From: Desulfohalovibrio reitneri
GTDB taxonomy: Bacteria; Desulfobacterota; Desulfovibrionia; Desulfovibrionales; Desulfovibrionaceae
Length of the DNA stretch: 64,000 nt
Direction of reading: 5' to 3'
NCBI RefSeq assembly: GCF_000711295.1
Contig: NZ_JOMJ01000003.1
Span: 1,005,001-1,069,000 of the forward strand
The position numbers and the translations under genes were made by a program. The first letter of the stretch is position 1. Each line of letters begins with the position of its first letter. Below are positions 1-64,000 of this stretch, piece after piece. Under the pieces are notes generated by a model. It made no database searches. It was not told where the DNA came from and worked only from the letters and a program-made list of their open reading frames with translations.

Positions 1-65
1 ATCTGCTCGAAGAGTTCCTCGGGTAGGACATCCTTGGCGTTGGCGTAGCGTTTCTTTTTCTTCAC
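1..65 (-). CDS. CD3324-like helix-turn-helix protein, N-terminal fragment (cut by window edge)
   Basis: A GTG start at 63-65 follows a GGAGG sequence seven bases upstream. The first residues read VKKKKRYANAKDVLPEELFE, then the window ends. This opening (basic run, then Y-x-NAKDVLPEEL) resembles the small CD3324-type or Mor-like DNA-binding proteins seen in mobile elements. Only about 21 residues are visible, so the family call is tentative. The gene lies directly downstream of the 256-aa gene and its start sits three bases beyond that gene's stop, so the two are probably co-transcribed. Confidence 0.6.
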   Translation of the reverse strand, partial: MKKKKRYANAKDVLPEELFEQ

Positions 66-68
66 GGT

Positions 69-839
69 TCAATCCTCCACTTTCTTCATCCACGGCTGCG
101 GCACGTCCGGGTAGTAGAACCGCAGCGTGCTGGGACGCCCGGACTTCGGCCCATGGATAATTTCGATAGAACGCTCGGTGACCTCGCCAATCTCCTGATC
201 GCCATCGACGAAACAGACCAGGCCGTAGTCCTCGCCGCAGGGAAACCGGAATCGGCCCTGGTTTTGATAGAGGCGTGCCTCGGACCAGCCCTTGGCCATG
301 GCCTCCTCACGGATGGCGTCGACCTTGGCGACAGCCTGGGAAGTCACCGGCTGCTTACATTTCCAAGCTTGGTTCCCGGGATAAATCCAGTCCTTTCTGG
401 GAGCTTCGACGGGTTTCTCCTGGGGCTCGGGACGAAGCGCGGGTGGCCGATAGTTCTTTGAGGAAAAGGACTGCAGGACCTTCTGCAGGCTTTCCTTGCC
501 GAACTCCCGGATGACCAGCTCCTGCAGGGCGTTGAATCGCTGCCGCAGCGTATTCCAGGCATCCTCGGGGAGCTTTCCGGCCTTGTGCGCGGCTTGGGCC
601 GTGAGCATGAGGGAACGTAGCCAGGCAAAGTATTCAGGCGACAGACGGCGACACAGCGTGCCGTCGATCTCCCGGTCTTCAGGCCAGTCGCGGGCGTCCT
701 CGATCTCGTGGACGTCGAGCCCGGTGGAGACATAGATGGCAAGCTGCGGTGGTTGCGGTGGTAATGATGGGGTTTCACATCCTGCCGAGGCTTCCTGCCC
801 TCCGGTGGTGTGCTTGATCATGGTTTTTAGAAGGCTCAT
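69..839 (-). CDS. Hypothetical protein, 256 aa
   Basis: I do not recognise a named family. The protein is soluble-looking, with no signal peptide or membrane segment. Residues about 25-31 are a PPQPPQ stretch encoded by two copies of the TGCGGTGG repeat that also fills the upstream control region, so the repeat array extends into this gene. The middle has a helical, charged segment (about 65-120), then a Pro/Glu-rich linker. The C-terminal third is beta-rich and ends in a YYPDVPQPWMKKVED tail. The only ribosome-binding candidate, GGAG at 849-852, lies inside the 3' arm of a predicted leader hairpin (846-895), which suggests controlled translation. Confidence 0.75.
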   Translation of the reverse strand: MSLLKTMIKHTTGGQEASAGCETPSLPPQPPQLAIYVSTGLDVHEIEDARDWPEDREIDGTLCRRLSPEYFAWLRSLMLTAQAAHKAGKLPEDAWNTLRQRFNALQELVIREFGKESLQKVLQSFSSKNYRPPALRPEPQEKPVEAPRKDWIYPGNQAWKCKQPVTSQAVAKVDAIREEAMAKGWSEARLYQNQGRFRFPCGEDYGLVCFVDGDQEIGEVTERSIEIIHGPKSGRPSTLRFYYPDVPQPWMKKVED

Positions 840-845
840 GGCTTC

Positions 846-895
846 GGGCTCCAGAAATACGGGTTAATCGCTTTTCCCGTTACTTACCGGAGCCC
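846..895 (-). promoter_or_regulatory. Structured 5' leader RNA, copy A
   Basis: On the minus strand, a stem made by 895-887 and 854-846 encloses an unpaired UAAGUAA segment (886-880) and a small inner hairpin (CGGG 879-876 with CCCG 863-860). The 15-base block at 880-894 is identical to one at 10783-10797, which forms the same fold in front of another gene of the element. The 3' arm carries the GGAG that would serve as ribosome-binding site for the 256-aa gene starting at 839. No U-run follows, so this is not a terminator. The RNA family is unknown to me. Confidence 0.55.
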
Positions 896-929
896 AAAGC
901 CAGATGACGGCGGACCGCTGCCTTCGCTT

Positions 930-995
930 GTAATCGTTTTTTGAGCGAGAGGCCGTTTTGTAACTGTTTTTTGAGGTCTCTAAACGTTTTTCGAG
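930..995. repeat. Three A/T-rich iteron-like direct repeats
   Basis: Near-identical 16-mers lie at 930-945, 960-975 and 980-995. All follow the pattern (G/C)TAA-N-(C/T)-GTTTTT-(T/C)-GAG in the same orientation, 30 and 20 bases apart. They sit between leader A and the TGCGGTGG cluster in a region with no convincing gene. Tandem repeats with helical-turn spacing are typical of binding sites for replication initiators or regulators, but the binding protein is not known. Confidence 0.6.
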
Positions 996-1360
996 AAACC
1001 GGCAGGTTCTGCGGTGGATATGTGCGGTGGCTGCGGTGGTCGTGCGGTGGAAGATTTTCTCGTCCCACCGCAGAGGGTGGTGCGTTGTTTGTTTATTGTT
1101 TTTCGATAGTTATGAAGAAAGAGAAGAGAGAGTGCGGTGGTTGCGGTGGTATTTGGGGAATGTCTCTCACGCTTGGCTGGAATTTCCCTGGCGAGGAATG
1201 CCGGATCGGTGGGTCGAAAAAATATTTCAGCCCATAGGGGGTGAGACCTCTGGATTTGCCACCGCATCCACCGCAAAGGCCATGAACGCCTTGTCTGGCA
1301 AGGGTTTGGCGTGCGGTGGTCATCGACCGCAAGAGACAGCGGTGTTCACCGCACCACCGC

Positions 1361-1387
1361 AAAAGAAAAGGACGCCCGAGAGCGTCC
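1361..1387 (-). terminator. Rho-independent terminator (minus strand)
   Basis: A six-base-pair GGACGC/GCGTCC hairpin at 1370-1387 is followed on the minus strand by TTTTCTTTT (1369-1361). It would stop leftward transcription coming from the primase operon before the control region. Confidence 0.55.
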
Positions 1388-1434
1388 TGGATGATTTTTC
1401 AAGCCACCACGATGGCGACTCGGAGCGTTTCAGA

Positions 1435-1464
1435 TTGACAGTTGACCCGTTTTCGGACTATATT
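1435..1464 (+). promoter_or_regulatory. Sigma-70 promoter of the toxin-antitoxin pair
   Basis: A consensus -35 TTGACA (1435-1440) and a TATATT -10 box (1459-1464) are separated by 18 bases. The antitoxin start follows at 1488 after an AAAGGAGG ribosome-binding site. Phd-type antitoxins usually bind their own promoter, so autoregulation is expected. Confidence 0.7.
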
Positions 1465-1487
1465 TGGTCATGCAAAGGAGGATGGAT

Positions 1488-1763
1488 ATGAAGCTATCGA
1501 GCCAAATCAAACCGATCAGTTACCTGAAAGCCCATGCCGCAGAAATCGTGCGCAACATGTCCGGGCAAGGTGAACCCCTGGTTATCACCCAGAATGGCGA
1601 AGCCAAGGTCGTGATGCAGGACATCGAAAGCTATGAGCAAACCCAGGAGACCATGGCCCTTCTGAAGATCCTCGCGCTCGGCTCGCGTCAGATCGAGGAA
1701 GGCAAAGTCCAGCCCGCCGGTGATGTCATCCAGCGGCTTCGCGACCGGAGCAAGAGTCGCTGA
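1488..1763 (+). CDS. Phd/YefM-family antitoxin
   Basis: The 91-aa protein neutralises the ParE-type toxin encoded next and probably represses its own promoter. The N-terminal part (LSSQIKPISYLKAHAAEIVRNM, then PLVITQNGEAKVVMQD) is the typical Phd/YefM DNA-binding fold. The C-terminal third is the expected toxin-binding helix. The start at 1488 was chosen because AGGAGG ends six bases upstream; the in-frame ATG at 1482 overlaps the ribosome-binding site. The stop overlaps the toxin start by one base. Confidence 0.9.
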   Translation: MKLSSQIKPISYLKAHAAEIVRNMSGQGEPLVITQNGEAKVVMQDIESYEQTQETMALLKILALGSRQIEEGKVQPAGDVIQRLRDRSKSR

Positions 1764-2089
1764 TGACCTTCCAGATATTTCTGACCGACGATGCGTCACG
1801 GGATTTGGAGGAGTTGTACGACTACATTGCATCCCACGACGCGCCGGGAAAAGCGGATTACGTTCTCGATCAAATAGAGAAGGCCTTTTCGAGCCTCTCC
1901 GAGATCCCGGAGCGAGGAGCCTATCCAAAAGAACTGCTGGCCATCGGGCTTCGCGAGTACCGTGAGATTTTTTTCAAACCCTACCGTATCATCTATCGAG
2001 TCATGGCCGAAAATGTTTATGTCATGGTGATTGCCGACGGCCGCCGCGATATGCAGACCTTGCTGCAACGTCGTCTATTACAGGCATAA
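1763..2089 (+). CDS. ParE/RelE-family toxin
   Basis: This 108-aa protein has the ParE/RelE superfamily pattern: an N-terminal strand (FQIFLTDDASRDLEELYDYIA), a helical hairpin, then the REYREIFFKPYRIIYRV and VYVMVIADGRRDMQTLLQRRL strands. ParE members poison DNA gyrase, while RelE members cleave mRNA on ribosomes. The ADGRRD ending is more ParE-like, but sequence alone does not decide. Its start overlaps the antitoxin stop (TGATG), the classic arrangement of a co-translated pair. The pair probably stabilises the mobile element. Confidence 0.9.
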   Translation: MTFQIFLTDDASRDLEELYDYIASHDAPGKADYVLDQIEKAFSSLSEIPERGAYPKELLAIGLREYREIFFKPYRIIYRVMAENVYVMVIADGRRDMQTLLQRRLLQA

Positions 2090-2104
2090 CTCTCCAGTTC
2101 TCCT

Positions 2105-5100
2105 TCATTTCCCCCCGTTCGCGCTAATCCAATACTCGAAGTTCTTGGTGTGGGCGTTGCGCTGCCGGACGATGTCAAACCCGGCGTCCCGTATGACGTC
2201 CAGGTCGTTGCTGATGCGCCGACCGAGTTGGGCGGGCTTCTTGTATTCGAACTCGAGGTTGAATTCCCTGCCGACCCTGCGTAGCGCCGCGAGCAGCCGT
2301 CCCGCCGATACCGGTTCCATGGTGTTCTCGTTCTCGAACCTCACCTGGTAGCGTTCAATGAACCCGACGACGTGGTTTGCCCGGTCGTCCTCGCCGTAAC
2401 GGGCCTTCTCGTCCAGATCCACCGCGTTCCGATAAGCGTGAAAGAGTGACGCCAGCGCCGTTGCGATGGGGTTCGACTCCCGCGCCATCTCCTGGCTGGT
2501 GTCGTTGATGGAATGGATTTGCTCGATGAACAGCGGGCTCAGATCCTCGAGTCCGGTGGTCACCTCGTGTTCCTCGGACCCGGCCAGCATCATCAGATAC
2601 ATCAGGCTCAGATAGTCGTTGCAGCGGCGCTTGCCATGAGTCGGCATGGTTCGGTGCAGCAGGCGCATGACCTGTTTCTGGGCTCCGTCCCGGATCATCG
2701 CCAGCACATGGCTGGTCCGTTTCATGATGGCCGAAATGATCAGATCCCGATTCTGCTGGATGGCGGAGATGACCTCCGATTCCAGAAAGCAGTCGCTGGC
2801 CTGGTTGGCGAGGTCGAAGTTGATGACGAAGGACCTCGACAGGATCTCCGAAAGCTCCCCGCACAGCGGCTCGATGCCGGTGGTGTTCAGCAGGCATTTG
2901 GTCCGCTCGGTGATGGTCTCGCTGTCGGTGCCGCTCTTGCGTTTCTCCTTGGCGATGCCGGTGATGCTGGTCAGCATGAAGGTGGTCAGATCCTCGGTCA
3001 TCTGCTTGACCTCGATGTTGTCGAGGACGATGAGTGGGTTCTGCGAGCCATCGGTGTAGTTCGCCGCGTCGGTGGCCTTCTTGTGCTGGGGCTCGCCGAA
3101 AAGCAGCGTCGACGTAATCTTGCTGGCGGTGGTCTTGCCCGATCCGGCCGAGCCCTCAAAACGGGTCATGGGCCGCGTCCCGGCGAAGTCGATCAACAGG
3201 AAACAGGAGAGCCAGGAAAGGATGAGAAAGCGATCCCCCTGTGGACAGGTCATGTTGCCCACCAGCAGATCGACCAGGAGCCTGTCCGCCTCTTCGAGAT
3301 CAGCGTCGGGCAGGAATTTCAGCGGCTTCATCTTCCGCGAGCCGTCCAGGATGATGCCGTCCTCGTTGCCGCCGTTCTTCATGATCTGAATCTCGTCCGG
3401 GGTGATCTTGGCGATCTCGTGCTCCGGATTGTTCAGGTTGAAATAGACGGTGTAGGAAGCCACATCGGTGTGCAGCCAGGAAAAATGGTCGCGCACCTGG
3501 CCACGGATCATCGCCAGGCTGGGCAGTACCTCAAAAAATGTCCTTCCGCCGTTGGAGGTCGGCACCATGCCCGTGTGCTTGTAGAGCATGGCCGCATAAT
3601 GGCGCTTGCGACCCCGATCCGGCGAATCCATCCAGTAGATGGCGTTGTCGAAATACATGAACGGCTCGCCCTGCAGGGTGTGAAAGAACTGGGCACCGTT
3701 GGCGGTGAACCAGTCGTAGGCGGCCTCGGCGGCCAGGGTGTAATCGGGAGCGCCGTTCTCCAGTTCCGTGTCGATCAGCACCTCGTCGACCCGGGCGCGG
3801 CATGATCCGGGCATCGCGCCGGACATCCGCTTGGCCTTCTTCTTTTCGTTACGGAACTCGACCTTGCGGTCCTTCTGGATGGCGCGGACCTGCTCTTTCA
3901 GGGTGGCCATGGAGACGCCACCGCCGATGCTCTCCTGCACCAGCTTCAGCAGGCGGGCCTGTTCCAGCGGCGACTGCTCGGAAATCTCCCCCAGAATCGG
4001 TTCGAGCAGGCGGTTGCGTTCCTCCTCTTCAGCGCCCTCGGGCAGCGAGCGCACGCCGAACTCGATGGGCGTGCTGGCTTCGGCGAGCAGACGTTCGAAA
4101 TCCTCCCGGGTATGCCCGGCGGCAATGTAATCGTTGACGTCGATCTTGGCGGTGGCGAGAAGCGCCTCGGCCGCCTGAATTTCCTCGGCGGGCCGTCCTG
4201 TCAGCAGCTTGGCCAGCTCCTTCGGCCCCACGCTCGCCGTCAGGCTGAACCGTTCGGTCAGCTCCTGCCGGGCCGAGATCTGTGTCTCCGACAAGGGCAG
4301 CGTTACCAGACGGGTGTCGATCTTGTGTTCGGCCAGGGTGCGGGCGGTTTGCAGCGCCCCTTTGAGACCGGCCTGGGAGAGTTCGTTGTCCTGGCAGATG
4401 TATACGGTTTCGACCCCGCGCAACTTGGGGATCAGGCGCTCCCAATCTGCGGCCCGGATGCGGACGGTGACCGGCGATACGGTGGGCAGGCCCAGTTGCA
4501 TCAGCGCCAGGCAATCGGTCACCCCCTCGGTGATGATCACCTTGCCGGGCCTGGCCAGCAGGCAGTCCTCGTTGAACAGCAGCGCGTTGTTGATGAAGTC
4601 GGTGACGTAGGGCCGCTGGTGCTCGTCGTGAACGGGCAGCTTCTTGTATTTCCCTTGCTCCCAGCCCACGTCCGGGGTCCACGGCGTCTTGCGGCCGATC
4701 ATGAACACCACCCGGCCACGGCTCCAGTAGGGAAAGACGATGCGGCGCTCGAAAAATGGCGTCAGGCCGTCCTGGCTGGTGGGGCGGAAAGCGCCGGTGG
4801 CGGCGAGCTCCCGCTTGGAGAAACCGTCTTCACCCCCGGTCAGTTGGGCGACCGCGCCGGAGGCGTTGTCCGCGTAGCCGATCAGGAGATCGTCGATGGT
4901 TTCATCGCTCAGGGCGTATTTGGATTTCAGCCAGTCGAGGACCTCCGGCGACTCCTTGAGTCTGGCGTGGTAAAGCCTGGCCAGCGCGGTCAGCGCGTCC
5001 TTGACCCGCAGTTCGAAGGCGCGGTCGGCCTCTGTCTGGGCCAGACGCTCCTGGCTGAGGCCATAGCGCGACAGCGGCGGCAAGCCCGCCTTCTTGGCGA

Positions 5101-5419
5101 GATAGTCCCTGGCCTGGCGGTGGCTGTCCGGCATCGGACCGAATTGCCCAGCGGTGACCGAGCCCGTCTGAATGAACTCAACGAGCTGCAGCACATCGCC
5201 GCCGATCCCGCAGCCGAAGCAGTACCAGCCTTGTTTGTCGAGCATCACGTGCAGCGACAGGCGCGACTGGCTCTGATGGTTGGGGCAGTCGCACATCAAG
5301 CGCTGGCCCGTCTCCTGGGTGATCCGTCCCGGCAGGAGTTCCCGGGCCACCTCACCGATGTCCATCTCGGTGACGAGCCGGTAATACTCCCTGACGTTAT
5401 CCGTTCCGCCCATGCTCAT
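2105..5419 (-). CDS. Element-encoded DNA primase-helicase, 1104 aa
   Basis: This is a multi-domain replication protein. Residues about 43-75 form a CHC2-type zinc finger (C45, H48, C67, C70). Residues about 285-380 are a Toprim domain, with the glutamate in IITEGVTDCLAL. A P-loop (FEGSAGSGKTT, about 750-762) and a Walker B-like strand (PLIVLDNIE, near 798) show a C-terminal ATPase, presumably a helicase. The combination resembles phage and plasmid primase-helicases and suggests that the element can prime its own replication. The start overlaps the RecD2-like stop by four bases (ATGA). M3 is an alternative start. It is the last gene of the operon. Confidence 0.88.
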   Translation of the reverse strand: MSMGGTDNVREYYRLVTEMDIGEVARELLPGRITQETGQRLMCDCPNHQSQSRLSLHVMLDKQGWYCFGCGIGGDVLQLVEFIQTGSVTAGQFGPMPDSHRQARDYLAKKAGLPPLSRYGLSQERLAQTEADRAFELRVKDALTALARLYHARLKESPEVLDWLKSKYALSDETIDDLLIGYADNASGAVAQLTGGEDGFSKRELAATGAFRPTSQDGLTPFFERRIVFPYWSRGRVVFMIGRKTPWTPDVGWEQGKYKKLPVHDEHQRPYVTDFINNALLFNEDCLLARPGKVIITEGVTDCLALMQLGLPTVSPVTVRIRAADWERLIPKLRGVETVYICQDNELSQAGLKGALQTARTLAEHKIDTRLVTLPLSETQISARQELTERFSLTASVGPKELAKLLTGRPAEEIQAAEALLATAKIDVNDYIAAGHTREDFERLLAEASTPIEFGVRSLPEGAEEEERNRLLEPILGEISEQSPLEQARLLKLVQESIGGGVSMATLKEQVRAIQKDRKVEFRNEKKKAKRMSGAMPGSCRARVDEVLIDTELENGAPDYTLAAEAAYDWFTANGAQFFHTLQGEPFMYFDNAIYWMDSPDRGRKRHYAAMLYKHTGMVPTSNGGRTFFEVLPSLAMIRGQVRDHFSWLHTDVASYTVYFNLNNPEHEIAKITPDEIQIMKNGGNEDGIILDGSRKMKPLKFLPDADLEEADRLLVDLLVGNMTCPQGDRFLILSWLSCFLLIDFAGTRPMTRFEGSAGSGKTTASKITSTLLFGEPQHKKATDAANYTDGSQNPLIVLDNIEVKQMTEDLTTFMLTSITGIAKEKRKSGTDSETITERTKCLLNTTGIEPLCGELSEILSRSFVINFDLANQASDCFLESEVISAIQQNRDLIISAIMKRTSHVLAMIRDGAQKQVMRLLHRTMPTHGKRRCNDYLSLMYLMMLAGSEEHEVTTGLEDLSPLFIEQIHSINDTSQEMARESNPIATALASLFHAYRNAVDLDEKARYGEDDRANHVVGFIERYQVRFENENTMEPVSAGRLLAALRRVGREFNLEFEYKKPAQLGRRISNDLDVIRDAGFDIVRQRNAHTKNFEYWISANGGK

Positions 5420-7644
5420 TCGGCCTCCGCGACACGGGCGAAATCGGCATCCGCGTGCTGGGCGGCGTCCAGAAACAGGGGCAGGAAGGTCCGGCGGTCA
5501 TCCACCTGGCATCGCTTGGCGCAGTTCTGGATGCCCCAATGGTCGCCCAGGACAATGGCGGTGCGCCGGGCGCGGGTCACCCCGGTGTAGAGCAGATTGC
5601 GGTGGTGCATGAAGGAATGCGCCTTGTGAACCACCACCACGGCACAGGGGAACTCGGAACCCTGGGTTTTGTGAATGGTGAGCGCGTAGGCGAGCTGCAG
5701 ATCCTGCAGGTCGGGCGAACCCTTCTCCAGCTCCACCGGCATGCCGTCGAAGTCGATGACCAGAGTGCCGTTCGCGAGGACATCGACCACATAGCCGATG
5801 GCACCGTTCATCACGTTCAGGTCGTAGTTGTTCCGGGTCTGGATCACCTTGTCGTGCTTGAGAAACGGAGCGCGGCGGCCCATGGCGACCGGCGGCACCT
5901 CGGTGTTCCAGAGCTTGCGCTGGATGAGCCGCTGCAGTTCCTCGTTCAGTTCCTTGGTGCCGAGCGGACCCTTGTGGGTCGGCGTCAGCACCTGCACGTC
6001 CTTGATGATGTCGAAACCCAGGGCATCGAGCCGCTCCTGAAACAGCTCCAGCAGGAACGAGCGTGCAGCCATCGGATCGGTAAACTGATCCACCAGATAC
6101 CAATCCCGGCATCCGCCCACCGACGCCTCGCTGGTCTTGCGCACCTCGCCCTTGAGAACGGCGGTGCAGTTCTCCTTGAGGACGCCAGCCTGACGCACGA
6201 CCTTGTCGAGGATGACCGTGGGGATGGCGCGTGTTTGGATCAGATCACGCAAGATGTTTCCTGGCCCCACCGGCGGAAGTTGGTTGTGGTCACCGACCAG
6301 CAGCACCGTGGTCCGCGACAGGTCAACCGCCTCGAACAGGTGCCAGGCCAACGGCACGTCCACCATCGAAAACTCGTCGACCACCAGGACGTCGGCATCG
6401 ATGGGATTCTCCTTGCTGCGCGAGAAACCCTTGCCGTCATAGCCGAGCAGACGGTGGATAGTGGTGCCGCTGCGACCGCTGACTTCTTCCAGGCGCTTTG
6501 CTGCCTTGCCGGTAGGCGCGGCGAGCACGACCTCCAGATCGCTCTCCTCGCATATCGTGTTGATGACCGAAATGGTGTAGCTCTTGCCCGAACCGGCTCC
6601 ACCCGAAATCAGGCTGATGCTGTGCTGGAGGGCCGAGCGCACCGCGTCGAGCTGCTTCTCGTTCAGCGTCGACGCGCAGCGCCGAATCAGGGCGTCGAGT
6701 TTCTTGACGGACTGGAAATGAGGATTGGGTGTTTCGGCCTGGCCGAACAGCGATGCCAGCTCCCGCTCCATGCGAACGATCTCCGGCAAGGCGACCACGA
6801 AACGTCCGCCGTGGGAATCGCAGGCAAGCGCCTGTTCTTCGATGAGCGCGTCGAGGGCGCTCTCGATACGAACCCGGCTGTCCAGGGCATCCATGACCAG
6901 CAGCAGATTGGCCTGATCCACCAGATCCTCGTATTCGATCCAGCAGTGGCCATTGTCCAGGGCTTCACGGACGCAGAAATTTAACCCGGCCCGGATACGA
7001 GGGGTGTGGTCCTTGGGGGTGCCCAGCTTGCGGGCGATTTTGTCGACCTTCTTGAAGCCGAATCCCCGGATCTCCCGAATGAGGATGTACGGGTCTTCCT
7101 TCAGGATATCGAGGCAGTTGCCGCCGAGTCTTTCGACCAGGGTGGTGACCTGATGATGGGTCAGACCGAATGCCGACAGCCAGGCCATGACGGTGTTGAC
7201 GCTGCGGTTCTTCAACCATTCGTCACGCAGCCTCCGGGCCGCGTCCAGAGGCAGTCGAGCCTTGAGCGCGATGCGTTCGGGGTCATTCAGAAGGGTTTCT
7301 TCAAAGGCGTCGCCGAAACTCTCGACGATCAATCTGGCCTTGGCCGGACCAATGCCCTTGATCTCCGGATGGTTGGCCAGATAGTGGATCAGCCCCTCCG
7401 GGTCGAGTTCGAGGTCGTGCTCCATCCCGTCGACCTTGAACTGACGGCCGTATTTGGGATGGGTGGACCACGACCCGAGCAGGACCACAGGCTGATTTTC
7501 CCGGGCGAACAAATTGCCCGCGAATTGGACTTCCTCACCGGTCGGGGTGAGCAGTCGGCCTGCGGAGAACTTGGGTCCGGCATAGTAAACGCGCTCTATT
7601 CTTCCCCGGAGCCGCGCCGGGTTACTCTCATTTCTTTTTGGCAT
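5416..7644 (-). CDS. RecD2-like ATP-dependent 5'-3' DNA helicase
   Basis: The 742-aa protein has the RecD2 layout. It has an N-terminal OB-like and helix-hairpin-helix region (GIGPAKARLIVESFG at about 97-111), a P-loop (SGGAGSGKS near 350), a Walker B (LVVDEFSMVD near 420) and a motif III GDHNQLPPVG. The UvrD-like C-terminal part contains TIHKTQGSEF (about 655) and YTGVTRAR. These are superfamily 1B helicases. The reading frame extends 61 codons further upstream, but I chose 7644 because a GGAGG precedes it and the extra residues are out-of-frame reading of the nuclease gene. It overlaps that nuclease gene by 49 bases. Confidence 0.92.
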   Translation of the reverse strand: MPKRNESNPARLRGRIERVYYAGPKFSAGRLLTPTGEEVQFAGNLFARENQPVVLLGSWSTHPKYGRQFKVDGMEHDLELDPEGLIHYLANHPEIKGIGPAKARLIVESFGDAFEETLLNDPERIALKARLPLDAARRLRDEWLKNRSVNTVMAWLSAFGLTHHQVTTLVERLGGNCLDILKEDPYILIREIRGFGFKKVDKIARKLGTPKDHTPRIRAGLNFCVREALDNGHCWIEYEDLVDQANLLLVMDALDSRVRIESALDALIEEQALACDSHGGRFVVALPEIVRMERELASLFGQAETPNPHFQSVKKLDALIRRCASTLNEKQLDAVRSALQHSISLISGGAGSGKSYTISVINTICEESDLEVVLAAPTGKAAKRLEEVSGRSGTTIHRLLGYDGKGFSRSKENPIDADVLVVDEFSMVDVPLAWHLFEAVDLSRTTVLLVGDHNQLPPVGPGNILRDLIQTRAIPTVILDKVVRQAGVLKENCTAVLKGEVRKTSEASVGGCRDWYLVDQFTDPMAARSFLLELFQERLDALGFDIIKDVQVLTPTHKGPLGTKELNEELQRLIQRKLWNTEVPPVAMGRRAPFLKHDKVIQTRNNYDLNVMNGAIGYVVDVLANGTLVIDFDGMPVELEKGSPDLQDLQLAYALTIHKTQGSEFPCAVVVVHKAHSFMHHRNLLYTGVTRARRTAIVLGDHWGIQNCAKRCQVDDRRTFLPLFLDAAQHADADFARVAEAE

Positions 7645-8078
7645 CTCGCGATCCTCCGGTGAAAACGTGTCAGGTACTCCTCGACAAAACGGCAGGCGGC
7701 CTGCCGGTCCGAGCAGAAGTAGACGGGGACACCGAAGTCGACGACGATGGAGGCGACCGTTCCAATCAGCGCGTGCGGGTGGGCATCGCTGCGGTAGCGG
7801 CCATCGACCAGATCGCGAAAGTTGCACTCGACAACCACGCAGGCGGAATCGTAGGCGGAGAGCTTTTCCAGTTCGCGATGGAACCGTTTTCGCCCCCGGA
7901 TGACGGTGGAGACGAAATCCGTCAGGGATTTGCGCTCCACCGCCACCCGTTCCTCGAGGCCGACCAGCGAGTAATCACCGGCGGGCAGCGCCTTGCGAAC
8001 TGCCGAAACCTTGTCGCTATCGAAGCTGTAGGGCTCCTGTTCGCGGGTGTCGACGACAACGGTGATCCGGTCCATCAT
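7596..8078 (-). CDS. ERCC4-domain (XPF-type) nuclease
   Basis: The 160-aa protein is essentially a lone ERCC4 nuclease domain. It contains VVVDTREQ (residues about 7-14), PAGDYSLVG and VERKSLTDFVSTVI, the acidic and lysine residues of the metal site in the XPF/Mus81 family. Phages and mobile elements often carry such stand-alone versions with recombination genes; they are thought to cut branched or flap DNA. The start overlaps the DUF669 gene stop in an ATGA junction, and the end runs into the RecD2-like gene. An ATG one codon later (8075) is also possible. Confidence 0.9.
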   Translation of the reverse strand: MMDRITVVVDTREQEPYSFDSDKVSAVRKALPAGDYSLVGLEERVAVERKSLTDFVSTVIRGRKRFHRELEKLSAYDSACVVVECNFRDLVDGRYRSDAHPHALIGTVASIVVDFGVPVYFCSDRQAACRFVEEYLTRFHRRIARCQKEMRVTRRGSGEE

Positions 8079-8551
8079 CAGAACGGGATCATGTCGTCCA
8101 TCGCCGCGCCGGGAGCCCCGGCATCGTCGGCCATGACAATGCGACGGTTGAAGTAGATGTTCTCGTTTTCACCGCGAGTGCGTTTGGTCACCTCCAGCTT
8201 GATGTTGAGAAGCTGCTCGAGGTGGCCCGGCAGGTCGGAGAGTTTCTGAAGCTGCAGCCCGCAGGTGTAGAGGTCCTGCTTGAGCCACTTGATGTTCTCG
8301 TTGCTGGCCATGACGTTGTTGCGCCAGAGCAGACGCCCCTTGTGGGTCGGCGCGAGGATGCGCAGGGTCCACTTGAGCATGGGATTGCCCGAGGTCTGGG
8401 CGCGGGTCAGTTCGACCCGGTCGACGTTAACCTGGTATTTGCCGTCGGGGACGGCCTCGAACTCACGCTCCTCGACTTCGGCGGTTTCGAAGGCGTCATC
8501 AAACTGCGCCAGGTCGAGGTTGCTGTTGGATTGGTTTTCGTAGTGTTCCAT
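8078..8551 (-). CDS. DUF669 protein, probable phage-type ssDNA-binding protein
   Basis: The 157-aa protein matches DUF669, a family found beside phage recombinases. An acidic N-terminus is followed by a beta-rich core (VPDGKYQVNVDRVELTRAQTSGNPMLKWTLRIL, then GRLLWRNNVM). The last residues, MDDMIPF, copy the acidic tip that bacterial SSB uses to dock partner proteins (DDDIPF). This supports a single-strand-binding role serving the Sak4-like ATPase upstream and the ERCC4 and RecD2 enzymes downstream. A role as SSB is inference, not shown. Confidence 0.85.
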   Translation of the reverse strand: MEHYENQSNSNLDLAQFDDAFETAEVEEREFEAVPDGKYQVNVDRVELTRAQTSGNPMLKWTLRILAPTHKGRLLWRNNVMASNENIKWLKQDLYTCGLQLQKLSDLPGHLEQLLNIKLEVTKRTRGENENIYFNRRIVMADDAGAPGAAMDDMIPF

Positions 8552-8563
8552 GGTCGGATCTCC

Positions 8564-9334
8564 TTACTGTTGGGGTTTCGCCGCCGCACTCGCGGTCGGC
8601 TCCGGCTTCGTCCGGGCGGCACTCGCCGCAGCTCCGGCTGCCGTGTTGTTGAACGCTTTCATGAAGCTCGGAAAATCGAGGGGGATGACTTCGGGGAGTC
8701 GGCCGGTGCGGTCACCGGCGTCGTAGTTGGGACTGGGCTTGGTGCGCATCACGCGCTGCCAGACCGGCTTGCCGTCCTCGCCGGTTTTCATGTCCAGGTC
8801 GCAGAACAAGATCAGGTCCACCAGGCCGGTGACCAGTTTCCGCGCCTTCTCCGGCAAGGTCGGCACGATGCGGGTGTGTTTGCCGGTCCGGGTCTCGATG
8901 TCCCGCTCCTGGGAGTGAGAGATCAGGATCAGCCCATAGGGCAGAAAGGCGAGCTTGTTGATGACGCGCTGGAACTCGTTGTTGATCAGCGCGTAGCCCT
9001 TGCCGTAGCCCAGGTCGGATTCGTGCTCGATCTTGAATTTCTTGCAGACGTAGTCCGAGCACATCTTGTAGGCGTTATCCACCGTGTCGACGACGATGGT
9101 CTTGAACTCGTGCTTGCCCTCGGCGATTTCTGCGCAGGCCTGCAGAAGATCGTCCCAGCAGGTGATCGGGGTCTGGAACACCTCCAGGGCGTTCAGGCCC
9201 GGCTCGGTCGCCAGGAACAGTGCGTCATCGGCCTTGGAGCACCAGGTGCTCTTGCCGATCTTGCTCGGGCCGTACACCAGGGCGGTGAGGTCCGAGAGCG
9301 TGTGTTTGGGTTTGCTTTTGGTCTTGGGAAGCAT
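8564..9334 (-). CDS. Sak4-like (AAA_24) RecA-family ATPase, single-strand annealing recombinase
   Basis: The 256-aa protein has a RecA-type core. It shows a P-loop YGPSKIGKST at residues 21-30, Walker B-like FKTIVVDTVDN at about 77-87 and a motif ending in LILISHSQERD. The C-terminal 35 residues are a low-complexity Ala/Pro/Thr/Lys tail. This is the AAA_24/Sak4 type found in phage recombination cassettes, usually beside an SSB-like protein, as here (DUF669 starts 13 bases downstream). It probably pairs homologous DNA during replication or recombination of the element. Confidence 0.87.
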   Translation of the reverse strand: MLPKTKSKPKHTLSDLTALVYGPSKIGKSTWCSKADDALFLATEPGLNALEVFQTPITCWDDLLQACAEIAEGKHEFKTIVVDTVDNAYKMCSDYVCKKFKIEHESDLGYGKGYALINNEFQRVINKLAFLPYGLILISHSQERDIETRTGKHTRIVPTLPEKARKLVTGLVDLILFCDLDMKTGEDGKPVWQRVMRTKPSPNYDAGDRTGRLPEVIPLDFPSFMKAFNNTAAGAAASAARTKPEPTASAAAKPQQ

Positions 9335-9360
9335 GGCTTCGTCTCCTTATGGTTGGGATT

Positions 9361-10377
9361 TCAAAACACCGGAGCGGCGTCTTCACCGGCTCCGTCCCGC
9401 AGCTCTTCGTGCGGGGCGATCCGTTGGAAATGGTTTTCGATGACGTTGGGGTTGCCGCCCGAGCGGCAGAGCTGGAAGTAGGCGCAGGGCCGTCCGTACT
9501 GGAAGCAGTAGCTGGTGTTGCGGTAGAAGGTGTCGCGCCGACGGGCGTCGAGCATGGCCTTGGAGAGTTCCCACAGCTCGGCCCGCAGTTCCTCGAACTG
9601 GTCGCGGGAGATGTAGAGCACCTCGCGGTGGAACATGCCCGGCTCGAGGTACTTCTCCTGAAGCCGCTGCTGAAAGGTTTCGTCGTCCTCGGGCAGCTTG
9701 CGCTTGGCGCTGCTCTTGCCGGTTTTCGACTTGGCGATCAGCTCCGCCCGGCGGGCCTCGAATTCGGCTTCGGTCTCACCCTTGCCCTGGCGCAACTTGG
9801 CCTTGACCAGGACGTTATAGATGATGCCGCTGACCGTGATGCCGAGGGTCTGCTCCAGGTACCAGGCGTAGAGGATGATCTGGAAATCGGTCCACAGCCG
9901 CTCCAGGTAGCTGGCGTCGATCTGCGAGGCGGTTTTGTGTTCCAGCAGGAAATACTGGCCATCCTGACGGACGATGCCGTCCACCTTCCCGGCGAGAATA
10001 AAACTGCGCGAGGTCGCCCCGGTCGCCGGGTTGACGATGGGACCTTCGAAGGTCTTTTCGAGCGCGACGACATCGAACGCTTCGGCCGGGTAGTGTTCCG
10101 CGTAGGCGCTCATCATGGCTCGGGCGAGATGCCAGTCGGCCTGTTGATAATCGTCCTGCGCCCGGTTCGGATAGGTCCGGTCGATGTGGTCGAGGACCTT
10201 GGCCAGATCTCGCTCGCCGTGCCAGCACTCCAGGCAGTCGTGAATGACCGAGCCGAAGGCCAGATTGGGGTCGCGCTCGAGCGGCACCAGCTCGTCGATG
10301 TAGCGCCACTTGCAGGCCATGCGGCAGTTGCGGAACAGCCGCCACATGGAATAGGTGGTGGTCATCAGCTCGCTCAT
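9361..10377 (-). CDS. Cas4/RecB-like PD-(D/E)XK nuclease with Fe-S cysteines
   Basis: The 338-aa protein has the RecB/Cas4 signature: H46, then D133 in AGKVDGIV, and E146-x-K148 in LLEHKTAS, followed by the QxxxY-like helix (TDFQIILYAWYLE). Cys18 or Cys22 and the C-terminal trio C291, C298, C304 match the four-cysteine iron-sulfur site of Cas4 and AddB-like nucleases. No CRISPR array or other cas gene is near, so this is the phage-type recombination exonuclease. The start at 10377 overlaps the stop of the 112-aa gene (ATGA); an upstream extension in frame is ignored. Confidence 0.87.
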   Translation of the reverse strand: MSELMTTTYSMWRLFRNCRMACKWRYIDELVPLERDPNLAFGSVIHDCLECWHGERDLAKVLDHIDRTYPNRAQDDYQQADWHLARAMMSAYAEHYPAEAFDVVALEKTFEGPIVNPATGATSRSFILAGKVDGIVRQDGQYFLLEHKTASQIDASYLERLWTDFQIILYAWYLEQTLGITVSGIIYNVLVKAKLRQGKGETEAEFEARRAELIAKSKTGKSSAKRKLPEDDETFQQRLQEKYLEPGMFHREVLYISRDQFEELRAELWELSKAMLDARRRDTFYRNTSYCFQYGRPCAYFQLCRSGGNPNVIENHFQRIAPHEELRDGAGEDAAPVF

Positions 10378-10712
10378 ACCGCCACCCCCGCTGTAGCAGC
10401 GGCGGGCGCTGCGCGATGCTTGGAGGCACAGGCGCAACCCGACGGCTGGGATCGTTCGATCAGGACCGAGCGTTCGCCGTATTCCTTGGTGGCGAAGCCG
10501 GTGAAAATGCGGGCGAGGTCGCTGCCGACATCGGTGGAGGCGTCGATCACGCAAGTGCGTCGGGCCTTGTCCAGATTGAACCGGCTCTCCATCCGCACAC
10601 GGGAACGGCCATGCAGGCTTTCGACGGCCAGCATCGCCAACATGAAAGTGTCTTCCAGTTCCTGGGCCGGGACCGACTCGTCAAAACGGTACTTGTAGGT
10701 GTCGTGAGTCAT
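10374..10712 (-). CDS. Hypothetical protein, 112 aa
   Basis: No family recognised. The protein begins MTHDTYKYRFDESVPAQELEDTFMLAMLAVESLHG and has a conserved-looking core up to FTGFATKEYGERSVLIERS, followed by an Ala-rich tail with two cysteines. The start at 10712 has AGAGGAG upstream. Between the sigma-factor stop and this start lies leader RNA copy B. The gene is translationally coupled to the nuclease gene by an ATGA overlap, so it is part of the recombination operon and may be an accessory subunit. That role is inference from position only. Confidence 0.75.
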   Translation of the reverse strand: MTHDTYKYRFDESVPAQELEDTFMLAMLAVESLHGRSRVRMESRFNLDKARRTCVIDASTDVGSDLARIFTGFATKEYGERSVLIERSQPSGCACASKHRAAPAAATAGVAV

Positions 10713-10749
10713 GGTTGAACTCCTCTTTTGTTCAGGTTCTGATTTCCGA

Positions 10750-10797
10750 GGCCCCGGATAGCCGCACCATGCGGCACGGTGCTTACTTACCGGAGCC
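10750..10797 (-). promoter_or_regulatory. Structured 5' leader RNA, copy B
   Basis: On the minus strand, GGCUCCGG (10797-10790) pairs with CCGGGGCC (10757-10750), with one U-G pair. It encloses UAAGUAA (10789-10783), a GCACC/GGUGC hairpin (10782-10764) and a short 3' linker. The 15-base block 10783-10797 is identical to copy A (880-894), while the inner hairpin and the 3' arm differ but still pair. It lies between the sigma-factor gene and the 112-aa gene, 38 bases before that gene's start. It is probably a control element of the downstream operon. Confidence 0.55.
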
Positions 10798-10816
10798 GGG
10801 GCTGATGCGTCGGAGA

Positions 10817-11401
10817 TCACAGGTAGTCGGTCAGGCCAGCCTCGCTGAAAGCCTCCCGCAGCTTGCTCAGCCGGTCGTAGAGGGTGGTTCTGGGAATGCC
10901 CATCTCCCGGGCGATTTCGGCCATGGTGCTGTCGTGCAGGCGCACGCACAGATCCCGGAGCTCTTCCGGCAACGAGGCGATGGCCCGGTCGAGGTCCATG
11001 CGGATCTCATGGGCGAGGCGCTCCCTTGTCTCGCGGGTGCCGCTTCCCAGAGAGCCTTCGCTATCCAGGAAGTCGATCCGCTCGGTGGTGTCGCCTTCGC
11101 CGTTGTCGAGGGGTTCGTTGAGTGATGTTTGGCAGAGCCGCCAGTCCCGGCATTGGGCGAACCGGGCCTCCAGAATGGTGGAGATGTGACGTTCGACGAT
11201 CCGGGCCATGAAGGTGGTCTTCTTGGCCTTGGCGGGATTGAAATGCCGCATCCGCTGCAGCAGATCGATCATCAGTTCCTGTTCGAGGTCGGGTCTGTCG
11301 TCCTCGGTGAATCCGGCTTTGCCTACGAGTTGACGTGCTTTGTGCCGAATGAGGTCGGCGGCATACTTGTCGATGCCATCGTAAGAATTCTGTGAAACCA
11401 T
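10817..11401 (-). CDS. Sigma-70-like RNA polymerase sigma factor of the element
   Basis: The 194-aa protein has a region-2-like N-terminal half (DRPDLEQELMIDLLQRMRHFNPAKAKKTTFMARIVERHIST). The clear region-4 HTH near the end reads LPEELRDLCVRLHDSTMAEIAREMGIPRTTLYDRLSKLREAF. It lacks regions 1 and 3, like ECF or phage-encoded sigma factors. Position near the front of the replication operon suggests that it directs transcription of the element's own genes. The GAGGAGG ribosome-binding site six bases before the ATG is fully paired with an upstream CCTCCTC, so translation should be limited. Confidence 0.85.
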   Translation of the reverse strand: MVSQNSYDGIDKYAADLIRHKARQLVGKAGFTEDDRPDLEQELMIDLLQRMRHFNPAKAKKTTFMARIVERHISTILEARFAQCRDWRLCQTSLNEPLDNGEGDTTERIDFLDSEGSLGSGTRETRERLAHEIRMDLDRAIASLPEELRDLCVRLHDSTMAEIAREMGIPRTTLYDRLSKLREAFSEAGLTDYL

Positions 11402-11406
11402 CGGGG

Positions 11407-11425
11407 CCTCCTCGGAGCGAGGAGG
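11407..11425 (-). promoter_or_regulatory. Hairpin hiding the sigma-factor ribosome-binding site
   Basis: The minus strand reads CCTCCTC (11425-11419), a five-base loop, then GAGGAGG (11413-11407), a perfect seven-pair stem. GAGGAGG is also the ribosome-binding site of the sigma-factor gene starting at 11401. Opening of the stem would be needed for initiation. Confidence 0.6.
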
Positions 11426-11596
11426 AGGTCCGCGTGGGTGTCGGCACGGGCCAGATCACAGGACAAAGCTGTCGCGTGGGCGAAGGGGTCGCAGGTACGC
11501 CGCCAATTGCCGTATTCGGCTCGGCGACACCCACAACAGCCTCCGCCATGCGTCCAGCTTGTTGTCCAGTGTCTATGGGTTCAGGTCGTTACGTGT

Positions 11597-11923
11597 TCAG
11601 GCTGCCCGTTCCTCGATGCGCATCAGGAACGGGAGACCGTGCTTGATTTCGAGCAGGCAGACTTTTCCGCTGCCCATCTGCGCAAGGTGCTCCAGCAGCG
11701 CCACGACCTCTTGCTTGAGGATGAAGTCATCCTGGTCGCGCTCGGGCCGGGGACCGCTCTGTCCGCCCAGCTTGATCTCACGCTCGATGACCGTGTCAGG
11801 GGTGAGTTCCGGCTCGCCGTCGCGGACCGGAATGTTGGTGATGCGGCCGAAGTTGATGTCCTGCATCAACTCGATGAGTCGCCGCTTCGGTGGGGTGAGG
11901 TGTGCTTTGTTGATTTGTGCCAC
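11597..11923 (-). CDS. Hypothetical protein, 108 aa
   Basis: No family recognised. The GTG start at 11923 follows AAGGAGA at suitable spacing. The sequence begins VAQINKAHLTPPKRRLIELMQDINFGRI and has a charged middle segment rich in Arg, Asp and Glu. A strand-helix C-terminal part follows (FILKQEVVALLEHLAQMGSGKVCLLEIKHGLPFLMRIEERAA). The gene stands just after the terminator of the QueC-like operon and 195 bases before the sigma-factor gene on the same strand. It is therefore probably the first gene of the replication operon. Function unknown. Confidence 0.7.
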   Translation of the reverse strand: MAQINKAHLTPPKRRLIELMQDINFGRITNIPVRDGEPELTPDTVIEREIKLGGQSGPRPERDQDDFILKQEVVALLEHLAQMGSGKVCLLEIKHGLPFLMRIEERAA

Positions 11924-11980
11924 TGCCAGTCTCCTTGTTCGGAAGTTCTGGCACGCCCGGTGGCCAACCCTGTGCTGACC

Positions 11981-12031
11981 AATAAAAAACGCCGGATCGC
12001 GCCTTCATTGGGGAAGGCGCTACATCCGGCG
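11981..12031 (-). terminator. Terminator of the QueC-like operon
   Basis: On the minus strand a long hairpin (CGCCGGAT with ATCCGGCG, inner GCGCCTTC with GAAGGCGC) at 12031-11990 is followed by GTTTTTTATT. It sits 66 bases after the stop of the QueC-like gene and separates that operon from the replication genes. Confidence 0.85.
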
Positions 12032-12096
12032 TCGCAATGGCTACATTTGGCGTAGCGGAAATTTTTTTTAGTTTTTTCTTCCTGGGTGGTCCCGGG

Positions 12097-14199
12097 TCAT
12101 TCGTTGACTATCGGGCGGACCTCCCAAACGATCTCCTCTTCGGTCCGGTAGACCGGTGCGTTGCCGCACTTGATGGACTCCTTCAAGTGGGCAGCCAGCG
12201 GCTTATCGTACTTCTCCAGATACTTAATGGCCCGGTTCACGGCACTCCGGAAGGCGTCACGAATGTTCTTGCGTTTGTCGTTGGATTTCCGGAGTTTGCC
12301 ACCCAGACCAACCGCCTCGTTGATTGCGGCGGTGATCTGAGTCATTTCGTCCTCAAGCCGCTGGATTTCGGCATCGTTGTTTTCTGCCCGGGCTTCTTCA
12401 ATCTCTCGGAAAAGCTCGTGAGCCGTCTCCCGGTATTGCTCGACGGCCTTGCGGTCGGCAACGAAGCCGGTATCACCCAACGGAACCCCCTGGGTGACCT
12501 GAAAACCTTCGTCGGTTTCATTGGAGTTCAGGACCGCGTTGCAGCTATCGATGGCAAACCCGCAGACGATCTCGTAGACCGAGGTTTCCTTGTTGGGCCT
12601 TGCCAGGAGGAAGTTGATGTACTCGGCTCCTTTGTCGACACCCGTCACGAGCACCTCGGCATTGCCGTTAAAGCGTGCGGCCCAGACACCCCCGCGCTTC
12701 CTGAAATAGTTGTCCGGCTGCTTCTGATCGACCGGAATGGCGGGGACGGAGATTACCGATCCCGATTCATAGACCGTCCTGAGTAGGCAGTCTCCCGGCA
12801 AGGTGCGTTGGCGGATGGCGGTGATGTTGCGGCCAACCATGGTGTCCATTGCATCGCAGACTTCCTTGGCATGCTGCTTGTAGAGGTCATAAACCTTTTG
12901 TGCCACTTTGCCGGAGTTCCCATTAAGGTAGCGGAAGACCCGACTGACCTCGCTGAATCGGGCGATAAACTGGGTGATGTCGTCCTGCTCGCGTACCTGA
13001 TTGGCACGCTCCAGGTACGCGGCCGTCATGATCTTGTCTTCATCCTTGCTTCTGCTTTGGGTGAAGATGTCGGCCTTATAGGCTTCAACCGGGTCGTACT
13101 GATCGGCCTTTGCCGCAAGCATGGCAAAACGCCTGTCGATGCACTGCGAACACGTTCCGCAGTGGGTATGATGATTGGTCATCTCCCAGGTGTGTGTGCA
13201 GGTAGTCGATGCCGCGATCATATCCTGGCATCCTGCCTTGGTGATCACCTGGATGACATCGGCCTTGGTTTTCCAGATGTAGGGATTCTCAATCGTGAAC
13301 GGCTCGCCAGCCACCAAGCTGATGATTTCCTGAAACCCTCGAATCACCCTTGGATGGGTGGTGCGAGTTGCCCGTCCGCCGACTACCTGGGCGCAGACCG
13401 GCAAATTTAGACTGATGACGCCGTTTTCGTAGAACCGGACGCTCTTCAGGTTCAGCATCCGCGCAATGGTCGCTCCGATAGATACATAGAGAAAGGAGCG
13501 GCTCCGTTGGGTGTACTCTTTGTTGAGTTTCTTGTTCTTGTTGACGCGAACGCCGATGTGGAGGGGATCGTTTTCGCCAGCCTTGTCGGCAATCATCTTT
13601 TCCAGCCGACGGTGGCGCTTGTTGAGCTTCTGGGTCGGCTTGTGGGTTACCAGAACCACCCGTCGTTTCTCGTTCAGTACCTCGTCAATGGTTCCCGCCA
13701 GCGAGTCCAGGCCGCCCGAAAACATCACCACCTGTTCCGGATAACCGTGAAGACGTCCGTCATCGTTGAAGTCCAGGTAGCCTTGAAAAGCATGTGCCTC
13801 TTTCAGTTTGGTGAACTCGAAGTGGTAGTTGTCGTCGGACAGGAAGCCAAGCGTCGAGCACAGCGCCTGCAGAATCTCTTGCCCGTTCCAGAAATCCGGG
13901 GTCCTTACCGGGATGATGAAGTGCAGATCTCTGCGCCAGCCGTGCCCGAAGGAATCGACGTCATCGGCTCCCCGTGGAATGGCCTGGTCGGCGCAGTAAA
14001 CATAGGTGGCGATCTCAAGCAGATCCTGGAAGACATCCGGCACATTTCTGACAATTTTTGTATGAATGTCTTCGATGCGCAGGGTGATCTTGTCCGGCCC
14101 GTCTTTGCCCCAAAGGCGCAGACGCAGATCCCGGCCAGGGGTTTCCTTAATCCCATCGGTCGGTGCGTTTCCGCATATGATGTAACGCTTATCTTGCAT
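12097..14199 (-). CDS. QueC-like PP-loop protein, 700 aa (QatC/Cap9-type)
   Basis: The protein has a complete QueC-like core. The PP-loop SGGLDS lies at residues 161-166 and four cysteines, C334, C347, C350 and C353 (CGTCSQC), form the QueC zinc site. QueC makes 7-cyano-7-deazaguanine, but normal QueC is about 230 aa and works with QueD, QueE and QueF, none of which is here. About 150 extra residues precede the core and 340 follow, including a charged helical segment near 590-650. Long QueC-like proteins occur in phage defence (QatC, and Cap9 of type IV CBASS), where attachment of a deazaguanine to a partner protein has been described. Its start overlaps the 262-aa gene by 11 bases. Confidence 0.8.
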   Translation of the reverse strand: MQDKRYIICGNAPTDGIKETPGRDLRLRLWGKDGPDKITLRIEDIHTKIVRNVPDVFQDLLEIATYVYCADQAIPRGADDVDSFGHGWRRDLHFIIPVRTPDFWNGQEILQALCSTLGFLSDDNYHFEFTKLKEAHAFQGYLDFNDDGRLHGYPEQVVMFSGGLDSLAGTIDEVLNEKRRVVLVTHKPTQKLNKRHRRLEKMIADKAGENDPLHIGVRVNKNKKLNKEYTQRSRSFLYVSIGATIARMLNLKSVRFYENGVISLNLPVCAQVVGGRATRTTHPRVIRGFQEIISLVAGEPFTIENPYIWKTKADVIQVITKAGCQDMIAASTTCTHTWEMTNHHTHCGTCSQCIDRRFAMLAAKADQYDPVEAYKADIFTQSRSKDEDKIMTAAYLERANQVREQDDITQFIARFSEVSRVFRYLNGNSGKVAQKVYDLYKQHAKEVCDAMDTMVGRNITAIRQRTLPGDCLLRTVYESGSVISVPAIPVDQKQPDNYFRKRGGVWAARFNGNAEVLVTGVDKGAEYINFLLARPNKETSVYEIVCGFAIDSCNAVLNSNETDEGFQVTQGVPLGDTGFVADRKAVEQYRETAHELFREIEEARAENNDAEIQRLEDEMTQITAAINEAVGLGGKLRKSNDKRKNIRDAFRSAVNRAIKYLEKYDKPLAAHLKESIKCGNAPVYRTEEEIVWEVRPIVNE

Positions 14200-14977
14200 C
14201 GGCTCGCGCTCCTTCTTTTAGCTCGTCCTTCATCTTTTTCAGCGCATAGGAGGCGAAGCCATTGGAAGATTCCCTGGAGATGTCACCACCTTCTTCGTAT
14301 CTGTGCTTTGAAAACCAGTCTGCTGAAAACTGTTCGACGATCAGGGAATCCTCTTTGCAGTGCATGTTCAGGGCCTTCTCGAATTGTCCCATTTCATTCA
14401 TGGTGGCAAAGCGCTGGCCCTCGCCAAGATGGGTGGCCAGCGTTTTTGACAGGAAATAGTTCATGCTCTCGTTGGTCAGCTTGGCGAAGAAAGTCCGCGA
14501 CAGTTCTCCGAACTCCCGCTTTTTTCCGAGCGCAGCCAGTGCGGCCCGAACATCATCTGGTCCGGGGGCGAACAGAGACGGCAGCTTTGGTGAGATGTGC
14601 TCCACCAGGGCTCCAACCAATGCCCGCTGAGACATTTCACCGAGGTCGGATCGGCCACCGTTGGACTCCAATTTATTATCCAAGGCCTCGGAGATTGCGG
14701 CGGCAAGATCGGGAAGGGATGTATCCTGCGGCAGGTTGACACCGAGGGATTGGAGATGCTCGCCGAAGTTCTCTTTTTTTGCGGCAATGGCGAGCTGGGT
14801 CATCAACCAGACCGCCTCGGTGAACCCCTCATCGTTGAGCACGGAGGTGAAGGCTTTGTCGGCCGCCCGGATTGTGGCATTTGCGATTTGGGACACGTCG
14901 GCACCGGCCGTGATCAGGCCGACCACCTCTTTCCATGCCCTCGACCTTGGAAGGCTTCCAAGTCTGACGTGCCCCAT
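14189..14977 (-). CDS. Met-Gly N-terminus protein, 262 aa; candidate partner of the QueC-like protein
   Basis: The protein begins MGHVRLGSLPRSRAWKEVVGLI, so after Met removal it exposes an N-terminal glycine. It is mostly helical, with a Gly/Ala-rich first helix (ITAGADVSQIANATIRAADKAF) and a conserved-looking middle (GFTEAVWLMTQLAIAAKKENF). The C-terminal part is charged. I recall this MGHVRLG-type opening in uncharacterised proteins next to QueC-like genes, but I cannot verify it here. It is coupled to the QueC-like gene by an 11-base overlap. In QatB and type IV CBASS proteins the glycine is the reported site of modification, so a substrate role here is a reasoned guess. Confidence 0.72.
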   Translation of the reverse strand: MGHVRLGSLPRSRAWKEVVGLITAGADVSQIANATIRAADKAFTSVLNDEGFTEAVWLMTQLAIAAKKENFGEHLQSLGVNLPQDTSLPDLAAAISEALDNKLESNGGRSDLGEMSQRALVGALVEHISPKLPSLFAPGPDDVRAALAALGKKREFGELSRTFFAKLTNESMNYFLSKTLATHLGEGQRFATMNEMGQFEKALNMHCKEDSLIVEQFSADWFSKHRYEEGGDISRESSNGFASYALKKMKDELKEGARADAR

Positions 14978-15010
14978 GTCGATCTCCTTATTTGTCGCGA
15001 CCCGGCATCG

Positions 15011-15244
15011 TTATTCGGGCCTCCTGATGACGACGATGCTCCGGGCCTTACGAGCTTCTTTCTTCAGATAGCCTTTCCGTACCAGTTGAGCGATCTGCTC
15101 GTGGGCGCTCGCGTGGCTGATACCAAGGACTTCCGACAATTCTTTCACCGTTGGCGGTAACCCCTTTTCATCGATGATTTGGCAAATGACCCTCAGCGTG
15201 TTGGCTTGTGGGTCGGTTATTTCCGATACCTTTTTCTTTCCCAT
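15011..15244 (-). CDS. LexA-type winged-helix DNA-binding protein, 77 aa
   Basis: The whole protein is a LexA N-terminal-type domain: DPQANTLRVICQIIDEKGLPPTVKELSEVLGISHASAHEQIAQLVRKGYLKKEARKARSIVV. It matches the helix-turn-helix and wing of LexA but lacks the S24 self-cleavage domain, so it cannot respond to RecA in the LexA way. It is the first gene of the cargo operon, and a perfect palindrome covers its promoter. It most likely represses the operon. The signal that relieves repression is unknown. Confidence 0.87.
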   Translation of the reverse strand: MGKKKVSEITDPQANTLRVICQIIDEKGLPPTVKELSEVLGISHASAHEQIAQLVRKGYLKKEARKARSIVVIRRPE

Positions 15245-15300
15245 GGCGATTGCTCCGTGTCGTAGCCACTGAGCGGATTAAGCCCAATTTATGACCAATG

Positions 15301-15329
15301 AATATACGACCTGATGAACATCAGGTCAA
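15301..15329 (-). promoter_or_regulatory. Promoter with overlapping palindromic operator of the cargo operon
   Basis: On the minus strand a TTGACC -35 (15329-15324) and a TATATT -10 (15306-15301) are spaced by exactly 17 bases. The palindrome GACCTGATG-AA-CATCAGGTC (15308-15327) starts inside the -35 box and fills the spacer. A repressor bound there would exclude RNA polymerase. The obvious candidate is the LexA-type protein encoded by the first gene. Confidence 0.8.
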
Positions 15330-15540
15330 TCAAAAAGACAGGACTTCTCGTCTGATTCCGTCATCTTGCACGTCCCTCCGGTAGGTAACGAACGCAAGTC
15401 CGGTTCAAGCCGGGCACAACCAGATAACCGACCAGAGGCGGAGCTGAGGCGGTTGTGGGTGCCATCGAACGCGCATCCCGACCGCCCCCGTTTTCTGGCA
15501 TCCACACCATCCAGTCCCCCGGTCCCACCGGAGGTGTTCG
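15330..15540. other. Non-coding leader between the two divergent operons
   Basis: About 210 bases separate the cargo promoter from the integration operon. I see imperfect inverted repeats (GGCACAACC near 15414 with GGTTGTG near 15453) but no convincing gene. The GGTTCAAGCC stretch near 15402 looks like a tRNA T-arm but has no matching rest of a tRNA. It may contain the promoter of the recombinase operon. Confidence 0.4.
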
Positions 15541-15783
15541 ATGTTGGATGTACAGAAAATGAATGATGTGCCGGGGACGGAAGATCTCGGCGAAAACGGC
15601 AATCCCAGCCGCCTGTCGGGTGAGGCGAGGCTCCAGTCAGCCGCCTCCATTCTGGCTACGGCGGTCCTGCGCCGAAAGGCCAAAAAAGCATGTGTAGGCA
15701 GTGAGTTAGAGTTTTTCGAAGATTCTTCCCCTGTGCTCGGAGAAGGACTTGATTCATTGCCGGAACAGAGCATTCATTCATGA
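15541..15783 (+). CDS. Small hypothetical protein upstream of DUF2924, 80 aa
   Basis: The ATG at 15541 has GGAGGTG seven bases before it. The central segment ARLQSAASILATAVLRRKAKKA is a basic amphipathic helix. I believe similar LA-x-x-LR-rich small proteins precede recombinase operons in related elements, but the rest is low-complexity and acidic. It runs in the same direction as the DUF2924 and recombinase genes and ends 34 bases before them. Function unknown; it could be a false call. Confidence 0.5.
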   Translation: MLDVQKMNDVPGTEDLGENGNPSRLSGEARLQSAASILATAVLRRKAKKACVGSELEFFEDSSPVLGEGLDSLPEQSIHS

Positions 15784-15817
15784 CAACTCGTCCGGAAACC
15801 AAAATAAGGAGTTGAAA

Positions 15818-16342
15818 ATGATTGAGTTACAGAACGCCGCCACGGGCGGCAAGAATCAGGACCGAACCCGAAACTCGGTCCTTCGGCAGATGGCCCTGCT
15901 GCAATCCATGTCCCTGGAGCAGCTCCGGGAAAAATGGCTCGACCTCTACGGCGAAGAGCCTCCCCAGTACAAGAAGCAATTCCTCATCAAACGGCTGGCC
16001 TATCGCATCCAGGAGCTTTTCTACGGCGGGCTGTCCGAGCAGGCCAAGGTCCATCTCCAGCAGGCCGCCAAGGAGGACCCGGTAGCCACTGTCAATCGAC
16101 GCATCCCAGAAGAGCGGAAATCGAACGAGGCGATCCTGCCTGGAACCAGACTGGTGCGGGTCTGGAACGACCGGCGTTATGAGGTGATCGTCCTTGCCGA
16201 TGGCTACGAGTTTGAAGGCCGCACCTTCCGGTCGCTCAGCGCGGTGGCCAGGGAGATCACCGGGACCAGGTGGAACGGCAAGGTCTTTTTCGGGTTGAAG
16301 AAGGTTTACGGCAGAAAAGCCGAGGGAGGTTCGGATGCTTGA
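15818..16342 (+). CDS. DUF2924 family protein
   Basis: The 174-aa protein has the DUF2924 pattern. An N-terminal helix reads LEQLREKWLDLYGEEPPQYKKQFLIKRLAYRIQELFYGGLS. The middle segment LPGTRLVRVWNDRRYEVIVLADGYEFEGRTFRSLSAVAREITG is followed by TRWNGKVFFGL. Genes of this family sit directly before large serine recombinases in many bacterial elements; the C-terminal part resembles DNA-binding domains of such systems. The start at 15818 has AAGGAG upstream; 23 earlier in-frame codons lack a ribosome-binding site. It overlaps the recombinase start by eight bases. Confidence 0.88.
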   Translation: MIELQNAATGGKNQDRTRNSVLRQMALLQSMSLEQLREKWLDLYGEEPPQYKKQFLIKRLAYRIQELFYGGLSEQAKVHLQQAAKEDPVATVNRRIPEERKSNEAILPGTRLVRVWNDRRYEVIVLADGYEFEGRTFRSLSAVAREITGTRWNGKVFFGLKKVYGRKAEGGSDA

Positions 16343-17921
16343 TAACAGCAATGTCGCGCCGGGCAAGAACAAGACCCTGCGCTGTGCCATCTACACCCGC
16401 AAGAGCCACGAGGAAGGGCTCGAACAGGAGTTCAACTCGTTGGATGCACAACGGGAATCTGCGGAACACTATATCGAAGCCCAGAGGATGCGTGGCTGGA
16501 CGGCTCTGCCGGATCGCTACGACGATGGTGGATTCTCGGGTGGGAACATGGAGCGCCCGGGGCTGCGCCGACTGCTGGCGGACATCGACGCCGGGAAGAT
16601 CGATGTGATCGTCGTCTACAAGGTCGACCGGCTGTCCCGCTCGCTGCTGGACTTCATGAAGATGATCGACCTCTTCAACGAGAAGGGTGTCAGCTTCGTC
16701 TCGGTCACCCAGCACTTCAGCACCACCGACCCCACCGGCCGGATGTTTCTCGGCATCCTGATCACCTTCGCTCAGTACGAGCGGGAGGTCATAGCCGAGC
16801 GTATCCGGGACAAGGTGGCGGCAGCCAAGCGCCGGGGGAAATACTGCGGCGGCGTACCCATCCTCGGATACGACGTCGACAGGGACAACAAGAAGCTGCT
16901 GGTCAACCCCGATGAAGCCATGACGGTGCAGTACATCTTCCGCCGGTTCATCCAGATCGGCTCGGCCAAGAAGCTGGGCCAGGAATTGAACGAACAGGGT
17001 TACCGCACCAAGGCCTGGACCACCAAGAAAGGCAAAGTGCGCGAGGGCTCCGAATGGAACACCGCCCACATCTACCGGCTGCTCAATAACCGGATCTATA
17101 TCGGCGAGATCGCCCACAAGGACCGCAGCTACCCCGGAGAGCACGAAGGGATCATCGACCGGGCGACCTGGGACAAGGTGCAGGCCATCCTGGAGGACAA
17201 CAAACCGGTCAAGGTTTCCATGGCCAGAACCAAAATGGTCGCCCCGTTGAAAGGCGTCATCCGTTGCGGCCACTGCGGATGCGCGATGGGACCGACCTAC
17301 GCCCGCAAGAACGGCCGCCACTACACCTATTACATCTGCCAGAAAGACAGCAAGCGGACCGTGAGCCGGTGCCCGCTCAAACGGATTCCCGCCGGGGACA
17401 TCGAGCAGGCGGTAATCGAGCAGTTGAGCGCGGTGTTCCGGACACCGACGCTGGTGGCCAAAACCTACTTCGCGGCCCGGGACATCGAGCAGGCGGAGCG
17501 GGAGCGGCTGTTCAAGCAGAAAGCCCAACTCGAGATGGAGCTGTCGCAGGCACGGGAGCAGGCACTCGAACTGATGAAACCCGGCAGCGATCAGCCGGGC
17601 AAGACCGAGATGCTGACGGCCGTCAATCGCCAGGCGGTCGAGCTCTCGAAACAACTGACCCATGTGAGCGAGCGCTGCAAAGCTTACCAGGGGAACAGCA
17701 TCACGGAGCAGGATGTGTCGGAGGCCTTCCAGAATGTCGAGGGCTTCTGGGATGACCTTTTCCCGGTGGAGCGAAACCGGCTCATCCGCCTCCTGGTGGA
17801 TAAGGTGGAGGTCCGTGAGACCGGAATCGACATGGAGCTGCGAACCAACGGGCTGACAACGCTCATCGCCGAGCTGGCTGGTCTGGCATGCGAAGTCACT
17901 GAACGGAGGGCAAGCCGATGA
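16335..17921 (+). CDS. Large serine recombinase (integrase/excisionase of the element)
   Basis: The 528-aa protein has the resolvase catalytic domain with nucleophile Ser24 (YTRKS), the SLDAQRE motif, and VYKVDRLSRSLLDF and ERIRDKVAAAKRRG. A Recombinase domain follows (about 180-290), then a zinc ribbon (CGHCGCAMGP near 309 plus two later cysteines) and a coiled coil near 390-440. Such enzymes integrate DNA between attP and attB by a double-strand break with a two-base crossover. It is the best candidate for movement of this element. It overlaps both neighbours. Confidence 0.95.
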   Translation: MLDNSNVAPGKNKTLRCAIYTRKSHEEGLEQEFNSLDAQRESAEHYIEAQRMRGWTALPDRYDDGGFSGGNMERPGLRRLLADIDAGKIDVIVVYKVDRLSRSLLDFMKMIDLFNEKGVSFVSVTQHFSTTDPTGRMFLGILITFAQYEREVIAERIRDKVAAAKRRGKYCGGVPILGYDVDRDNKKLLVNPDEAMTVQYIFRRFIQIGSAKKLGQELNEQGYRTKAWTTKKGKVREGSEWNTAHIYRLLNNRIYIGEIAHKDRSYPGEHEGIIDRATWDKVQAILEDNKPVKVSMARTKMVAPLKGVIRCGHCGCAMGPTYARKNGRHYTYYICQKDSKRTVSRCPLKRIPAGDIEQAVIEQLSAVFRTPTLVAKTYFAARDIEQAERERLFKQKAQLEMELSQAREQALELMKPGSDQPGKTEMLTAVNRQAVELSKQLTHVSERCKAYQGNSITEQDVSEAFQNVEGFWDDLFPVERNRLIRLLVDKVEVRETGIDMELRTNGLTTLIAELAGLACEVTERRASR

Positions 17922-18340
17922 AAATGAAGCCGACCATTACCGTAGCTGACAACGGCAACCTGCAGATTCACATCCCGATGCTGATCCGGCGCATGCGTGG
18001 CCGCAAGACGGTCATCGCTCCCCAGGCCCTGGATGGAGAAATCACCGGAGCACAGGAACCGGTGCAGTCCGCCATCCTCCAGGCACTGGGAAGGGCCTTT
18101 TCCTGGGCCGACATCCTCGAATCCGGCCAGATCAAGTCCATCAGCGAGCTTGCCCGTACCCTTGACGTCGATGGCTCGTATGTGGCCCGCATCCTCAAGC
18201 TGACGACCCTGGCCCCCGACATCATCGAAGCCCTGATCAATGGCGAGGAACCCAACGGGCTCTCGCTGGCCAAGCTGACCCAGACCTTTCCCGAGGACTG
18301 GACCGAGCAGCGCCGCCAGTTCGGCTTCGCCACCGACTGA
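17918..18340 (+). CDS. KorB/ParB-type HTH protein linked to the recombinase
   Basis: The 140-aa protein has an N-terminal beta segment (ITVADNGNLQIHIPMLIRRMRGRKTVIAP). A KorB-like helix-turn-helix follows (SISELARTLDVDGSYVARILKLTTLAPDIIEALINGEEPNGLSLAKL). Proteins of this type commonly follow DUF2924 and a serine recombinase, and may act as a directionality or regulatory factor. The start overlaps the recombinase stop (ATGA). It is the last gene of the integration operon. Confidence 0.85.
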   Translation: MKMKPTITVADNGNLQIHIPMLIRRMRGRKTVIAPQALDGEITGAQEPVQSAILQALGRAFSWADILESGQIKSISELARTLDVDGSYVARILKLTTLAPDIIEALINGEEPNGLSLAKLTQTFPEDWTEQRRQFGFATD

Positions 18341-18366
18341 CGACCGGACCGGAGACTACCCCAGAG

Positions 18367-18392
18367 AGCCGACCATCAGCGTCGGCTTTTCT
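18367..18392 (+). terminator. Terminator of the recombinase operon
   Basis: AGCCGAC (18367-18373) pairs with GTCGGCT (18381-18387) across a seven-base loop, followed by TTTCT. It starts 27 bases after the last stop codon of the operon. Confidence 0.8.
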
Positions 18393-18699
18393 ACTATTGG
18401 GGGTAGGAAAGCGGAGTTGACTGCGCTTCTTTTTATGGCCGTGGCGGGCGATTTCGAAAAAAACGTCCGGTTGCGGCATCGAACGATGACCTAAGACAAC
18501 CGCCAAAAACGGCAACAAGCCGCAAACCCATATCAATCAAGGATGTAGCTTCCCGGACGCGCTTCGGACTTGGTCCGGAGAAAACAGAGAATCAGGGGCC
18601 AAACAGAGAAAGAAAGGCTGGAAGATGGGGAGAATCGATGGTGCTAAGAGGTGCTTTGGAAAGATGTGAAACGGGCGCAAACCCTTTAGAAACAAGGGG
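18393..18699. other. Gene-free stretch holding the probable right junction of the element
   Basis: About 300 bases lie between the recombinase-operon terminator and the ssrA terminator. I see no convincing gene. The element-chromosome junction should be here, but I could not identify an attachment core or a repeat shared with the left side. Confidence 0.5.
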
Positions 18700-18745
18700 A
18701 AAAAGAAAACCCGTCGCCTCCGAGAGTGGTTCCGGAGAGACGGGT
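18700..18745 (-). terminator. Terminator of ssrA
   Basis: On the minus strand GACCCGT-type arms (ACCCGTC, GACGGGT) at 18745-18709, with an inner CTCCG/CGGAG stem, are followed by TTTTCTTTTTC. It lies 14 bases after the mature tmRNA end. Confidence 0.8.
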
Positions 18746-18759
18746 TGTCTTTTTTCAAA

Positions 18760-19116
18760 TGGTGGAGGCGGGGGGAATCGAACCCCCGTCCGCGAACGGT
18801 CCACCCAGGCGTCTACAGGCTTAGAACGGGTTTGTATTGTCGACCTGGGAATCGCCCCCGTTCAGGGCTGCCCCAGGACCAAGTCCATCTAAGTTCTCAC
18901 TCGGCGAGCGACGGACCGACCGGCCGAGCCAGCCTGATGCATCGTCGCCCCACGCGTTTATCAGGCATCCACGCGCGGGACGTGGCTTCACTTAAGCAGC
19001 CAGGGCGTAGTCGTGATCGTTGGCGACTAACTTTTTGTGCCGCTTTTTACGAGGCCAGCGGCGCCTCGGCCTGCAACCCGGGTTTCTCTCGTCCACGTCG
19101 AAACCAGTGCGCCCCC
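18760..19116 (-). ncRNA. ssrA: tmRNA (transfer-messenger RNA)
   Basis: This RNA rescues stalled ribosomes and tags incomplete proteins. The 5' GGGGGCG (19116-19110) pairs with 3' CGCCTCC before ACCA (18760). The GGTTTCGACG segment follows the 5' stem, and a T-arm with GGTTCGATTCC precedes the 3' end. The tag reading frame is 18992-19024: the resume codon GCC after TTAGTC gives ANDHDYALAA and then TAA. The length is 357 nt. The 3' part of ssrA is a common integration target, but here the gene appears intact and the element lies beyond its terminator. Confidence 0.95.
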
Positions 19117-19160
19117 ATGAACGGACGCCGCGACGCGGCTGTCAATGAACCTGAAAGGGC

Positions 19161-19188
19161 AATATAAGCCTTTGCCGTCATTTGGCAA
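19161..19188 (-). promoter_or_regulatory. Probable ssrA promoter
   Basis: On the minus strand a TTGCCA -35 (19188-19183) and a TATATT -10 (19166-19161) are spaced by 16 bases. The precursor would begin about 38 bases before the mature 5' end, which RNase P then trims. Confidence 0.5.
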
Positions 19189-19229
19189 GGGGGCTTGACC
19201 CGGAGGGTGGCCCGATACATTGTGCCCGG

Positions 19230-20156
19230 ATGAAAAAAACCATTGTGGGCCTGGTTTGCGTCATGCTGTTGGGCGGAGCGCTCGCCGCCAACGGCCAGGA
19301 ACTGCCCGAGACAACCAGCGGGGCCACGGTGGTATTCTCCGATCCCACACCAAGCGAATCCCGGCGGCTGACCACCTCCCTGGGAGCGGGCTACATGGGC
19401 GAGGCTTCCTTCGGCTCGTCCGACGGGGGGGTGGAACTCTATCGCACGGTCCTGTCCGCCGCCTATTCCATCTTTCACCTTCGCTACGAGTACTCGGATT
19501 TCGTGTGGAACGATCTGGAGGCCCTGCCGCTGGACGCGGAGGGTGAGGCTCCTTGGGAGGGGCTGCACGACATCTCCCTGAGCGCCCTGCTGGAGCGGGG
19601 AGATTGGAATCGCTGGTCATGGTGGATCAACGCGGAAGCCACATCCTCCTTCGAGCGCGAGTTTCCCGGAGCGGTGGGCGTTGGCGCGAGCGGTGAGTTG
19701 GCCTTTGACGTTTGGAAGGGGTGGAAACTGGGTTTGATGCTCTCCACCGTGGTTCTCAGCCCCCTGAACCAGGACCTTTTCGGCAGGCTGGACGCGGACC
19801 TCGCCCTGCACGTTTCCCCAGAGCATCTGGATTTGGCCCTGCGTGAACTGGGGCTGAAAGGGGAGGAGGGCGAAGAAACGCGCATCGGCTTCCGTGCCGG
19901 GCTTTCCACAAGATCCCGTACGTACCGTCTCGCCTCGGACAGCCCAGTATTCGGCAGCGGTTACGCAGGCATCCGGAGTCTCACGGCCGGGGCTTACATG
20001 GACTACAAAGTCACCGAGAACCTCACTGTCAGCCTTGGCCCGGAATACTCTTTCCTGCGCAGCTACTCCACATACAAGGACACGGGATCGCTGGAGACCT
20101 CCGAGGATCTGGGGGACGCTTTCGGTGGATTCGTTGGGGTGAGTTGGAGATTTTAA
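19230..20156 (+). CDS. Predicted outer-membrane beta-barrel protein, 308 aa
   Basis: Not assigned to a named family. The start at 19230 gives a clear signal peptide (MKKTIVGLVCVMLLGGALAANGQ). The rest is made of alternating amphipathic strands (for example SIFHLRYEYSDFVW and LTAGAYMDYKVTENLTVSLGPEYSFL) and ends in a terminal phenylalanine (GVSWRF), the usual mark for barrel insertion. A TTGACC at 19195 and TACATT at 19216 could form its promoter. In that case transcription would start only a few bases before the ATG and no ribosome-binding site is visible. Function unknown. Confidence 0.75.
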   Translation: MKKTIVGLVCVMLLGGALAANGQELPETTSGATVVFSDPTPSESRRLTTSLGAGYMGEASFGSSDGGVELYRTVLSAAYSIFHLRYEYSDFVWNDLEALPLDAEGEAPWEGLHDISLSALLERGDWNRWSWWINAEATSSFEREFPGAVGVGASGELAFDVWKGWKLGLMLSTVVLSPLNQDLFGRLDADLALHVSPEHLDLALRELGLKGEEGEETRIGFRAGLSTRSRTYRLASDSPVFGSGYAGIRSLTAGAYMDYKVTENLTVSLGPEYSFLRSYSTYKDTGSLETSEDLGDAFGGFVGVSWRF

Positions 20157-20190
20157 AAGAGAAGGGCGGACCGGATTATCCGATCCGCCC
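20155..20190 (-). terminator. Terminator of tRNA-Met, possibly bidirectional
   Basis: A GGGCGGA/TCCGCCC hairpin (20164-20190) is followed on the minus strand by TTCTCTTTTA. It lies ten bases after the tRNA and directly after the barrel-protein stop on the other strand. Confidence 0.7.
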
Positions 20191-20199
20191 TGGAAAAAT

Positions 20200-20276
20200 T
20201 GGTAGCGAGGGAGGGAATTGAACCCCCGACACTGCGGATATGAGCCGCATGCTCTGACCGACTGAGCTACCTCGCC
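20200..20276 (-). tRNA. tRNA-Met (CAT), elongator type
   Basis: The minus strand folds as a 77-nt tRNA beginning GGCGAGGTAGCTCAG and ending CCTCGCTACCA. The anticodon loop is CTCATAT. The G1-U72 pair and the lack of three consecutive G-C pairs in the anticodon stem argue against initiator tRNA. A CAT-anticodon tRNA-Ile remains possible, but the body resembles elongator Met. Confidence 0.92.
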
Positions 20277-20340
20277 ACGCGCGGGGAAAAGTCTCTATCC
20301 ATAATCGCCGGCTTTGGCAAGGGCCGCGCGGGAAAAATTT

Positions 20341-21141
20341 TCAACGGCTCGGCCAGAACAGGAGCACCATCGGGGCCAGTACCAATCTGTACCAGGCGAA
20401 AGGCCGCAGGGTCCACCGGGTGAGCAGGGCGATAAATCCCTTCACCGCCACCCAGGCCGCAGCGAACGATGTGACGAAACCCACAGCCAGGAAAAGCACG
20501 TCCGAGGTGGTGTACAGGTGCCATGTGGAGAGCAGCTTGTAGCCGGTGGCCGCCACCATGATGGGCACTGCGGCGATGAATGAGTATTCCGCCGCCAGCC
20601 TTCTATCCGCGCCAAGGATCATGCCGCCCATGATGGTGGCCGCGGAGCGCGAGAAGCCGGGCCAAAGGGCGAGGCACTGGAAAAAGCCGATGCCGAGAGC
20701 CAGGCTCCAGGTCATCTGATCCAGTCCCGCGAAGCGCGGTTTTGGGCGTGTCCGTTCCACCAGAAGAATGAGCAGGGCCCCGATTCCCAGCGACCAGGCC
20801 ACTGGCTGGGGATGGAACAGCTTGTCCTCGATGACGTCCGAGAGGAGCAGGCCCACCACCGAAGCGGGCAGGGAGGTCAAGACCAGGAACCAGATGCCCC
20901 TGGAGCCGGAAAAGCGGCGCTCGGAATCACGCCGCAACAGCCCAAGGAAGCGCTCGCGGTAGAGTACGGCCACAGCCAGGATGGCTCCCAACTGGATGAT
21001 GACGTTGAAGGCGTCGATGCGGTCGCCGGACAGGTCCAGCACGGATGAGGTAAGAATAAGGTGGCCGGTGCTGGAAACGGGCAGGAATTCTGTTGTTCCC
21101 TCCACGATTCCCAGGATGACGGCGTCGAGCGGTGTGGGCAT
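20341..21141 (-). CDS. uppP: Undecaprenyl-diphosphatase (BacA/UppP family)
   Basis: This inner-membrane enzyme recycles undecaprenyl pyrophosphate to the monophosphate carrier for peptidoglycan and LPS. The 266-aa sequence has the family motifs GIVEGTTEFLPVSSTGHLIL (residues about 10-30) and PGFSRSAATIMGG in the second half. It has about eight hydrophobic segments. The start at 21141 matches the usual N-terminus (MPTPLDAVILGIVEG), whereas the frame extends 46 codons further without a plausible start. Confidence 0.95.
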   Translation of the reverse strand: MPTPLDAVILGIVEGTTEFLPVSSTGHLILTSSVLDLSGDRIDAFNVIIQLGAILAVAVLYRERFLGLLRRDSERRFSGSRGIWFLVLTSLPASVVGLLLSDVIEDKLFHPQPVAWSLGIGALLILLVERTRPKPRFAGLDQMTWSLALGIGFFQCLALWPGFSRSAATIMGGMILGADRRLAAEYSFIAAVPIMVAATGYKLLSTWHLYTTSDVLFLAVGFVTSFAAAWVAVKGFIALLTRWTLRPFAWYRLVLAPMVLLFWPSR

Positions 21142-21231
21142 GAGCGTTCCAGTACGTCCGGTGGTTCCCGGCGTTGCATTGCGCCCCCTCCTGGTGTACC
21201 TCAGGCCCAATTCAACTGGAGGAGGCGCTGG

Positions 21232-21426
21232 ATGGCGACGATTGTTCCCCCGGGCGAAATGGCCCGCAAGGCGATGCATTGGATATCCGAGGGGGTTAAA
21301 GAAGGCAAGGAGTTGCCTCCCCTCATTGAGGAAGCCGCCATGCGCTTCAACCTCAGCCCAAAAGACGTCGAGTTCCTGAAGCGGTTCTACAAGGAAAACG
21401 GCGAGGGTGCCAAGCCGGCCGATTGA
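21232..21426 (+). CDS. Small conserved hypothetical protein, 64 aa
   Basis: A GGAGGAGG sequence precedes the ATG at 21232. The protein is small, soluble and mainly helical (MATIVPPGEMARKAMHWISEGVKEG, then NLSPKDVEFLKRFYKENG). No family is recognised. The stop overlaps the lptF start, so it is probably translated with the LPS-export genes. It may be lineage-specific. Confidence 0.75.
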   Translation: MATIVPPGEMARKAMHWISEGVKEGKELPPLIEEAAMRFNLSPKDVEFLKRFYKENGEGAKPAD

Positions 21427-22610
21427 TTCCCCTCGTGAAGCGAATTCACCGCGAAATCTTCAAAGAGCTGAGCACGACGTTCGGCCTAGTCATGGGGGCT
21501 CTGCTGGCCCTCATCCTCATCGGCCGGATGCTGAAGCTCAAGGACGTCTTTCTCTCGCAGTCCATCTCCCTTCTGCAGATGGGCGAGCTTTTCCTGTATC
21601 TCGCGCCGTTCTTTCTGCTCCTGCTCCTGCCCATATCCACCATGCTCTCGGTTTTCCTGACCTTTTTGCGCATGAGTACGGACAACGAACTGCTGGCCCT
21701 GCGGGCGGGCGGAGTCAGCCTGGGCCAGATGCTCGTGGCTCCGCTCCTGTTCTGCCTGCTGATCACGGCGATGGACTTCGGTGTGTCGTTCTGGGGCGTT
21801 TCCTGGGGGATGGAGAACTTCAAGTCCACGGTGCTGGAGCATGCCCGCACCAAGTCGCAACTCATTCTTCAACCGGGTGTTTTCAACAAGGAGTTCCCCG
21901 GGTTGACGCTGTACGCCCGCAACGTCACCCCGTCCGGTGCGGGGCTGGAAGACGTTTTCGTCAGGGACGAAACCCGCCGGAACGCGGCCGCGACAATCGT
22001 GGCGCCCAAAGGCACGGTGGGGACCGACGAGGAACGCGGACAGATCGTTTTCCTGCTGGAGGACGGACACATCTATCGCCGCCAGGGCAACACCTTCGAC
22101 GTGCTGGGCTTTTCAACCTACGCCGTGCGGCTTGACCTGGAAAAGCTGTTCCGGGGATTCCGCTTCGACGACGACAAGCCAAAGGAAATGTCCTGGAACA
22201 GGTTGCAAAGACTTGTTGACGACCCGGACGTCCGCGACGTGGACGAAGGCAATTATTTTCGTAAGATAAAAGTGGAAATCCAGAAGAGGCTGGCTCTGCC
22301 CACGGCCTGTTTCGTACTGGGCCTGTTTGCGTTGCCGTTCGCCTTTTCCTTCAAAGGCTTGCGACAGTATCTGGGACTGGTTCTCTCCCTGGGGTTCTTC
22401 ATGGTGTACTACACCATGCTCTCGGTGGGGTTGAGCCTGGGCGAAACCGGCACACTCGACCCACGTGTTGGCTTGTGGGTTCCCAACGGCCTCTTTCTGC
22501 TACTGGCCATATGGGGCATTCGCATGGCTCAAAAGGAGCGGTTTCCCCGAATTTTCGACCGATTGCGACATATTTCCATCAGGAAAACAAGCAAGGAGGA
22601 GGAGCAGTGA
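21423..22610 (+). CDS. lptF: LPS export permease LptF (YjgP/YjgQ family)
   Basis: The 395-aa protein has the YjgP/YjgQ layout. It has three N-terminal membrane helices, a periplasmic jellyroll domain (about 130-265) and three C-terminal membrane helices. With LptG and the LptB ATPase it extracts LPS from the inner membrane. A TTG start at 21423 overlaps the previous stop; a GTG at 21435 is an alternative. The gene overlaps lptG by four bases. No lptB is in the window. Confidence 0.9.
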   Translation: MIPLVKRIHREIFKELSTTFGLVMGALLALILIGRMLKLKDVFLSQSISLLQMGELFLYLAPFFLLLLLPISTMLSVFLTFLRMSTDNELLALRAGGVSLGQMLVAPLLFCLLITAMDFGVSFWGVSWGMENFKSTVLEHARTKSQLILQPGVFNKEFPGLTLYARNVTPSGAGLEDVFVRDETRRNAAATIVAPKGTVGTDEERGQIVFLLEDGHIYRRQGNTFDVLGFSTYAVRLDLEKLFRGFRFDDDKPKEMSWNRLQRLVDDPDVRDVDEGNYFRKIKVEIQKRLALPTACFVLGLFALPFAFSFKGLRQYLGLVLSLGFFMVYYTMLSVGLSLGETGTLDPRVGLWVPNGLFLLLAIWGIRMAQKERFPRIFDRLRHISIRKTSKEEEQ

Positions 22611-23680
22611 AGACGCTGCACCGCCACCTCCTGAAAACCAACCTCTTTCTTATGCTCATCTGCCTTGGGGTGGGGGTTGTGGTCTATCTGCTCGCCGACG
22701 TGTTCGACCGCCTGGACGACTTCCTCGAGGCCGGGTTGGGCCTGGGTATGGTGCTGGCCTACTTCGGCAACAAAATACCACTCATCCTTTCACAGATCAT
22801 GCCAGCGGTGTTCCTCATCGCGCTGGTTGTCCAGCTGTCCCTCATGGAGCGAAATCGCGAGATGATGGCCCTGAGGACCGGCGGGGTATCCTACGGCAAG
22901 CTGGCCATGTTCTTCGTCTGCTACGCCCTGGTCTGGTCCGTGGTGCAGTTCGGCTTCACCGAGTATTTCGGCGTGCAAGGGTTGCGGGAAACGTCGCGAA
23001 TCTGGGCCGAGGATGTTCGCGAGCGGCAAATTGAATCGGAGAAGGTCAACAATGTCTGGTTCCGCGACGACAGTTTCGTGGTGCATTTCCAGGAAGCCAA
23101 CGTGGGCGAGGGAACCGGGCGTGGCATCACCGTGTACCAGATCTCCGAAAACAGCCAGTCGCTTATTTGGATGGTCCGCGCCAGGAGGTTCGAGGCGGGG
23201 CGGGGCGGCTGGACCCTGCTCGACGCCGATGTGACCAACCCCGACAAGTATACCACCCGTCACGTTCCCAGCCTTAATCTCAGTCTTTCCCAGAGCCTGC
23301 GAGCCTTCACCGCGGTGGAAAAAGGCGAGGGGCCGGCCCAGACGCCGGCGTGGGAATTGGCCCGAGCCATCGAGACCCTGGAGATGTCCGGCTCCAATGT
23401 GGAGGCGTTACGCACCGAGCTGCACGCCAAGGTGGCCTACGCCTTTTCCATTCTGACCATGGCCTTTTTGGCCTTGGCGGTGTCCACCTTCCGCTTCAAC
23501 ATTTACTTGAACATTACCGTCTCGCTGTTGGTGACGTTCGTATTCTACGGGCTCATCGTAGTCGGCTCGACCATGGGCAAGAAAGGGTTGCTGCCGCCAG
23601 AGGTGGGGGCCTGGATGGGCAACATGGTTGTGGTGCTGGCTTCGACGTCCCGCCTCATTTGGGTGGGCTCCAAGCACTGA
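22607..23680 (+). CDS. lptG: LPS export permease LptG
   Basis: The 357-aa protein is the second YjgP/YjgQ-family permease. It begins VKTLHRHLLKTNLFLMLICLGVGVVVYLLADVFDRLDDFLEAGL, followed by further membrane helices and a periplasmic domain (about 130-250). The family feature RTGGVSYGKLAMF follows the third helix. The GTG start at 22607 was chosen because AAGGAGGAGGAG is just upstream and it overlaps the lptF stop. Order LptF then LptG follows the common operon arrangement. Confidence 0.88.
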   Translation: MKTLHRHLLKTNLFLMLICLGVGVVVYLLADVFDRLDDFLEAGLGLGMVLAYFGNKIPLILSQIMPAVFLIALVVQLSLMERNREMMALRTGGVSYGKLAMFFVCYALVWSVVQFGFTEYFGVQGLRETSRIWAEDVRERQIESEKVNNVWFRDDSFVVHFQEANVGEGTGRGITVYQISENSQSLIWMVRARRFEAGRGGWTLLDADVTNPDKYTTRHVPSLNLSLSQSLRAFTAVEKGEGPAQTPAWELARAIETLEMSGSNVEALRTELHAKVAYAFSILTMAFLALAVSTFRFNIYLNITVSLLVTFVFYGLIVVGSTMGKKGLLPPEVGAWMGNMVVVLASTSRLIWVGSKH

Positions 23681-23716
23681 AGCATCCAGCCAACGGACTG
23701 CCGAAAGAGAGGGTGA

Positions 23717-24313
23717 TTAGGCCTCGAATTCTTCCTGCGCCAGTTCGTCCAGCACGTTCCAAAGCGTTTCCACCCCCATGCCTGTGGCCGAGGAAAAGAG
23801 CAGAGGGGGAGCCTCGGCCTGGAGAATGTCACGCCACTGGGATTGCCGCTTGGAGCGCTCCTTTTGCTTGCATTTGTCCGCCTTGGTCAGCACCGGCAGC
23901 AGGGGCAGGCCCAGGTTCAGGACGTAGGAAGTCATTTCCATGTCAAGCTTCTGTGGATCCAGCCGACAGTCCAGCAGGACAGCCACGCCGCGCAGGTTGG
24001 AGGTGGTCTCAAGGTAGGTTTCAATGAGCTTGGCCCAGGCGTTGCGGTCGGTCTTGGAGGCCTTGGCGTAGCCGTAGCCGGGAAGATCGGCCAGGAAATA
24101 CCCGACGGGGTCCACGCGGTAGAAATTGAGGCTACGGGTCTTGCCTGGTGAGGAGCTGATGCGGGCGAGCTTCTTGGAGCCGCCGAGCCGGTTGATCAGC
24201 GAGGATTTGCCCACGTTGGAGCGGCCCGCCAGGGCGACTTGCGGTCCGGCGGGAAGCTTCTCCTTGAGTTGGGGCAGCGTATAGGCTGTTTCCAGCAGTT
24301 CGAGTCGGCGCAT
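23717..24313 (-). CDS. engB: Ribosome-biogenesis GTPase EngB/YsxC
   Basis: The 198-aa protein has all G motifs: G1 GRSNVGKSS (residues 30-38), G2 region [11 protein letters not shown]3 DLPGYG, G4 TKAD and G5 SSATG. It assists assembly of the large ribosomal subunit. The length is typical of the family. It converges with lptG from the other strand. Confidence 0.95.
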
Positions 24314-24408
24314 GCTTGCTTTACTGGGTGGAGGTTGTTACATGGCGGCTTGCGCGCGGCCCCGGCAATCTCTCCCGATCGGGGCGCACCAGTCAAGGGA
24401 TTCCCGCT

Positions 24409-24864
24409 ATGCATCGTTTCCTCGTGGTCAACGGACCCAATCTGGGACATTTGGGCGTCCGCCAGCCCGACATCTACGGCACCCGGTCCATGGACGACCT
24501 GCCCGGCATCCTTCGAGGCCTGCTGGGCGAACGGGCCGAAACGGTGAAGATTGAGATCTTCCAGGCCAACGGGGAAGGGGAGATCATCGATCGGCTTGAA
24601 CGCGCCAGAGAAGAGGGCATCGATGGATTGGTCCTCAACGCCGGGGCGTACACGCATACTTCGTTGGCCCTGGCCGACTGCCTGGCCTGGATCGGCCTGC
24701 CCTGTGTGGAAGTCCATCTCTCCAACGTGCTGGCGCGTACCGAGGAGCCCCTGCGGCAGATTACCCTCACGGGCAAGCACTGCCTCGGAGTCGTGGCCGG
24801 ATTCGGCCTGGATTCCTACGCCCTGGCCGTGGCCGCGCTGCTTCGACACATGGAACAACAATGA
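24409..24864 (+). CDS. aroQ: 3-dehydroquinate dehydratase, type II
   Basis: The 151-aa protein catalyses the third step of the shikimate pathway. It shows the type II signature [19 protein letters not shown] with the catalytic tyrosine, [22 protein letters not shown] and [10 protein letters not shown] with the active-site histidine. The start at 24409 follows AAGGGA. The efp gene follows 16 bases later, so the two probably form an operon. Confidence 0.95.
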
Positions 24865-24880
24865 TTTTTACGGAGGAAGG

Positions 24881-25438
24881 ATGATTCCCACCTCGGATTT
24901 TCGCCGCGGTTTGAAGATCGAACTGGACGGCACGCCCTTCGAGATCGTCGAATTTCAGCACCACAAGCCCGGCAAGGGTGGCGCGGTCATGCGCACCAAG
25001 CTCAAGAACGTGCTCACGGGCCAGGTCATCCAGCAGACCTTCCGCTCCGGCGAGAAGGTGGGCAAGCCGGACATGCAGACCCAGGACATGCAGTTCCTCT
25101 ACCGCGACGGCGAGGACCTGGTCTTCATGGACATGACCGATTACGAGCAGATGCATGTCGACCAGAAAGTGCTGGGCGACAAGGCCGGTTTTCTCAACGA
25201 CGGCATGCAGGTTCAGGCCCTGCTTTACAACGGCCAGCTCATCGACGTGAATCTTCCCGCTTCGCTGGAGTTCGAGGTTGCCGAAACAGAGCCCGGCATC
25301 CAGGGCGACCGCGTCTCCGGCGCCACAAAGCCCGCCACCCTTGTGACCGGAGTTACGGTGCAGGTTCCGCTGTTTATCGAAACAGGCGAGATCATCAAGG
25401 TTGATACGCGCTCCGGCGAGTACATAGGCCGAGCCTAG
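24881..25438 (+). CDS. efp: Translation elongation factor P
   Basis: The 185-aa protein has the three-domain EF-P pattern. The modification loop is HHKPGKGGA, with Lys32 at the tip, and the C-terminal domain ends [20 protein letters not shown] relieves stalling at proline runs. Lys32 suggests lysylation by an EpmA-type enzyme, though no epmA is in the window. GGAGGAAGG precedes the start. Confidence 0.97.
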
Positions 25439-25537
25439 CAAATCGAAACGGGCCCTCCGCGGCTGCTGCCTATGGTGCGCATCCGCAAGGCCCGATAGGA
25501 GGGCAGAACCCTGCGGGGTCGAATCCTCTTCCGCGAG

Positions 25538-27823
25538 ATGGTCGGACTGGCCCTGTTGTTCTGGGCCGTATTCCTGGCTGTCAGCCTGCACACCTATTCG
25601 CCCTTGGACCCCAGCCTGAACAGGGCGGTGAGTCCTGGTGCGGAGGTGCACAATCTGGCCGGCCCGGTGGGTTCCTACACCGCCGGGCTGTTGGTTGATC
25701 TTTTCGGGATCGGGGCAGCCCTGGCCCCGATCCTCTTTCTCTATCTCTCCGTGCTGTGCTTCGCGCCCCGCCTGTCCATCGCCTGGTGGCGCTGGGCGGG
25801 GCTGATCCTGCTCGGCCTGTGCCTTATGACCGGAGCGGAGAGTGAAGCGCTCGGATCGGCTTTGTCCTACGGTGAAATCGGCGGCGGCGGTCTGTTGGGA
25901 GGACAGCTTTTCCAGCTTTCCCGTCTGCTGTTGCGTGGCGTGGGCGCGGCCCTGTTCTGGATTTTCCTCTTTCTGGTCGGCGTGCAACTCGCGGGTGGCG
26001 TTGTCTGGTCCTCGCTTCTCAAACGGCTGCGCGGAAAAGGGCTGGACTTCTGGCGCAAAGGCCGGGAGCGCACTGAGCGGCACACCAAGCTGCGCGATCA
26101 AAAAGCCGAGAAAAAGGCTGAGAAGAAGCGGCGCAAAGAGGAAGCCAGAGCCGCCAAGAGCGCCGAGAAGGAGGCCGCCAGAGAGCACCGGGAGGCCGAA
26201 AAGTCCTCGCGGAAAGGCGTGGAGTCTGCAGCCAATCCAGGCCATGAGGAAGATGATTTTGATCTTGACGTGAACCTGGCCGCCTTCAAGGAGCAGGCGA
26301 GCGGCCAGGATGAAGGGGAATTCTCCTTTGAGGGGGAAGAGTCCAAGAACAAACCCGCTCCAGCCAATCCCAAGAAAATCAAGGCGGCCCCGGGAGGGCT
26401 TCCCCCGCTCAACCTATTGACCTCCCATGATTCCCAGCAGTCCGGCGTCAGCCGTGATCAACTGCAGACCATGGCGGACAACCTTATCGCCTGCCTGGCT
26501 GATTTCGGCATCAAGGGCGAGGTCACGGACATCAAGCCCGGGCCGGTTGTAACCATGTTCGAGGTGAAACCAGCTCCGGGCACCAAGATCAGCCGCATCT
26601 CCAATCTGGCCGACGACCTTGCCCTGGCCATGAAGGCCCTGGCCGTGCGCATTGACGCCATTCCCGGCTCCGACGCAGTTGGGGTGGAGATCCCCAACGA
26701 AGAGCGGCAAACCGTTTTTCTCAAGGACGTGTTCGCCGCCGACTCATTCGGCAAGGCCAAGTCCAAATTGACCATGGCCCTGGGTGAGGACATCCAGGGC
26801 ACCCCCTTCACCGCGGACCTGGCCAAGATGCCACACCTGCTGGTTGCGGGCGCGACAGGCGCGGGCAAAAGCGTATGCATCAACACCATACTCATGAGCT
26901 TCCTCTACAAGGCCTCGCCGGAAGAAGTGAAGCTTTTGCTGGTGGATCCCAAGCGCATTGAGTTGGCCGTATACGCCGACCTGCCGCACCTGGTGCATCC
27001 TGTGGTCACGGAGATGGGCATGGCCAAAAGCGCCCTGGAATGGGCGGTTGCCGAGATGGACCGGCGCTATCAAGCCATGGCAACCTTGGGTGTCCGCAAC
27101 ATTGAAGGATACAACGAAAAACTTCCAAAAGTCGACCTGGAGCAGAAGCCCGAGGCCGCCGGACTGGAGCGCATGCCGTTCCTGGTCATCGTCATCGACG
27201 AACTCGCCGACCTCATGATGACCGCGGGCAAGGAGGCGGAGATGCACATCGTCCGCCTGGCCCAGTTGGCGAGAGCCGCGGGCATCCACCTCATCCTGGC
27301 CACCCAGCGCCCCAGCGTGGATGTGGTCACGGGCCTTATCAAGGCCAACTTTCCCTCGCGCCTCTCCTTTCAGGTGACCAGCAAGCACGATTCTCGCACC
27401 ATTCTGGACATGCCCGGGGCCGAACGGCTGCTGGGACGCGGCGACTCCCTGTTCAAGCCCAGCGGAGGGAAGGTGCGCCGCGTCCACGGGGCCTTTGTGG
27501 ATGAAGACGAGATCGAGAAAGTGGTTTCCTTCTGGAAGGCCAGACAGCCGCAGGAATTCGCTGTGGATTTCGAGGAATGGGCCAAGGAGAATTCGGACGA
27601 GGCGGCGGAAGGCGAACCCGGTGCGCTGGACAGCGATCCCCTTTACCAGGAGGCTGTGGACTTCGTCAGCCAGCAGGGCAAGGCATCCATATCCCTCATC
27701 CAGCGGCGATTCCGCATCGGCTTCAACCGTGCCGCCCGGTTCATCGAACAAATGGAGATGGACGGCATGCTCGGCCCCCAGGAGGGAAGCAAACCCAGGC
27801 CGGTCATCAAGGGGCGGGAGTAG
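25538..27823 (+). CDS. ftsK: DNA translocase FtsK
   Basis: This 761-aa protein couples chromosome segregation to division and activates XerCD recombination at dif. It has four N-terminal membrane helices (to about 170), a charged Lys/Glu linker (about 185-310), the motor domain with P-loop AGATGAGKS near 437 and VIVIDELADLMM, and a gamma winged helix at the C-terminus (SISLIQRRFRIGFNRAARFIEQME). The ATG at 25538 lacks a ribosome-binding site. A CTG at 25511, in frame and eight bases after TAGGAGGG, would add LRGRILFRE and may be the true start. Confidence 0.95.
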   Translation: MVGLALLFWAVFLAVSLHTYSPLDPSLNRAVSPGAEVHNLAGPVGSYTAGLLVDLFGIGAALAPILFLYLSVLCFAPRLSIAWWRWAGLILLGLCLMTGAESEALGSALSYGEIGGGGLLGGQLFQLSRLLLRGVGAALFWIFLFLVGVQLAGGVVWSSLLKRLRGKGLDFWRKGRERTERHTKLRDQKAEKKAEKKRRKEEARAAKSAEKEAAREHREAEKSSRKGVESAANPGHEEDDFDLDVNLAAFKEQASGQDEGEFSFEGEESKNKPAPANPKKIKAAPGGLPPLNLLTSHDSQQSGVSRDQLQTMADNLIACLADFGIKGEVTDIKPGPVVTMFEVKPAPGTKISRISNLADDLALAMKALAVRIDAIPGSDAVGVEIPNEERQTVFLKDVFAADSFGKAKSKLTMALGEDIQGTPFTADLAKMPHLLVAGATGAGKSVCINTILMSFLYKASPEEVKLLLVDPKRIELAVYADLPHLVHPVVTEMGMAKSALEWAVAEMDRRYQAMATLGVRNIEGYNEKLPKVDLEQKPEAAGLERMPFLVIVIDELADLMMTAGKEAEMHIVRLAQLARAAGIHLILATQRPSVDVVTGLIKANFPSRLSFQVTSKHDSRTILDMPGAERLLGRGDSLFKPSGGKVRRVHGAFVDEDEIEKVVSFWKARQPQEFAVDFEEWAKENSDEAAEGEPGALDSDPLYQEAVDFVSQQGKASISLIQRRFRIGFNRAARFIEQMEMDGMLGPQEGSKPRPVIKGRE

Positions 27824-27829
27824 GGCGCT

Positions 27830-28294
27830 TCAATCCCAGGTGTAGCGGAACAGGCATCTGACGTTGCCGCAACTGATGGTTTCCGGTCTTTCCAGCCGCA
27901 GGCTGCTCGAGTATCCTTGGGCGAACGCCCCGTCACGGACGCAGGAAAGCTGAAAGATGAGGTCGTCCGCCAAGCCCATGGCCTTGTAGGCCTCAACGTA
28001 GCCGCATCCTGACACTTCTATCTCCAAGCGGTTTTCTTCAAGTTGTACTCGAGCAATATCCAAGGCATCTCCGGCCCGCCAAATGTCCACCACGCCGGAA
28101 AAGTGGTGCAGATTCGGGCCATCAGGCGCGGTTTCGGCAAAGGAGCGCCCCGCCTCTTCCGCTTCCTCCCTGGTCATTCGACCGATGAGGTCCAAGGCGG
28201 CCTGACGGCCGTGCTCCGCCCGGAAAATCTCGAACATTCTGGCGAATGTCTCCGCCTGGACCTTGCGTCTGACGATTTGCGGCATATCATCCAT
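27830..28294 (-). CDS. ATC hydrolase-family (L-2-amino-thiazoline-4-carboxylate hydrolase-like) protein
   Basis: The 154-aa protein resembles the PF14196 family. Its C-terminal part shows the typical spacing of cysteines and aspartate: EIEVSGCGYVEAYKAMGLADDLIFQLSCVRDGAFAQGYSSSLRLERPETISCGNVRCLFRY. The true substrate of most family members is unknown. I chose 28294 because GGGGAG lies upstream; an ATG at 28342 is also in frame. It lies between the convergent end of ftsK and the divergent lolA. Confidence 0.65.
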   Translation of the reverse strand: MDDMPQIVRRKVQAETFARMFEIFRAEHGRQAALDLIGRMTREEAEEAGRSFAETAPDGPNLHHFSGVVDIWRAGDALDIARVQLEENRLEIEVSGCGYVEAYKAMGLADDLIFQLSCVRDGAFAQGYSSSLRLERPETISCGNVRCLFRYTWD

Positions 28295-28365
28295 ATCGTT
28301 CACTCCCCGGTTGAGCGACACCATGCCTTTCCGGGGCGTCATCCGAAAGAGGAAAAGGAGACCCC

Positions 28366-29034
28366 ATGCGCTTCCGAAGCATAGTCCCCATAGCGCTCCT
28401 GGTTCTGTTTACCGTGAGCTGGGCCGCGCCAGTGGCGGGGGCGGAAGTGGCCAAGGCCATTCAGCAAAAGTACGAGTCTCTGGAGAGTTTCCGGGCGGAC
28501 TTCAAGCAGCAGTTGAAGAACGCAGCTTCCGGTGAAATCGAGGAGCGCGAAGGCTCCATCGCCTATGAAAAACCCGGGCTCATCCGCTGGGAAACGGTTC
28601 GCCCCGAACCGGAGGTTCTCGTTGTCGGCCAAGAGGCGGTCTGGAACTATTTCCCCAAGGATGAATTGGCCATCAAGAGCCCGGTGGAACAGGTTCTCGG
28701 TTCCAAGACCATGCTGCGCTTCCTATCCGGCAAAGCGCGACTTGACGAGGATTTCTGGATTGAGGACGAGGGCAGGGAAGCTGGCCTTATCAAGCTTGGG
28801 CTGACGCCAAAGAATCCGGAACCGAGCCTGGTGCGGGCCACTGTCTGGGTTGACCCGGAAACATATTTGCTGCGCAGCATCCTGCTCATTGATTTCTACG
28901 GCAACGCCAACAAGCTGGGGCTGGACAACCTGGTTTTGGATCCGAAATTGCCCAGCGACCTGTTTTCTTTCACGCCGCCGGAAGGGGTGGAAGTCGAGGA
29001 CAACACCGTCAGCCCAGGCCAACCGACTTCTTGA
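28366..29034 (+). CDS. lolA: Outer-membrane lipoprotein carrier LolA
   Basis: The 222-aa protein has a signal peptide (MRFRSIVPIALLVLFTVSWAAPVAGA). It continues with the LolA fold pattern (LESFRADFKQQLKN, GSIAYEKPGLIRWE, WVDPETYLLRSILLIDFYGN). It carries lipoproteins across the periplasm. AAGGAGA precedes the start. Closeness to ftsK is common in proteobacteria. Its last 26 bases overlap the end of the convergent rluB-like gene. Confidence 0.92.
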   Translation: MRFRSIVPIALLVLFTVSWAAPVAGAEVAKAIQQKYESLESFRADFKQQLKNAASGEIEEREGSIAYEKPGLIRWETVRPEPEVLVVGQEAVWNYFPKDELAIKSPVEQVLGSKTMLRFLSGKARLDEDFWIEDEGREAGLIKLGLTPKNPEPSLVRATVWVDPETYLLRSILLIDFYGNANKLGLDNLVLDPKLPSDLFSFTPPEGVEVEDNTVSPGQPTS

Positions 29035-29749
29035 GCGCGGCCACCTCGCCGCCATCAAGCGAACGAATCTCGCCCGGCGGCAGCTTGCCGAGTTCCAGGG
29101 GCCCCTGAGCAACGCGTCGCAGGCGCAAAACGGCCCAGCCGAGATCATCGCACATGCGGCGAATCTGCCGGTTGACGCCCTGGCGAAGCACCAAGCGCAA
29201 TTCCGTTTCGTCCCTGTCGCGTTTGACGATTTCCGCCTCGACAGGAGACAGGTCCGTTCCATCGGAAAGGCGCATGCCCTGCCGGATGGTCTGCACTCCG
29301 TGCTTGTCCACATTGCCTAGGACCCGCAATTGGTAGACTTTGGGCAGGTGGTACCGGGGGTGGGTCATGCGGTTGGTCAACTCGCCGTCATCCGTGAGCA
29401 ACAGCAACCCTTCGGAGAAGAAGTCCAGGCGGCCCACTGGTACAAGCCGTCGGCCGTTCCATTTTTCCGGCAGCAGGTCCAGGACCGTGGTCCTGCCTTG
29501 CGGGTCCTTGGCCGTGGTCACGGTACGCACGGGCTTATGCAACATGAGGTAGGCATGTTCCTCCGCCGGAGAGGGCAGGAGGGCGCCGTCCACCTCGATG
29601 CGGCTGCGGGCGGGATCGACGCGGCGTCCGGGTTCTGTAACCTTTTCGCCGTCCACGTACACGCGTCCGGCGAAGACCAGTTCATCCGCCTTGCGGCGAG
29701 AGCATACTCCGGACTGGGCGATGGCTTTGTTGAGTCGGGTTGCAGCCAT
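29009..29749 (-). CDS. rluB: 23S rRNA pseudouridine synthase, RluB/RsuA family
   Basis: The 246-aa protein has an N-terminal S4 RNA-binding domain (RLNKAIAQSGVCSRRKADELVFAGRVYVDGE). The RsuA-type catalytic region contains GRLDFFSEGLLLLTDDGEL, with the essential aspartate, and GVNRQIRRMCDDLG. Length and motifs fit RluB better than RluE or RluF, but exact target specificity cannot be read from sequence. The yedF gene lies immediately upstream on the same strand. Confidence 0.88.
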   Translation of the reverse strand: MAATRLNKAIAQSGVCSRRKADELVFAGRVYVDGEKVTEPGRRVDPARSRIEVDGALLPSPAEEHAYLMLHKPVRTVTTAKDPQGRTTVLDLLPEKWNGRRLVPVGRLDFFSEGLLLLTDDGELTNRMTHPRYHLPKVYQLRVLGNVDKHGVQTIRQGMRLSDGTDLSPVEAEIVKRDRDETELRLVLRQGVNRQIRRMCDDLGWAVLRLRRVAQGPLELGKLPPGEIRSLDGGEVAALKKSVGLG

Positions 29750-30367
29750 TTATACTTTGATGACCGAGGTCGCGTTCTGCAGGCCGGTGACAACGTCCAG
29801 CATGTTTGTGGTCTCGCCCACTTCTTTGGAGTCCAGCAGTCCGAAATGCTCCAGGCAGGTGCCGCATACCAGGGTCTTTACGCCGGAATCAGCCAGAATT
29901 TTGAGCTTATCCAGGCATTCGTGCCCCGAGCAGGCCAGTCGAACAGCACCGTTGACCAGGATGACGCGCCACAGTTCGCCGCCCATCTCCGGCAGCGTGG
30001 CCAAAAAATTGGCCATCAGCCTGGCGCCGAGCGCGTCGTCGCCGCGACCAATGGTTTCAGCGGTGATGAAAACTGCGACCCGCTTGTCAAGCTGGGTGAT
30101 TTCCTCGTCACCCATCACACGGCATTCCTCGCACTCCGCCGCGGCCTGCCCGGAGCGGGCGGTAATGTGGAAGGAGCCGTCGGCGTTTTCCGTGACCTCG
30201 GCAACATATCCCCTGGAGGCGAGAAACCGGGACACGTTGTCCCTGGCCGCGGCGTTGTCCACAACAACCTGCAGTTCCATGGGAGCGTCGGTATCCAGAC
30301 GTTCCTTGCAGCGCAAAACGGGTTGGGGGCAGGATAGCCCCTGGCAGTCCAGAACGATTTCAGGCAT
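29750..30367 (-). CDS. yedF: YedF: sulfurtransferase-like selenium-metabolism protein
   Basis: The 205-aa protein combines an N-terminal TusA/SirA domain with the CPQP motif (C13 in GLSCPQPVL) and a C-terminal DsrE-like domain ending in CGTCLEHFGLLD. This fusion is annotated in selenium-using bacteria. A role in delivering reduced selenium is suggested but not proven. The start at 30367 follows AAAGGAGA with good spacing; the longer frame to 30511 has no such signal. Its stop directly adjoins the rluB start. Confidence 0.88.
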   Translation of the reverse strand: MPEIVLDCQGLSCPQPVLRCKERLDTDAPMELQVVVDNAAARDNVSRFLASRGYVAEVTENADGSFHITARSGQAAAECEECRVMGDEEITQLDKRVAVFITAETIGRGDDALGARLMANFLATLPEMGGELWRVILVNGAVRLACSGHECLDKLKILADSGVKTLVCGTCLEHFGLLDSKEVGETTNMLDVVTGLQNATSVIKV

Positions 30368-30529
30368 ACTTTCTAGCTCTCCTTTGCAGTGATAGGCACC
30401 ACATCTCGCGAGTCCGGTCAAATGCCTTTTTTCACGGTTTTGCCGGATAATCCATCGCGCGGGCCGATGGCTCCACTTGCCAAGGAGAGCCGGGAGGTTT
30501 ATTCCTCCCACCGCCCATAAGGATACAAC

Positions 30530-32326
30530 GTGAGCGACAAGAACTACCTCCAGAACATCTACCTACTCAAGCGCTGCCTCGGCTACTTCAAGCCCTACAA
30601 GTGGCGCATCGGCCTGGCCCTTATCGCCATGGGCGTGGTGGCGGCCAGCACCGGCGCGTCGGCCTATCTGGTCAAACCCGCCCTGGACGACATCTTCATC
30701 AACAAGAACACCGAGGCCCTCTACGTTCTGCCTCCGCTGTTCGTGCTGGTCATTGCCCTCAAAGGGCTGGGGCGGTTCTTCCAGAACTACCTCATGCAGT
30801 CCTGCGGCCTGGTCGTGCTGGAGAGGTTGCGCAACCAACTCTTCTCAAAGATGGTCCGGCTGCCCATCCGCTTTTTCGACGACAACCAGGTGGGCATGCT
30901 CATGTCGCGGATCATCTACGACGTGATGGCCATCCGCAACTCCATGCCTTCCATCGTCATGCTGGTGCGCCAGTTGCTGACCATGCTTTTTCTCATTGGA
31001 GTGGTGTTTTACCAGAACGCCTATCTGGCTTTCTGGGCGGTGCTTGTCCTGCCGCTCGCCCTGTACCCCTTCATCTTCTTCGGCAAAAAGTTGCGCAAGC
31101 TGGGGCGCAGAAACCAAGTCAAGCTTGCCGACATCTCCACCTTCCTGCAGGAATCGTTCAGCGGCGTTCGCGTCATCAAAGCTTTTGCCAACGAGTCCGA
31201 GGAGGAAAAGCGATTCGGCAAAGAGAACAACAGGCTCGTGGACATCTACACCCGCGAACTCGTGTACTCAGAGCTTTCCTCGCCGGTCATGGAGCTGGTC
31301 GGCGCGTTGGGCATCGGCCTGGTTATCTTCTACGGCGGCTTCCAGGTCATCGAGGGCGAGTCCACCCCCGGCACCTTCTTCTCTTTCTGTGCCGGCCTGC
31401 TCATGCTCTACGATCCCATCAAGAAGATGAACGACGCCAACAAGAACATCCAGAAGGCCCTGGCTGGAGGGGAGCGGGTGTTCGAGATTCTGGACGCCGA
31501 GGAAATCCAAGAAGAGCGGGAAGGAGAGGCTGAATTTCAAGGACCGCTTGAAGACCTCACCTTCGACAGCGTCACCTTTTCCTACCCCGATTCCGAAGCT
31601 CCGGCCCTGGATCAAGTGGACCTGCGGGTCAAGTCCGGAGAGCGCATCGCCATCGTCGGCCCCTCGGGTTCCGGCAAAACCACGCTGGTCAACCTCATAC
31701 CGCGTTTCTTCCTGCCCGACTCCGGCCACATCCTGCTCAATGGCCGCGAACTGGACGACTACACCCTCAAATCCCTGCGTCTGAACATCGGGATGGTTTC
31801 TCAGGATCCTTTCCTCTTTAATATCTCCATTGCCGACAACATCGGCTACGGCCTGGAAGGGGTGGATCAGGGCAAGATCGAGGAAGCCGCCCGCATGGCC
31901 TTCGCCCATGAGTTTATCACCAACTTGCCGCAGGGATACAACACGGTTATCGGTGAGCGGGGGGTGAAACTCTCCGGCGGCCAGAAACAACGGCTGACAA
32001 TAGCCCGGGCCTTGCTCAAGAACCCGCCGCTCCTCATTCTGGACGAGGCCACCAGCGCCCTGGACACGGAATCGGAGCGCATCGTGCAGAAGGCTCTGGA
32101 AAACCTCATGCAAGACCGCACCTCCATCGTCATCGCCCACCGCCTTTCCACGGTGCTGGGCGCGGACCGCATCGTGGTCATGCAGCGGGGACGGGTTTTG
32201 GCGGAAGGAACGCACGGCGACCTGCTTTCCACCTGCCCCCTCTACGCCAAGCTCTACCACATGCAGTTCTCCGAATCCGGCGAATGGGAACTCGCGGCGG
32301 AAGAGGACAAGAAAGCGGGAGAGTAG
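30530..32326 (+). CDS. msbA: Lipid A flippase MsbA, ABC transporter
   Basis: The 598-aa half-transporter has six membrane helices in the first 320 residues and a nucleotide-binding domain. That domain shows Walker A GPSGSGKTT (about 377), signature KLSGGQKQR (about 480), Walker B LLILDEATSALD and the H-loop VIAHRLST. It flips lipid A-core across the inner membrane. The start is GTG at 30530. It leads a four-gene cluster with three lipid- or glycan-modifying enzymes, which supports the MsbA call over other exporters. Confidence 0.92.
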   Translation: MSDKNYLQNIYLLKRCLGYFKPYKWRIGLALIAMGVVAASTGASAYLVKPALDDIFINKNTEALYVLPPLFVLVIALKGLGRFFQNYLMQSCGLVVLERLRNQLFSKMVRLPIRFFDDNQVGMLMSRIIYDVMAIRNSMPSIVMLVRQLLTMLFLIGVVFYQNAYLAFWAVLVLPLALYPFIFFGKKLRKLGRRNQVKLADISTFLQESFSGVRVIKAFANESEEEKRFGKENNRLVDIYTRELVYSELSSPVMELVGALGIGLVIFYGGFQVIEGESTPGTFFSFCAGLLMLYDPIKKMNDANKNIQKALAGGERVFEILDAEEIQEEREGEAEFQGPLEDLTFDSVTFSYPDSEAPALDQVDLRVKSGERIAIVGPSGSGKTTLVNLIPRFFLPDSGHILLNGRELDDYTLKSLRLNIGMVSQDPFLFNISIADNIGYGLEGVDQGKIEEAARMAFAHEFITNLPQGYNTVIGERGVKLSGGQKQRLTIARALLKNPPLLILDEATSALDTESERIVQKALENLMQDRTSIVIAHRLSTVLGADRIVVMQRGRVLAEGTHGDLLSTCPLYAKLYHMQFSESGEWELAAEEDKKAGE

Positions 32327-32329
32327 GGG

Positions 32330-32959
32330 GTGCGTCTCGACCCACGCCTGATTGGCGGACCACTCCATTTGGCTTATCGAGCTTGGTGCGCCAGCCTGCG
32401 TTTTCGGGAGGAAGGCTTTCAACCCACTCGCGAGTTCATTGAATCAGGCGGTAAAACGGTATTCGCTTTCTGGCACGATGAATTGTTTCCCATCCCCTAT
32501 TATGGATTACAGCTTGACCTGCCATGCGTCGCTGTTGTCTCGCGGAGTCAAGACGGTGAATTTCTGAGCCAGGTGCTCCATCGTCTGGGGGTTGAAACGG
32601 CTCGGGGGTCGAGCCACCGAGGCGGCTTGGCCGCCCTGCGTGAAGCGGCCAGGCTCATGGACCAGGGACGCCACGCCACCATCACGGTGGATGGACCCAA
32701 AGGGCCTCGTCACCAAGCCAAGGAAGGAGCGGTCTACCTAGCCCACCGGGCCGGCGCGCGCATAACCCCGTTGCGGGTACGTTTCTCCCGAAGATACATC
32801 TTCCACAAGGCATGGGATCGTTTTCAGCTTCCTTGGCCCGGCAGCAGGGTGGATTTCCGCTTCGGCCTTCCCTACGCCGTGGAGATGGACAGGCTCGACG
32901 CTTCGACGCTCAAGCGGGAAACCAGCCGACTGGAGGAGAACCTTGCCGCTCTGGCCTGA
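32330..32959 (+). CDS. DUF374 lysophospholipid acyltransferase-like protein
   Basis: The 209-aa protein matches the DUF374 pattern: FAFWHDELFPIPYY (the catalytic HxxxxD-like WHDEL), VAVVSRSQDGEFLSQVLHRLGVETARGSSHRGGLAALRE and ITVDGPKGPRHQAKEGAVYLAHRAGARI. Members are thought to acylate lipid A or LPS precursors. The start is GTG at 32330, four bases after msbA. It overlaps the deacetylase gene by 17 bases. Confidence 0.87.
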   Translation: MRLDPRLIGGPLHLAYRAWCASLRFREEGFQPTREFIESGGKTVFAFWHDELFPIPYYGLQLDLPCVAVVSRSQDGEFLSQVLHRLGVETARGSSHRGGLAALREAARLMDQGRHATITVDGPKGPRHQAKEGAVYLAHRAGARITPLRVRFSRRYIFHKAWDRFQLPWPGSRVDFRFGLPYAVEMDRLDASTLKRETSRLEENLAALA

Positions 32960-33848
32960 CGCATCGCCCCAGGTGCCGGTGCTTTGCTACCACACCGTCG
33001 GCGGCAACGGCGTGCCGATCGAACTATTTCAAGCGCAGATGACTTGGCTTGCCAAACGCGGGACACGTACTCTGGGATGCCGGGACTTGCAGCAGGTCGT
33101 TTGGAAGGGCAGGAAAATTAATTCTCCGGCAGTAATGCTAACCTTTGATGACGGTTTTCGTGACCTGCTGACTATTGTCGCCCCCATTCTTAGGAAGTAC
33201 GGATTCAAGGCCCTGGTTTTCGCCGCCCCGAACCTTCTGCGCGCGGAAGGGGAGGAGGGAACCGCCGGGGAAATCGACTCCAACCGGGCTTTCGAGGCTT
33301 TCATGGAAAACGGCGACCGTTCGGCTTGGCTCTCCGCCAGGGAACTGCGCGCATTGGCGGGCGAAGGCCTCATCGAGGTCGGCTCCCACTCCCTCTCCCA
33401 TGCCAAGGCCCCTGTATCAGCTGAACACGATGTGACGGACTTGCGCCATTGGAGTTACCACCCCTTTAGGGCTTTCGGTCGCGCCCCGGATCTGCGACCA
33501 GAGTTGGCCGGACCGGTTCACCTCGCCTCCTTGGGTCGCCTGGAGCAGGAAAATGAATTTAAAGCGCGGGTTGAAGAAAACCTGCGGAAGAGCCGCGAAA
33601 TATTGTCTGAAGTCTCCGGGCACACTGTCTCCTCGTTTGCCTGGCCGTGGGGGGAGGAACCTGAGGAAGGCGCGGAACTGGTTGCCAAATCCGGCTACGA
33701 ACTTGGTTTCACTCTGCGTCGCGGTTCCTGCCGCCGAAGTGACGCCCCCCATTCATTGCCACGGCGAGAAGTGAAGCGCCGCAAGGGTCTGCAGTGGTTC
33801 AAGCGCGAGGTCGATACACCCTGGTGGCGCGGATTGGCCGGGAGATGA
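32943..33848 (+). CDS. Polysaccharide deacetylase family protein
   Basis: The 301-aa protein has the NodB-type metal site: VMLTFDDGF (D69, D70) and EVGSHSLSH with two metal-binding histidines, plus FAWPWGEE later. It likely removes acetyl groups from a sugar of the envelope, such as LPS, a glycan intermediate or peptidoglycan; the substrate is not shown. The TTG start overlaps the DUF374 gene. There is no signal peptide, so a cytoplasmic or membrane-associated site is more likely. Confidence 0.87.
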   Translation: MPLWPDASPQVPVLCYHTVGGNGVPIELFQAQMTWLAKRGTRTLGCRDLQQVVWKGRKINSPAVMLTFDDGFRDLLTIVAPILRKYGFKALVFAAPNLLRAEGEEGTAGEIDSNRAFEAFMENGDRSAWLSARELRALAGEGLIEVGSHSLSHAKAPVSAEHDVTDLRHWSYHPFRAFGRAPDLRPELAGPVHLASLGRLEQENEFKARVEENLRKSREILSEVSGHTVSSFAWPWGEEPEEGAELVAKSGYELGFTLRRGSCRRSDAPHSLPRREVKRRKGLQWFKREVDTPWWRGLAGR

Positions 33849-34735
33849 GCGTGAAGGATTTGGCGTACGAACTTCTGGCCTTTGCCGGACGCCGCCAGTC
33901 CCTTGAGCGGCTGCACAGCCTTGGCGACGTGCTGGGCCGAGTCATGTGGTTTGGGCTCCCCACGCGACGGAAATTGGCAACCCGATCCGCCACCCTGCAT
34001 TTGAGCCTGCCCAAGCAAGAAGCCGAAAAGGTGGCCAGGGCCAGCTTCGGCCATGCCGCGCGCTCCTTTTGCGAGATCATGGCCGCTGGCACGGCGGATT
34101 GGCGTTTTTTGAGCGAACGGGTACGGGTGGCGGAGCCCGAGCTGCTACGTTTGGCCAAGACCACTGACAGGCCGGTGTTGTTCGCCACCGGACATCTTGG
34201 CGCGTGGGAATTGCAAAGCTCCATCTTCAACCATTTTCAGGGCAAAGAGCATAATGTTGTGGTTCGGCGGTCCAAGGACCAAGCCATGAACATGGCCATG
34301 CACCGGCTTCGGAGCCGTCCCGGCCTCTCGGTGTTGCCGCACCGCAACGCCGTGCGTCCTGTGCTTCGTTCCTTCCGCAAAGGCGGCATGTGCGCCATGT
34401 TGGTTGACCACAACTGCACCCGCGACGAGGCCTTGTTCCTGCCGTTTCTGGGCATGTCGGCCGCGGTCAACTTCGGTCCGGCCCTGCTGGCTGTACGCGG
34501 TGACGCGCTGGTCATGCCCAGCGCCCTGGTTCGGGAAGGGGATGGCTACGTCCAGCGCTTCCTGGAACCGCTGGACACGCGGGAACTCCAAGGAGACCGA
34601 CAAGAGCGGATAAGTCAGACCGCCTCTTTCTACACCCGGGCGGTGGAAAGCTTGGTGCGCCAGTACCCGCGGCAGTGGTTCTGGATGCACCGGCGCTGGA
34701 AAACCCGTCCTCCGGAAGAGGGTCAGAAAGGGTAG
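33845..34735 (+). CDS. Lipid A acyltransferase, LpxL/HtrB family
   Basis: The 296-aa protein has the acyltransferase H-x4-E motif (H117 to E122, in ATGHLGAWEL). It also has the family features GGMCAMLVDHN, FLPFLGMSAAVNFGPALLAVR and WFWMHRRWKTRP. It adds a secondary acyl chain to lipid A. The start at 33845 overlaps the deacetylase stop (ATGA). The last 13 bases overlap the end of the convergent TPR gene. Confidence 0.92.
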   Translation: MSVKDLAYELLAFAGRRQSLERLHSLGDVLGRVMWFGLPTRRKLATRSATLHLSLPKQEAEKVARASFGHAARSFCEIMAAGTADWRFLSERVRVAEPELLRLAKTTDRPVLFATGHLGAWELQSSIFNHFQGKEHNVVVRRSKDQAMNMAMHRLRSRPGLSVLPHRNAVRPVLRSFRKGGMCAMLVDHNCTRDEALFLPFLGMSAAVNFGPALLAVRGDALVMPSALVREGDGYVQRFLEPLDTRELQGDRQERISQTASFYTRAVESLVRQYPRQWFWMHRRWKTRPPEEGQKG

Positions 34736-36756
34736 GCCCAGACCTGGCCATCCTCCGATTTGCGTCTCGCCTCGACCTGCTCCAGCCGTTGCTGCGCGGC
34801 CTCTTTCTGTGATTCGCGGTCCGCCGCTTTGATAACCGTGCCCAGCAATCGCTTGGCTGTCTCGTATTCCCCCTCCGTCTCCATGATGAGAGCCGCCCGG
34901 TAGAGGGCTGTCACGGCCCAGATGTTCTGTCCGGGATACTTCCAGCCCACACGCAGGTACCGCTCCAGGGCGGATTGACGCCTTCCCTGCGCTTCAGCGC
35001 CCTCTGCCATCCAGAACAAGGTTTCTGCCTGTTCCGCATCATTCAGCCTTTCTCGTTCGGCCCACAAATCATCCAGGACGCTCTGCGCCCACTCGTAACG
35101 TCCCTGACGCTGGGCCAACAGGGCCAGCTTGAGCCGCTTCACCGGTTCCAAACGGCCGGAGTCCATTTCCATAAGCCGCATGTAGGTTTCCAGCCCCTCC
35201 TTATTTCTGCCCAATTGGACCTGGAGCGCGGCCTTGGCCTGCAAATAGTCGGTCCTGGCTTCACCGGAGAGCTTGGCTTCATCCACTCGGGAGAGATAAA
35301 AGCCGGAAACCTGAAAGGCCCCCGCGTTACCAGCTTCTTCGGCCAGGTGGAGGAGGGCTTCCGAGCCGAGACGGGAAGTGGGGAAGAGGTAGCCGATTCG
35401 CTTGGCTAGTTCGATGGAGTTGTTGTCAGCCCAGGCCGCGCGGAGACTCGCAATGAGCAGGAGCTGATCGAGAGGGTGGGATGCGGAGCGGGATTGCAGA
35501 TCCTCGTTGGAAAGCACGCTCCAAAAGGGGACATTGGCTTTGGGAAATACTCGCATGCCGGCGGATTCAGCCAGTATGGCGGTTAATCTGGCACCTGTCG
35601 TCCGTTCATCCTCCGTGCCGGTGAAGAAGCGCTCGGGATGCATGCCCAGTCCAATCACGGCGGCTACTTTGAGGGAGCGGGGAAGCTTTTCCAATTCGTA
35701 GGAGTCAAGATCGGGCAGGCGGACATTGCCAAGCTGGAAGGCCAGGGCAAGATCGACGTGGCGAAGCTTCTCAGCCATGACTTCGGAAAGAAGAGTGGAT
35801 TCGAGTTCCTTCCCCACAAGTTCCCTGGCAGTGTCGGGTTCCAAGTCGGCTATACGGGACATGAAGCCTGACCAGGATGAGGACTGCGGAGCCTCAACCA
35901 CCCAGTCGGCAGGATCATAGGGGCCAAGCTCGCTGAAATAACCTTCCCAGAACGAGGCGGGCTTGAGGAGGCCTTGTTGGCGGAAGGCGAGTCCGTCACC
36001 CGGTGTTTGCCCTGTGTGCAACAGGGTTATGAACGCCTCCCAGAAGCGGGAAACATGGGAGTTTGAAAGCTTGGTCAAAAGGCTGTCGGCTGATTGCCAG
36101 TTGCCCAAGGCGACCGCAGCCAGACAGCGTACGAGGGTCCTCCGATCCGATTCGGACACGAATTCGGTTGAAGCGTCTATAGGCACCGAGGAACCGGACG
36201 CCTTGAGAGCATCTTCCGCGGGGGTCCAGAAATCGGACTGTGGCCAAATGCGCCGTCCCTGGGCCATGGTCACACCAAGAAGGGAACGCTGAGAGCGGGC
36301 GACGTCCTGATCTCCAGAGACACTCATGCGCCAGAACCACACACGCCAGACGTCCTTCCAAACGTCTTGGACGTTCTCTTGGCGCAGTTTCTTCAAGTCG
36401 TCTTCGGAAGGCATGGGGCCCAGAGCCCGGGAGAAGGCGAATACGGCGTTGTCGAGTCTGCCTGACTTGCGGGCGGCTTGGCCGATGAGCCAAAGCCGTG
36501 TTTTCTCAAGTTGCTCATCCCGAAATGTCGCGTTTCCACGAAGCAGAGAGTGGGCTTCTTCAGCCCGACCCGAGTTGAGTTGAGCACGAGCACGGCGAAG
36601 GATGACTTCCGGAGTCTGTTCCCGTTGACCGAGTTCACGGGCCATGACGTCGTAGGCTTTGTATGTTTCGAGCCAAGCGGCGAAATCCTTGTCCTGAGCC
36701 GCCGTGACCTGGGCCAGCAACAGGACGATGCCGCACGCGGCGAGAAGTCGGGGCAC
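34723..36756 (-). CDS. Periplasmic TPR-repeat protein, 677 aa, function unknown
   Basis: A GTG at 36756, eight bases after AGGAGG, gives a signal peptide (VPRLLAACGIVLLLAQVTAAQD). The remainder is helical repeats, with clear TPR-like units at the N-terminus (PEVILRRARAQLNSGRAEEAHSLL). A longer series in the last third reads EGLETYMRLMEMD, YEWAQSVLDDLW, RQSALERYLRVGWKYPGQNIWAVTALYRAALI and EYETAKRLL. It resembles YfgC/Slt-type or outer-membrane assembly scaffolds only in a general way. No enzyme domain is visible. Probably lineage-specific. Confidence 0.78.
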   Translation of the reverse strand: MPRLLAACGIVLLLAQVTAAQDKDFAAWLETYKAYDVMARELGQREQTPEVILRRARAQLNSGRAEEAHSLLRGNATFRDEQLEKTRLWLIGQAARKSGRLDNAVFAFSRALGPMPSEDDLKKLRQENVQDVWKDVWRVWFWRMSVSGDQDVARSQRSLLGVTMAQGRRIWPQSDFWTPAEDALKASGSSVPIDASTEFVSESDRRTLVRCLAAVALGNWQSADSLLTKLSNSHVSRFWEAFITLLHTGQTPGDGLAFRQQGLLKPASFWEGYFSELGPYDPADWVVEAPQSSSWSGFMSRIADLEPDTARELVGKELESTLLSEVMAEKLRHVDLALAFQLGNVRLPDLDSYELEKLPRSLKVAAVIGLGMHPERFFTGTEDERTTGARLTAILAESAGMRVFPKANVPFWSVLSNEDLQSRSASHPLDQLLLIASLRAAWADNNSIELAKRIGYLFPTSRLGSEALLHLAEEAGNAGAFQVSGFYLSRVDEAKLSGEARTDYLQAKAALQVQLGRNKEGLETYMRLMEMDSGRLEPVKRLKLALLAQRQGRYEWAQSVLDDLWAERERLNDAEQAETLFWMAEGAEAQGRRQSALERYLRVGWKYPGQNIWAVTALYRAALIMETEGEYETAKRLLGTVIKAADRESQKEAAQQRLEQVEARRKSEDGQVWAYPF

Positions 36757-37110
36757 GATATGTTCCTCCTTTCTTGGCAAGAGAATTCAATAGCAGTCTC
36801 GTATTCAGCAAGGCAAGAAGGTTGGTGCCAACGGAATTGAGGGAAGGAAGTTGCCGGGAGAGCGAATGCGATGGACGCCACTGGCAGCCAGCCATCCGGA
36901 GTCAAGGGCGTTTATGAAGGAAGCTCTCCACTCTTAAAGTTTACATAATTTACATTATGAGACTTACGAAAAGCCATGTGACAACCGGGGCTGTCCAGTC
37001 CTAAATAATATTTAAAAACAGAGTGTTGACAAAATAAATGTCTACCTTGATTGATTTGATGATCAATATGAAGTTTGATTTGACATTAATTTGTATTACA
37101 TTCACCGTGC
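36757..37110. other. AT-rich intergenic region
   Basis: About 350 bases between the TPR gene start and the transaldolase terminator. From about 36940 it is distinctly AT-rich (for example around 36945 and 37008) compared with the flanking genes. A short rightward frame at 37038-37259 has no coding support. It may hold the promoter of the leftward TPR gene. I see nothing else. Confidence 0.5.
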
Positions 37111-37139
37111 AAAAAAACCGGGGAATAAAAGCCCCGGTT
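37111..37139 (-). terminator. Terminator after the dapL-folK-YHS-tal operon
   Basis: On the minus strand AACCGGGG and CCCCGGTT form an eight-pair stem (37139-37116) followed by seven T residues. It lies 40 bases after the transaldolase stop. Confidence 0.85.
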
Positions 37140-37178
37140 CTTCCGTTGGAAAGCTTTCGCTCTTTTCCGGTCACTCAG

Positions 37179-37832
37179 TCAGCCTCTCTCGCCGAAAGCT
37201 TTCTCCCAATCTTCGTCAAACTGTTTAATACCGAGATCAGTCATGGGGTGCTCCGCTAATTGGAACAACACCCTGTACGGGATGGTGGCCACGTCCGCTC
37301 CGGCCAAAGCCGCCTCGATGATATGCATGGGATGGCGCACGGAAGCCACTAGTACTTCCGTTTCGAAGCCGTAGTTGTCGTAGATGGTCACGATCTGCTC
37401 CACCACGTCCATACCACGCTGCGACAGCCCATCCAGGCGGCCGATGAACAGACTGATGTAGGTTGCTCCGGCCTTCGCGGCCAAAAGGGCCTGAGCCGGG
37501 GAAAAAGCCACGGTAACATTGGTTTTGACGCCCATTTCGCTCAACTGCCGGACAGCCTTCATTCCCTCCATGAGCATTGGAATCTTGATGACCACGTTGG
37601 AGCCGTATTTGACCAGTTCCTTGGCTTCCTCAACCATGCCCCCGGCGTTGCTGGAGACCACCTCAAGGCTGACCGGCCCGTCAACTTCCTCGCAGATGGC
37701 CCGCATCTGGTCGCGCCAATCCCCGCCTTCCCGAGATAAAAGGGTGGGGTTCGTGGTCACGCCATCGATAAGGCCATATTCCTTGGCCTGCCTGATCTCC
37801 TCCAGGTTCGCCGTATCAATGAAGAAGCGCAT
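37179..37832 (-). CDS. tal: Transaldolase (fructose-6-phosphate aldolase-like family)
   Basis: The 217-aa protein belongs to the short transaldolase/FSA branch. It shows FFIDTANLEEIRQA, VTTNPTLL, the Schiff-base lysine K83 in NVVIKIPM, and the ISLFIGRLDG and VLVASVRHPMHI segments. It acts in the pentose phosphate pathway. Whether it is a true transaldolase or a fructose-6-phosphate aldolase cannot be settled from sequence. It starts at the stop of the YHS gene, so translation is coupled. Confidence 0.9.
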   Translation of the reverse strand: MRFFIDTANLEEIRQAKEYGLIDGVTTNPTLLSREGGDWRDQMRAICEEVDGPVSLEVVSSNAGGMVEEAKELVKYGSNVVIKIPMLMEGMKAVRQLSEMGVKTNVTVAFSPAQALLAAKAGATYISLFIGRLDGLSQRGMDVVEQIVTIYDNYGFETEVLVASVRHPMHIIEAALAGADVATIPYRVLFQLAEHPMTDLGIKQFDEDWEKAFGERG

Positions 37833-38116
37833 TATTCCCCGACCTTCTTATTCCCGGTGGAACTGGCCTCAATCTGCTCGAGAAAACGGTCACGACATTC
37901 AAAACTACAAAATGTATGCACTTTCTCCCCCTGACGGACGCGGATGTCAGAGTCGACGGGCACATAGGTGCCGCAAACGGGGTCTTTCACCATTTCCCCG
38001 GAAGAGGCCATCTGGCGGGTTTCCTTCTCCTTCTTCTCCTCCTTCTTCTTTTTGTCGCCGGTAAAGAGGCGGTACAGGACGAAGGCGGCAGCGATAAATA
38101 TGAGAAACTTCAGCAT
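37832..38116 (-). CDS. Membrane-anchored YHS/TRASH-domain protein
   Basis: The 94-aa protein starts with one membrane helix (MLKFLIFIAAAFVLYRLF), then a Lys/Glu-rich linker. A YHS-type metal-binding domain follows (VKDPVCGTYVPVDSDIRV, with KVHTFCSFECRDRFLEQI). The cysteine pattern C-x-n-CxxxC suggests binding of a heavy metal or zinc near the membrane. Its partner is not known. It lies between folK and tal in one operon. Confidence 0.82.
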   Translation of the reverse strand: MLKFLIFIAAAFVLYRLFTGDKKKKEEKKEKETRQMASSGEMVKDPVCGTYVPVDSDIRVRQGEKVHTFCSFECRDRFLEQIEASSTGNKKVGE

Positions 38117-38143
38117 GGGATCTCCTGTGGACCGGGTTTACGA

Positions 38144-38638
38144 TCAGGTTTGGTAGATTCGCCGTCCTTGCCGTTGAAAGTCAAGCCTGGCCAGCAATGC
38201 GGCAGCGCTTTCACCGTCAGGAAGAAGAATGTCCGGTGCTATTTCCACCAGGGGAATGAGAACAAAGGCCCGCTCATGCAAGCGGGGATGGGGAACTTCT
38301 AGCTCGGGAGTAGCTATGACGTCCTGCCTGTAGAGTAGCAGGTCCACGTCGATGAGACGAGGGCCGAACCGCCTCCCTTCCTCTCTTCCCATGACCCGCT
38401 CGACGGATTTGGCCAGGGTGAGGAGGTCGAGCGACGAGAGTTTCGTTTCGACCCGCAAGACCTGGTTGGCGAACCAGGGTTGGTCGCGGACAAGCTGCGG
38501 TTGGGTGCGGTAAATTGATGAGGCGTTGACCAAAACAACACCGGGCGCGGAAGCAAGCAGCTCCCGCGCCCGGTGCAGATTGGCTTCAGGATCGCCGATG
38601 TTGGAGCCCAGTCCGAGGTAGGCGGTTACGGACTCCAC
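38144..38638 (-). CDS. folK: 2-amino-4-hydroxy-6-hydroxymethyldihydropteridine pyrophosphokinase
   Basis: The 164-aa HPPK carries out a step of folate synthesis. The signatures are YLGLGSNIGDPEANL, SSIYRTQPQ, and RRFGPRLIDVDLLLY with the metal-binding D-x-D. The length is normal. It starts ten bases after the dapL stop and is co-transcribed with it. Confidence 0.95.
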   Translation of the reverse strand: MESVTAYLGLGSNIGDPEANLHRARELLASAPGVVLVNASSIYRTQPQLVRDQPWFANQVLRVETKLSSLDLLTLAKSVERVMGREEGRRFGPRLIDVDLLLYRQDVIATPELEVPHPRLHERAFVLIPLVEIAPDILLPDGESAAALLARLDFQRQGRRIYQT

Positions 38639-38648
38639 AGTGGTGCGC

Positions 38649-39818
38649 CTAGAGGTTTTCCACCAGGCGGGAAACGGCTTCGTCGAGCCGCTGGCCGCCC
38701 ACTGTCAAGGCGATGCGGAAGTACCCCTCGCCCGGCTGGCCGAATCCCACGCCCGGCGTGACCACAACACCAGTGCGCTGCAGAATTTCCTTGCAGAACT
38801 CGGTGGAAGGGGCGCCACCGGGAACCTTGGCCCATACGTAAAAGCTGGCCTTGGGCTCCTCGCACTCAATGCCCGCCTTGCGCAGGCCGGCGACAACGGT
38901 GTCGCGGCGGTCCTTGTAGACCTTGCGGAACTGTTCGGCATAGTGGTCGCCCTTCTTCAGCGCCTCCACCCCCGCTTCCTGCACGGCCTGGAAGATGCCG
39001 GAGTCCACATTGGTTTTAATCTTGCCCAGTCCCTCAACCAGCTTTGCGTTGCCCACGGCCATGCCGATTCGCCACCCGGTCATGTTGTAGGTCTTGGAAA
39101 GGGAGTGGAACTCGATGGCCACTTCCTTGGCGCCGGGCGTCTGGAGAATGGACAGCGGCTTGTCCTTCTCATCGAAGTACAACTCGGTGTAGGCCGCGTC
39201 GGAAGCAATGATGGTCTCGAACTCCCGCGCCTTTTCCACCAGCCGGGCGTAGAAGTCCTCGGTGGCCACGGCGGCGGTGGGGTTGTTGGGATAGTTGATG
39301 AAGATCATTTTGGCCCGGCGCCAAGTGTCGTCGCCGATGGCTTCGAGATCGGGAAGGTAGTCGTTTTCCTTAAGCAGGGGAACGAACTGCACTTCCCCGC
39401 CGGCGAAATCGACTGCGGTGGGGTATACGGGGTAGTTGGGCGTGCAGACCAGAGCCAGGTCGCCGGGATTGAGGAACGCCAGCGGGAAGTGGGCGATCCC
39501 TTCCTTGGACCCGATCAGGCTCACGACCTCGCTTTCCCAGTCCAGGTCAACGTCAAATCGTCCCTTGTACCACTCCGCCACGGCCTGCCGGAAAACGGGC
39601 AGGCCGATGTAGGAGGGATACTGGTGGTTGGCGGGCTTTTTGGCGGCTTTGTACAAAGCCTCGATGATGAAATCCGGAGTGGGCATGTCCGGGTCGCCGA
39701 TCCCCAGGGAAATGATGTCTACTCCCCTGGCCTGCACTTCCGCCTTGGCCTCGTCGATGGCCGCGAAAAGATAGGGTGGCAGCTTGGTAAGCCTATCGGC
39801 AAAAGGAAATTCTGGCAT
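38649..39818 (-). CDS. dapL: LL-diaminopimelate aminotransferase
   Basis: The 389-aa PLP enzyme makes LL-diaminopimelate directly from tetrahydrodipicolinate. Motifs include ISLGIGDPDMPTPD, INYPNNPTAAVA, the PLP lysine K242 in HSLSKTYNMTGWRIGMAVG and YFRIALTV near the end. These fit the DapL group rather than aspartate aminotransferase. Start 39818 follows AAGGAGA; a longer frame to 40235 is not coding. A lysA gene at 49256 completes the pathway in this window. Confidence 0.9.
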   Translation of the reverse strand: MPEFPFADRLTKLPPYLFAAIDEAKAEVQARGVDIISLGIGDPDMPTPDFIIEALYKAAKKPANHQYPSYIGLPVFRQAVAEWYKGRFDVDLDWESEVVSLIGSKEGIAHFPLAFLNPGDLALVCTPNYPVYPTAVDFAGGEVQFVPLLKENDYLPDLEAIGDDTWRRAKMIFINYPNNPTAAVATEDFYARLVEKAREFETIIASDAAYTELYFDEKDKPLSILQTPGAKEVAIEFHSLSKTYNMTGWRIGMAVGNAKLVEGLGKIKTNVDSGIFQAVQEAGVEALKKGDHYAEQFRKVYKDRRDTVVAGLRKAGIECEEPKASFYVWAKVPGGAPSTEFCKEILQRTGVVVTPGVGFGQPGEGYFRIALTVGGQRLDEAVSRLVENL

Positions 39819-39935
39819 TCTGTTCTCCTTGCATCTTGGAGCGAATCGGGATTGTGGAACGAGAGGTGTAATTGCCCTCCATCCCCCTGTCAAACACGCT
39901 TGCGCGCCCCTGCGCCTTGGAGGTAGACCGGGTCC

Positions 39936-40847
39936 ATGACAGAAGCCGAAACCTCCGCCGTCGGAAACCACCCCTGGATCGACCGCTATCTCGAATATCT
40001 CGTGGTGGAAAAGGGTCTGGCGGAGCATAGCCTTCAGGCATACACCAGGGATATTTACTCGCTGTATTCCTTTCTCACCAAGCGCGGCGGCTCTCTTGAG
40101 TCGGTCAACGGCCAGACGCTCCTTCTCTATCTGGGGGAACTCCGCGCCAGGGAGTTGGGCAGTCGCTCCATCGCCCGCCACCTTTCCTCCCTTCGCGGCT
40201 TTTTCTCGTTTGCCGCTGATGAGGGGTGGCTGCACAGCGACCCGGCGGAACTGCTCTCAAATCCCAAGCTCCCTCACAGCTTGCCGGAATTTCTCACCGT
40301 TGAGGAAATGGACGCCCTGCTCGCCCAGCCCGACCAGACTCAAAAACTGGGACTTCGGGACAGGGCGATGCTGGAACTGCTCTACGCCGCAGGGCTGCGG
40401 GTATCCGAACTCATATCCCTGAAGCCCATTGATTTTGACGCCCAGGCCGGCTTGCTGCGGATATTCGGCAAAGGAGCCAAGGAGCGGCTGGTACCGCTCT
40501 ACCAGGAGGCACAGGACGTGCTGGGTACCTATCTCGCGTCTTGGCGGGGTCTTTTCGGGCCCAAGGATCAAGAGATTTTCCTCAACCGCTCCGGCCGCAA
40601 GCTCAGCCGCCAGGGTGTCTGGAAGCTGGTCAAACGGTATGCCGCACAGGCGGGCATAAAGCGAGAGATATCCCCCCATACCCTGCGTCACAGTTTCGCG
40701 ACCCACCTGCTGGACGGCGGCGCCGACCTGCGTACGGTGCAGGTTCTGCTTGGTCACGCGGATGTGGCTGCCACGGAAATATACACCCATGTGCAGTCCG
40801 TCAGGCTGGCGGCCATTCATCACAGGTTTCATCCACGCTCAGGGTGA
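39936..40847 (+). CDS. xerD: Tyrosine recombinase XerD
   Basis: The 303-aa protein carries all catalytic residues: R155 (AAGLRVSEL), K179 (GKGAKERLVPL), H248 and R251 (SPHTLRHSFATHLL), H274 (LLGHADVAATEIYTHV) and nucleophile Y283. Length and the N-terminal SAM-like domain match XerC/XerD, which resolve chromosome dimers at dif with FtsK (encoded at 25.5 kb). It has no neighbouring phage genes, so it is a housekeeping recombinase. XerD rather than XerC is likely but not certain. Confidence 0.93.
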   Translation: MTEAETSAVGNHPWIDRYLEYLVVEKGLAEHSLQAYTRDIYSLYSFLTKRGGSLESVNGQTLLLYLGELRARELGSRSIARHLSSLRGFFSFAADEGWLHSDPAELLSNPKLPHSLPEFLTVEEMDALLAQPDQTQKLGLRDRAMLELLYAAGLRVSELISLKPIDFDAQAGLLRIFGKGAKERLVPLYQEAQDVLGTYLASWRGLFGPKDQEIFLNRSGRKLSRQGVWKLVKRYAAQAGIKREISPHTLRHSFATHLLDGGADLRTVQVLLGHADVAATEIYTHVQSVRLAAIHHRFHPRSG

Positions 40848-40898
40848 TGGTACCCGGCTTCCTAGGAAAATAAGAAAAAAGAAAGTAGACTCGCTAGG

Positions 40899-43583
40899 AT
40901 GGGCAAACAACGCGGCCGCAGACATTCCCGGCGCATCCAGGCCGAAACCATCATTACCGGACACACCAACGCGGACTTCGACTGCCTCGCCGGCATCGTG
41001 GCCGCTGGTCGGCTCTACCCGGGCGCGGTGCTGGTGTTTCCCGGCTCGCAGGAAAAGACGCTGCGCAATTTCTACCTGCAAAGCGCCTTCTACATGTTCA
41101 ATTTCGTTCCGGCCAAGGACATTGACCCGGACTCCGTGAAACGCCTTGTCGCGGTTGACACGCGGCAGCGGTCCCGCCTGCCACACATCTCGGAGGTCCT
41201 GAACAAACCCGACCTCGACATCCACTTGTACGACCATCACCCTGACTCCGACGAAGACCTTAAAGGATCACTTGAAGTGGTCGAGAGCTGGGGGTCGTCC
41301 GCGGCAATCATTACTCTTCGCATCAAGGAAACCGGCGGCGACCTGACTCCGGAGGAGGCCACTGTCATCGGCCTTGGACTGTACGAGGACACCGGCACCC
41401 TGACCTTCAACTCCACCACGGAAAACGACCTCCTGGCCGCGGCATGGCTTCGCTCCAAGGGCATGGATCTGGGCGTCATCTCCGATCTGTTGTCCCGCGA
41501 CCTGACCGCTGAGCAAGTGCGTTTGCTCAATATGCTTCTGGACAACGCCCAAACCCACGACATCAACGGCATGGAGGTGGTGCTTGCGGAGGCGGATTCC
41601 GCGGAATACGTAGGCGATTTCGCCCTGCTGGCCCACAAAATGATGGAGATGGAGCACATCCGCGTACTTTTCGCCATGGGCCGCATGAAAGACCGGATCA
41701 CAGTGGTGGCCCGTTCCCGCTCCGCGGACGTGGACGTGGGCAGGATTTGCGAGTCCCTTGGCGGCGGAGGGCATCCCTACGCCGCGTCCGCCTCCATCAA
41801 AAACAAGACTCTGCACGAGGTGCGGGAAGAACTGTTCGCCCTCCTCTACTCCGAGATCAATCCGGAAGTGCGGCTGGCCGCCATCATGTCCTCTCCCCCC
41901 GTGACCATACTCCGCACCTCAACCATCGCCGAGGCTTCCGAAATCATGGTGCGTTACGGCCTCAAGGCGCTTCCAGTGCTGGACAGGGAGGACGGAGAGG
42001 TTGTCGGCCTCATCGAACACGAAGTGGCGGACAAAGCCCTTTCCCACCACTTGGGAGAAGTCCAGGTGCGGGAATACATGGGCCGTGACCTGATCATGCT
42101 GCCACCCGAAACCGATCTATACAGGGCCATGGAGCTCATTCTCGCCCAGCGCCAGCGGCTGGTGCCGGTTGTGGACGATGGCTCTCTCGTCGGTGTGGTT
42201 ACACGCACGGACCTCATCAACATCCTCGTTGAGGAGCCCGCCCGCATTCCGGAAAAACTTATTCCCGAGCGCAAGCGGGAGAGAAGCATCAACGGGGTGC
42301 TTCGCGACAGACTGCCAGAGGAGGTGCAGCAACTGCTTCGATTGGCCGGTGAAATGGGCGAGGGAATGGGCTACCAGACCTACGTGGTCGGAGGCTTTGT
42401 GCGCGATCTGCTGCTGGGCAAGCCTAACTTCGACGTGGACCTGGTGGTCGAAGGAGACGGCATTATTTTCGCCCGACGCCTGGCCGCGGAACTTGGCGGC
42501 CGGGTCAAGGCGCACCAAAAGTTCAAAACGGCCGTGGTCATCCTGCCCGACGGCCGGCACGTGGACGTGGCAACAGCCCGGTTGGAATACTACGAATACC
42601 CGGCCGCGCTGCCCACTGTGCAGCTTTCATCCATCAAAATGGATTTGTACCGCCGCGACTTCACCGTCAACGCCCTTGCTGTACGGATCAATCCGGAGTC
42701 CTACGGCAAGCTGGTGGACTTCTTTGGCGCGCAACGCGACCTCAAGGACAAGGTGATACGGGTGCTCCACTCCCTCTCCTTTGTGGAGGACCCCACGCGC
42801 ATACTCCGGGCCGTCCGCTTCGAGCAGCGCTTCGGGTTCACCATGGGCGGGCAGACGGAGCGCCTCATCAAAAGCGCCGTCAATATGCAATTCTTCCAGA
42901 AGCTTTCTGGTTCGCGTATTTTCAACGAACTCAAGCTGATCTTCAAGGAGCGGCGAGCCAAGGCGAGCATCCTGCGCATGGAGGAACTGGGGCTGTGGGG
43001 GCAATTGCATCCTGATTTGCGCGTCACCCCGAAAATGCGGGAAATGCTCGACAGCTTGGAAGAGGTGCTTGACTGGCGTCGGTTGCTTTACCTTGCCGAG
43101 CCCGAGCCGGAACCCTGGAAGGCATGGCTGTTGTGCCTAGTGCGCGACCTGGACGCGGATGGTGTGGATGCCCTGGTGGAGCGTCTCAGCTTTTCCAAGC
43201 GTGATCGCAAGGAGTTTTCCGACCTTCGCGCCGCGGTCAATGAAGCCTTTCATGCCATATCCCGCTGGATCGGCAAGGAAGGCCCCCTCTCCGAATTGTA
43301 TTTCCTGCTTGAAAAAGTTCCCGAGGAAGGGGTTCTCTACCTCATGGCCCGCTCCACACGGGAGGAAATACGCAAGGGTATTTCCCTGTATCTTTCCAGA
43401 CTCCGGGAAGAGGGACTGGACATTGACGGCGAGGACCTCAAACAGCTCGGCGTCCCTCCCGGCCCCCGGCTGGGTGAGATTCTGCGGCTCGTGCAGGCGG
43501 CCAAGGTGGACGGCCGGGCGGATTGCCGCGAAGAACAGCTTTCCCTGGCCAGGCGTCTGGTCTCGGGAGTGGAGGCCGGTTGA
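40899..43583 (+). CDS. DHH-CBS-tRNA nucleotidyltransferase/poly(A) polymerase fusion
   Basis: The 894-aa protein fuses several domains. A DHH phosphoesterase part (about 16-315) shows GHTNADFDCLAG, VAVDTRQR, DHHPDSDED and GGGGHPYAASASI. Two CBS domains (about 330-460) follow. A class II nucleotidyltransferase comes last (GGFVRDLLLGKPNFDVDLVV near 498, RRDFTVNALAV, and an RNA-binding region with FVEDPTRILRAVRFEQRFGF). In bacteria with this layout it adds A residues, or C, to tRNA 3' ends. The DHH domain may remove nucleotides; this is inference. It starts at 40899 after CTAGG. Confidence 0.9.
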   Translation: MGKQRGRRHSRRIQAETIITGHTNADFDCLAGIVAAGRLYPGAVLVFPGSQEKTLRNFYLQSAFYMFNFVPAKDIDPDSVKRLVAVDTRQRSRLPHISEVLNKPDLDIHLYDHHPDSDEDLKGSLEVVESWGSSAAIITLRIKETGGDLTPEEATVIGLGLYEDTGTLTFNSTTENDLLAAAWLRSKGMDLGVISDLLSRDLTAEQVRLLNMLLDNAQTHDINGMEVVLAEADSAEYVGDFALLAHKMMEMEHIRVLFAMGRMKDRITVVARSRSADVDVGRICESLGGGGHPYAASASIKNKTLHEVREELFALLYSEINPEVRLAAIMSSPPVTILRTSTIAEASEIMVRYGLKALPVLDREDGEVVGLIEHEVADKALSHHLGEVQVREYMGRDLIMLPPETDLYRAMELILAQRQRLVPVVDDGSLVGVVTRTDLINILVEEPARIPEKLIPERKRERSINGVLRDRLPEEVQQLLRLAGEMGEGMGYQTYVVGGFVRDLLLGKPNFDVDLVVEGDGIIFARRLAAELGGRVKAHQKFKTAVVILPDGRHVDVATARLEYYEYPAALPTVQLSSIKMDLYRRDFTVNALAVRINPESYGKLVDFFGAQRDLKDKVIRVLHSLSFVEDPTRILRAVRFEQRFGFTMGGQTERLIKSAVNMQFFQKLSGSRIFNELKLIFKERRAKASILRMEELGLWGQLHPDLRVTPKMREMLDSLEEVLDWRRLLYLAEPEPEPWKAWLLCLVRDLDADGVDALVERLSFSKRDRKEFSDLRAAVNEAFHAISRWIGKEGPLSELYFLLEKVPEEGVLYLMARSTREEIRKGISLYLSRLREEGLDIDGEDLKQLGVPPGPRLGEILRLVQAAKVDGRADCREEQLSLARRLVSGVEAG

Positions 43584-43653
43584 GCCCGCCGCCCTTGCCC
43601 TTCGGGGCTGGCGCGTGTATTGAATCCCTTTTCGCGCCATGCGGAGAGAAGAA

Positions 43654-44121
43654 ATGAATCAGGAAAGATACATAGCGGTCATCGGCGACGGCAGCCACGC
43701 ACCTCACGCTGAGCAAACCGCCAAGAAGCTCGGCCAAATGCTGGCGGATGCGGGATTCACCCTCGTTTCCGGAGGCCTCAAGGGCGTCATGAGCGCGGCC
43801 AGCGAGGGGGCCCGTGAACGGGGCGGGCACACCGTTGGCCTTTTGCCCGGGCTGGACCGCGAGGACGCCAACGAATTCATCGAGGTCCCCGTGGTCACGG
43901 GACTCGGCCATATGCGCAATTTCCTTGTGGTGGCCAATGCCGATCTGGTCATCGCGGTCGAAGGAGGCTGGGGGACGCTCTCCGAGCTGGCCCTGGCCAA
44001 GAAGATCGGCAAGACGGTCATCGCCATCGGCCGCTGGAGTTCAATCGATGGGGTTCTCCCCGCTGACGATCCGGCCATGGCGGTCGACCTCGCCAAAAAG
44101 TGTTTCGCGGAGGAATATTAA
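43654..44121 (+). CDS. TIGR00725 (LOG-like) family protein
   Basis: The 155-aa protein has a Rossmann-type LOG/SLOG pattern: YIAVIGDG, LVSGGLKGVMSAASEGA, GLGHMRNFLVVANADLVIAVEGGWGTLSELALAKKIGKTVIAIG. The PGGxGTxxE motif of cytokinin-activating LOG enzymes appears as EGGWGTLSE. Activity is unproven for this branch. The start at 43654 follows GGAGAG; an ATG at 43639 is also in frame. It overlaps the HIT gene by one base, and leads a seven-gene operon ending at 50559. Confidence 0.87.
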   Translation: MNQERYIAVIGDGSHAPHAEQTAKKLGQMLADAGFTLVSGGLKGVMSAASEGARERGGHTVGLLPGLDREDANEFIEVPVVTGLGHMRNFLVVANADLVIAVEGGWGTLSELALAKKIGKTVIAIGRWSSIDGVLPADDPAMAVDLAKKCFAEEY

Positions 44122-44594
44122 TGGAGGTGCTTTGGGCGCCCTGGCGCATGGACTACATTCTCGGCCCCAAACCGGACGAATGCGTCTTCTGCCTGCCGGA
44201 AACCACCGAAGAAGACGAGGAAAGGCTTGTGCTCCACCGGGGCGAGCTTGCCTACGTCATCATGAACAAGTATCCATACAACAACGGCCATCTCATGGTC
44301 GCTCCCTTCAGGCACGCGAGTTGTCTGACGGAACTCAGCCGCGAGGAAGCCAACGAAGTCATGGAACTTGTCACACGCAGCGTCGACGCCCTGAACAGGG
44401 CCTTTTCCCCGGAAGGCGTCAACGCGGGGCTAAACCTCGGTGATGCCGCCGGAGCCGGCATCGCCGCCCACCTGCATTTCCAGATAGTCCCCAGGTGGAA
44501 CGGCGACGCCTCGTTTATGGCTGTATTCGCTGAAACACGCGTCATCCCCGAACATCTGCTCGCCACGTACAACAAGCTCAAGCCGTTTTTTTAA
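44121..44594 (+). CDS. HIT-family hydrolase/Ap4A phosphorylase-like protein
   Basis: The 157-aa protein has a histidine-triad segment AGIAAHLHFQIVPRW. The third histidine is replaced by glutamine (HxHxQ), as in GalT- and Ap4A-phosphorylase-like branches. CVFCLPE near the N-terminus looks like a zinc site. It probably cleaves dinucleoside polyphosphates. Start 44121 is a clean ATG after GGAGGAATATTA and overlaps the previous stop. Confidence 0.88.
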   Translation: MEVLWAPWRMDYILGPKPDECVFCLPETTEEDEERLVLHRGELAYVIMNKYPYNNGHLMVAPFRHASCLTELSREEANEVMELVTRSVDALNRAFSPEGVNAGLNLGDAAGAGIAAHLHFQIVPRWNGDASFMAVFAETRVIPEHLLATYNKLKPFF

Positions 44595-44618
44595 GCCTTT
44601 CAAGCCAAGGAGAGAACC

Positions 44619-45029
44619 ATGCGTTACATCAAGGTCCTGCTGCTCGCCCTGCTCTTCGTCGTGGCCATGATTTTCTTCATACAGAACACGCCGGTTCTCT
44701 CTCAGGATATTCAGCTCAAGCTGGAAGTCCTGCAGTGGAAGTGGGTTTCCGTGCCCATGCCTATCTACCTGTTTGTTCTCATCGCCTTTTTGGTGGGCGC
44801 CGTGCTGTCCACGCTCTACTTCCTTGTGGACAAGATTCGCTCCGGCTCGGAGTTGAAAGCCGCCCAGTCCAAGGCCAAGCGGCTTGAAGGCGAAGTGGCC
44901 GAACTGAAGAAAAAGCAGGAGACCGCTTCCTCCTTCTCTTCCTCCAGGCCGAGCTTCGGCTCTTCCGCCACCCCCGCCGCCGGTTCCTCGGATTCCTCTG
45001 GTGAGGACGAGGAACAATCCGGGGCCTAA
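44619..45029 (+). CDS. LapA-like DUF1049 membrane protein
   Basis: The 136-aa protein has two membrane helices (about 1-24 and 50-72), a short periplasmic segment (NTPVLSQDIQLKLEVLQWKWVSV) and a coiled coil (about 80-100). A Ser/Pro/Glu-rich tail follows. This is the LapA (YciS) pattern. It lies directly before the LapB-like gene, the pair known to adjust LPS synthesis in E. coli through LpxC. Confidence 0.85.
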   Translation: MRYIKVLLLALLFVVAMIFFIQNTPVLSQDIQLKLEVLQWKWVSVPMPIYLFVLIAFLVGAVLSTLYFLVDKIRSGSELKAAQSKAKRLEGEVAELKKKQETASSFSSSRPSFGSSATPAAGSSDSSGEDEEQSGA

Positions 45030-45044
45030 CGGACCGGAGACGGC

Positions 45045-46157
45045 ATGGCGCCGTGGTCTTGTTTTCGGGACATCTTCGGGGAGGGGGCGGAGCACGAGGG
45101 GCTTGGCCTCCTGCCCACCAGCGAGGGATATCCCGATCCTTCCCGGGACACTCTGGCGGCCATAGGTGAATTGAGCCGGGCGGTGGAGAGCAACCCGGAC
45201 GCCTTTGAAATCTATCTCGCCCTGGGAAACCTGTTCCGCTCCCAAGGAGAGCTTGAGCGGGCGGTCCATCTCCGCGGCAACCTCATATCCAAGCCGGGCC
45301 TTGAGAACCATCTCAAGGCCCGGGCTTTTTATGAACTCGGGCGCGACTACAAACGCGCCGGCTTCATGGATCGCGCCCTTGAGGCGTTGGGAAAGGCCGA
45401 GAAACTGGCCGACACGGATCCGATCATCCGCTTCGAGCTGGCTCGGCTGTATGCGGAAACCGGAGAAATGCGGCGAGCCGCGGATTTGTACGGCGAACTC
45501 GGGCACTCCCTGGCACAGGCTCACTACCTCGTTCGCTTGGCAGGAGAACGCTTCTCGCGCGAGGACGAGCAAGGCGGACGGGAGTTGTTAGACAAGGCGC
45601 TGGAGGTCTACCCGGGCGCGGTGGAAGCCTGGACCGAGTTGCTGCTGCTCGACTTGCAGACAGCCTCTGGCGAGGACATCGCGGAGAGGCTCCGCGCGGC
45701 GCTTGGGGAAGTTTCCGTCGACCTTCGTTTTGTCCTCCTGGAAATGCTGCTTCGCTTTCTGGACGACGGGGTGGGTGCGCCTCTGGATCAGCGGGCCGCG
45801 GAGCATCTTCTTGACGTGCTCCGCGAACGGGAACCAGCAGCCCTCATGGAGTACTATTCCGGGCTGATATCCCTGCGCTGCGGCATCCGCGACGAAGGGC
45901 TGGACAGGCTTGAGCGGGCCGTGGTTTTGCAACCGGATTTCTGGCCCGCGAGATTGGAACTGCTCTCCCTGACCCTGCCTGAGCAGGGAGTTGGTCCCGT
46001 ATTGCGTGAGCAGTTGGACTTCTTCTTGTCCACGGCAAGGGCTGTCAAAAGATACGTTTGCCGTGTTTGCGGCCTGCGCAATCCCGGTGTGTTCTATGTC
46101 TGCCCCCGCTGCCAAAGCTGGCATTCCATCGGCTTTCGAATGCGTTTGAGCGAGTGA
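45045..46157 (+). CDS. lapB: LapB/YciM-like TPR protein with rubredoxin-type C-terminus
   Basis: The 370-aa protein has TPR repeats over about 35-330 and a C-terminal four-cysteine metal module (YVCRVCGLRNPGVFYVCPRCQSWHSI), as in LapB. Unlike E. coli LapB, it lacks an N-terminal membrane anchor in the visible frame, so it may depend on LapA. The pair probably controls LPS amount. The stop overlaps the mutS start in a TGATGA junction. Confidence 0.88.
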   Translation: MAPWSCFRDIFGEGAEHEGLGLLPTSEGYPDPSRDTLAAIGELSRAVESNPDAFEIYLALGNLFRSQGELERAVHLRGNLISKPGLENHLKARAFYELGRDYKRAGFMDRALEALGKAEKLADTDPIIRFELARLYAETGEMRRAADLYGELGHSLAQAHYLVRLAGERFSREDEQGGRELLDKALEVYPGAVEAWTELLLLDLQTASGEDIAERLRAALGEVSVDLRFVLLEMLLRFLDDGVGAPLDQRAAEHLLDVLREREPAALMEYYSGLISLRCGIRDEGLDRLERAVVLQPDFWPARLELLSLTLPEQGVGPVLREQLDFFLSTARAVKRYVCRVCGLRNPGVFYVCPRCQSWHSIGFRMRLSE

Positions 46158-48805
46158 TGACGTCAAAGACCAAGCTCACCCCCATGTTCGAGCAGTACCT
46201 CCGCATGAAGGAGGAACACCCGGATTCTCTGCTCTTTTTCCGCATGGGCGACTTCTACGAACTTTTTTTCGAGGATGCGGAAACCGCTGCCAGGGAACTG
46301 CAGATCGCCCTGACTTCCCGCAACCCCAATCAGGAGACCAGGGTGCCCATGTGCGGGGTGCCCCATCACTCCGCTGACAATTATATCAGCCAACTCCTGG
46401 GCAAAGGATACAAGGTGGCGGTCTGCGACCAGGTGGAGGACCCCAAGGAAGCCAAGGGACTGGTCAAACGGGCCGTGACCCGGGTGATGACCCCGGGTAC
46501 AGTGACCGAGGAATCCAATCTCGACGCCAAAGACCACAACTACTTGGCCGCCCTGCTTTTTGACGCGGGCTCCGGCACCGGAGCGGTTGCCTGGATCGAC
46601 TTCTCCACCGGCCAATGGAGCGGGTTCGAGTCCCGCAGCGAACCCGTCCTATGGCAGTGGCTGCAGAAAATGGACCCCTCCGAGGTTTTGCTTGCGGCCG
46701 GCACCGAGCCGCCAACCCAGTTCGCCGCTTCCGTGCGCGGGGCAACCCACGTGCCCCCCGGGGCCTTCTTCGACCGCAAGGGGGCGGAGCGCAAACTCAT
46801 GGAGGCCCAGGGGGTGACGGATCTGTCCGTGCTGGACCTGGCCGACAAGCCCCAGCTGGTGCGTGTTCTGGGCGGCCTGCTTACCTATCTCCGGCAGACG
46901 CAGATGCAGGACCCCAACCACCTGGGCACGTTCCAGCCCCTGAACCTGGGCAAGTTCTGCATCATTGACGAGATCACCGAGCGCAACCTGGAAATCTTCC
47001 GCACCCTGGATGGACGAATAGGTAAGGGAACCCTGCGTCACGCCGTGGACCAAACCCTCACGCCCATGGGCGGCAGACTGCTGGAGGAGCGGCTGAAGCG
47101 TCCCTGGCGGGACCCCGCGCCTATACGGCGGAGTTTGGACGCGGTGCAGCGCTTGGTGGATCGGCCGGACCCGCGGGCGGAACTTCGCTCACGACTTGGT
47201 GAAGTCTTCGACCTTGAGCGACTCTCCACGCGCGTTTTTCTGGGGCGGGCCACCCCCAAGGACTTGGCGGCCCTGCGCCACAGCCTGAGCCTGCTTCCCG
47301 GTCTGGCCGAAACCCTCCGGCGCGAGGCGGACGAATCTCCCCTGCCCGAGGCCATGGCCAAGATGGATCGGGACTGGGACGACATGGCCGACATCCGCGA
47401 GCTGCTGGAATCCGCACTGGTGGACTCCCCCCCGCCGGTCATTACTGAGGGGGGGCTCTTTCGAAAGGGGCATAGCGAGGAGCTGGATGAGCTGATCCGC
47501 CTCACCGACGAAGGCGAGGGGCTTGTCTCCGAACTGTTAAGGCGAGAGCGGGAACATACAGGCCAGCCCAAGCTGAAGCTCGGCTTCAACAAGGTATTCG
47601 GCTACTACTTCGAGCTTTCCCGCAGCCAGGCTGGCGAACTGCCCGGGCGGTTCAACCGACGGCAGACGCTGGTTAACGCGGAACGATTCATCACCGACGA
47701 ACTCAAGGAGCTTGAGGAAAAGCTGCTCAGCGCCTCGGACCAGCGGCGCGACCTGGAATACTCCCTGTTCATCGAGCTTCGGGAAAAGCTGGCCCGCGTT
47801 CGACCGCGATTTCTGGCCGTGGCCCGGGCCGTGGCAGAACTGGATCTCTGGCAGGGACTGGCCGAAGTGGCGCACTGCCAGGACTGGACCCGCCCAGCAC
47901 TCACCCCGGAGCAGGAACTCCGCGTGCGCTCCGGCCGGCATCCCGTGGTGGAGGCGGTGCAAGGCCGGGCCGGATTCGTGCCCAACGACCTGTCCATGGA
48001 GCCCGACTCGCGCCTTCTTATCATCACAGGGCCCAACATGGCGGGCAAATCTACTGTATTACGGCAGGCTGCCCTCATCGCCCTGCTCGCCCAGGTAGGC
48101 TCCTATGTGCCAGCCTCAGAAGCTACCGTGGGACTGGTGGACCGCATTTTCTCCCGTGTGGGCGCCTCTGACAACCTGGCCCAAGGACAGTCCACCTTCA
48201 TGGTGGAAATGACCGAAACGGCCCGCATCCTGCGGCAGGCCACCAAACGCAGCCTGGTTATCCTGGACGAGATTGGCCGGGGAACCGGAACGTTCGACGG
48301 CATGGCCCTCGCCTGGTCCGTTGTTGAGGAGCTATCCAGGCGGGGAAGCGGCTCCATCCGAACCCTTTTCGCCACCCATTACCATGAATTGACAGTGCTC
48401 GAAGGGCATGTGGAAGGGGTGCGCAACTACAACATCGCGGTCAAGGAATACAAAGGCGAGATGATCTTCCTGCGCCGACTGGTCCCCGGCCCGTCCGACA
48501 AAAGCTACGGGGTGGAGGTTGCCAAACTCGCCGGAGTGCCGCACAACGTGGTGCAGCGCGCCAAGACCATTCTGGGGGAGCTCGAGCGGTCGCGTGGCGA
48601 GGATTCAACCGCATCCCGCGCGGCTTTTGCCCGCCAAGCTCTTCTTCCCGGTCTGGCGCCCCCTGTGGAGCCGTCCGGGGATGGTACCGGCGACGAGGAA
48701 CACCCCGTCCTGTCGGAATTACGGGGTCTCTCGGTTGACGGTATCTCGCCCATGGCAGCGCTGCAACTCATCTATCAATGGAAAGACAGGCTGGACACCC
48801 AATGA
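46157..48805 (+). CDS. mutS: DNA mismatch repair protein MutS
   Basis: The 882-aa protein has the mismatch-binding Phe motif FFRMGDFYELFFEDA, followed by connector, lever and clamp domains. The ATPase has GPNMAGKST (about 622), SRVGASDNLAQGQSTFMVEMTE and LVILDEIGRGTGTFDGMALAW. It recognises base mismatches. The start at 46157 was chosen because it overlaps the lapB stop and matches the usual N-terminus MTSKTKLTPMFEQYLRMK. It overlaps the lipoprotein gene downstream by four bases. Confidence 0.97.
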   Translation: MTSKTKLTPMFEQYLRMKEEHPDSLLFFRMGDFYELFFEDAETAARELQIALTSRNPNQETRVPMCGVPHHSADNYISQLLGKGYKVAVCDQVEDPKEAKGLVKRAVTRVMTPGTVTEESNLDAKDHNYLAALLFDAGSGTGAVAWIDFSTGQWSGFESRSEPVLWQWLQKMDPSEVLLAAGTEPPTQFAASVRGATHVPPGAFFDRKGAERKLMEAQGVTDLSVLDLADKPQLVRVLGGLLTYLRQTQMQDPNHLGTFQPLNLGKFCIIDEITERNLEIFRTLDGRIGKGTLRHAVDQTLTPMGGRLLEERLKRPWRDPAPIRRSLDAVQRLVDRPDPRAELRSRLGEVFDLERLSTRVFLGRATPKDLAALRHSLSLLPGLAETLRREADESPLPEAMAKMDRDWDDMADIRELLESALVDSPPPVITEGGLFRKGHSEELDELIRLTDEGEGLVSELLRREREHTGQPKLKLGFNKVFGYYFELSRSQAGELPGRFNRRQTLVNAERFITDELKELEEKLLSASDQRRDLEYSLFIELREKLARVRPRFLAVARAVAELDLWQGLAEVAHCQDWTRPALTPEQELRVRSGRHPVVEAVQGRAGFVPNDLSMEPDSRLLIITGPNMAGKSTVLRQAALIALLAQVGSYVPASEATVGLVDRIFSRVGASDNLAQGQSTFMVEMTETARILRQATKRSLVILDEIGRGTGTFDGMALAWSVVEELSRRGSGSIRTLFATHYHELTVLEGHVEGVRNYNIAVKEYKGEMIFLRRLVPGPSDKSYGVEVAKLAGVPHNVVQRAKTILGELERSRGEDSTASRAAFARQALLPGLAPPVEPSGDGTGDEEHPVLSELRGLSVDGISPMAALQLIYQWKDRLDTQ

Positions 48806-49242
48806 GAATGTTTCGCTTCGCCCTGCTCCTTCTTTTTGTCGTGGCCCTCCTGGGCTGCGGGGCCAAGAAGCCGCCACGTGTGGCAACCGGTGAGGACATC
48901 TTCACGATTCAAGGAGCTACAGCGGTGCGCCAAGGGCCATGCGCCCTTCTGACAGCCCGCCTGGAGGGGGCTGTGGAACGGCTGGATTCCGTGGCCCTGC
49001 GAGTTGAGGACATGACCCTGAGCTGTCCCACCTGCCCGTTCCAGCCGCGCGAGCGATACGTGTACGAACTGGACGACCCGCGCCTGAACTTGGCGAATGG
49101 TCGCCTCGAACTGAGTTACTGCGGGCTGGAAGGTGGCAGGGAATACCGCTTCCAGCTTGAGGGAGTGAATGAACTGCGAGGTGTCACTCCGGGTATTTCC
49201 CAGGTTATGGCGCCCGGCACCGCTGACGAAAAAACACCTTGA
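48802..49242 (+). CDS. Predicted lipoprotein, 146 aa, function unknown
   Basis: The protein begins MRMFRFALLLLFVVALLGCGAKK, a lipoprotein signal with lipobox LLGC. Beyond a short linker it has strands and a CPTC pair (SCPTCPFQPRERYVYEL). No family is recognised. It overlaps the mutS stop (ATGA) and precedes lysA by 13 bases in the same operon. A similar small lipoprotein often precedes lysA (YifL/LptM), but this protein is much longer, so I do not equate them. Confidence 0.8.
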   Translation: MRMFRFALLLLFVVALLGCGAKKPPRVATGEDIFTIQGATAVRQGPCALLTARLEGAVERLDSVALRVEDMTLSCPTCPFQPRERYVYELDDPRLNLANGRLELSYCGLEGGREYRFQLEGVNELRGVTPGISQVMAPGTADEKTP

Positions 49243-49255
49243 GGAGCAATTTCGG

Positions 49256-50500
49256 ATGAATCATTTCCAATACCGCGACGGAGTCCTGCACGCGGAAGAG
49301 GTGCCGGTGCGCACCCTTCTGGAGGAGTATGGTTCCCCCCTGTACATTTATAGTTCTGCCACATTCCGCCGCCATTTCAAGGCGTTCGATTCGGCCTTCG
49401 AGGGGCTCGACCACCTGACCTGTTATTCGGTCAAGGCTAACTCCAACGTCCATATTCTGAAGATGCTCGGTGAGATGGGCGCGGGCACGGACATCGTCTC
49501 CGGCGGGGAATTGCACCGGGCCATGGCCGCGGGTATCAAGCCAGAAAAGATCGTTTACTCCGGCGTGGCCAAGACCGCCCTTGAGATTAGACAGGCGCTG
49601 AGTGCGGGCATTCTCATGTTCAACGCGGAATCCCTGGACGAACTGCGCCTCATCGATTCCGTGGCCCGCGACATGGGTAAAGTGGCTCCGGTCGCCCTGC
49701 GGATCAATCCCGACGTGGATCCGCAGACCCACCCCTACATCTCCACAGGCATGAAAAAGAACAAGTTCGGCCTGGACATGGAGACCGCTCTTGAAGGGTA
49801 CCGCCTGGCCAAGGACGCCGAGGGGCTGAACCCCATCGGCATTGATTGTCACATCGGCTCGCAGCTCACCTCCATCGCCCCCTTCCTGGAAGCCCTGGAC
49901 AAGGTGCTTGCCTTTGTGGAGCGGCTCAAGGAGATGGGGCTTGAATTGAGCTACATGGACCTCGGCGGCGGCCTGGGGATCACCTACGACGAGGAAGAGC
50001 CACCGCATCCCAAAGAGTTCGGCCAGGCGTTGAGCGAACGGCTCAAGGGTGTGGGGTTGAAGATCATCCTCGAGCCCGGGCGTGTCATCGCGGGTAACGC
50101 CGGTATTCTGGCATTCCAGGTTATCTACACCAAGGAATCCGAGATCAAGAAGTTCCTCATTGTGGACGCGGCAATGAACGATCTTGTCCGTCCTTCCCTG
50201 TACGGCTCCTACCATCGCATCGCCGAAGTGGAACCCAAAGGGAGACCGATGGAGACCGTAGACGTGGTCGGCGGCATCTGCGAAACCACAGACTTCCTGG
50301 CCAGTGACCGCGACCTTCCTTGGGCTGAACAAGGCGAATACCTGGCAGCCTTTTCCGCAGGGGCGTACGGCTTTACCATGGCCTCGCAGTACAACTCACG
50401 GCCAAGGCCGGCCGAGGTTCTGGTGGATGGTGACTCCTCGCGCCTCATCCGCCGCCGAGAAACCTACCAGGACCTCATTGCGCCCGAAACCAACTTGTAA
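49256..50500 (+). CDS. lysA: Diaminopimelate decarboxylase
   Basis: The 414-aa PLP enzyme makes L-lysine from meso-diaminopimelate. It has the PLP lysine K60 (CYSVKANSN), HIGSQLTSIAPF, MDLGGGLGITY, LEPGR and GGICETTDFLA with the catalytic cysteine. The length is typical. GAGGAG precedes the start. It is the last gene of the operon and is followed by a terminator. Confidence 0.96.
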   Translation: MNHFQYRDGVLHAEEVPVRTLLEEYGSPLYIYSSATFRRHFKAFDSAFEGLDHLTCYSVKANSNVHILKMLGEMGAGTDIVSGGELHRAMAAGIKPEKIVYSGVAKTALEIRQALSAGILMFNAESLDELRLIDSVARDMGKVAPVALRINPDVDPQTHPYISTGMKKNKFGLDMETALEGYRLAKDAEGLNPIGIDCHIGSQLTSIAPFLEALDKVLAFVERLKEMGLELSYMDLGGGLGITYDEEEPPHPKEFGQALSERLKGVGLKIILEPGRVIAGNAGILAFQVIYTKESEIKKFLIVDAAMNDLVRPSLYGSYHRIAEVEPKGRPMETVDVVGGICETTDFLASDRDLPWAEQGEYLAAFSAGAYGFTMASQYNSRPRPAEVLVDGDSSRLIRRRETYQDLIAPETNL

Positions 50501-50523
50501 CGAGGCTTCGAAAGAGTACGCGC

Positions 50524-50559
50524 AAGGCCCCGGCTCCAAGCTTGGAACCGGGGCCTTTC
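50524..50559 (+). terminator. Terminator after lysA
   Basis: GGCCCCGG (50526-50533) and CCGGGGCC (50548-50555) form an eight-pair stem with a 14-base loop, followed by a short TTTC. It lies 25 bases after the lysA stop. The T-run is short, so efficiency is uncertain. Confidence 0.65.
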
Positions 50560-50597
50560 ACCTCTCCAGGGGATGAGTCTCTCAAGGACAAAGCGGG

Positions 50598-50813
50598 CTA
50601 GTCATCCTCCTCCCCTTCTCCGGACAGCTCGTCCACGACGTTGAGCAGCCCCTCGGAGAGGAGTTCGTCAGCCACGATGTTCAGCAGAGGTTTGTACTTG
50701 CCCTCCTGAACCTGGCTCTTGAGGCGGGCTATGCGTTCGCCCCGCTCCTCCTCGCTTTCCAGTCCACGAGGTATCGCGGCATGCGCGTCTTGCCCAGGAT
50801 GCCAGTCTTCCAT
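50598..50813 (-). CDS. Small FlgM-like protein, 71 aa (tentative)
   Basis: The protein MEDWHPGQDAHAAIPRGLE and following residues contains the segment RIARLKSQVQEGKYKPLLNIVADELLSEGLL, which resembles the C-terminal helix region of the anti-sigma factor FlgM (K-x-x-V/I-x-x-G-x-Y, then a leucine-rich helix). The match is partial and no flagellar genes are nearby, so the call is tentative. The start at 50813 has AAGGGA upstream; an in-frame ATG six codons earlier is weaker. Confidence 0.6.
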   Translation of the reverse strand: MEDWHPGQDAHAAIPRGLESEEERGERIARLKSQVQEGKYKPLLNIVADELLSEGLLNVVDELSGEGEEDD

Positions 50814-50962
50814 GCTTGTATCCCTTGTCATTACCTATCGGGATACGGGGTCGGCATCTTTAGGCTGAATCGCCATCGCGAAAAGGCATGCGAATTGGGA
50901 GCAATGCCTTGGAACACACGCGCGCCGGGGATTTTCCAGGGAAACGACAAAATACCACGAAA

Positions 50963-50992
50963 GAAAAAAAGGACCCGGAGTTATCCGGGTCC
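50963..50992 (-). terminator. Terminator after tRNA-Leu (bidirectional-looking)
   Basis: GGACCCGGA and TCCGGGTCC (50971-50992) pair across a four-base loop. On the minus strand TTTTTTTCTT follows, and TTTT follows on the plus strand. It ends leftward transcription from rimI-pgk-tpiA-secG-tRNA-Leu. Confidence 0.85.
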
Positions 50993-51006
50993 TTTTAGGG
51001 AATATA

Positions 51007-51092
51007 TGGTGCGGAAGGGGGGACTCGAACCCCCACGGCTTGTGGCCACTACCCCCTCAAGATAGCGTGTCTACCTGTTCCACCACTTCCGC
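51007..51092 (-). tRNA. tRNA-Leu (GAG)
   Basis: The minus strand folds as an 86-nt type II tRNA. It begins GCGGAAGTGGTGGAA, has an anticodon arm CTATC-TTGAGGG-GGTAG (anticodon GAG), a long variable arm, and ends CCCCCCTTCCGCACCA. The gene begins nine bases after the secG stop, so it is probably cut from the secG transcript. Confidence 0.95.
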
Positions 51093-51100
51093 GGTCCATC

Positions 51101-51463
51101 TTACTGAGAAGTCTGCTCACCGCCATCGGTTTCGGAGTCCTCGAAGAGAACCTCGGGCTTGGGCTGGTCCTCGTCTTCTTTCACTTCCTCTTGGGAGGCG
51201 GGCATGCTGCGCATCATGATGGAGTCGTTGGACAGGGCCTGCACACCGGTGAGCTTGTTGTAAGCAAGGGAGGTGAGGAGAAAGGCCACCGCCAGAAACG
51301 CGGTGATCTTCACCAGCAGTCCTCCGGCGCCGCCACCCCCGAAGGCGGACTCACTGCCGCCGCCGAAGATGACGCCCATTCCTTCCTTGCCGGTTTGCAG
51401 CAGCACCACGGCGACGAGGAAGAGGCAGATGATGATGTGTATGGTCAGAACGAGTCCGCTCAC
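51101..51463 (-). CDS. secG: Protein-export membrane protein SecG
   Basis: The 120-aa protein has two membrane helices. It begins with VSGLVLTIHIIICLFLVAVVLLQTGKEGMG, a Gly-rich loop (FGGGSESAFGGGGAGGLL) and a second helix, followed by an acidic tail. This is the SecG part of the SecYEG channel. The GTG at 51463 fits the usual SecG length; an earlier ATG (51511) would overlap tpiA by 14 bases. Confidence 0.92.
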   Translation of the reverse strand: MSGLVLTIHIIICLFLVAVVLLQTGKEGMGVIFGGGSESAFGGGGAGGLLVKITAFLAVAFLLTSLAYNKLTGVQALSNDSIMMRSMPASQEEVKEDEDQPKPEVLFEDSETDGGEQTSQ

Positions 51464-51497
51464 GAAAAAATCCTGTGCGCTTTTGCGGATGATGTCA

Positions 51498-52253
51498 TCA
51501 GGCCGGCACAATGCCGCTGAAACTGTCCGCTGCCAAAGAGGCGCCTCCTACCAAGACTCCGTCAACATTGTCAAGCTCCATTATCTGTTCGGCATTGGCT
51601 GGCTTGACGCTTCCACCATAGAGAATAGGTATCTGGTCGGCGGTATTGCCCAGTAATTCCCTTAGCTTGACGCGAGTCTGCGTGTGGGCTTCGGAAATCT
51701 CCTCCGGTCCGGCCACTTCGCCCGTGCCGATGGCCCAGACGGGTTCGTAGGCCACAGCAAGGCTTTCCGGAGCCACGTCTTCGTTCACTCCGGCGAGTCC
51801 GGCCTCGAGCTGCCGGGAGATGACTTCCTCGACCTTGTCGGCCTTGCGTTCCTCCAGCTTTTCGCCGATGCAGAGCACCATGCGTAAGCCCTTTTGCAGT
51901 CCAAAGGCGACTTTTTCCCCCACCAGCTCGTCCGATTCGCCAAATACCCAACGGCGCTCGGAGTGTCCGGCCAGAGCGTAGGAGCAACCAAGATCCAGCA
52001 GCATTTCCGGGGAAACTTCACCGGTAAATGCGCCTTCGTCCTTGGGGTGGAAATTCTGCCCCCCCCAATAGTAGCCGGGCCGCCCGGAAAGGACCGCCGC
52101 CACGGCCTGGATCGCGGTGAAGGGGGGGAAGATGAGCACCGAACGATCCCCGGCCAGCTTGCCGTCCAGCAACCGCACAACCTCCCTGGCCGTTTCCTCG
52201 GCCTCGGTGGCCGTCTTGTGCATCTTCCAGTTGGCGGCCATCAGCTTTTTCAT
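51498..52253 (-). CDS. tpiA: Triosephosphate isomerase
   Basis: The 251-aa enzyme interconverts dihydroxyacetone phosphate and glyceraldehyde-3-phosphate. It has AANWKMHKT with the catalytic lysine, YALAGHSERRWVFGE with the histidine, VAYEPVWAIGTGE with the glutamate and ILYGGSVKPANA. The start at 52253 overlaps the pgk stop (ATGA); an ATG three codons earlier (52262) is less likely. Confidence 0.97.
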   Translation of the reverse strand: MKKLMAANWKMHKTATEAEETAREVVRLLDGKLAGDRSVLIFPPFTAIQAVAAVLSGRPGYYWGGQNFHPKDEGAFTGEVSPEMLLDLGCSYALAGHSERRWVFGESDELVGEKVAFGLQKGLRMVLCIGEKLEERKADKVEEVISRQLEAGLAGVNEDVAPESLAVAYEPVWAIGTGEVAGPEEISEAHTQTRVKLRELLGNTADQIPILYGGSVKPANAEQIMELDNVDGVLVGGASLAADSFSGIVPA

Positions 52254-53437
52254 TGGGAACACTCCCGTAGCGCTTTGAAGGCGGGCAGTTCCTTGCCTTC
52301 GAGAAATTCAAGAAAGGAGCCTCCCCCTGTGGAGATGAAGCTGAACCTGTCCGCCAATCCGGCCTTGTGCACCACCACGTCGGTATCGCCTCCGCCCACC
52401 ACGGTGGTGGCGCCCTCCAGCTTGGCCATTGCCTCGGCCAGAGCCAGGGAGCCCTTGGCGAAGGCGGGGTTTTCGAAAACGCCCATGGGGCCGTTCCACA
52501 TGACAGTCTTTGCTTTGCCGAGCACGGACTGGAACTTTTCAATGGTTTTCGGACCTATGTCCAGGGCCATTTTGCCGTCCGGAATGGCAGAAGCATCCAC
52601 AGCTTCGCCGGGATTCTCGTCCTCGACCGATTCGCCCAGAACAACGTCCACGGGCAGATGGACCTTCACGCCCTTGGCCTCGGCCCGCTCCAGAATGCCT
52701 TTGGCCGCGTCCACCAAGTCACGCTCCACCAGAGAGGAACCGGTTTCATATCCCTGAGCCAAGAAGAAAGTATTGGACATGGCTCCGCCGATGATCAGTT
52801 CATCCACCGTGTCCAGAAGGTTTTGCAGCACCTCCAGCTTAGTGGAAACCTTGGCTCCGCCGGACACGGCTACATACGGATGCTCGGGGTTCTGCAGGGC
52901 TTCTCCCAGGTATTGCCACTCCTTCTTCAGCAGCAACCCTCCGCAGCATCGGTCCATGAACTGGGTCACGCCCACGTTGGAGGCGTGGGCCCTGTGGGCC
53001 GTTCCAAACGCGTCGTCCACATAAACCTCGGCAAGGGAGGCGAGGGCTTTGGAAAATCCGGGGGCATTGGCCGTTTCGCCCTCATGGAAACGCAAATTCT
53101 CCAACAAAAGGATACGGCCGGGCTGCAGTTTGGACGCCATGTCGGCCACTTCGTCCCCCACGCAGTCGGGGGCCATGAGCACTTCCGTGTTCAACAGGTC
53201 GCCGAGATGTCCGGCCACTGGTTTGAGGGAAAGCTCCGGCACCGCCTTTCCCTTGGGCTTGCCCATATGGGAACAAAGAATCAGGGCGGCACCCTGCTTC
53301 AGGGCGTGTCGGAGGGTGTCAAGGCTTTGCACAATCCGGTTGTCGTCCTGAATGACGCCGCCCTTGATGGGAACGTTGTAATCCACCCGTATGAGCAGCT
53401 TCTTGCCCGCGATGTCCATTTCGTCGATGAAGAGCAT
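52250..53437 (-). CDS. pgk: Phosphoglycerate kinase
   Basis: The 395-aa glycolytic kinase shows KLLIRVDYNVPIKGG, LCSHMGKPKG, ENLRFHEGE, AVSGGAKVSTKLEVLQNLL, NGPMGVFENPAFAKGS and GGGDTDVVVHKAG. It pairs with tpiA in an overlapping operon. The length is typical. Confidence 0.97.
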   Translation of the reverse strand: MLFIDEMDIAGKKLLIRVDYNVPIKGGVIQDDNRIVQSLDTLRHALKQGAALILCSHMGKPKGKAVPELSLKPVAGHLGDLLNTEVLMAPDCVGDEVADMASKLQPGRILLLENLRFHEGETANAPGFSKALASLAEVYVDDAFGTAHRAHASNVGVTQFMDRCCGGLLLKKEWQYLGEALQNPEHPYVAVSGGAKVSTKLEVLQNLLDTVDELIIGGAMSNTFFLAQGYETGSSLVERDLVDAAKGILERAEAKGVKVHLPVDVVLGESVEDENPGEAVDASAIPDGKMALDIGPKTIEKFQSVLGKAKTVMWNGPMGVFENPAFAKGSLALAEAMAKLEGATTVVGGGDTDVVVHKAGLADRFSFISTGGGSFLEFLEGKELPAFKALRECSQ

Positions 53438-53457
53438 GAAAGGGAGCCTCGCTCGGT

Positions 53458-53931
53458 TTAAGAATTGATGGTAAGCCGCATGAGCAACGCGTCTTCCCCC
53501 GTGTCGGGGTAATATCCCTTTCTCCGCCCCACCCGGGAGAATCCGAAGGAACTGTACAGCCCCACCGCTGGCGCGTTGCTCTCCCGAACCTCCAGCAACA
53601 TTGATTGTATGCCCATTTCCTTCGCCGTTTGCAACATCCCACCCAGCAGATGGCGGCCCAGGCCACCGCCCCTGTGCTCTTCGCGCACGGCGATGTTGAT
53701 CAACTCCCCTTCTCCCGCTACGGCATAAAACGAAGCATATCCCACTAGATTTTCCAAGCGGTCCAACAGACCGTAGACGTGCAGCACCCCCTCCCGCAAC
53801 CCCAGGGCGAGCTGTTCCTCGGTCCAGGGATGGCTGAAGCAGCCGCGTTCGAGTTCGGCCAGACGCGGGGCGTCTTCTTCCCGCATGCGCTCGATTCGAT
53901 AGTCCCGACGTCTTGTCTTGTCCGTGTTCAT
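53458..53931 (-). CDS. rimI: Ribosomal protein S18 alanine N-acetyltransferase-like (RimI, GNAT family)
   Basis: The 157-aa GNAT enzyme has the acetyl-CoA loop EEHRGGGLGRHLLGGML and the RimI motif LLEVRESNAPAVGLYSSFGFSRVGRRKGYY. RimI acetylates the N-terminus of ribosomal protein S18. RimI-like enzymes often sit near tsaB, which is absent here, so the exact substrate is uncertain. It leads the pgk-tpiA-secG operon. Confidence 0.87.
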   Translation of the reverse strand: MNTDKTRRRDYRIERMREEDAPRLAELERGCFSHPWTEEQLALGLREGVLHVYGLLDRLENLVGYASFYAVAGEGELINIAVREEHRGGGLGRHLLGGMLQTAKEMGIQSMLLEVRESNAPAVGLYSSFGFSRVGRRKGYYPDTGEDALLMRLTINS

Positions 53932-53976
53932 GGGCTAATCTGGTATATCTTCACTGCATTCGTCAGGTCCATTCGC

Positions 53977-54537
53977 ATGCGAGACGAACCTCCAGACGCC
54001 GCCTCCGGGCCACTATCCCCTGACGATGAATTCATCGACGTTGTGGACGAGAACAACGCCCCCCTGGCTGTTCTGTCCCTGCGCGAGGCGCACCGGCAGA
54101 CGCTTTACCACCGTTCGGTGCTCGTCCTTGTCTACAATTCACGGGGCAAGGTATTCCTGCAGAAACGTTCCCTGGGCAAGGATCGCTACCCGGGCAGATG
54201 GGACATTTCCGCCACCGGACATGTGCGCTCCGAGGAGTCGCTGCACGACGCCGCCGTGCGTGAATTGTACGAAGAACTCGGCATCAGCGTTTCCTCCCTC
54301 AGGCGAGTGGGCGAGGTCGAGGCCGGACCGGAAACGGGTTACGAATTCGTGACCCTGTTCTCCGCCGGCGTGGTCTCCACCGTTCTTACGCCAAATCCCG
54401 ATGAAGTCCTGGACGGCTACTTCTTCGACGACAGCGAATTAAGCTGCCTGGTGGAGCAATTCAGGGAGTTGCTCACACCTGGGTTGGTCCATTTCTGGGA
54501 AAAGGGGCTCATTTTCGGGAAGGCCGCCGAGGCTTAG
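53977..54537 (+). CDS. NUDIX hydrolase (isopentenyl-diphosphate isomerase-like branch)
   Basis: The 186-aa protein has a full Nudix box, GHVRSEESLHDAAVRELYEELGI. The preceding segment HRSVLVLVYNSRGKVFLQKRSLGKDRYPGRWDISATGHV resembles the IDI/YfcD branch. The C-terminal region is FFDDSELSCLVEQFRELLTPGL. YfcD-type proteins have unclear substrates. It overlaps the suhB stop region by four bases in convergent orientation. Confidence 0.88.
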   Translation: MRDEPPDAASGPLSPDDEFIDVVDENNAPLAVLSLREAHRQTLYHRSVLVLVYNSRGKVFLQKRSLGKDRYPGRWDISATGHVRSEESLHDAAVRELYEELGISVSSLRRVGEVEAGPETGYEFVTLFSAGVVSTVLTPNPDEVLDGYFFDDSELSCLVEQFRELLTPGLVHFWEKGLIFGKAAEA

Positions 54538-55322
54538 GCGTCCAGGAGGAGCAATTCGCTCAATTCCCTGTGTATTCGCCCGTTGGTGGCCAGGATTTCC
54601 TTACTGCCGAAAGCGTACGGTGTCTCCTCCCGGAAAGTTGAAACGCGCCCGCCTGCCTCTTCCACCAGCAGCCATCCAGCGGCCGTATCCCATGGGTTGA
54701 GGGCGTATTCGTAGAAGCCGTCGTACCTTCCGGCCGCGAGATAGGCCAAGTCTATGGCCGCGGAGCCGGGACGACGCACTCCCTGGACGATGACGAGCAG
54801 CCGCCGGAGATGAGCCGTGATTTGGTCCACGTATTCTTCGATCGCATAAGGAAAACCGGTGGCCACCACGCTCTCCTGCAGAGTCTGATTATCCGTAACG
54901 CCGATGGGGCGGCCGTTGAGGAACGCCCCACCACCTCGGGACGCGGAGAATATCTCGCCAAGCATGGGTGCGTGGATAACGCCGAGCTCCACCCTCCCCT
55001 CTCGCCACAGGGCGATGGAGGTGGCCACGAACGGAAAGCCGTGGGCGAAGTTGGTCGTGCCATCCACCGGGTCGATAACCCAGGTCAGCTTCGAGGCGTC
55101 GGCATCCGGGGCGGTCTCCTCGGCAAGAAAGTCAGCCTCTGGCAGCAGCCCGGCCAACCCTTTCTTGAGATACTCCTCCACCCGCACGTCGGTTTCCGTA
55201 ACCAAATCGATGCGGCCCTTGTGGCGCACGTCTTTGGTCCGGTCCCAGTCGTGGCGTATGATCTCCCCGGCCCCTTCGGCCAGGTCGATCATGCCAAGGA
55301 GAATGGCGGCGGAATCGACCAT
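54534..55322 (-). CDS. suhB: Inositol-1-monophosphatase family (SuhB-like)
   Basis: The 262-aa protein has the metal motifs DLVTETDVRVEEYL, AEET, WVIDPVDGTTNFAHGFPFVATSIAL and NPWDTAAGWLLVEEAGG. SuhB also takes part in rRNA antitermination in E. coli; whether it does here is unknown. The stop lies just inside the NUDIX gene end. It lies six bases after the mreB stop, so the two are likely co-transcribed. Confidence 0.92.
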   Translation of the reverse strand: MVDSAAILLGMIDLAEGAGEIIRHDWDRTKDVRHKGRIDLVTETDVRVEEYLKKGLAGLLPEADFLAEETAPDADASKLTWVIDPVDGTTNFAHGFPFVATSIALWREGRVELGVIHAPMLGEIFSASRGGGAFLNGRPIGVTDNQTLQESVVATGFPYAIEEYVDQITAHLRRLLVIVQGVRRPGSAAIDLAYLAAGRYDGFYEYALNPWDTAAGWLLVEEAGGRVSTFREETPYAFGSKEILATNGRIHRELSELLLLDA

Positions 55323-55328
55323 AGGAAA

Positions 55329-56351
55329 CTAGTTGATGAAGACGCCCTTGAACTTATCCTCGCTGGACATGGTGCGCCCCGTTCCGCGCACGACGGTGGT
55401 CAAGGGGTCCTCGTCGATGACCACGTGCAACTGGGTCTCTTTGGCGATGAGCTTGTCCAGTCCCTTGAGCAGCGCCCCGCCGCCAGCAAGCAACAGGCCG
55501 TTGCGGGCAATGTCGCCCACCAGTTCGGCCGGGGTTTTCTCCAAGGCGGTCCGGGTAGCCCGGACGATGGTGGTCACTGGCTCGTGGATGGCCTCGCGGA
55601 TCTGCCCGTCTTTGATGGTCACTGATGTGGGCGTACCGTTGACCACGTTCTTGCCCGGAACCTCCATGGTCAGTTGCTCGTCCAAGGGATAAGCGGAGCC
55701 TATGGCCATCTTGATTTTTTCGGCCATGTTTTCGCCGATGAGAAGTTGAAACTGGTCCTGGAGATAGCGCTGGATGGATTCGTTGAGCTCGTCGCCCGCT
55801 ACACGGACGGACTCGGCATAGGCGATGGCCGAGAGCGAGATGACCGCCACCTCGGTTGTGCCGCCGCCTATGTCCACCACCATGTTGCCGATGGGCTCCT
55901 CGATGGGCAGTCCCGCGCCGATGGCCGCGGCCATCGGCTCCTCCACCAGTTTCACCTCGCGCGCGCCCGCCTGTTGGGCGGACTCGATGACCGCCCGCTT
56001 CTCCACCTGGGTGATTCCAGTGGGCACGCAAATCACGATCTTGGGCTTTATGATGTTCAGCCCGTGGATGACCTTGCGAATGAAGAAGGAGATCATGGCC
56101 TTCGTCACCTCGAAGTCGGCGATGACGCCGTCCTTGAGGGGACGCACGGCGCGGATGCGCTCGGGAGTGCGGCCCATATACTCCTTGGCTTCCTTGCCCA
56201 CGGCGATAATCTTGCCCTCGCGGTTGTCCAGGGCCACTACGCTGGGCTCGTTGAGCACGATACCGTCCTTGCCGGTGAACAGCAGGGTGTTGGCCGTGCC
56301 GAGGTCCATGGCCAGATTCTTGCCGAGAAAGCCGAACAGACGGTTGAACAT
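55329..56351 (-). CDS. mreB: Rod shape-determining protein MreB
   Basis: The 340-aa actin-like ATPase has MDLGTANTLLFTGKDGIVLNEPSVVA and the IGAGLPIEEPIGNMVVDIGGGTTEVAVISL segment. The ATP-binding regions continue to LLLAGGGALLKGLDKLI. It directs lateral cell-wall growth. mreC and mreD are not adjacent; suhB follows instead. Confidence 0.97.
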   Translation of the reverse strand: MFNRLFGFLGKNLAMDLGTANTLLFTGKDGIVLNEPSVVALDNREGKIIAVGKEAKEYMGRTPERIRAVRPLKDGVIADFEVTKAMISFFIRKVIHGLNIIKPKIVICVPTGITQVEKRAVIESAQQAGAREVKLVEEPMAAAIGAGLPIEEPIGNMVVDIGGGTTEVAVISLSAIAYAESVRVAGDELNESIQRYLQDQFQLLIGENMAEKIKMAIGSAYPLDEQLTMEVPGKNVVNGTPTSVTIKDGQIREAIHEPVTTIVRATRTALEKTPAELVGDIARNGLLLAGGGALLKGLDKLIAKETQLHVVIDEDPLTTVVRGTGRTMSSEDKFKGVFIN

Positions 56352-56437
56352 GCAGATTCGCTCGCTTGCTCAGGAGGGGTGGAGGGAAAAGGGTGAACGG
56401 AAAACGCTCATATTGGGATTAGGTAGTATGCCCAAGC

Positions 56438-57436
56438 TCAACCGGAGGTCAAACGATTTTTAAGATACAGGTTTTCAAGGAAAAGCGAAACATTCGAAGC
56501 CGCCATTTCCAAAAAGGTCCTCAGGCCGTCGTCAACGCAGCGCGGCCGCTCGTCCGCCAGCACCAGCACCCCGCGGGTTTTTTTGTGCACCAGCAGAGGC
56601 AGGCAGGTGAGACTGTTAAACGGCGCGGTGGCGACCTCCTTACCGAATAACGCGGTCTTGGACGCTTTTTCCCTGCCGCCTGCGAATACAGGGGAATTGT
56701 GCTTGAATACCCAGCCGATTGTTCCAGAATTCATGGAAAAGGCGTTGCGCTCCACGTTGCCCTGGAACGGGTCGCAGGTGGCCCCCTCCAGGAAGTAGCC
56801 GCTGCCCGTATCGTCTCGAACCGCCAGAAAGCAGCACCCCATGCCTGTTGTCTCCGCGAGAATACCTAGCAGGGACTCCAGGAAGGAGGACCAGCGAAGA
56901 TGCTTCTCGCGAAGGGCGAAAATGGTTTCCAGGGCCCGGTAGTACCTGTGCTGCTCAAAATCCGATTGCATGCGGCAGATGTCGCGGTTGAAGCCGGAGA
57001 TGAGCTGGGCGAACTGGTGGAGGATCTTCTGGTCCTTGTCGCTGAAGGAATAGGTGCGCTTGCTGTCCAGGCACAAGGCGCCCTCCCCGTTATCCAGCGG
57101 GCAACCCATGAAGGCCCTGATGCTGGCTTCTTCGCCAGGCTCGTAATAGCCGAGCACGCCGCGTTTCTGATCGAAGTTGTTGATGAGAAGCGGTTTTCGA
57201 TTGCGAATAATCCAGCCGGCCAATCCCTGCCCCGGGGCAATGCGGGCGCCGCAGCGCACGCGGTCGGAAAGGCTGAAGAAGGCCTGCAGTCCGAACTCCT
57301 CTTTTCCCTCCGGGAGAAAGAGGACCGCCGAGTGGGCGTCGAAAACATTGCAAATGATGCCAAGCAGGTGCTGGCAGGTATCCTGAACAGGCATGATATC
57401 TTGAGGCCGTCCCAGGGGCGGCGGGTTCGCGTCCAT
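56438..57436 (-). CDS. Double GAF-domain protein, 332 aa
   Basis: The protein has two GAF-like sensory domains. The first (about 20-150) contains SLSDRVRCGARIAPGQGLAGWIIRNRKPLLINNF and ALCLDSKRTYSFSDKDQKIL. The second (about 190-330) contains NSGTIGWVFKHNSPVFAGG and LTCLPLLVHKKTRGVLVLAD. There is no output domain, so it may bind a small molecule and act through protein contact. It lies upstream of mreB on the same strand, 86 bases apart. Confidence 0.85.
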   Translation of the reverse strand: MDANPPPLGRPQDIMPVQDTCQHLLGIICNVFDAHSAVLFLPEGKEEFGLQAFFSLSDRVRCGARIAPGQGLAGWIIRNRKPLLINNFDQKRGVLGYYEPGEEASIRAFMGCPLDNGEGALCLDSKRTYSFSDKDQKILHQFAQLISGFNRDICRMQSDFEQHRYYRALETIFALREKHLRWSSFLESLLGILAETTGMGCCFLAVRDDTGSGYFLEGATCDPFQGNVERNAFSMNSGTIGWVFKHNSPVFAGGREKASKTALFGKEVATAPFNSLTCLPLLVHKKTRGVLVLADERPRCVDDGLRTFLEMAASNVSLFLENLYLKNRLTSG

Positions 57437-57632
57437 GGTGTCGCTCGGTCCGCGCGGCTATGCCGCCGTCGCGCCGAAGCAACGTATCACATGGATAGAA
57501 AAAAGGCGAAGGAGGTGTCAACGAATCCCCGGAAAAGTCGGCTCTCACGGGGGTTTTGCGGCCAACGTCTTTGACATTCCGCACCGTTCGATGTAAAAAA
57601 ATGTACTTTATCCTAATTTGCGCAGAGTGGAC

Positions 57633-59381
57633 ATGCCCTTTTCCTGGGAAAACGCATTCACGGAAATACCCGGCCTCAAGTGGACGTCGCCCACAGAACT
57701 CTCCACCGTCCGCAATATCACCACCATTGGCCGCCTAAAAACATTTCTCGATCGTATCCACATCAGGCACTGCCTGCTCAAGCCGTATTTCGAGACCGAA
57801 GACTACCCACTGGTCGATCCCAGGTCGCTCCTGCCTTCCTTCGAGCCAGAGCTATTCGAGTACAAGGAGCTTCCGGGCTACCTGCTGGTGGCCTTCGAAC
57901 GCCCCATAAATTCCTTCGAGGAGATCTTCCAGTTCGACCGTCTCCACAACATCATGGACGACACCCAGGGCGGAGCCAGCGACAGTTGCCCGCTGGAAAA
58001 CACCGTGGCCGATCACAACCTGGCCACCATACGTTCCCGCCTGCCCAAAAAACTGCAGGAGCCCTTTCTGGAGCGCTTCAGCGGCCGCGACATCTCCTAC
58101 TTGGAAAATTATCCAGCCATGCTGGACTTTCTTCTGGAGATGGACCGCGCCCACGTGCTTTCCACCGATCCCAACGGGGAATTCTACCTCTCAGGCATCT
58201 ACGGGTCGCTGCCAGCCGACCTGGACGCCGAAATCAAGCGCTTCGGCCTGCGTTTGGGCAAATTTTCCCCGGGCGACAACTGCCGGTACGAGCGCAACCG
58301 GTTGTTTGTCTACCAATTCCTCATGGAGTTGTACGGCTTCTCCATCGTTTCCGAACGGCGCACCGCGGCCGCCCTGTTCTCCCGCCGCCTGTTCCGCATG
58401 GGAGAACGTTTTCTCGTGCGGGTGCAGGGCCAGTCGGATCGGACCATCACCACGCTCTATTCCCACCCGGACGCCAAGAGCTACCCCCGGGCGGAGAAGA
58501 TCGCCCTGGTGCGCGTTGAAGAAGACCAAAAAGAAGCCATTGAGCAGCTCTCCGAAGGCGGCTTCTTTGTTGACGAAAAAAACCGGGCCGTCCTTCTGCG
58601 GGCGGTCTACCGGCAGCACAAATTCAACCCCAAGAACGTACGCCAGGACCGCGCCCTCTCCGTGTTGCGGCAGGAGATCATTCATCCGGTCACGGGCGAG
58701 GTGCGTCAGGACATCAACATTCTCAAGGACACCTACAACATGATCCTGCGACTTACGGACATTGTGCGCGGGGAGTACTCCGGCTCGGTGACGTTCAAGC
58801 GGCAGGAGGTGGTGCACAACACGGAAACCGCGGAAAAAAGGCTGAAGTTCCTCTATACGTGGCTTTCCAAGCACCAGCGCCGCATTATCGGGTATTCGGA
58901 CGAGTTCTACGCCAAGGTTATTAAGGTTTTGGATTCCTATCTCCTCTCCCCGGAGAATTTCGAATCCTTCAACACCCTGCGCGACCTCTACCAGGATGTC
59001 TGGCGGCGCTACAGCTACATCCAGCAGGCCCGCAAGGTGAAGGTTCTGGAGGACCTCCTTGAGCGGCGCTACAAAGGACGGAAAATCGGGTACCTTGACC
59101 AATTCTCCCTAATGAACGAGATTCTGGGCGACCTGAAATTCGAGATCGTCAACTACTTCGATGAATTGGTGAAGAATGTCCTGGACATCGGAGAACAGGC
59201 TTTGGCGGACAGCTACGTCATCCGCCGCTACGTCAAGCCCCCTGTTGACGATCTCAGCGATTACGGCCGCAAGGTCCGTAGACAATATGGCCGACTGGTG
59301 GCGCTTCTGGACGAGTTCTCCTCAATCCGCAAAACGCGCCAGGAACGTAGTGGCGTGTTGCCGATTTCAGCCCCCCTCTGA
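57633..59381 (+). CDS. Conserved hypothetical protein, 582 aa
   Basis: No family recognised. The protein begins MPFSWENAFTEIPGLKWTSPTELSTVRNITTIGRLKTFLDRIHIRH and is soluble, charged and helix-rich, without P-loop, signal peptide or membrane segment. The last 200 residues are strongly helical (KRLKFLYTWLSKHQRRIIGYSDEFYAKVIKVLDSYLL, RYSYIQQARKVKVLEDLLERRYKGRKIGYLDQF). The longer frame starts with TTG at 57618; I prefer the ATG at 57633. It stands alone before gcvT. Probably lineage-specific, with unknown role. Confidence 0.75.
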   Translation: MPFSWENAFTEIPGLKWTSPTELSTVRNITTIGRLKTFLDRIHIRHCLLKPYFETEDYPLVDPRSLLPSFEPELFEYKELPGYLLVAFERPINSFEEIFQFDRLHNIMDDTQGGASDSCPLENTVADHNLATIRSRLPKKLQEPFLERFSGRDISYLENYPAMLDFLLEMDRAHVLSTDPNGEFYLSGIYGSLPADLDAEIKRFGLRLGKFSPGDNCRYERNRLFVYQFLMELYGFSIVSERRTAAALFSRRLFRMGERFLVRVQGQSDRTITTLYSHPDAKSYPRAEKIALVRVEEDQKEAIEQLSEGGFFVDEKNRAVLLRAVYRQHKFNPKNVRQDRALSVLRQEIIHPVTGEVRQDINILKDTYNMILRLTDIVRGEYSGSVTFKRQEVVHNTETAEKRLKFLYTWLSKHQRRIIGYSDEFYAKVIKVLDSYLLSPENFESFNTLRDLYQDVWRRYSYIQQARKVKVLEDLLERRYKGRKIGYLDQFSLMNEILGDLKFEIVNYFDELVKNVLDIGEQALADSYVIRRYVKPPVDDLSDYGRKVRRQYGRLVALLDEFSSIRKTRQERSGVLPISAPL

Positions 59382-59447
59382 GTTCCATTGCCCCCGGGCA
59401 GCATTTGGCCCATACTTCCCACTTGCCTGTTAACCAAAGGAGCACGA

Positions 59448-60533
59448 ATGGCCGCCTTGAAACGCACTCCGCTGGCCACCTGGCACACTGAAAACGGTGC
59501 CAGGATGGTCGATTTCGCGGGCTGGGAAATGCCCGTGCAGTATGAAGGCATAATCAAGGAGCACAACCATACCCGCTCCCAGGCCTCCCTGTTCGACATC
59601 AGCCATATGGGTGAGTTCCTGGTTTCCGGTTCCGGTAGCCTGGACGCCCTGGACAACGTCGTCACCCAGAATCTCTCCACCCTGGGCGTGGGCAAGTGCC
59701 GATACGGCTTCATGCTCAACGAACGAGGCGGCGTCATCGACGACCTCATCCTCTACCGCCTGGAGGACCAGGAGTTTATGCTGGTGGTCAACGGGGCCCG
59801 GGAAGACATCGATTACACCTGGATTTCCAGACACCTGCCCGAAGGGGTGCAGTTAAAGAACGTTTCCGGCGAAACCGCCAAGATCGACTTGCAGGGCCCC
59901 CGCGCACTTGAAGCCCTTGAGGCCGGCCTGGGTGGTTCCTGGGGATTCCTGAAGTATTTCAACTTCACCAAGGCGGAGTTCGAGGGATCTTCCATGCTTG
60001 TCTCCCGCACCGGCTATACAGGGGAACTGGGCTACGAGTTGTACCTCCCCTGGAATCTGGCCCCGGCACTTTGGGAGCGGTTGGCCGCTGTGGATTTTGT
60101 TAAGCCGGCCGGGCTCGGAGCTCGGGACACACTCCGCCTGGAGTTGGGATATCCCCTGTACGGCCAGGACATTGACGAAGAGCACACACCCATCGAGGCC
60201 GGGTTCGGATTCCTCATGAACAAGGAGGCCGACTTCATTGGCAAGAAGGGGTTGGATACGGTCAAGGAAAAACTGGTCCCTCTGACTATCGAGGGGCGGC
60301 GCAGCGCCAGGACCGGTGATGAGGTCCGTAAAGCCAGCGGAGCGCCTGTGGGGCACGTCACTTCCGGCGCGTTTTCCCCCAGCCTGGGCCACGCCATCGC
60401 CCTGGCCTACGTGGAGGCCTCCCAGGCTGACAACGCCGCCTTCGCGGTGGCCACGGCCCGCACAGAACTTGACGCCAAGCGCACCGAACTGCCCTTCTAC
60501 AAGGAGGGCACGGCCAGAACCAAGACGGGGTAA
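59448..60533 (+). CDS. gcvT: Glycine cleavage system aminomethyltransferase (T protein)
   Basis: The 361-aa protein transfers the methylene group from lipoyl-bound aminomethyl to tetrahydrofolate. It has HTENGARMVDFAGWEMPVQYEGIIKEH, SLFDISHMGEF, RTGYTGELGYELYLP, GLGARDTLRLELGYPLYGQDID and GHVTSGAFSPSLGHAIALAYV. The start at 59448 follows AAAGGAG. The gcvH and gcvP genes are not present here. Its stop overlaps the rsmE start. Confidence 0.95.
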   Translation: MAALKRTPLATWHTENGARMVDFAGWEMPVQYEGIIKEHNHTRSQASLFDISHMGEFLVSGSGSLDALDNVVTQNLSTLGVGKCRYGFMLNERGGVIDDLILYRLEDQEFMLVVNGAREDIDYTWISRHLPEGVQLKNVSGETAKIDLQGPRALEALEAGLGGSWGFLKYFNFTKAEFEGSSMLVSRTGYTGELGYELYLPWNLAPALWERLAAVDFVKPAGLGARDTLRLELGYPLYGQDIDEEHTPIEAGFGFLMNKEADFIGKKGLDTVKEKLVPLTIEGRRSARTGDEVRKASGAPVGHVTSGAFSPSLGHAIALAYVEASQADNAAFAVATARTELDAKRTELPFYKEGTARTKTG

Positions 60534-61309
60534 TGCCGCCGCGTTTCCATCTTCCGCCCGAGCACTGGCGGGATCCATATGTCCTGCCGGATTCCGAGGC
60601 GCGGCACCTGACCAAGGCGCTGCGCCTCGGGCCGGGCGACGTGGTCGAACTGTTCGACGGCCATGGCCGCCAAGGCCGTTTTTCAGTTTCCAAGGTGAGT
60701 AAAAACGAGGTTTCCCTCGACCTCATCGGAGTGGAGACCGTCCCCCGGCCGCCGCTGCGCACCACCCTGGCCTGCGGCTGGACCAAATCCTCGCGCCGCG
60801 GATGGCTGCTGGAAAAGGCGGTGGAATTACGCGCGGACCGGGTGGTTTTCTGGCAGGGACGGCGCAGCCAGGGACCAGTTCCTCCCGGTCCCAAGGCCAC
60901 GTGGCTGGACAAGGCCGTGGCTGCGGCCAAACAATGCGGCAATCCGTGGCTCCCCCGAATCGAGACACTCTCCGGAGGCTCCGCCGAGGCCGCTGGATTG
61001 GCTGGCGAAGCCGATCAGAGCTTTGTGTTGTGGGAAGAAGCCAAACAAAAAGACCTGTTTGATCCCCTTCCCCAGCCCGGAAGCCTTCTTCTGGTGGTGG
61101 GTCCCGAGGGCGGACTGGATCAAGAGGAGGCGCAGACCTTCATGGACTCTGGGCTACTGCCCGTCAGCCTTGGACCGAGCGTCCTGCGTTTCGAGACTGC
61201 CGCGATCCTGGCTCTGGGAATGGGGCACATGGCCTGCGCCAAGCTGGAAACGACCATGACCGCCGCCCCTGCGGCGGACACCCGAGAGCTGCAAAAGGAC
61301 CAGGGATGA
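60533..61309 (+). CDS. rsmE: 16S rRNA m3U1498 methyltransferase
   Basis: The 258-aa SPOUT-class methyltransferase has HLTKALRLGPGDVVELFDGHGRQG (N-terminal PUA-like part) and KSSRRGWLLEKAVELRADRVVFWQGRRSQ. The knot region follows: LLLVVGPEGGLDQEEAQ and SLGPSVLRFETAAILALG. It methylates U1498 of 16S rRNA. The last four bases overlap the rarA start. Confidence 0.94.
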   Translation: MPPRFHLPPEHWRDPYVLPDSEARHLTKALRLGPGDVVELFDGHGRQGRFSVSKVSKNEVSLDLIGVETVPRPPLRTTLACGWTKSSRRGWLLEKAVELRADRVVFWQGRRSQGPVPPGPKATWLDKAVAAAKQCGNPWLPRIETLSGGSAEAAGLAGEADQSFVLWEEAKQKDLFDPLPQPGSLLLVVGPEGGLDQEEAQTFMDSGLLPVSLGPSVLRFETAAILALGMGHMACAKLETTMTAAPAADTRELQKDQG

Positions 61310-62577
61310 AAATCGAACTGGAACGCAACGCGCCTCTTCCCGAACGCATTCGCCCGGCCAGCCTCGAAGAGTTCATCGGGCAGCGTCATTTGCGCGACCG
61401 CATCCAGGCCCTTTCCACGGCCAAAGACCTTCCATCCCTGCTCTTCTTCGGCCCGCCGGGGTCTGGAAAGTCCACCCTGGCACTACTTCTGGCCCGCAAG
61501 ACCGGCAAGCCGTTCAAGCGCCTTTCAGCGCCCGAGACCGGACTGTCCGCCCTGCGCAAGGAGATCAAAGGCGTCGGGGTGCTCATCCTGGACGAATTGC
61601 ACCGTTATTCCAAAGCGCAGCAGGACTTCTTCCTTCCCTTGCTTGAAACCGGGGAACTGACGCTGATTGCCACAACCACGGAAAACCCTTCGTTTTCCGT
61701 GACCCGGCAGTTGCTGTCCCGGTTGCACGTGCTCAAACTCCGCGCGCTGGATCAGGATGAACTACGGGAAGTCGCCGCCCGGGGCGCGGACGAGTTGGGG
61801 ATGGAGCTTCCCGGCGACTCGCTCGCCTACTTGGCGGCCATGTCCGGCGGAGACGCCCGGACACTTCTCAACCTGGTGGAGTACGTGGCCCGGTTGCCGG
61901 AGGAAAAGCGCGGAGCCAAGGCTCTGGAAACCACCCTGCCGGAGATGGTGGTACGCGGGGATCGTGGCGGCGACAGCCATTACGAACTGGCCTCGGCCAT
62001 GATCAAATCCATCCGCGGCTCCGATCCGGACGCCGCCCTCTACTACCTGGGCTGTATGCTGGAATCGGGCGAAGATCCCCGCTTCATCACCCGCCGCCTT
62101 ATTCTTTCCGCCTCGGAGGACGTGGGACTGGCCGACCCCAACGCATTACCCATGGCGGTCAGCTGCCAGCAAGCCGTGGAATTCGTGGGCATGCCCGAAG
62201 GGTTCATCCCCTTGGCCGAGACAGTGGTCTACCTCGCCCTAGCGCCCAAGAGCAATTCGACGTATGCCGCCTACAGGCTGGTGCAGCAGCAGATTCGCTC
62301 GGAAGGCCCCAGACCGGTCCCACTGCATTTGCGCAACGCGTCCACCAAGCTGCAGAAGGACTGGGGATACGGCCGGGGCTACAAGTATCCCCACGCCTAT
62401 CCCGAAGGATGGGTGGACCAGGAGTACTTGCCCCAGGAACTGACCGGCAGGACTTTCTACCAGCCCAAGGAACAAGGCTTGGAGCCAAAAATCAACGCCT
62501 GGTACAACGCCATTCGCAAAAAACGCGAACGTCGTGGTGGGGAACGTCCCGCAAAAGACAAGGATCGCAAGTCCTGA
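61306..62577 (+). CDS. rarA: Replication-associated recombination AAA+ ATPase RarA/MgsA
   Basis: The 423-aa clamp-loader-like ATPase has RPASLEEFIGQRHL, P-loop FFGPPGSGKSTLALLLAR, Walker B GVLILDELHRYSKAQQDFFLPLLE, sensor TTTENPSFSV and the C-terminal RarA features (RGSDPDAALYYLGCMLESGEDPRFITRRL). It acts at stalled replication forks. The C-terminal Lys/Arg tail is longer than needed. It converges with the DHH gene. Confidence 0.95.
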   Translation: MKIELERNAPLPERIRPASLEEFIGQRHLRDRIQALSTAKDLPSLLFFGPPGSGKSTLALLLARKTGKPFKRLSAPETGLSALRKEIKGVGVLILDELHRYSKAQQDFFLPLLETGELTLIATTTENPSFSVTRQLLSRLHVLKLRALDQDELREVAARGADELGMELPGDSLAYLAAMSGGDARTLLNLVEYVARLPEEKRGAKALETTLPEMVVRGDRGGDSHYELASAMIKSIRGSDPDAALYYLGCMLESGEDPRFITRRLILSASEDVGLADPNALPMAVSCQQAVEFVGMPEGFIPLAETVVYLALAPKSNSTYAAYRLVQQQIRSEGPRPVPLHLRNASTKLQKDWGYGRGYKYPHAYPEGWVDQEYLPQELTGRTFYQPKEQGLEPKINAWYNAIRKKRERRGGERPAKDKDRKS

Positions 62578-62586
62578 TTCGCTGGA

Positions 62587-63504
62587 TCAGGCGCAGCCGC
62601 TCAGTTCTCTGATCAACTCTCCTTTCACCCGTTCAGCCTCTTCCGCCGCCACCTGGCAGGTTCCCACCTGCCGGTGTCCTCCCCCTCCGAAGCCCTGCAT
62701 TATCCGCCCGATGTCCGCTCCGCACCCCGGAGCGATTATGCTGTGCCCGGCGGTGAAAACGACATTTTGCCTCCCCCTGCCCCACATGGCCTGCATGGAC
62801 ACCGTGCACTCGGGGAACAAGGCGTAGACAGCGAAGCGATTGCCGGAATAGATGGTCTCCACGTCCCGCAGGTCCGTGATGACGAGGTTGCCTTCGCGGC
62901 GGCTGTTCTCGAGCAGCATTGCCTGGTGGCGCTTCTCCTGGCTGAAGTAGCGTTTCGTCCTCTCTGCCACGTCGGGCTGGGCCAGGATTTCCCCGATATC
63001 CATAGACCGGCACCAGTCCACCAGGGACATCATGAGATCGTAGTTGGAGACGCGGTAGTCGTGAAAACGACCCAGTCCGGTGCGCGGGTCGGTGATGAAG
63101 TTGAGCAGCACCCAGCCGGTGGGCGATGCGATGTGCTCCCGGGCGAGATCGCCCGAATCGCAGCGATCCACCCAATACATCATATCCTCGAAACGGTGGG
63201 GGAACGTCTCATGACCGCCGTAGTAATCCCAGATGACCCGGGCGCAGCTCGGCTCGTCGCGGCTGGCTCCGACGAATTGGAGATCGCGGCGCAATCGCTC
63301 CCGTTCGCTGGAGTGGTGGTCGAACCACATGCCGCACCCCGGCGCGTAGGGCACGTTGGCCAGGATATCGTTGGCCGTGACCTCAACGCTTCCGTCCTGC
63401 ACGTCCTTGGGATGGACGAAACGCCACTCGTCCATGATCCCCGCTTCCTTGAGCAAAACCGCGCAGACCAGTCCGTCGAAGTCGGAACGGGTGAGCAGCC
63501 GCAT
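62587..63504 (-). CDS. DHH-family phosphoesterase, exopolyphosphatase-like
   Basis: The 305-aa protein begins MRLLTRSDFDGLVCAVLL, with the DFDG metal motif. The DHH-type motif is CGMWFDHHSSERERL, and a DHHA-type GGGGHRQVGTCQV lies at the C-terminus. The pattern resembles DHH enzymes that cut polyphosphate, oligoribonucleotides or cyclic dinucleotides; the substrate is not determined. The start at 63504 has GGAGATGG upstream. It follows the glycosyltransferase by 16 bases on the same strand. Confidence 0.85.
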   Translation of the reverse strand: MRLLTRSDFDGLVCAVLLKEAGIMDEWRFVHPKDVQDGSVEVTANDILANVPYAPGCGMWFDHHSSERERLRRDLQFVGASRDEPSCARVIWDYYGGHETFPHRFEDMMYWVDRCDSGDLAREHIASPTGWVLLNFITDPRTGLGRFHDYRVSNYDLMMSLVDWCRSMDIGEILAQPDVAERTKRYFSQEKRHQAMLLENSRREGNLVITDLRDVETIYSGNRFAVYALFPECTVSMQAMWGRGRQNVVFTAGHSIIAPGCGADIGRIMQGFGGGGHRQVGTCQVAAEEAERVKGELIRELSGCA

Positions 63505-63520
63505 GGTCCATCTCCGCGAG

Positions 63521-64000
63521 TCAATCCAGGCCGTACTGCTTCCGCCATTCGTCCAAAAAGAGGATGGCCGTGTCCAGGGGGGATAATTCGCCCTGGCGAT
63601 TACGCACGGCCCAGACCAAGTCGGCGAAGGAGACACTCCGGGAAAGGCCAAGGCTGTCCAGCAGACCGGCAAGCTCCCCGGCCAGTTCATCCGGCAGTTC
63701 GTCCCGGGCGGCGTGGTCAGTGGATAGAGCCGGCCAGCCGGGCAGAACACGCTCGCAGAACGACAGCAAGTCGGCCATGCGGTGTTCGTAGGAGTGTTCG
63801 GTCAGTACCCGTTCCCGGGCGCGTTGGGCCATTGCCCGGCGTTCGTCCTCATGACGCAGGTAATAATCGATTTTTTTCCGAAGCTCGTCGAAATCACCGA
63901 ACCTCGCCACTTCGTCAGCAGCGAAGGCTTCATCCAGGAGGCTTCTCTGGTCCACAAGCTGAAAAGCCCCGCAGGAAGCCAGCTCAAATGTGCGCGGATT
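63521..64000 (-). CDS. CgeB-like glycosyltransferase, C-terminal fragment (window edge)
   Basis: The open frame continues to the window edge. Visible residues read NPRTFELASCGAFQLVDQRSLLDEAFAADEV, DFDELRKKIDYYLRHEDERRAMAQRARERVLTEHSYEHRMADLL and a C-terminal extension. The RTFEL-ASCGAF and eR-x-x-IA...vl-x-eHsYehR pattern is typical of the CgeB/spore-coat group of glycosyltransferases. The first part of the gene lies beyond the window. The partner sugar and acceptor are unknown. Confidence 0.8.
   Translation of the reverse strand, partial: NPRTFELASCGAFQLVDQRSLLDEAFAADEVARFGDFDELRKKIDYYLRHEDERRAMAQRARERVLTEHSYEHRMADLLSFCERVLPGWPALSTDHAARDELPDELAGELAGLLDSLGLSRSVSFADLVWAVRNRQGELSPLDTAILFLDEWRKQYGLD

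What the first reader, a model, noticed from the sequence alone, without database searches (positions are those of the whole stretch)
15301..15329. Perfect palindrome locked into the cargo promoter
A nine-base inverted repeat with a two-base centre (15308-15327) lies between a TTGACC -35 and a TATATT -10 with exact 17-base spacing. The first gene encodes a LexA-type DNA-binding domain without the self-cleavage domain. This is a textbook autorepressor layout, and it implies that release depends on a signal other than RecA-driven cleavage.
Basis: partly seen in the sequence, partly recalled or inferred. Interest (0 to 1): 0.5.

Follow-up and report, generated by a model that had tools for sequence, protein, structure and literature searches.

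The report
Self-silencing switch for prophage defence cargo
A short palindrome inside a prophage promoter is very probably the docking site of a small DNA-binding protein that switches off its own operon, and the same switch is found in front of three different gene cargos, two of them recognisable virus-defence systems, in prophages of many bacteria.

Summary
GACCTGATG-AA-CATCAGGTC (15308-15327) lies inside a minus-strand promoter, TTGACC-17-TATATT (15329-15301). The motif TTGACCTGAT-N4-ATCAGG precedes the regulator in 46 of 47 distinct protein-selected loci with a regulator at least 50% identical, and in 0 of 18 below that. A protein-blind pattern search found 83 stretches; 80 have this regulator downstream. 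So the palindrome is almost certainly the regulator's operator; repression is inferred from its position, not shown. Cargo and regulator form change together, once at the very end of the DNA-binding domain with 97.9% identity upstream. The absence of a RecA-cleavable domain is shown; what, if anything, releases the repressor is unknown. New variant of a known kind.

The parts
15324..15329 (-). -35 element TTGACC; its last four bases are the start of the palindrome
   Evidence: TTGA and the last C invariant, the first C in 45 of 46, in the aligned upstream regions
15308..15327 (.). operator palindrome GACCTGATG-AA-CATCAGGTC (core CCTGAT-N4-ATCAGG)
   Evidence: conserved in 46 of 47 related loci and found by protein-blind pattern search
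15301..15306 (-). -10 element TATATT, 17 nt from the -35
15011..15244 (-). 77-aa LexA-type winged-helix protein without S24 protease domain; first gene, predicted autorepressor
   Evidence: PF01726 49 bits; no S24 match listed; conserved as stand-alone 77-aa ORF in distant loci
14189..14977 (-). 262-aa QatB-like protein, N-terminus MGHVRLG
   Evidence: predicted fold matches QatB 9y01_A, Z 15.6, rmsd 3.4, 209 residues, next unrelated entry Z 6.6; MGH invariant in 37 of 37 aligned
12097..14199 (-). 700-aa QatC-like QueC-family protein with an extra C-terminal region (about 405-700)
   Evidence: PADLOC QatC E 8.8e-53; solved QatC 9vlk E 1e-30; SGGLDS, TRTTHP and C334, C347, C350, C353 invariant in 32 of 32 aligned
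11984..12033 (-). intrinsic terminator closing the unit, folding energy -31.7 kcal/mol, then TTTTTT
   Evidence: kept in the 6 close relatives scanned (L180, L174, L102, L135, L128, L112); of the more distant QatBC loci only L166 had one, 27 had none by the criterion used, 6 had no DNA left
15541..17921 (+). divergent neighbours: 80-aa ORF, DUF2924 protein, serine recombinase (integrase); right flank of the cargo slot
10817..11923 (-). left flank of the slot: 108-aa ORF and sigma-factor-like protein
   Evidence: 96.6-96.7% DNA identity to relatives with another cargo ends at 11909

Best explanation
The palindrome is the operator of the 77-aa LexA-type protein encoded by the first gene. Two copies of the protein bind the two half-sites (inferred). 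The site fills the gap between -35 and -10 and overlaps the -35, so a bound dimer and RNA polymerase exclude each other (inferred). The protein thereby represses its own gene and the QatB-QatC genes behind it, in the window a closed transcription unit that ends at a terminator. The unit is cargo in a slot of a temperate phage, between the integrase and the replication genes. Since the protease domain is missing (shown), DNA damage cannot release it by RecA-driven self-cleavage. Most likely the loop has no dedicated sensor: it holds QatBC at a low level in the lysogen and lets it rise for a short time when the element enters a cell that has no repressor yet, or when the repressor is diluted (inferred, about 45%). 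Other cargos in the same slot keep the full LexA protein and should be SOS-inducible.
For: Operator and regulator travel together in both directions. Protein-selected loci: 46 of 47 with the motif when the regulator is at least 50% identical, 0 of 18 below (no locus lies between 40 and 51%); shuffled upstreams reach 2 mismatches in 1 of 9,400. Pattern-selected loci: 37 viral and 46 genome stretches, 80 of 83 with the regulator downstream; by simple arithmetic about one chance match is expected in the genome collection. A QatBC copy without the regulator (G015, L027) has no such motif: best match in 18 kb has 5 mismatches of 16. In the protein-selected set both hexamers stay at 16 or 17 nt. The full palindrome is unique in the genome and a terminator follows QatC in the window and its 6 close relatives. 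The 77-aa form is an old, stable gene, not a fresh fragment: 35 of the 38 different short sequences on the tree form one starred clade.
Against: No binding or expression data. An isolated LexA DNA-binding domain lacks the C-terminal dimer interface and may bind weakly (recalled). L101 has a 72% identical regulator but no motif in its 200-nt upstream. Three pattern hits have no such regulator (L116, L160, L175); in L162 and L173 another ORF lies between operator and regulator. Seven further core sites with 2 mismatches lie in the window, above the shuffled mean. Most distant QatBC loci show no terminator behind QatC. Foldseek alone did not rank QatB as significant (E 0.35).
Confidence: 0.8

Rival explanations
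1. The small protein is an activator, or an activator and repressor in turn, like the controller proteins of restriction systems.
For: Small helix-turn-helix protein, first gene before a defence-like cargo, palindrome at its promoter.
Against: The site lies between near-consensus hexamers at 16-17 nt spacing instead of upstream of the -35, a place that blocks polymerase.
Confidence: 0.08
2. The 77-aa protein is the phage's main lysogeny repressor and the cargo is merely the head of the lytic operon.
For: The replication genes lie on the same strand behind the cargo; full-length relatives in the slot resemble phage repressors (phrog_4); weak core sites with 2 mismatches occur elsewhere in the prophage part of the window.
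Against: A -31.7 kcal/mol terminator follows QatC; no second full operator in the genome within 2 mismatches.
Confidence: 0.1
3. Release is linked to RecA after all, through a full-length cleavable relative that shares the operator and competes or pairs with the short form.
For: Both forms share the operator core and coexist in G371 and G390 and in the Desulfosarcina alkanivorans chromosome (L148, L164).
Against: In the window's genome the only other LexA_DNA_bind match is partial (26.1 bits, positions 27-60 of the model, not studied).
Confidence: 0.15
4. The palindrome is an RNA hairpin or terminator, or the site of an unrelated host regulator.
For: The scan lists it also as terminator-like.
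Against: It lies upstream of the start expected from the -10; hexamers and half-sites are kept together and follow this regulator family through many bacterial groups.
Confidence: 0.03

Closest known systems
LexA (SOS repressor)
   Same: DNA-binding domain by Pfam and by a partial NCBIfam lexA match, palindromic site in a promoter; full-length relatives in the same slot carry S24 with Ser and Lys kept in 22 of 22 aligned rows, 20 distinct loci
   Different: 77-aa form has no S24 domain, one full operator, no SOS genes behind it. The operator fits CCT-N10-AGG, which I recall for Magnetococcus LexA; one search did not return that report
qatABCD defence, QatB-QatC core (PMC13279940; abstract, Results and Discussion read)
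   Same: QatB fold and QatC with the SGGxDS and TxT motifs; the paper shows that QatB and QatC alone can defend against some phages
   Different: no QatA or QatD among the 9 proteins scanned; QatC has about 235 more residues than the solved ones; QatB tail is short and starts MGHVRLG, not MGTS
RptR (PMC12255303; abstract, outline, passages read)
   Same: small repressor, first gene of a defence island, palindromic sites overlapping its own promoter
   Different: binds three 6-bp TAGCTA sites, another fold, restriction cargo
CapK-CapS (PMC13373217, abstract and outline read), BrxR family (PMC9122601, search listing only), CapH-CapP (recalled)
   Same: dedicated regulator gene ahead of immune operons
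   Different: these have a kinase, a WYL domain or a protease partner; none was recognised in the 77-aa unit

Membership tests
LexA | LexA-type winged-helix DNA-binding domain | tested here: met
   PF01726 49 bits over cut-off 23.7; LexA chains head the list of solved matches
LexA | S24 self-cleavage domain with Ala-Gly site, Ser and Lys | tested here: not met
   77-aa protein ends before it; no S24 match. Present in the full-length relatives of the slot; the Ala-Gly pair itself is altered in L148 and L149
LexA | controls several DNA-damage genes | tested here: inconclusive
   full operator unique in the genome within 2 mismatches, but weak core sites exist in the window
LexA | RecA-stimulated inactivation | not testable with these tools
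   needs experiment
QatBC core of qatABCD | QatC: QueC fold with SGGxDS, TxT and zinc cysteines | tested here: met
   NCBIfam NF041925 207.6 bits is below its cut-off of 280
QatBC core of qatABCD | QatB helical fold next to QatC | tested here: met
   Z 15.6 to 9y01_A; no sequence match to QatB in the PDB, Foldseek E 0.35
QatBC core of qatABCD | QatB N-terminal MGTS and a disordered tail of 30-90 residues | tested here: not met
   MGH in 37 of 37; first long helix at residue 13, only 1-8 under pLDDT 50 as a segment. Glycine 2 itself is kept
qatABCD | QatA NTPase and QatD nuclease in the operon | tested here: not met
   unit is closed by a terminator; none among the 9 proteins scanned
Autoregulated defence repressors (RptR-like in function) | first gene of the unit, operator in its own promoter, conserved with it | tested here: met
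   second gene in L162 and L173
Autoregulated defence repressors (RptR-like in function) | represses that promoter | not testable with these tools
   needs reporter or gel shift

The most novel reading that the evidence does not exclude
A family of temperate phages keeps a standard control head (integrase, operator, LexA DNA-binding domain) and plugs interchangeable defence cargos in behind it, and the cargo decides whether the repressor has a RecA-cleavable half. QatBC and type III-D CRISPR cargos come with a deaf repressor, so that they stay shut when DNA damage induces the prophage itself; the unknown cargo comes with the cleavable LexA and is meant to fire on damage. Deaf and cleavable repressors that share one operator in one cell would then also gate each other's cargos.
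Probability: 0.35. Interest if true: 0.72.

Novelty: new variant of a known kind. Interest (0 to 1): 0.6.

Why it matters
Little is known of how phage-borne defence genes are kept quiet and when they are released. Here one operator and one DNA-binding domain serve three cargos, with the damage-sensing half present or absent according to the cargo. That turns 'should this defence respond to DNA damage?' into a comparison of natural pairs: L182 and L183 are 97.9% identical over 2 kb up to the end of the DNA-binding domain and then part. The operator string is also a practical probe for new cargos; the work that followed it met an unrecognised cargo and a type III-D CRISPR operon in a prophage-like slot.

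Tried and rejected
Idea that the QatC enzyme modifies the regulator's own N-terminal glycine to release it: rejected, 27 of 36 different short regulators start MS and only 7 start MG. Idea of read-through from regulator into QatB (same frame in the window): the distance is not a multiple of three in other loci, for example L103. Profile comparison of p379 (second gene of the unknown cargo) with QatC gave nothing, although in L168 the DNA after a p379-like stretch encodes a match to QatC residues 486-699 (31%). QatB by sequence against the PDB: no match, and Foldseek alone was not significant; the claim rests on VIA-align. QatB-like protein in annotated phages: none; plasmids: one at 23% in a Leptospira record, not followed. 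The QatC model is mediocre (pLDDT 65). The sign test for joint change of regulator form and cargo cannot reach significance with 2-3 independent pairs. Literature: no paper on a LexA-type regulator of QatBC; the library lacks most subscription papers. No CRISPR array: no direct repeats in L186:1-900 or L187, no tandem rows in L186; C47:31901-36518 was not searched and the contig ends at the other side. In one search the printed label 'x60' is wrong, 30 sequences were run. The 'ungapped identity' line is meaningless (the two strands are offset by indels) and is not used; the 97.9% is BLAST's.

Full report
Observation. A palindrome of this kind alone is not rare in 64 kb, but one enclosed by a good promoter is (1 in the window, 0 in 30 Markov sequences), and the full palindrome is unique in the assembly within 2 mismatches. 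The shorter core has 7 further places with 2 mismatches in the window, above the shuffled mean (8 in all against 2.68); whether they matter is open.

What it belongs to. On the minus strand the promoter is followed by a 77-aa LexA-type DNA-binding domain (15244-15011), a 262-aa protein (14977-14189) and a 700-aa protein (14199-12097). The last is a QatC relative; SGGLDS, TRTTHP and four cysteines are invariant in 32 of 32 aligned sequences. The 262-aa protein has no significant match in Pfam, PADLOC, NCBIfam, PHROGs or the PDB sequences, but its predicted structure (pLDDT 82) matches QatB at Z 15.6, while the best unrelated entry has Z 6.6. QatA and QatD are not among the 9 proteins scanned. 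A terminator of -31.7 kcal/mol follows QatC at 12033-11984; 6 of 6 close relatives have it, most distant QatBC loci show none by the same criterion. The unit sits in a prophage: integrase to the right, recombination and primase genes to the left, and portal, terminase and head genes beyond the window.

Conservation of the operator. The first set are loci held whose regulator was found by tblastn at E up to 1e-6; copies of the window (L001, L005, L022) and duplicate contigs were dropped. Of these, 46 of 47 distinct loci with a regulator at least 50% identical have TTGACCTGAT-N4-ATCAGG with at most one mismatch (40 exact); L101 has not. Of 18 loci with regulators under 50%, none has it; there the gene starts are rough and L055 and L058 have less than 200 nt upstream. 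The threshold follows a natural gap (none between 40 and 51%). Shuffled upstreams reach two mismatches in 1 of 9,400. In 893 pairs, picked for flank identity under 60%, the promoter is 84% identical against 29% and 31% in the flanks. The reverse test used DNA alone: TTGACCTGAT-N4-ATCAGG-N2/3-TATA gave 37 viral and 46 genome stretches. In 80 of 83 the regulator lies downstream, in 5 of them cut by the end of the DNA held; L116, L160 and L175 have none; in L162 and L173 it is the second gene. Many of the viral stretches are the same contigs as in the first set; the genome stretches were not chosen by protein and run from beta-, gamma- and deltaproteobacterial records to single Planctomycetota, Chloroflexota and Zixibacteria bins. 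A QatBC copy without the regulator (L027) lacks the motif too.

Regulator form and cargo. Of the 83 pattern loci, 62 have a complete short regulator: 53 are followed by QatB and QatC relatives, 8 by QatB with no QatC match seen, 1 (L162) by neither. Thirteen have the full LexA with S24: 11 are followed by an unknown protein (c17, about 388 aa), 2 are not matched. Of these two, L146 has a gene 77% identical to the gene of L149, which itself matches c17 only at 23%; the DNA held for L148 ends 716 nt behind the promoter. The second gene, p379, follows c17 in 6 of the 11; L149 has enough DNA but no match; the other four end too early. Five loci are cut, three have no regulator. On a tree of the DNA-binding domain the short forms are not one clade (AU p 0.0097; full forms p 0.048). 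Form and cargo agree in 49 of 49 scored rows with 2-3 independent changes; L148 and L162 were not scored, ten entries of the cargo table were set by hand (L146 as c17), and the locus of the next paragraph is not on the tree. With 72 columns the tree is weak.

A third cargo and a clean junction. G390:C47 has the operator with one mismatch and a regulator of up to 131 aa that has the LexA domain but no S24 match. Behind it come a Card1/Csx1-type CARF nuclease, Cas10d, Cas7, Cas5 of type III-D, a protein matching Cas7 models in two stretches, Csx19, a large Cas7/Csm3 and a second CARF protein. About 2,022 aligned bases upstream are 97.9% identical to G371's copy (L182), from the integrase gene through the operator to the last codons of the DNA-binding domain; the alignment ends on the other side only because L183 ends. 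At the domain's end the two part: L182 goes on into the S24 domain and the c17 cargo, L183 into a short tail and the CRISPR operon. The window's 77-aa protein ends at the same point of the domain. G390, a metagenome bin, holds all three cargo types, each with this operator; its QatBC copy is at a contig end and only part of QatB is seen. Between the window and L024/L025 the DNA is 96.6-96.7% identical up to 11909 and 91.5-92.1% identical from 15029/15062 on. So here, too, the right-hand break lies near the 3' end of the regulator's DNA-binding domain, although promoter and domain have diverged in between (62-63% protein identity).

Mechanism. Shown: the operator-regulator association, the position in the promoter, the missing protease domain, the terminator in the window, the exchange of cargo. 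Inferred: binding as a dimer, repression, low standing expression of QatBC, release without a sensor. PMC13279940 (abstract, Results and Discussion read) shows that QatB and QatC alone can defend against some phages and that QatB's N-terminal glycine is essential. Here glycine 2 is invariant, but MGTS and the long tail are not met, so 'works like QatBC' is better founded than 'is a qatABCD member'. That the unknown c17 cargo is a defence system is a guess from its company.

Novelty. Autorepressors or dedicated regulators of defence operons are known (RptR, CapS, BrxR); LexA is known. A LexA operator and DNA-binding domain serving as a common head for swapped defence cargos, with the damage-sensing half tied to the cargo, was not found in the searches made.

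Noticed in passing
L186:803-11405 (G390:C47): Type III-D CRISPR effector operon with Card1/Csx1-type and CARF-RelE/Csm6-type accessory proteins in the cargo slot of a prophage-like element; no array seen in the stretches searched, contig ends nearby.
   Followed up: partly
L024:7308-9531 (relatives of both genes in L147, L152, L176, L137, L182, L184, L185): Two-gene cargo (388 and 379 aa) with no Pfam or PHROGs match and no convincing PADLOC match behind a full LexA-S24 regulator on the same operator; candidate unknown defence or SOS-induced system.
   Followed up: partly
window:12097-12744 and L168: C-terminal region of the QatC-like protein (486-699) matches sequence that follows a p379-like stretch in L168 (31% over 223 aa), so the two cargos may share a domain.
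   Followed up: partly
L162 and L173, between operator and regulator: An extra ORF of roughly 150 residues lies first in the unit, before the short regulator; not identified.
   Followed up: no
L033:4658-9249 (G000:C3, left of the window): Genes that read like a LysR regulator, MetE and a GlyA-like protein lie between phage head genes; names from reading the translation, no search run.
   Followed up: no
window:18760-19116: tmRNA gene beside the integrase end of the prophage; likely attachment site at its 3' end, not tested.
   Followed up: no
L027 (G015): QatBC copy in the same phage context without regulator and without the operator; how it is controlled is open.
   Followed up: partly
window:11612-11657 and 17974-17989, among others: Seven core-like sites with 2 mismatches, more than shuffles give; possibly weak secondary sites or chance.
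   Followed up: no
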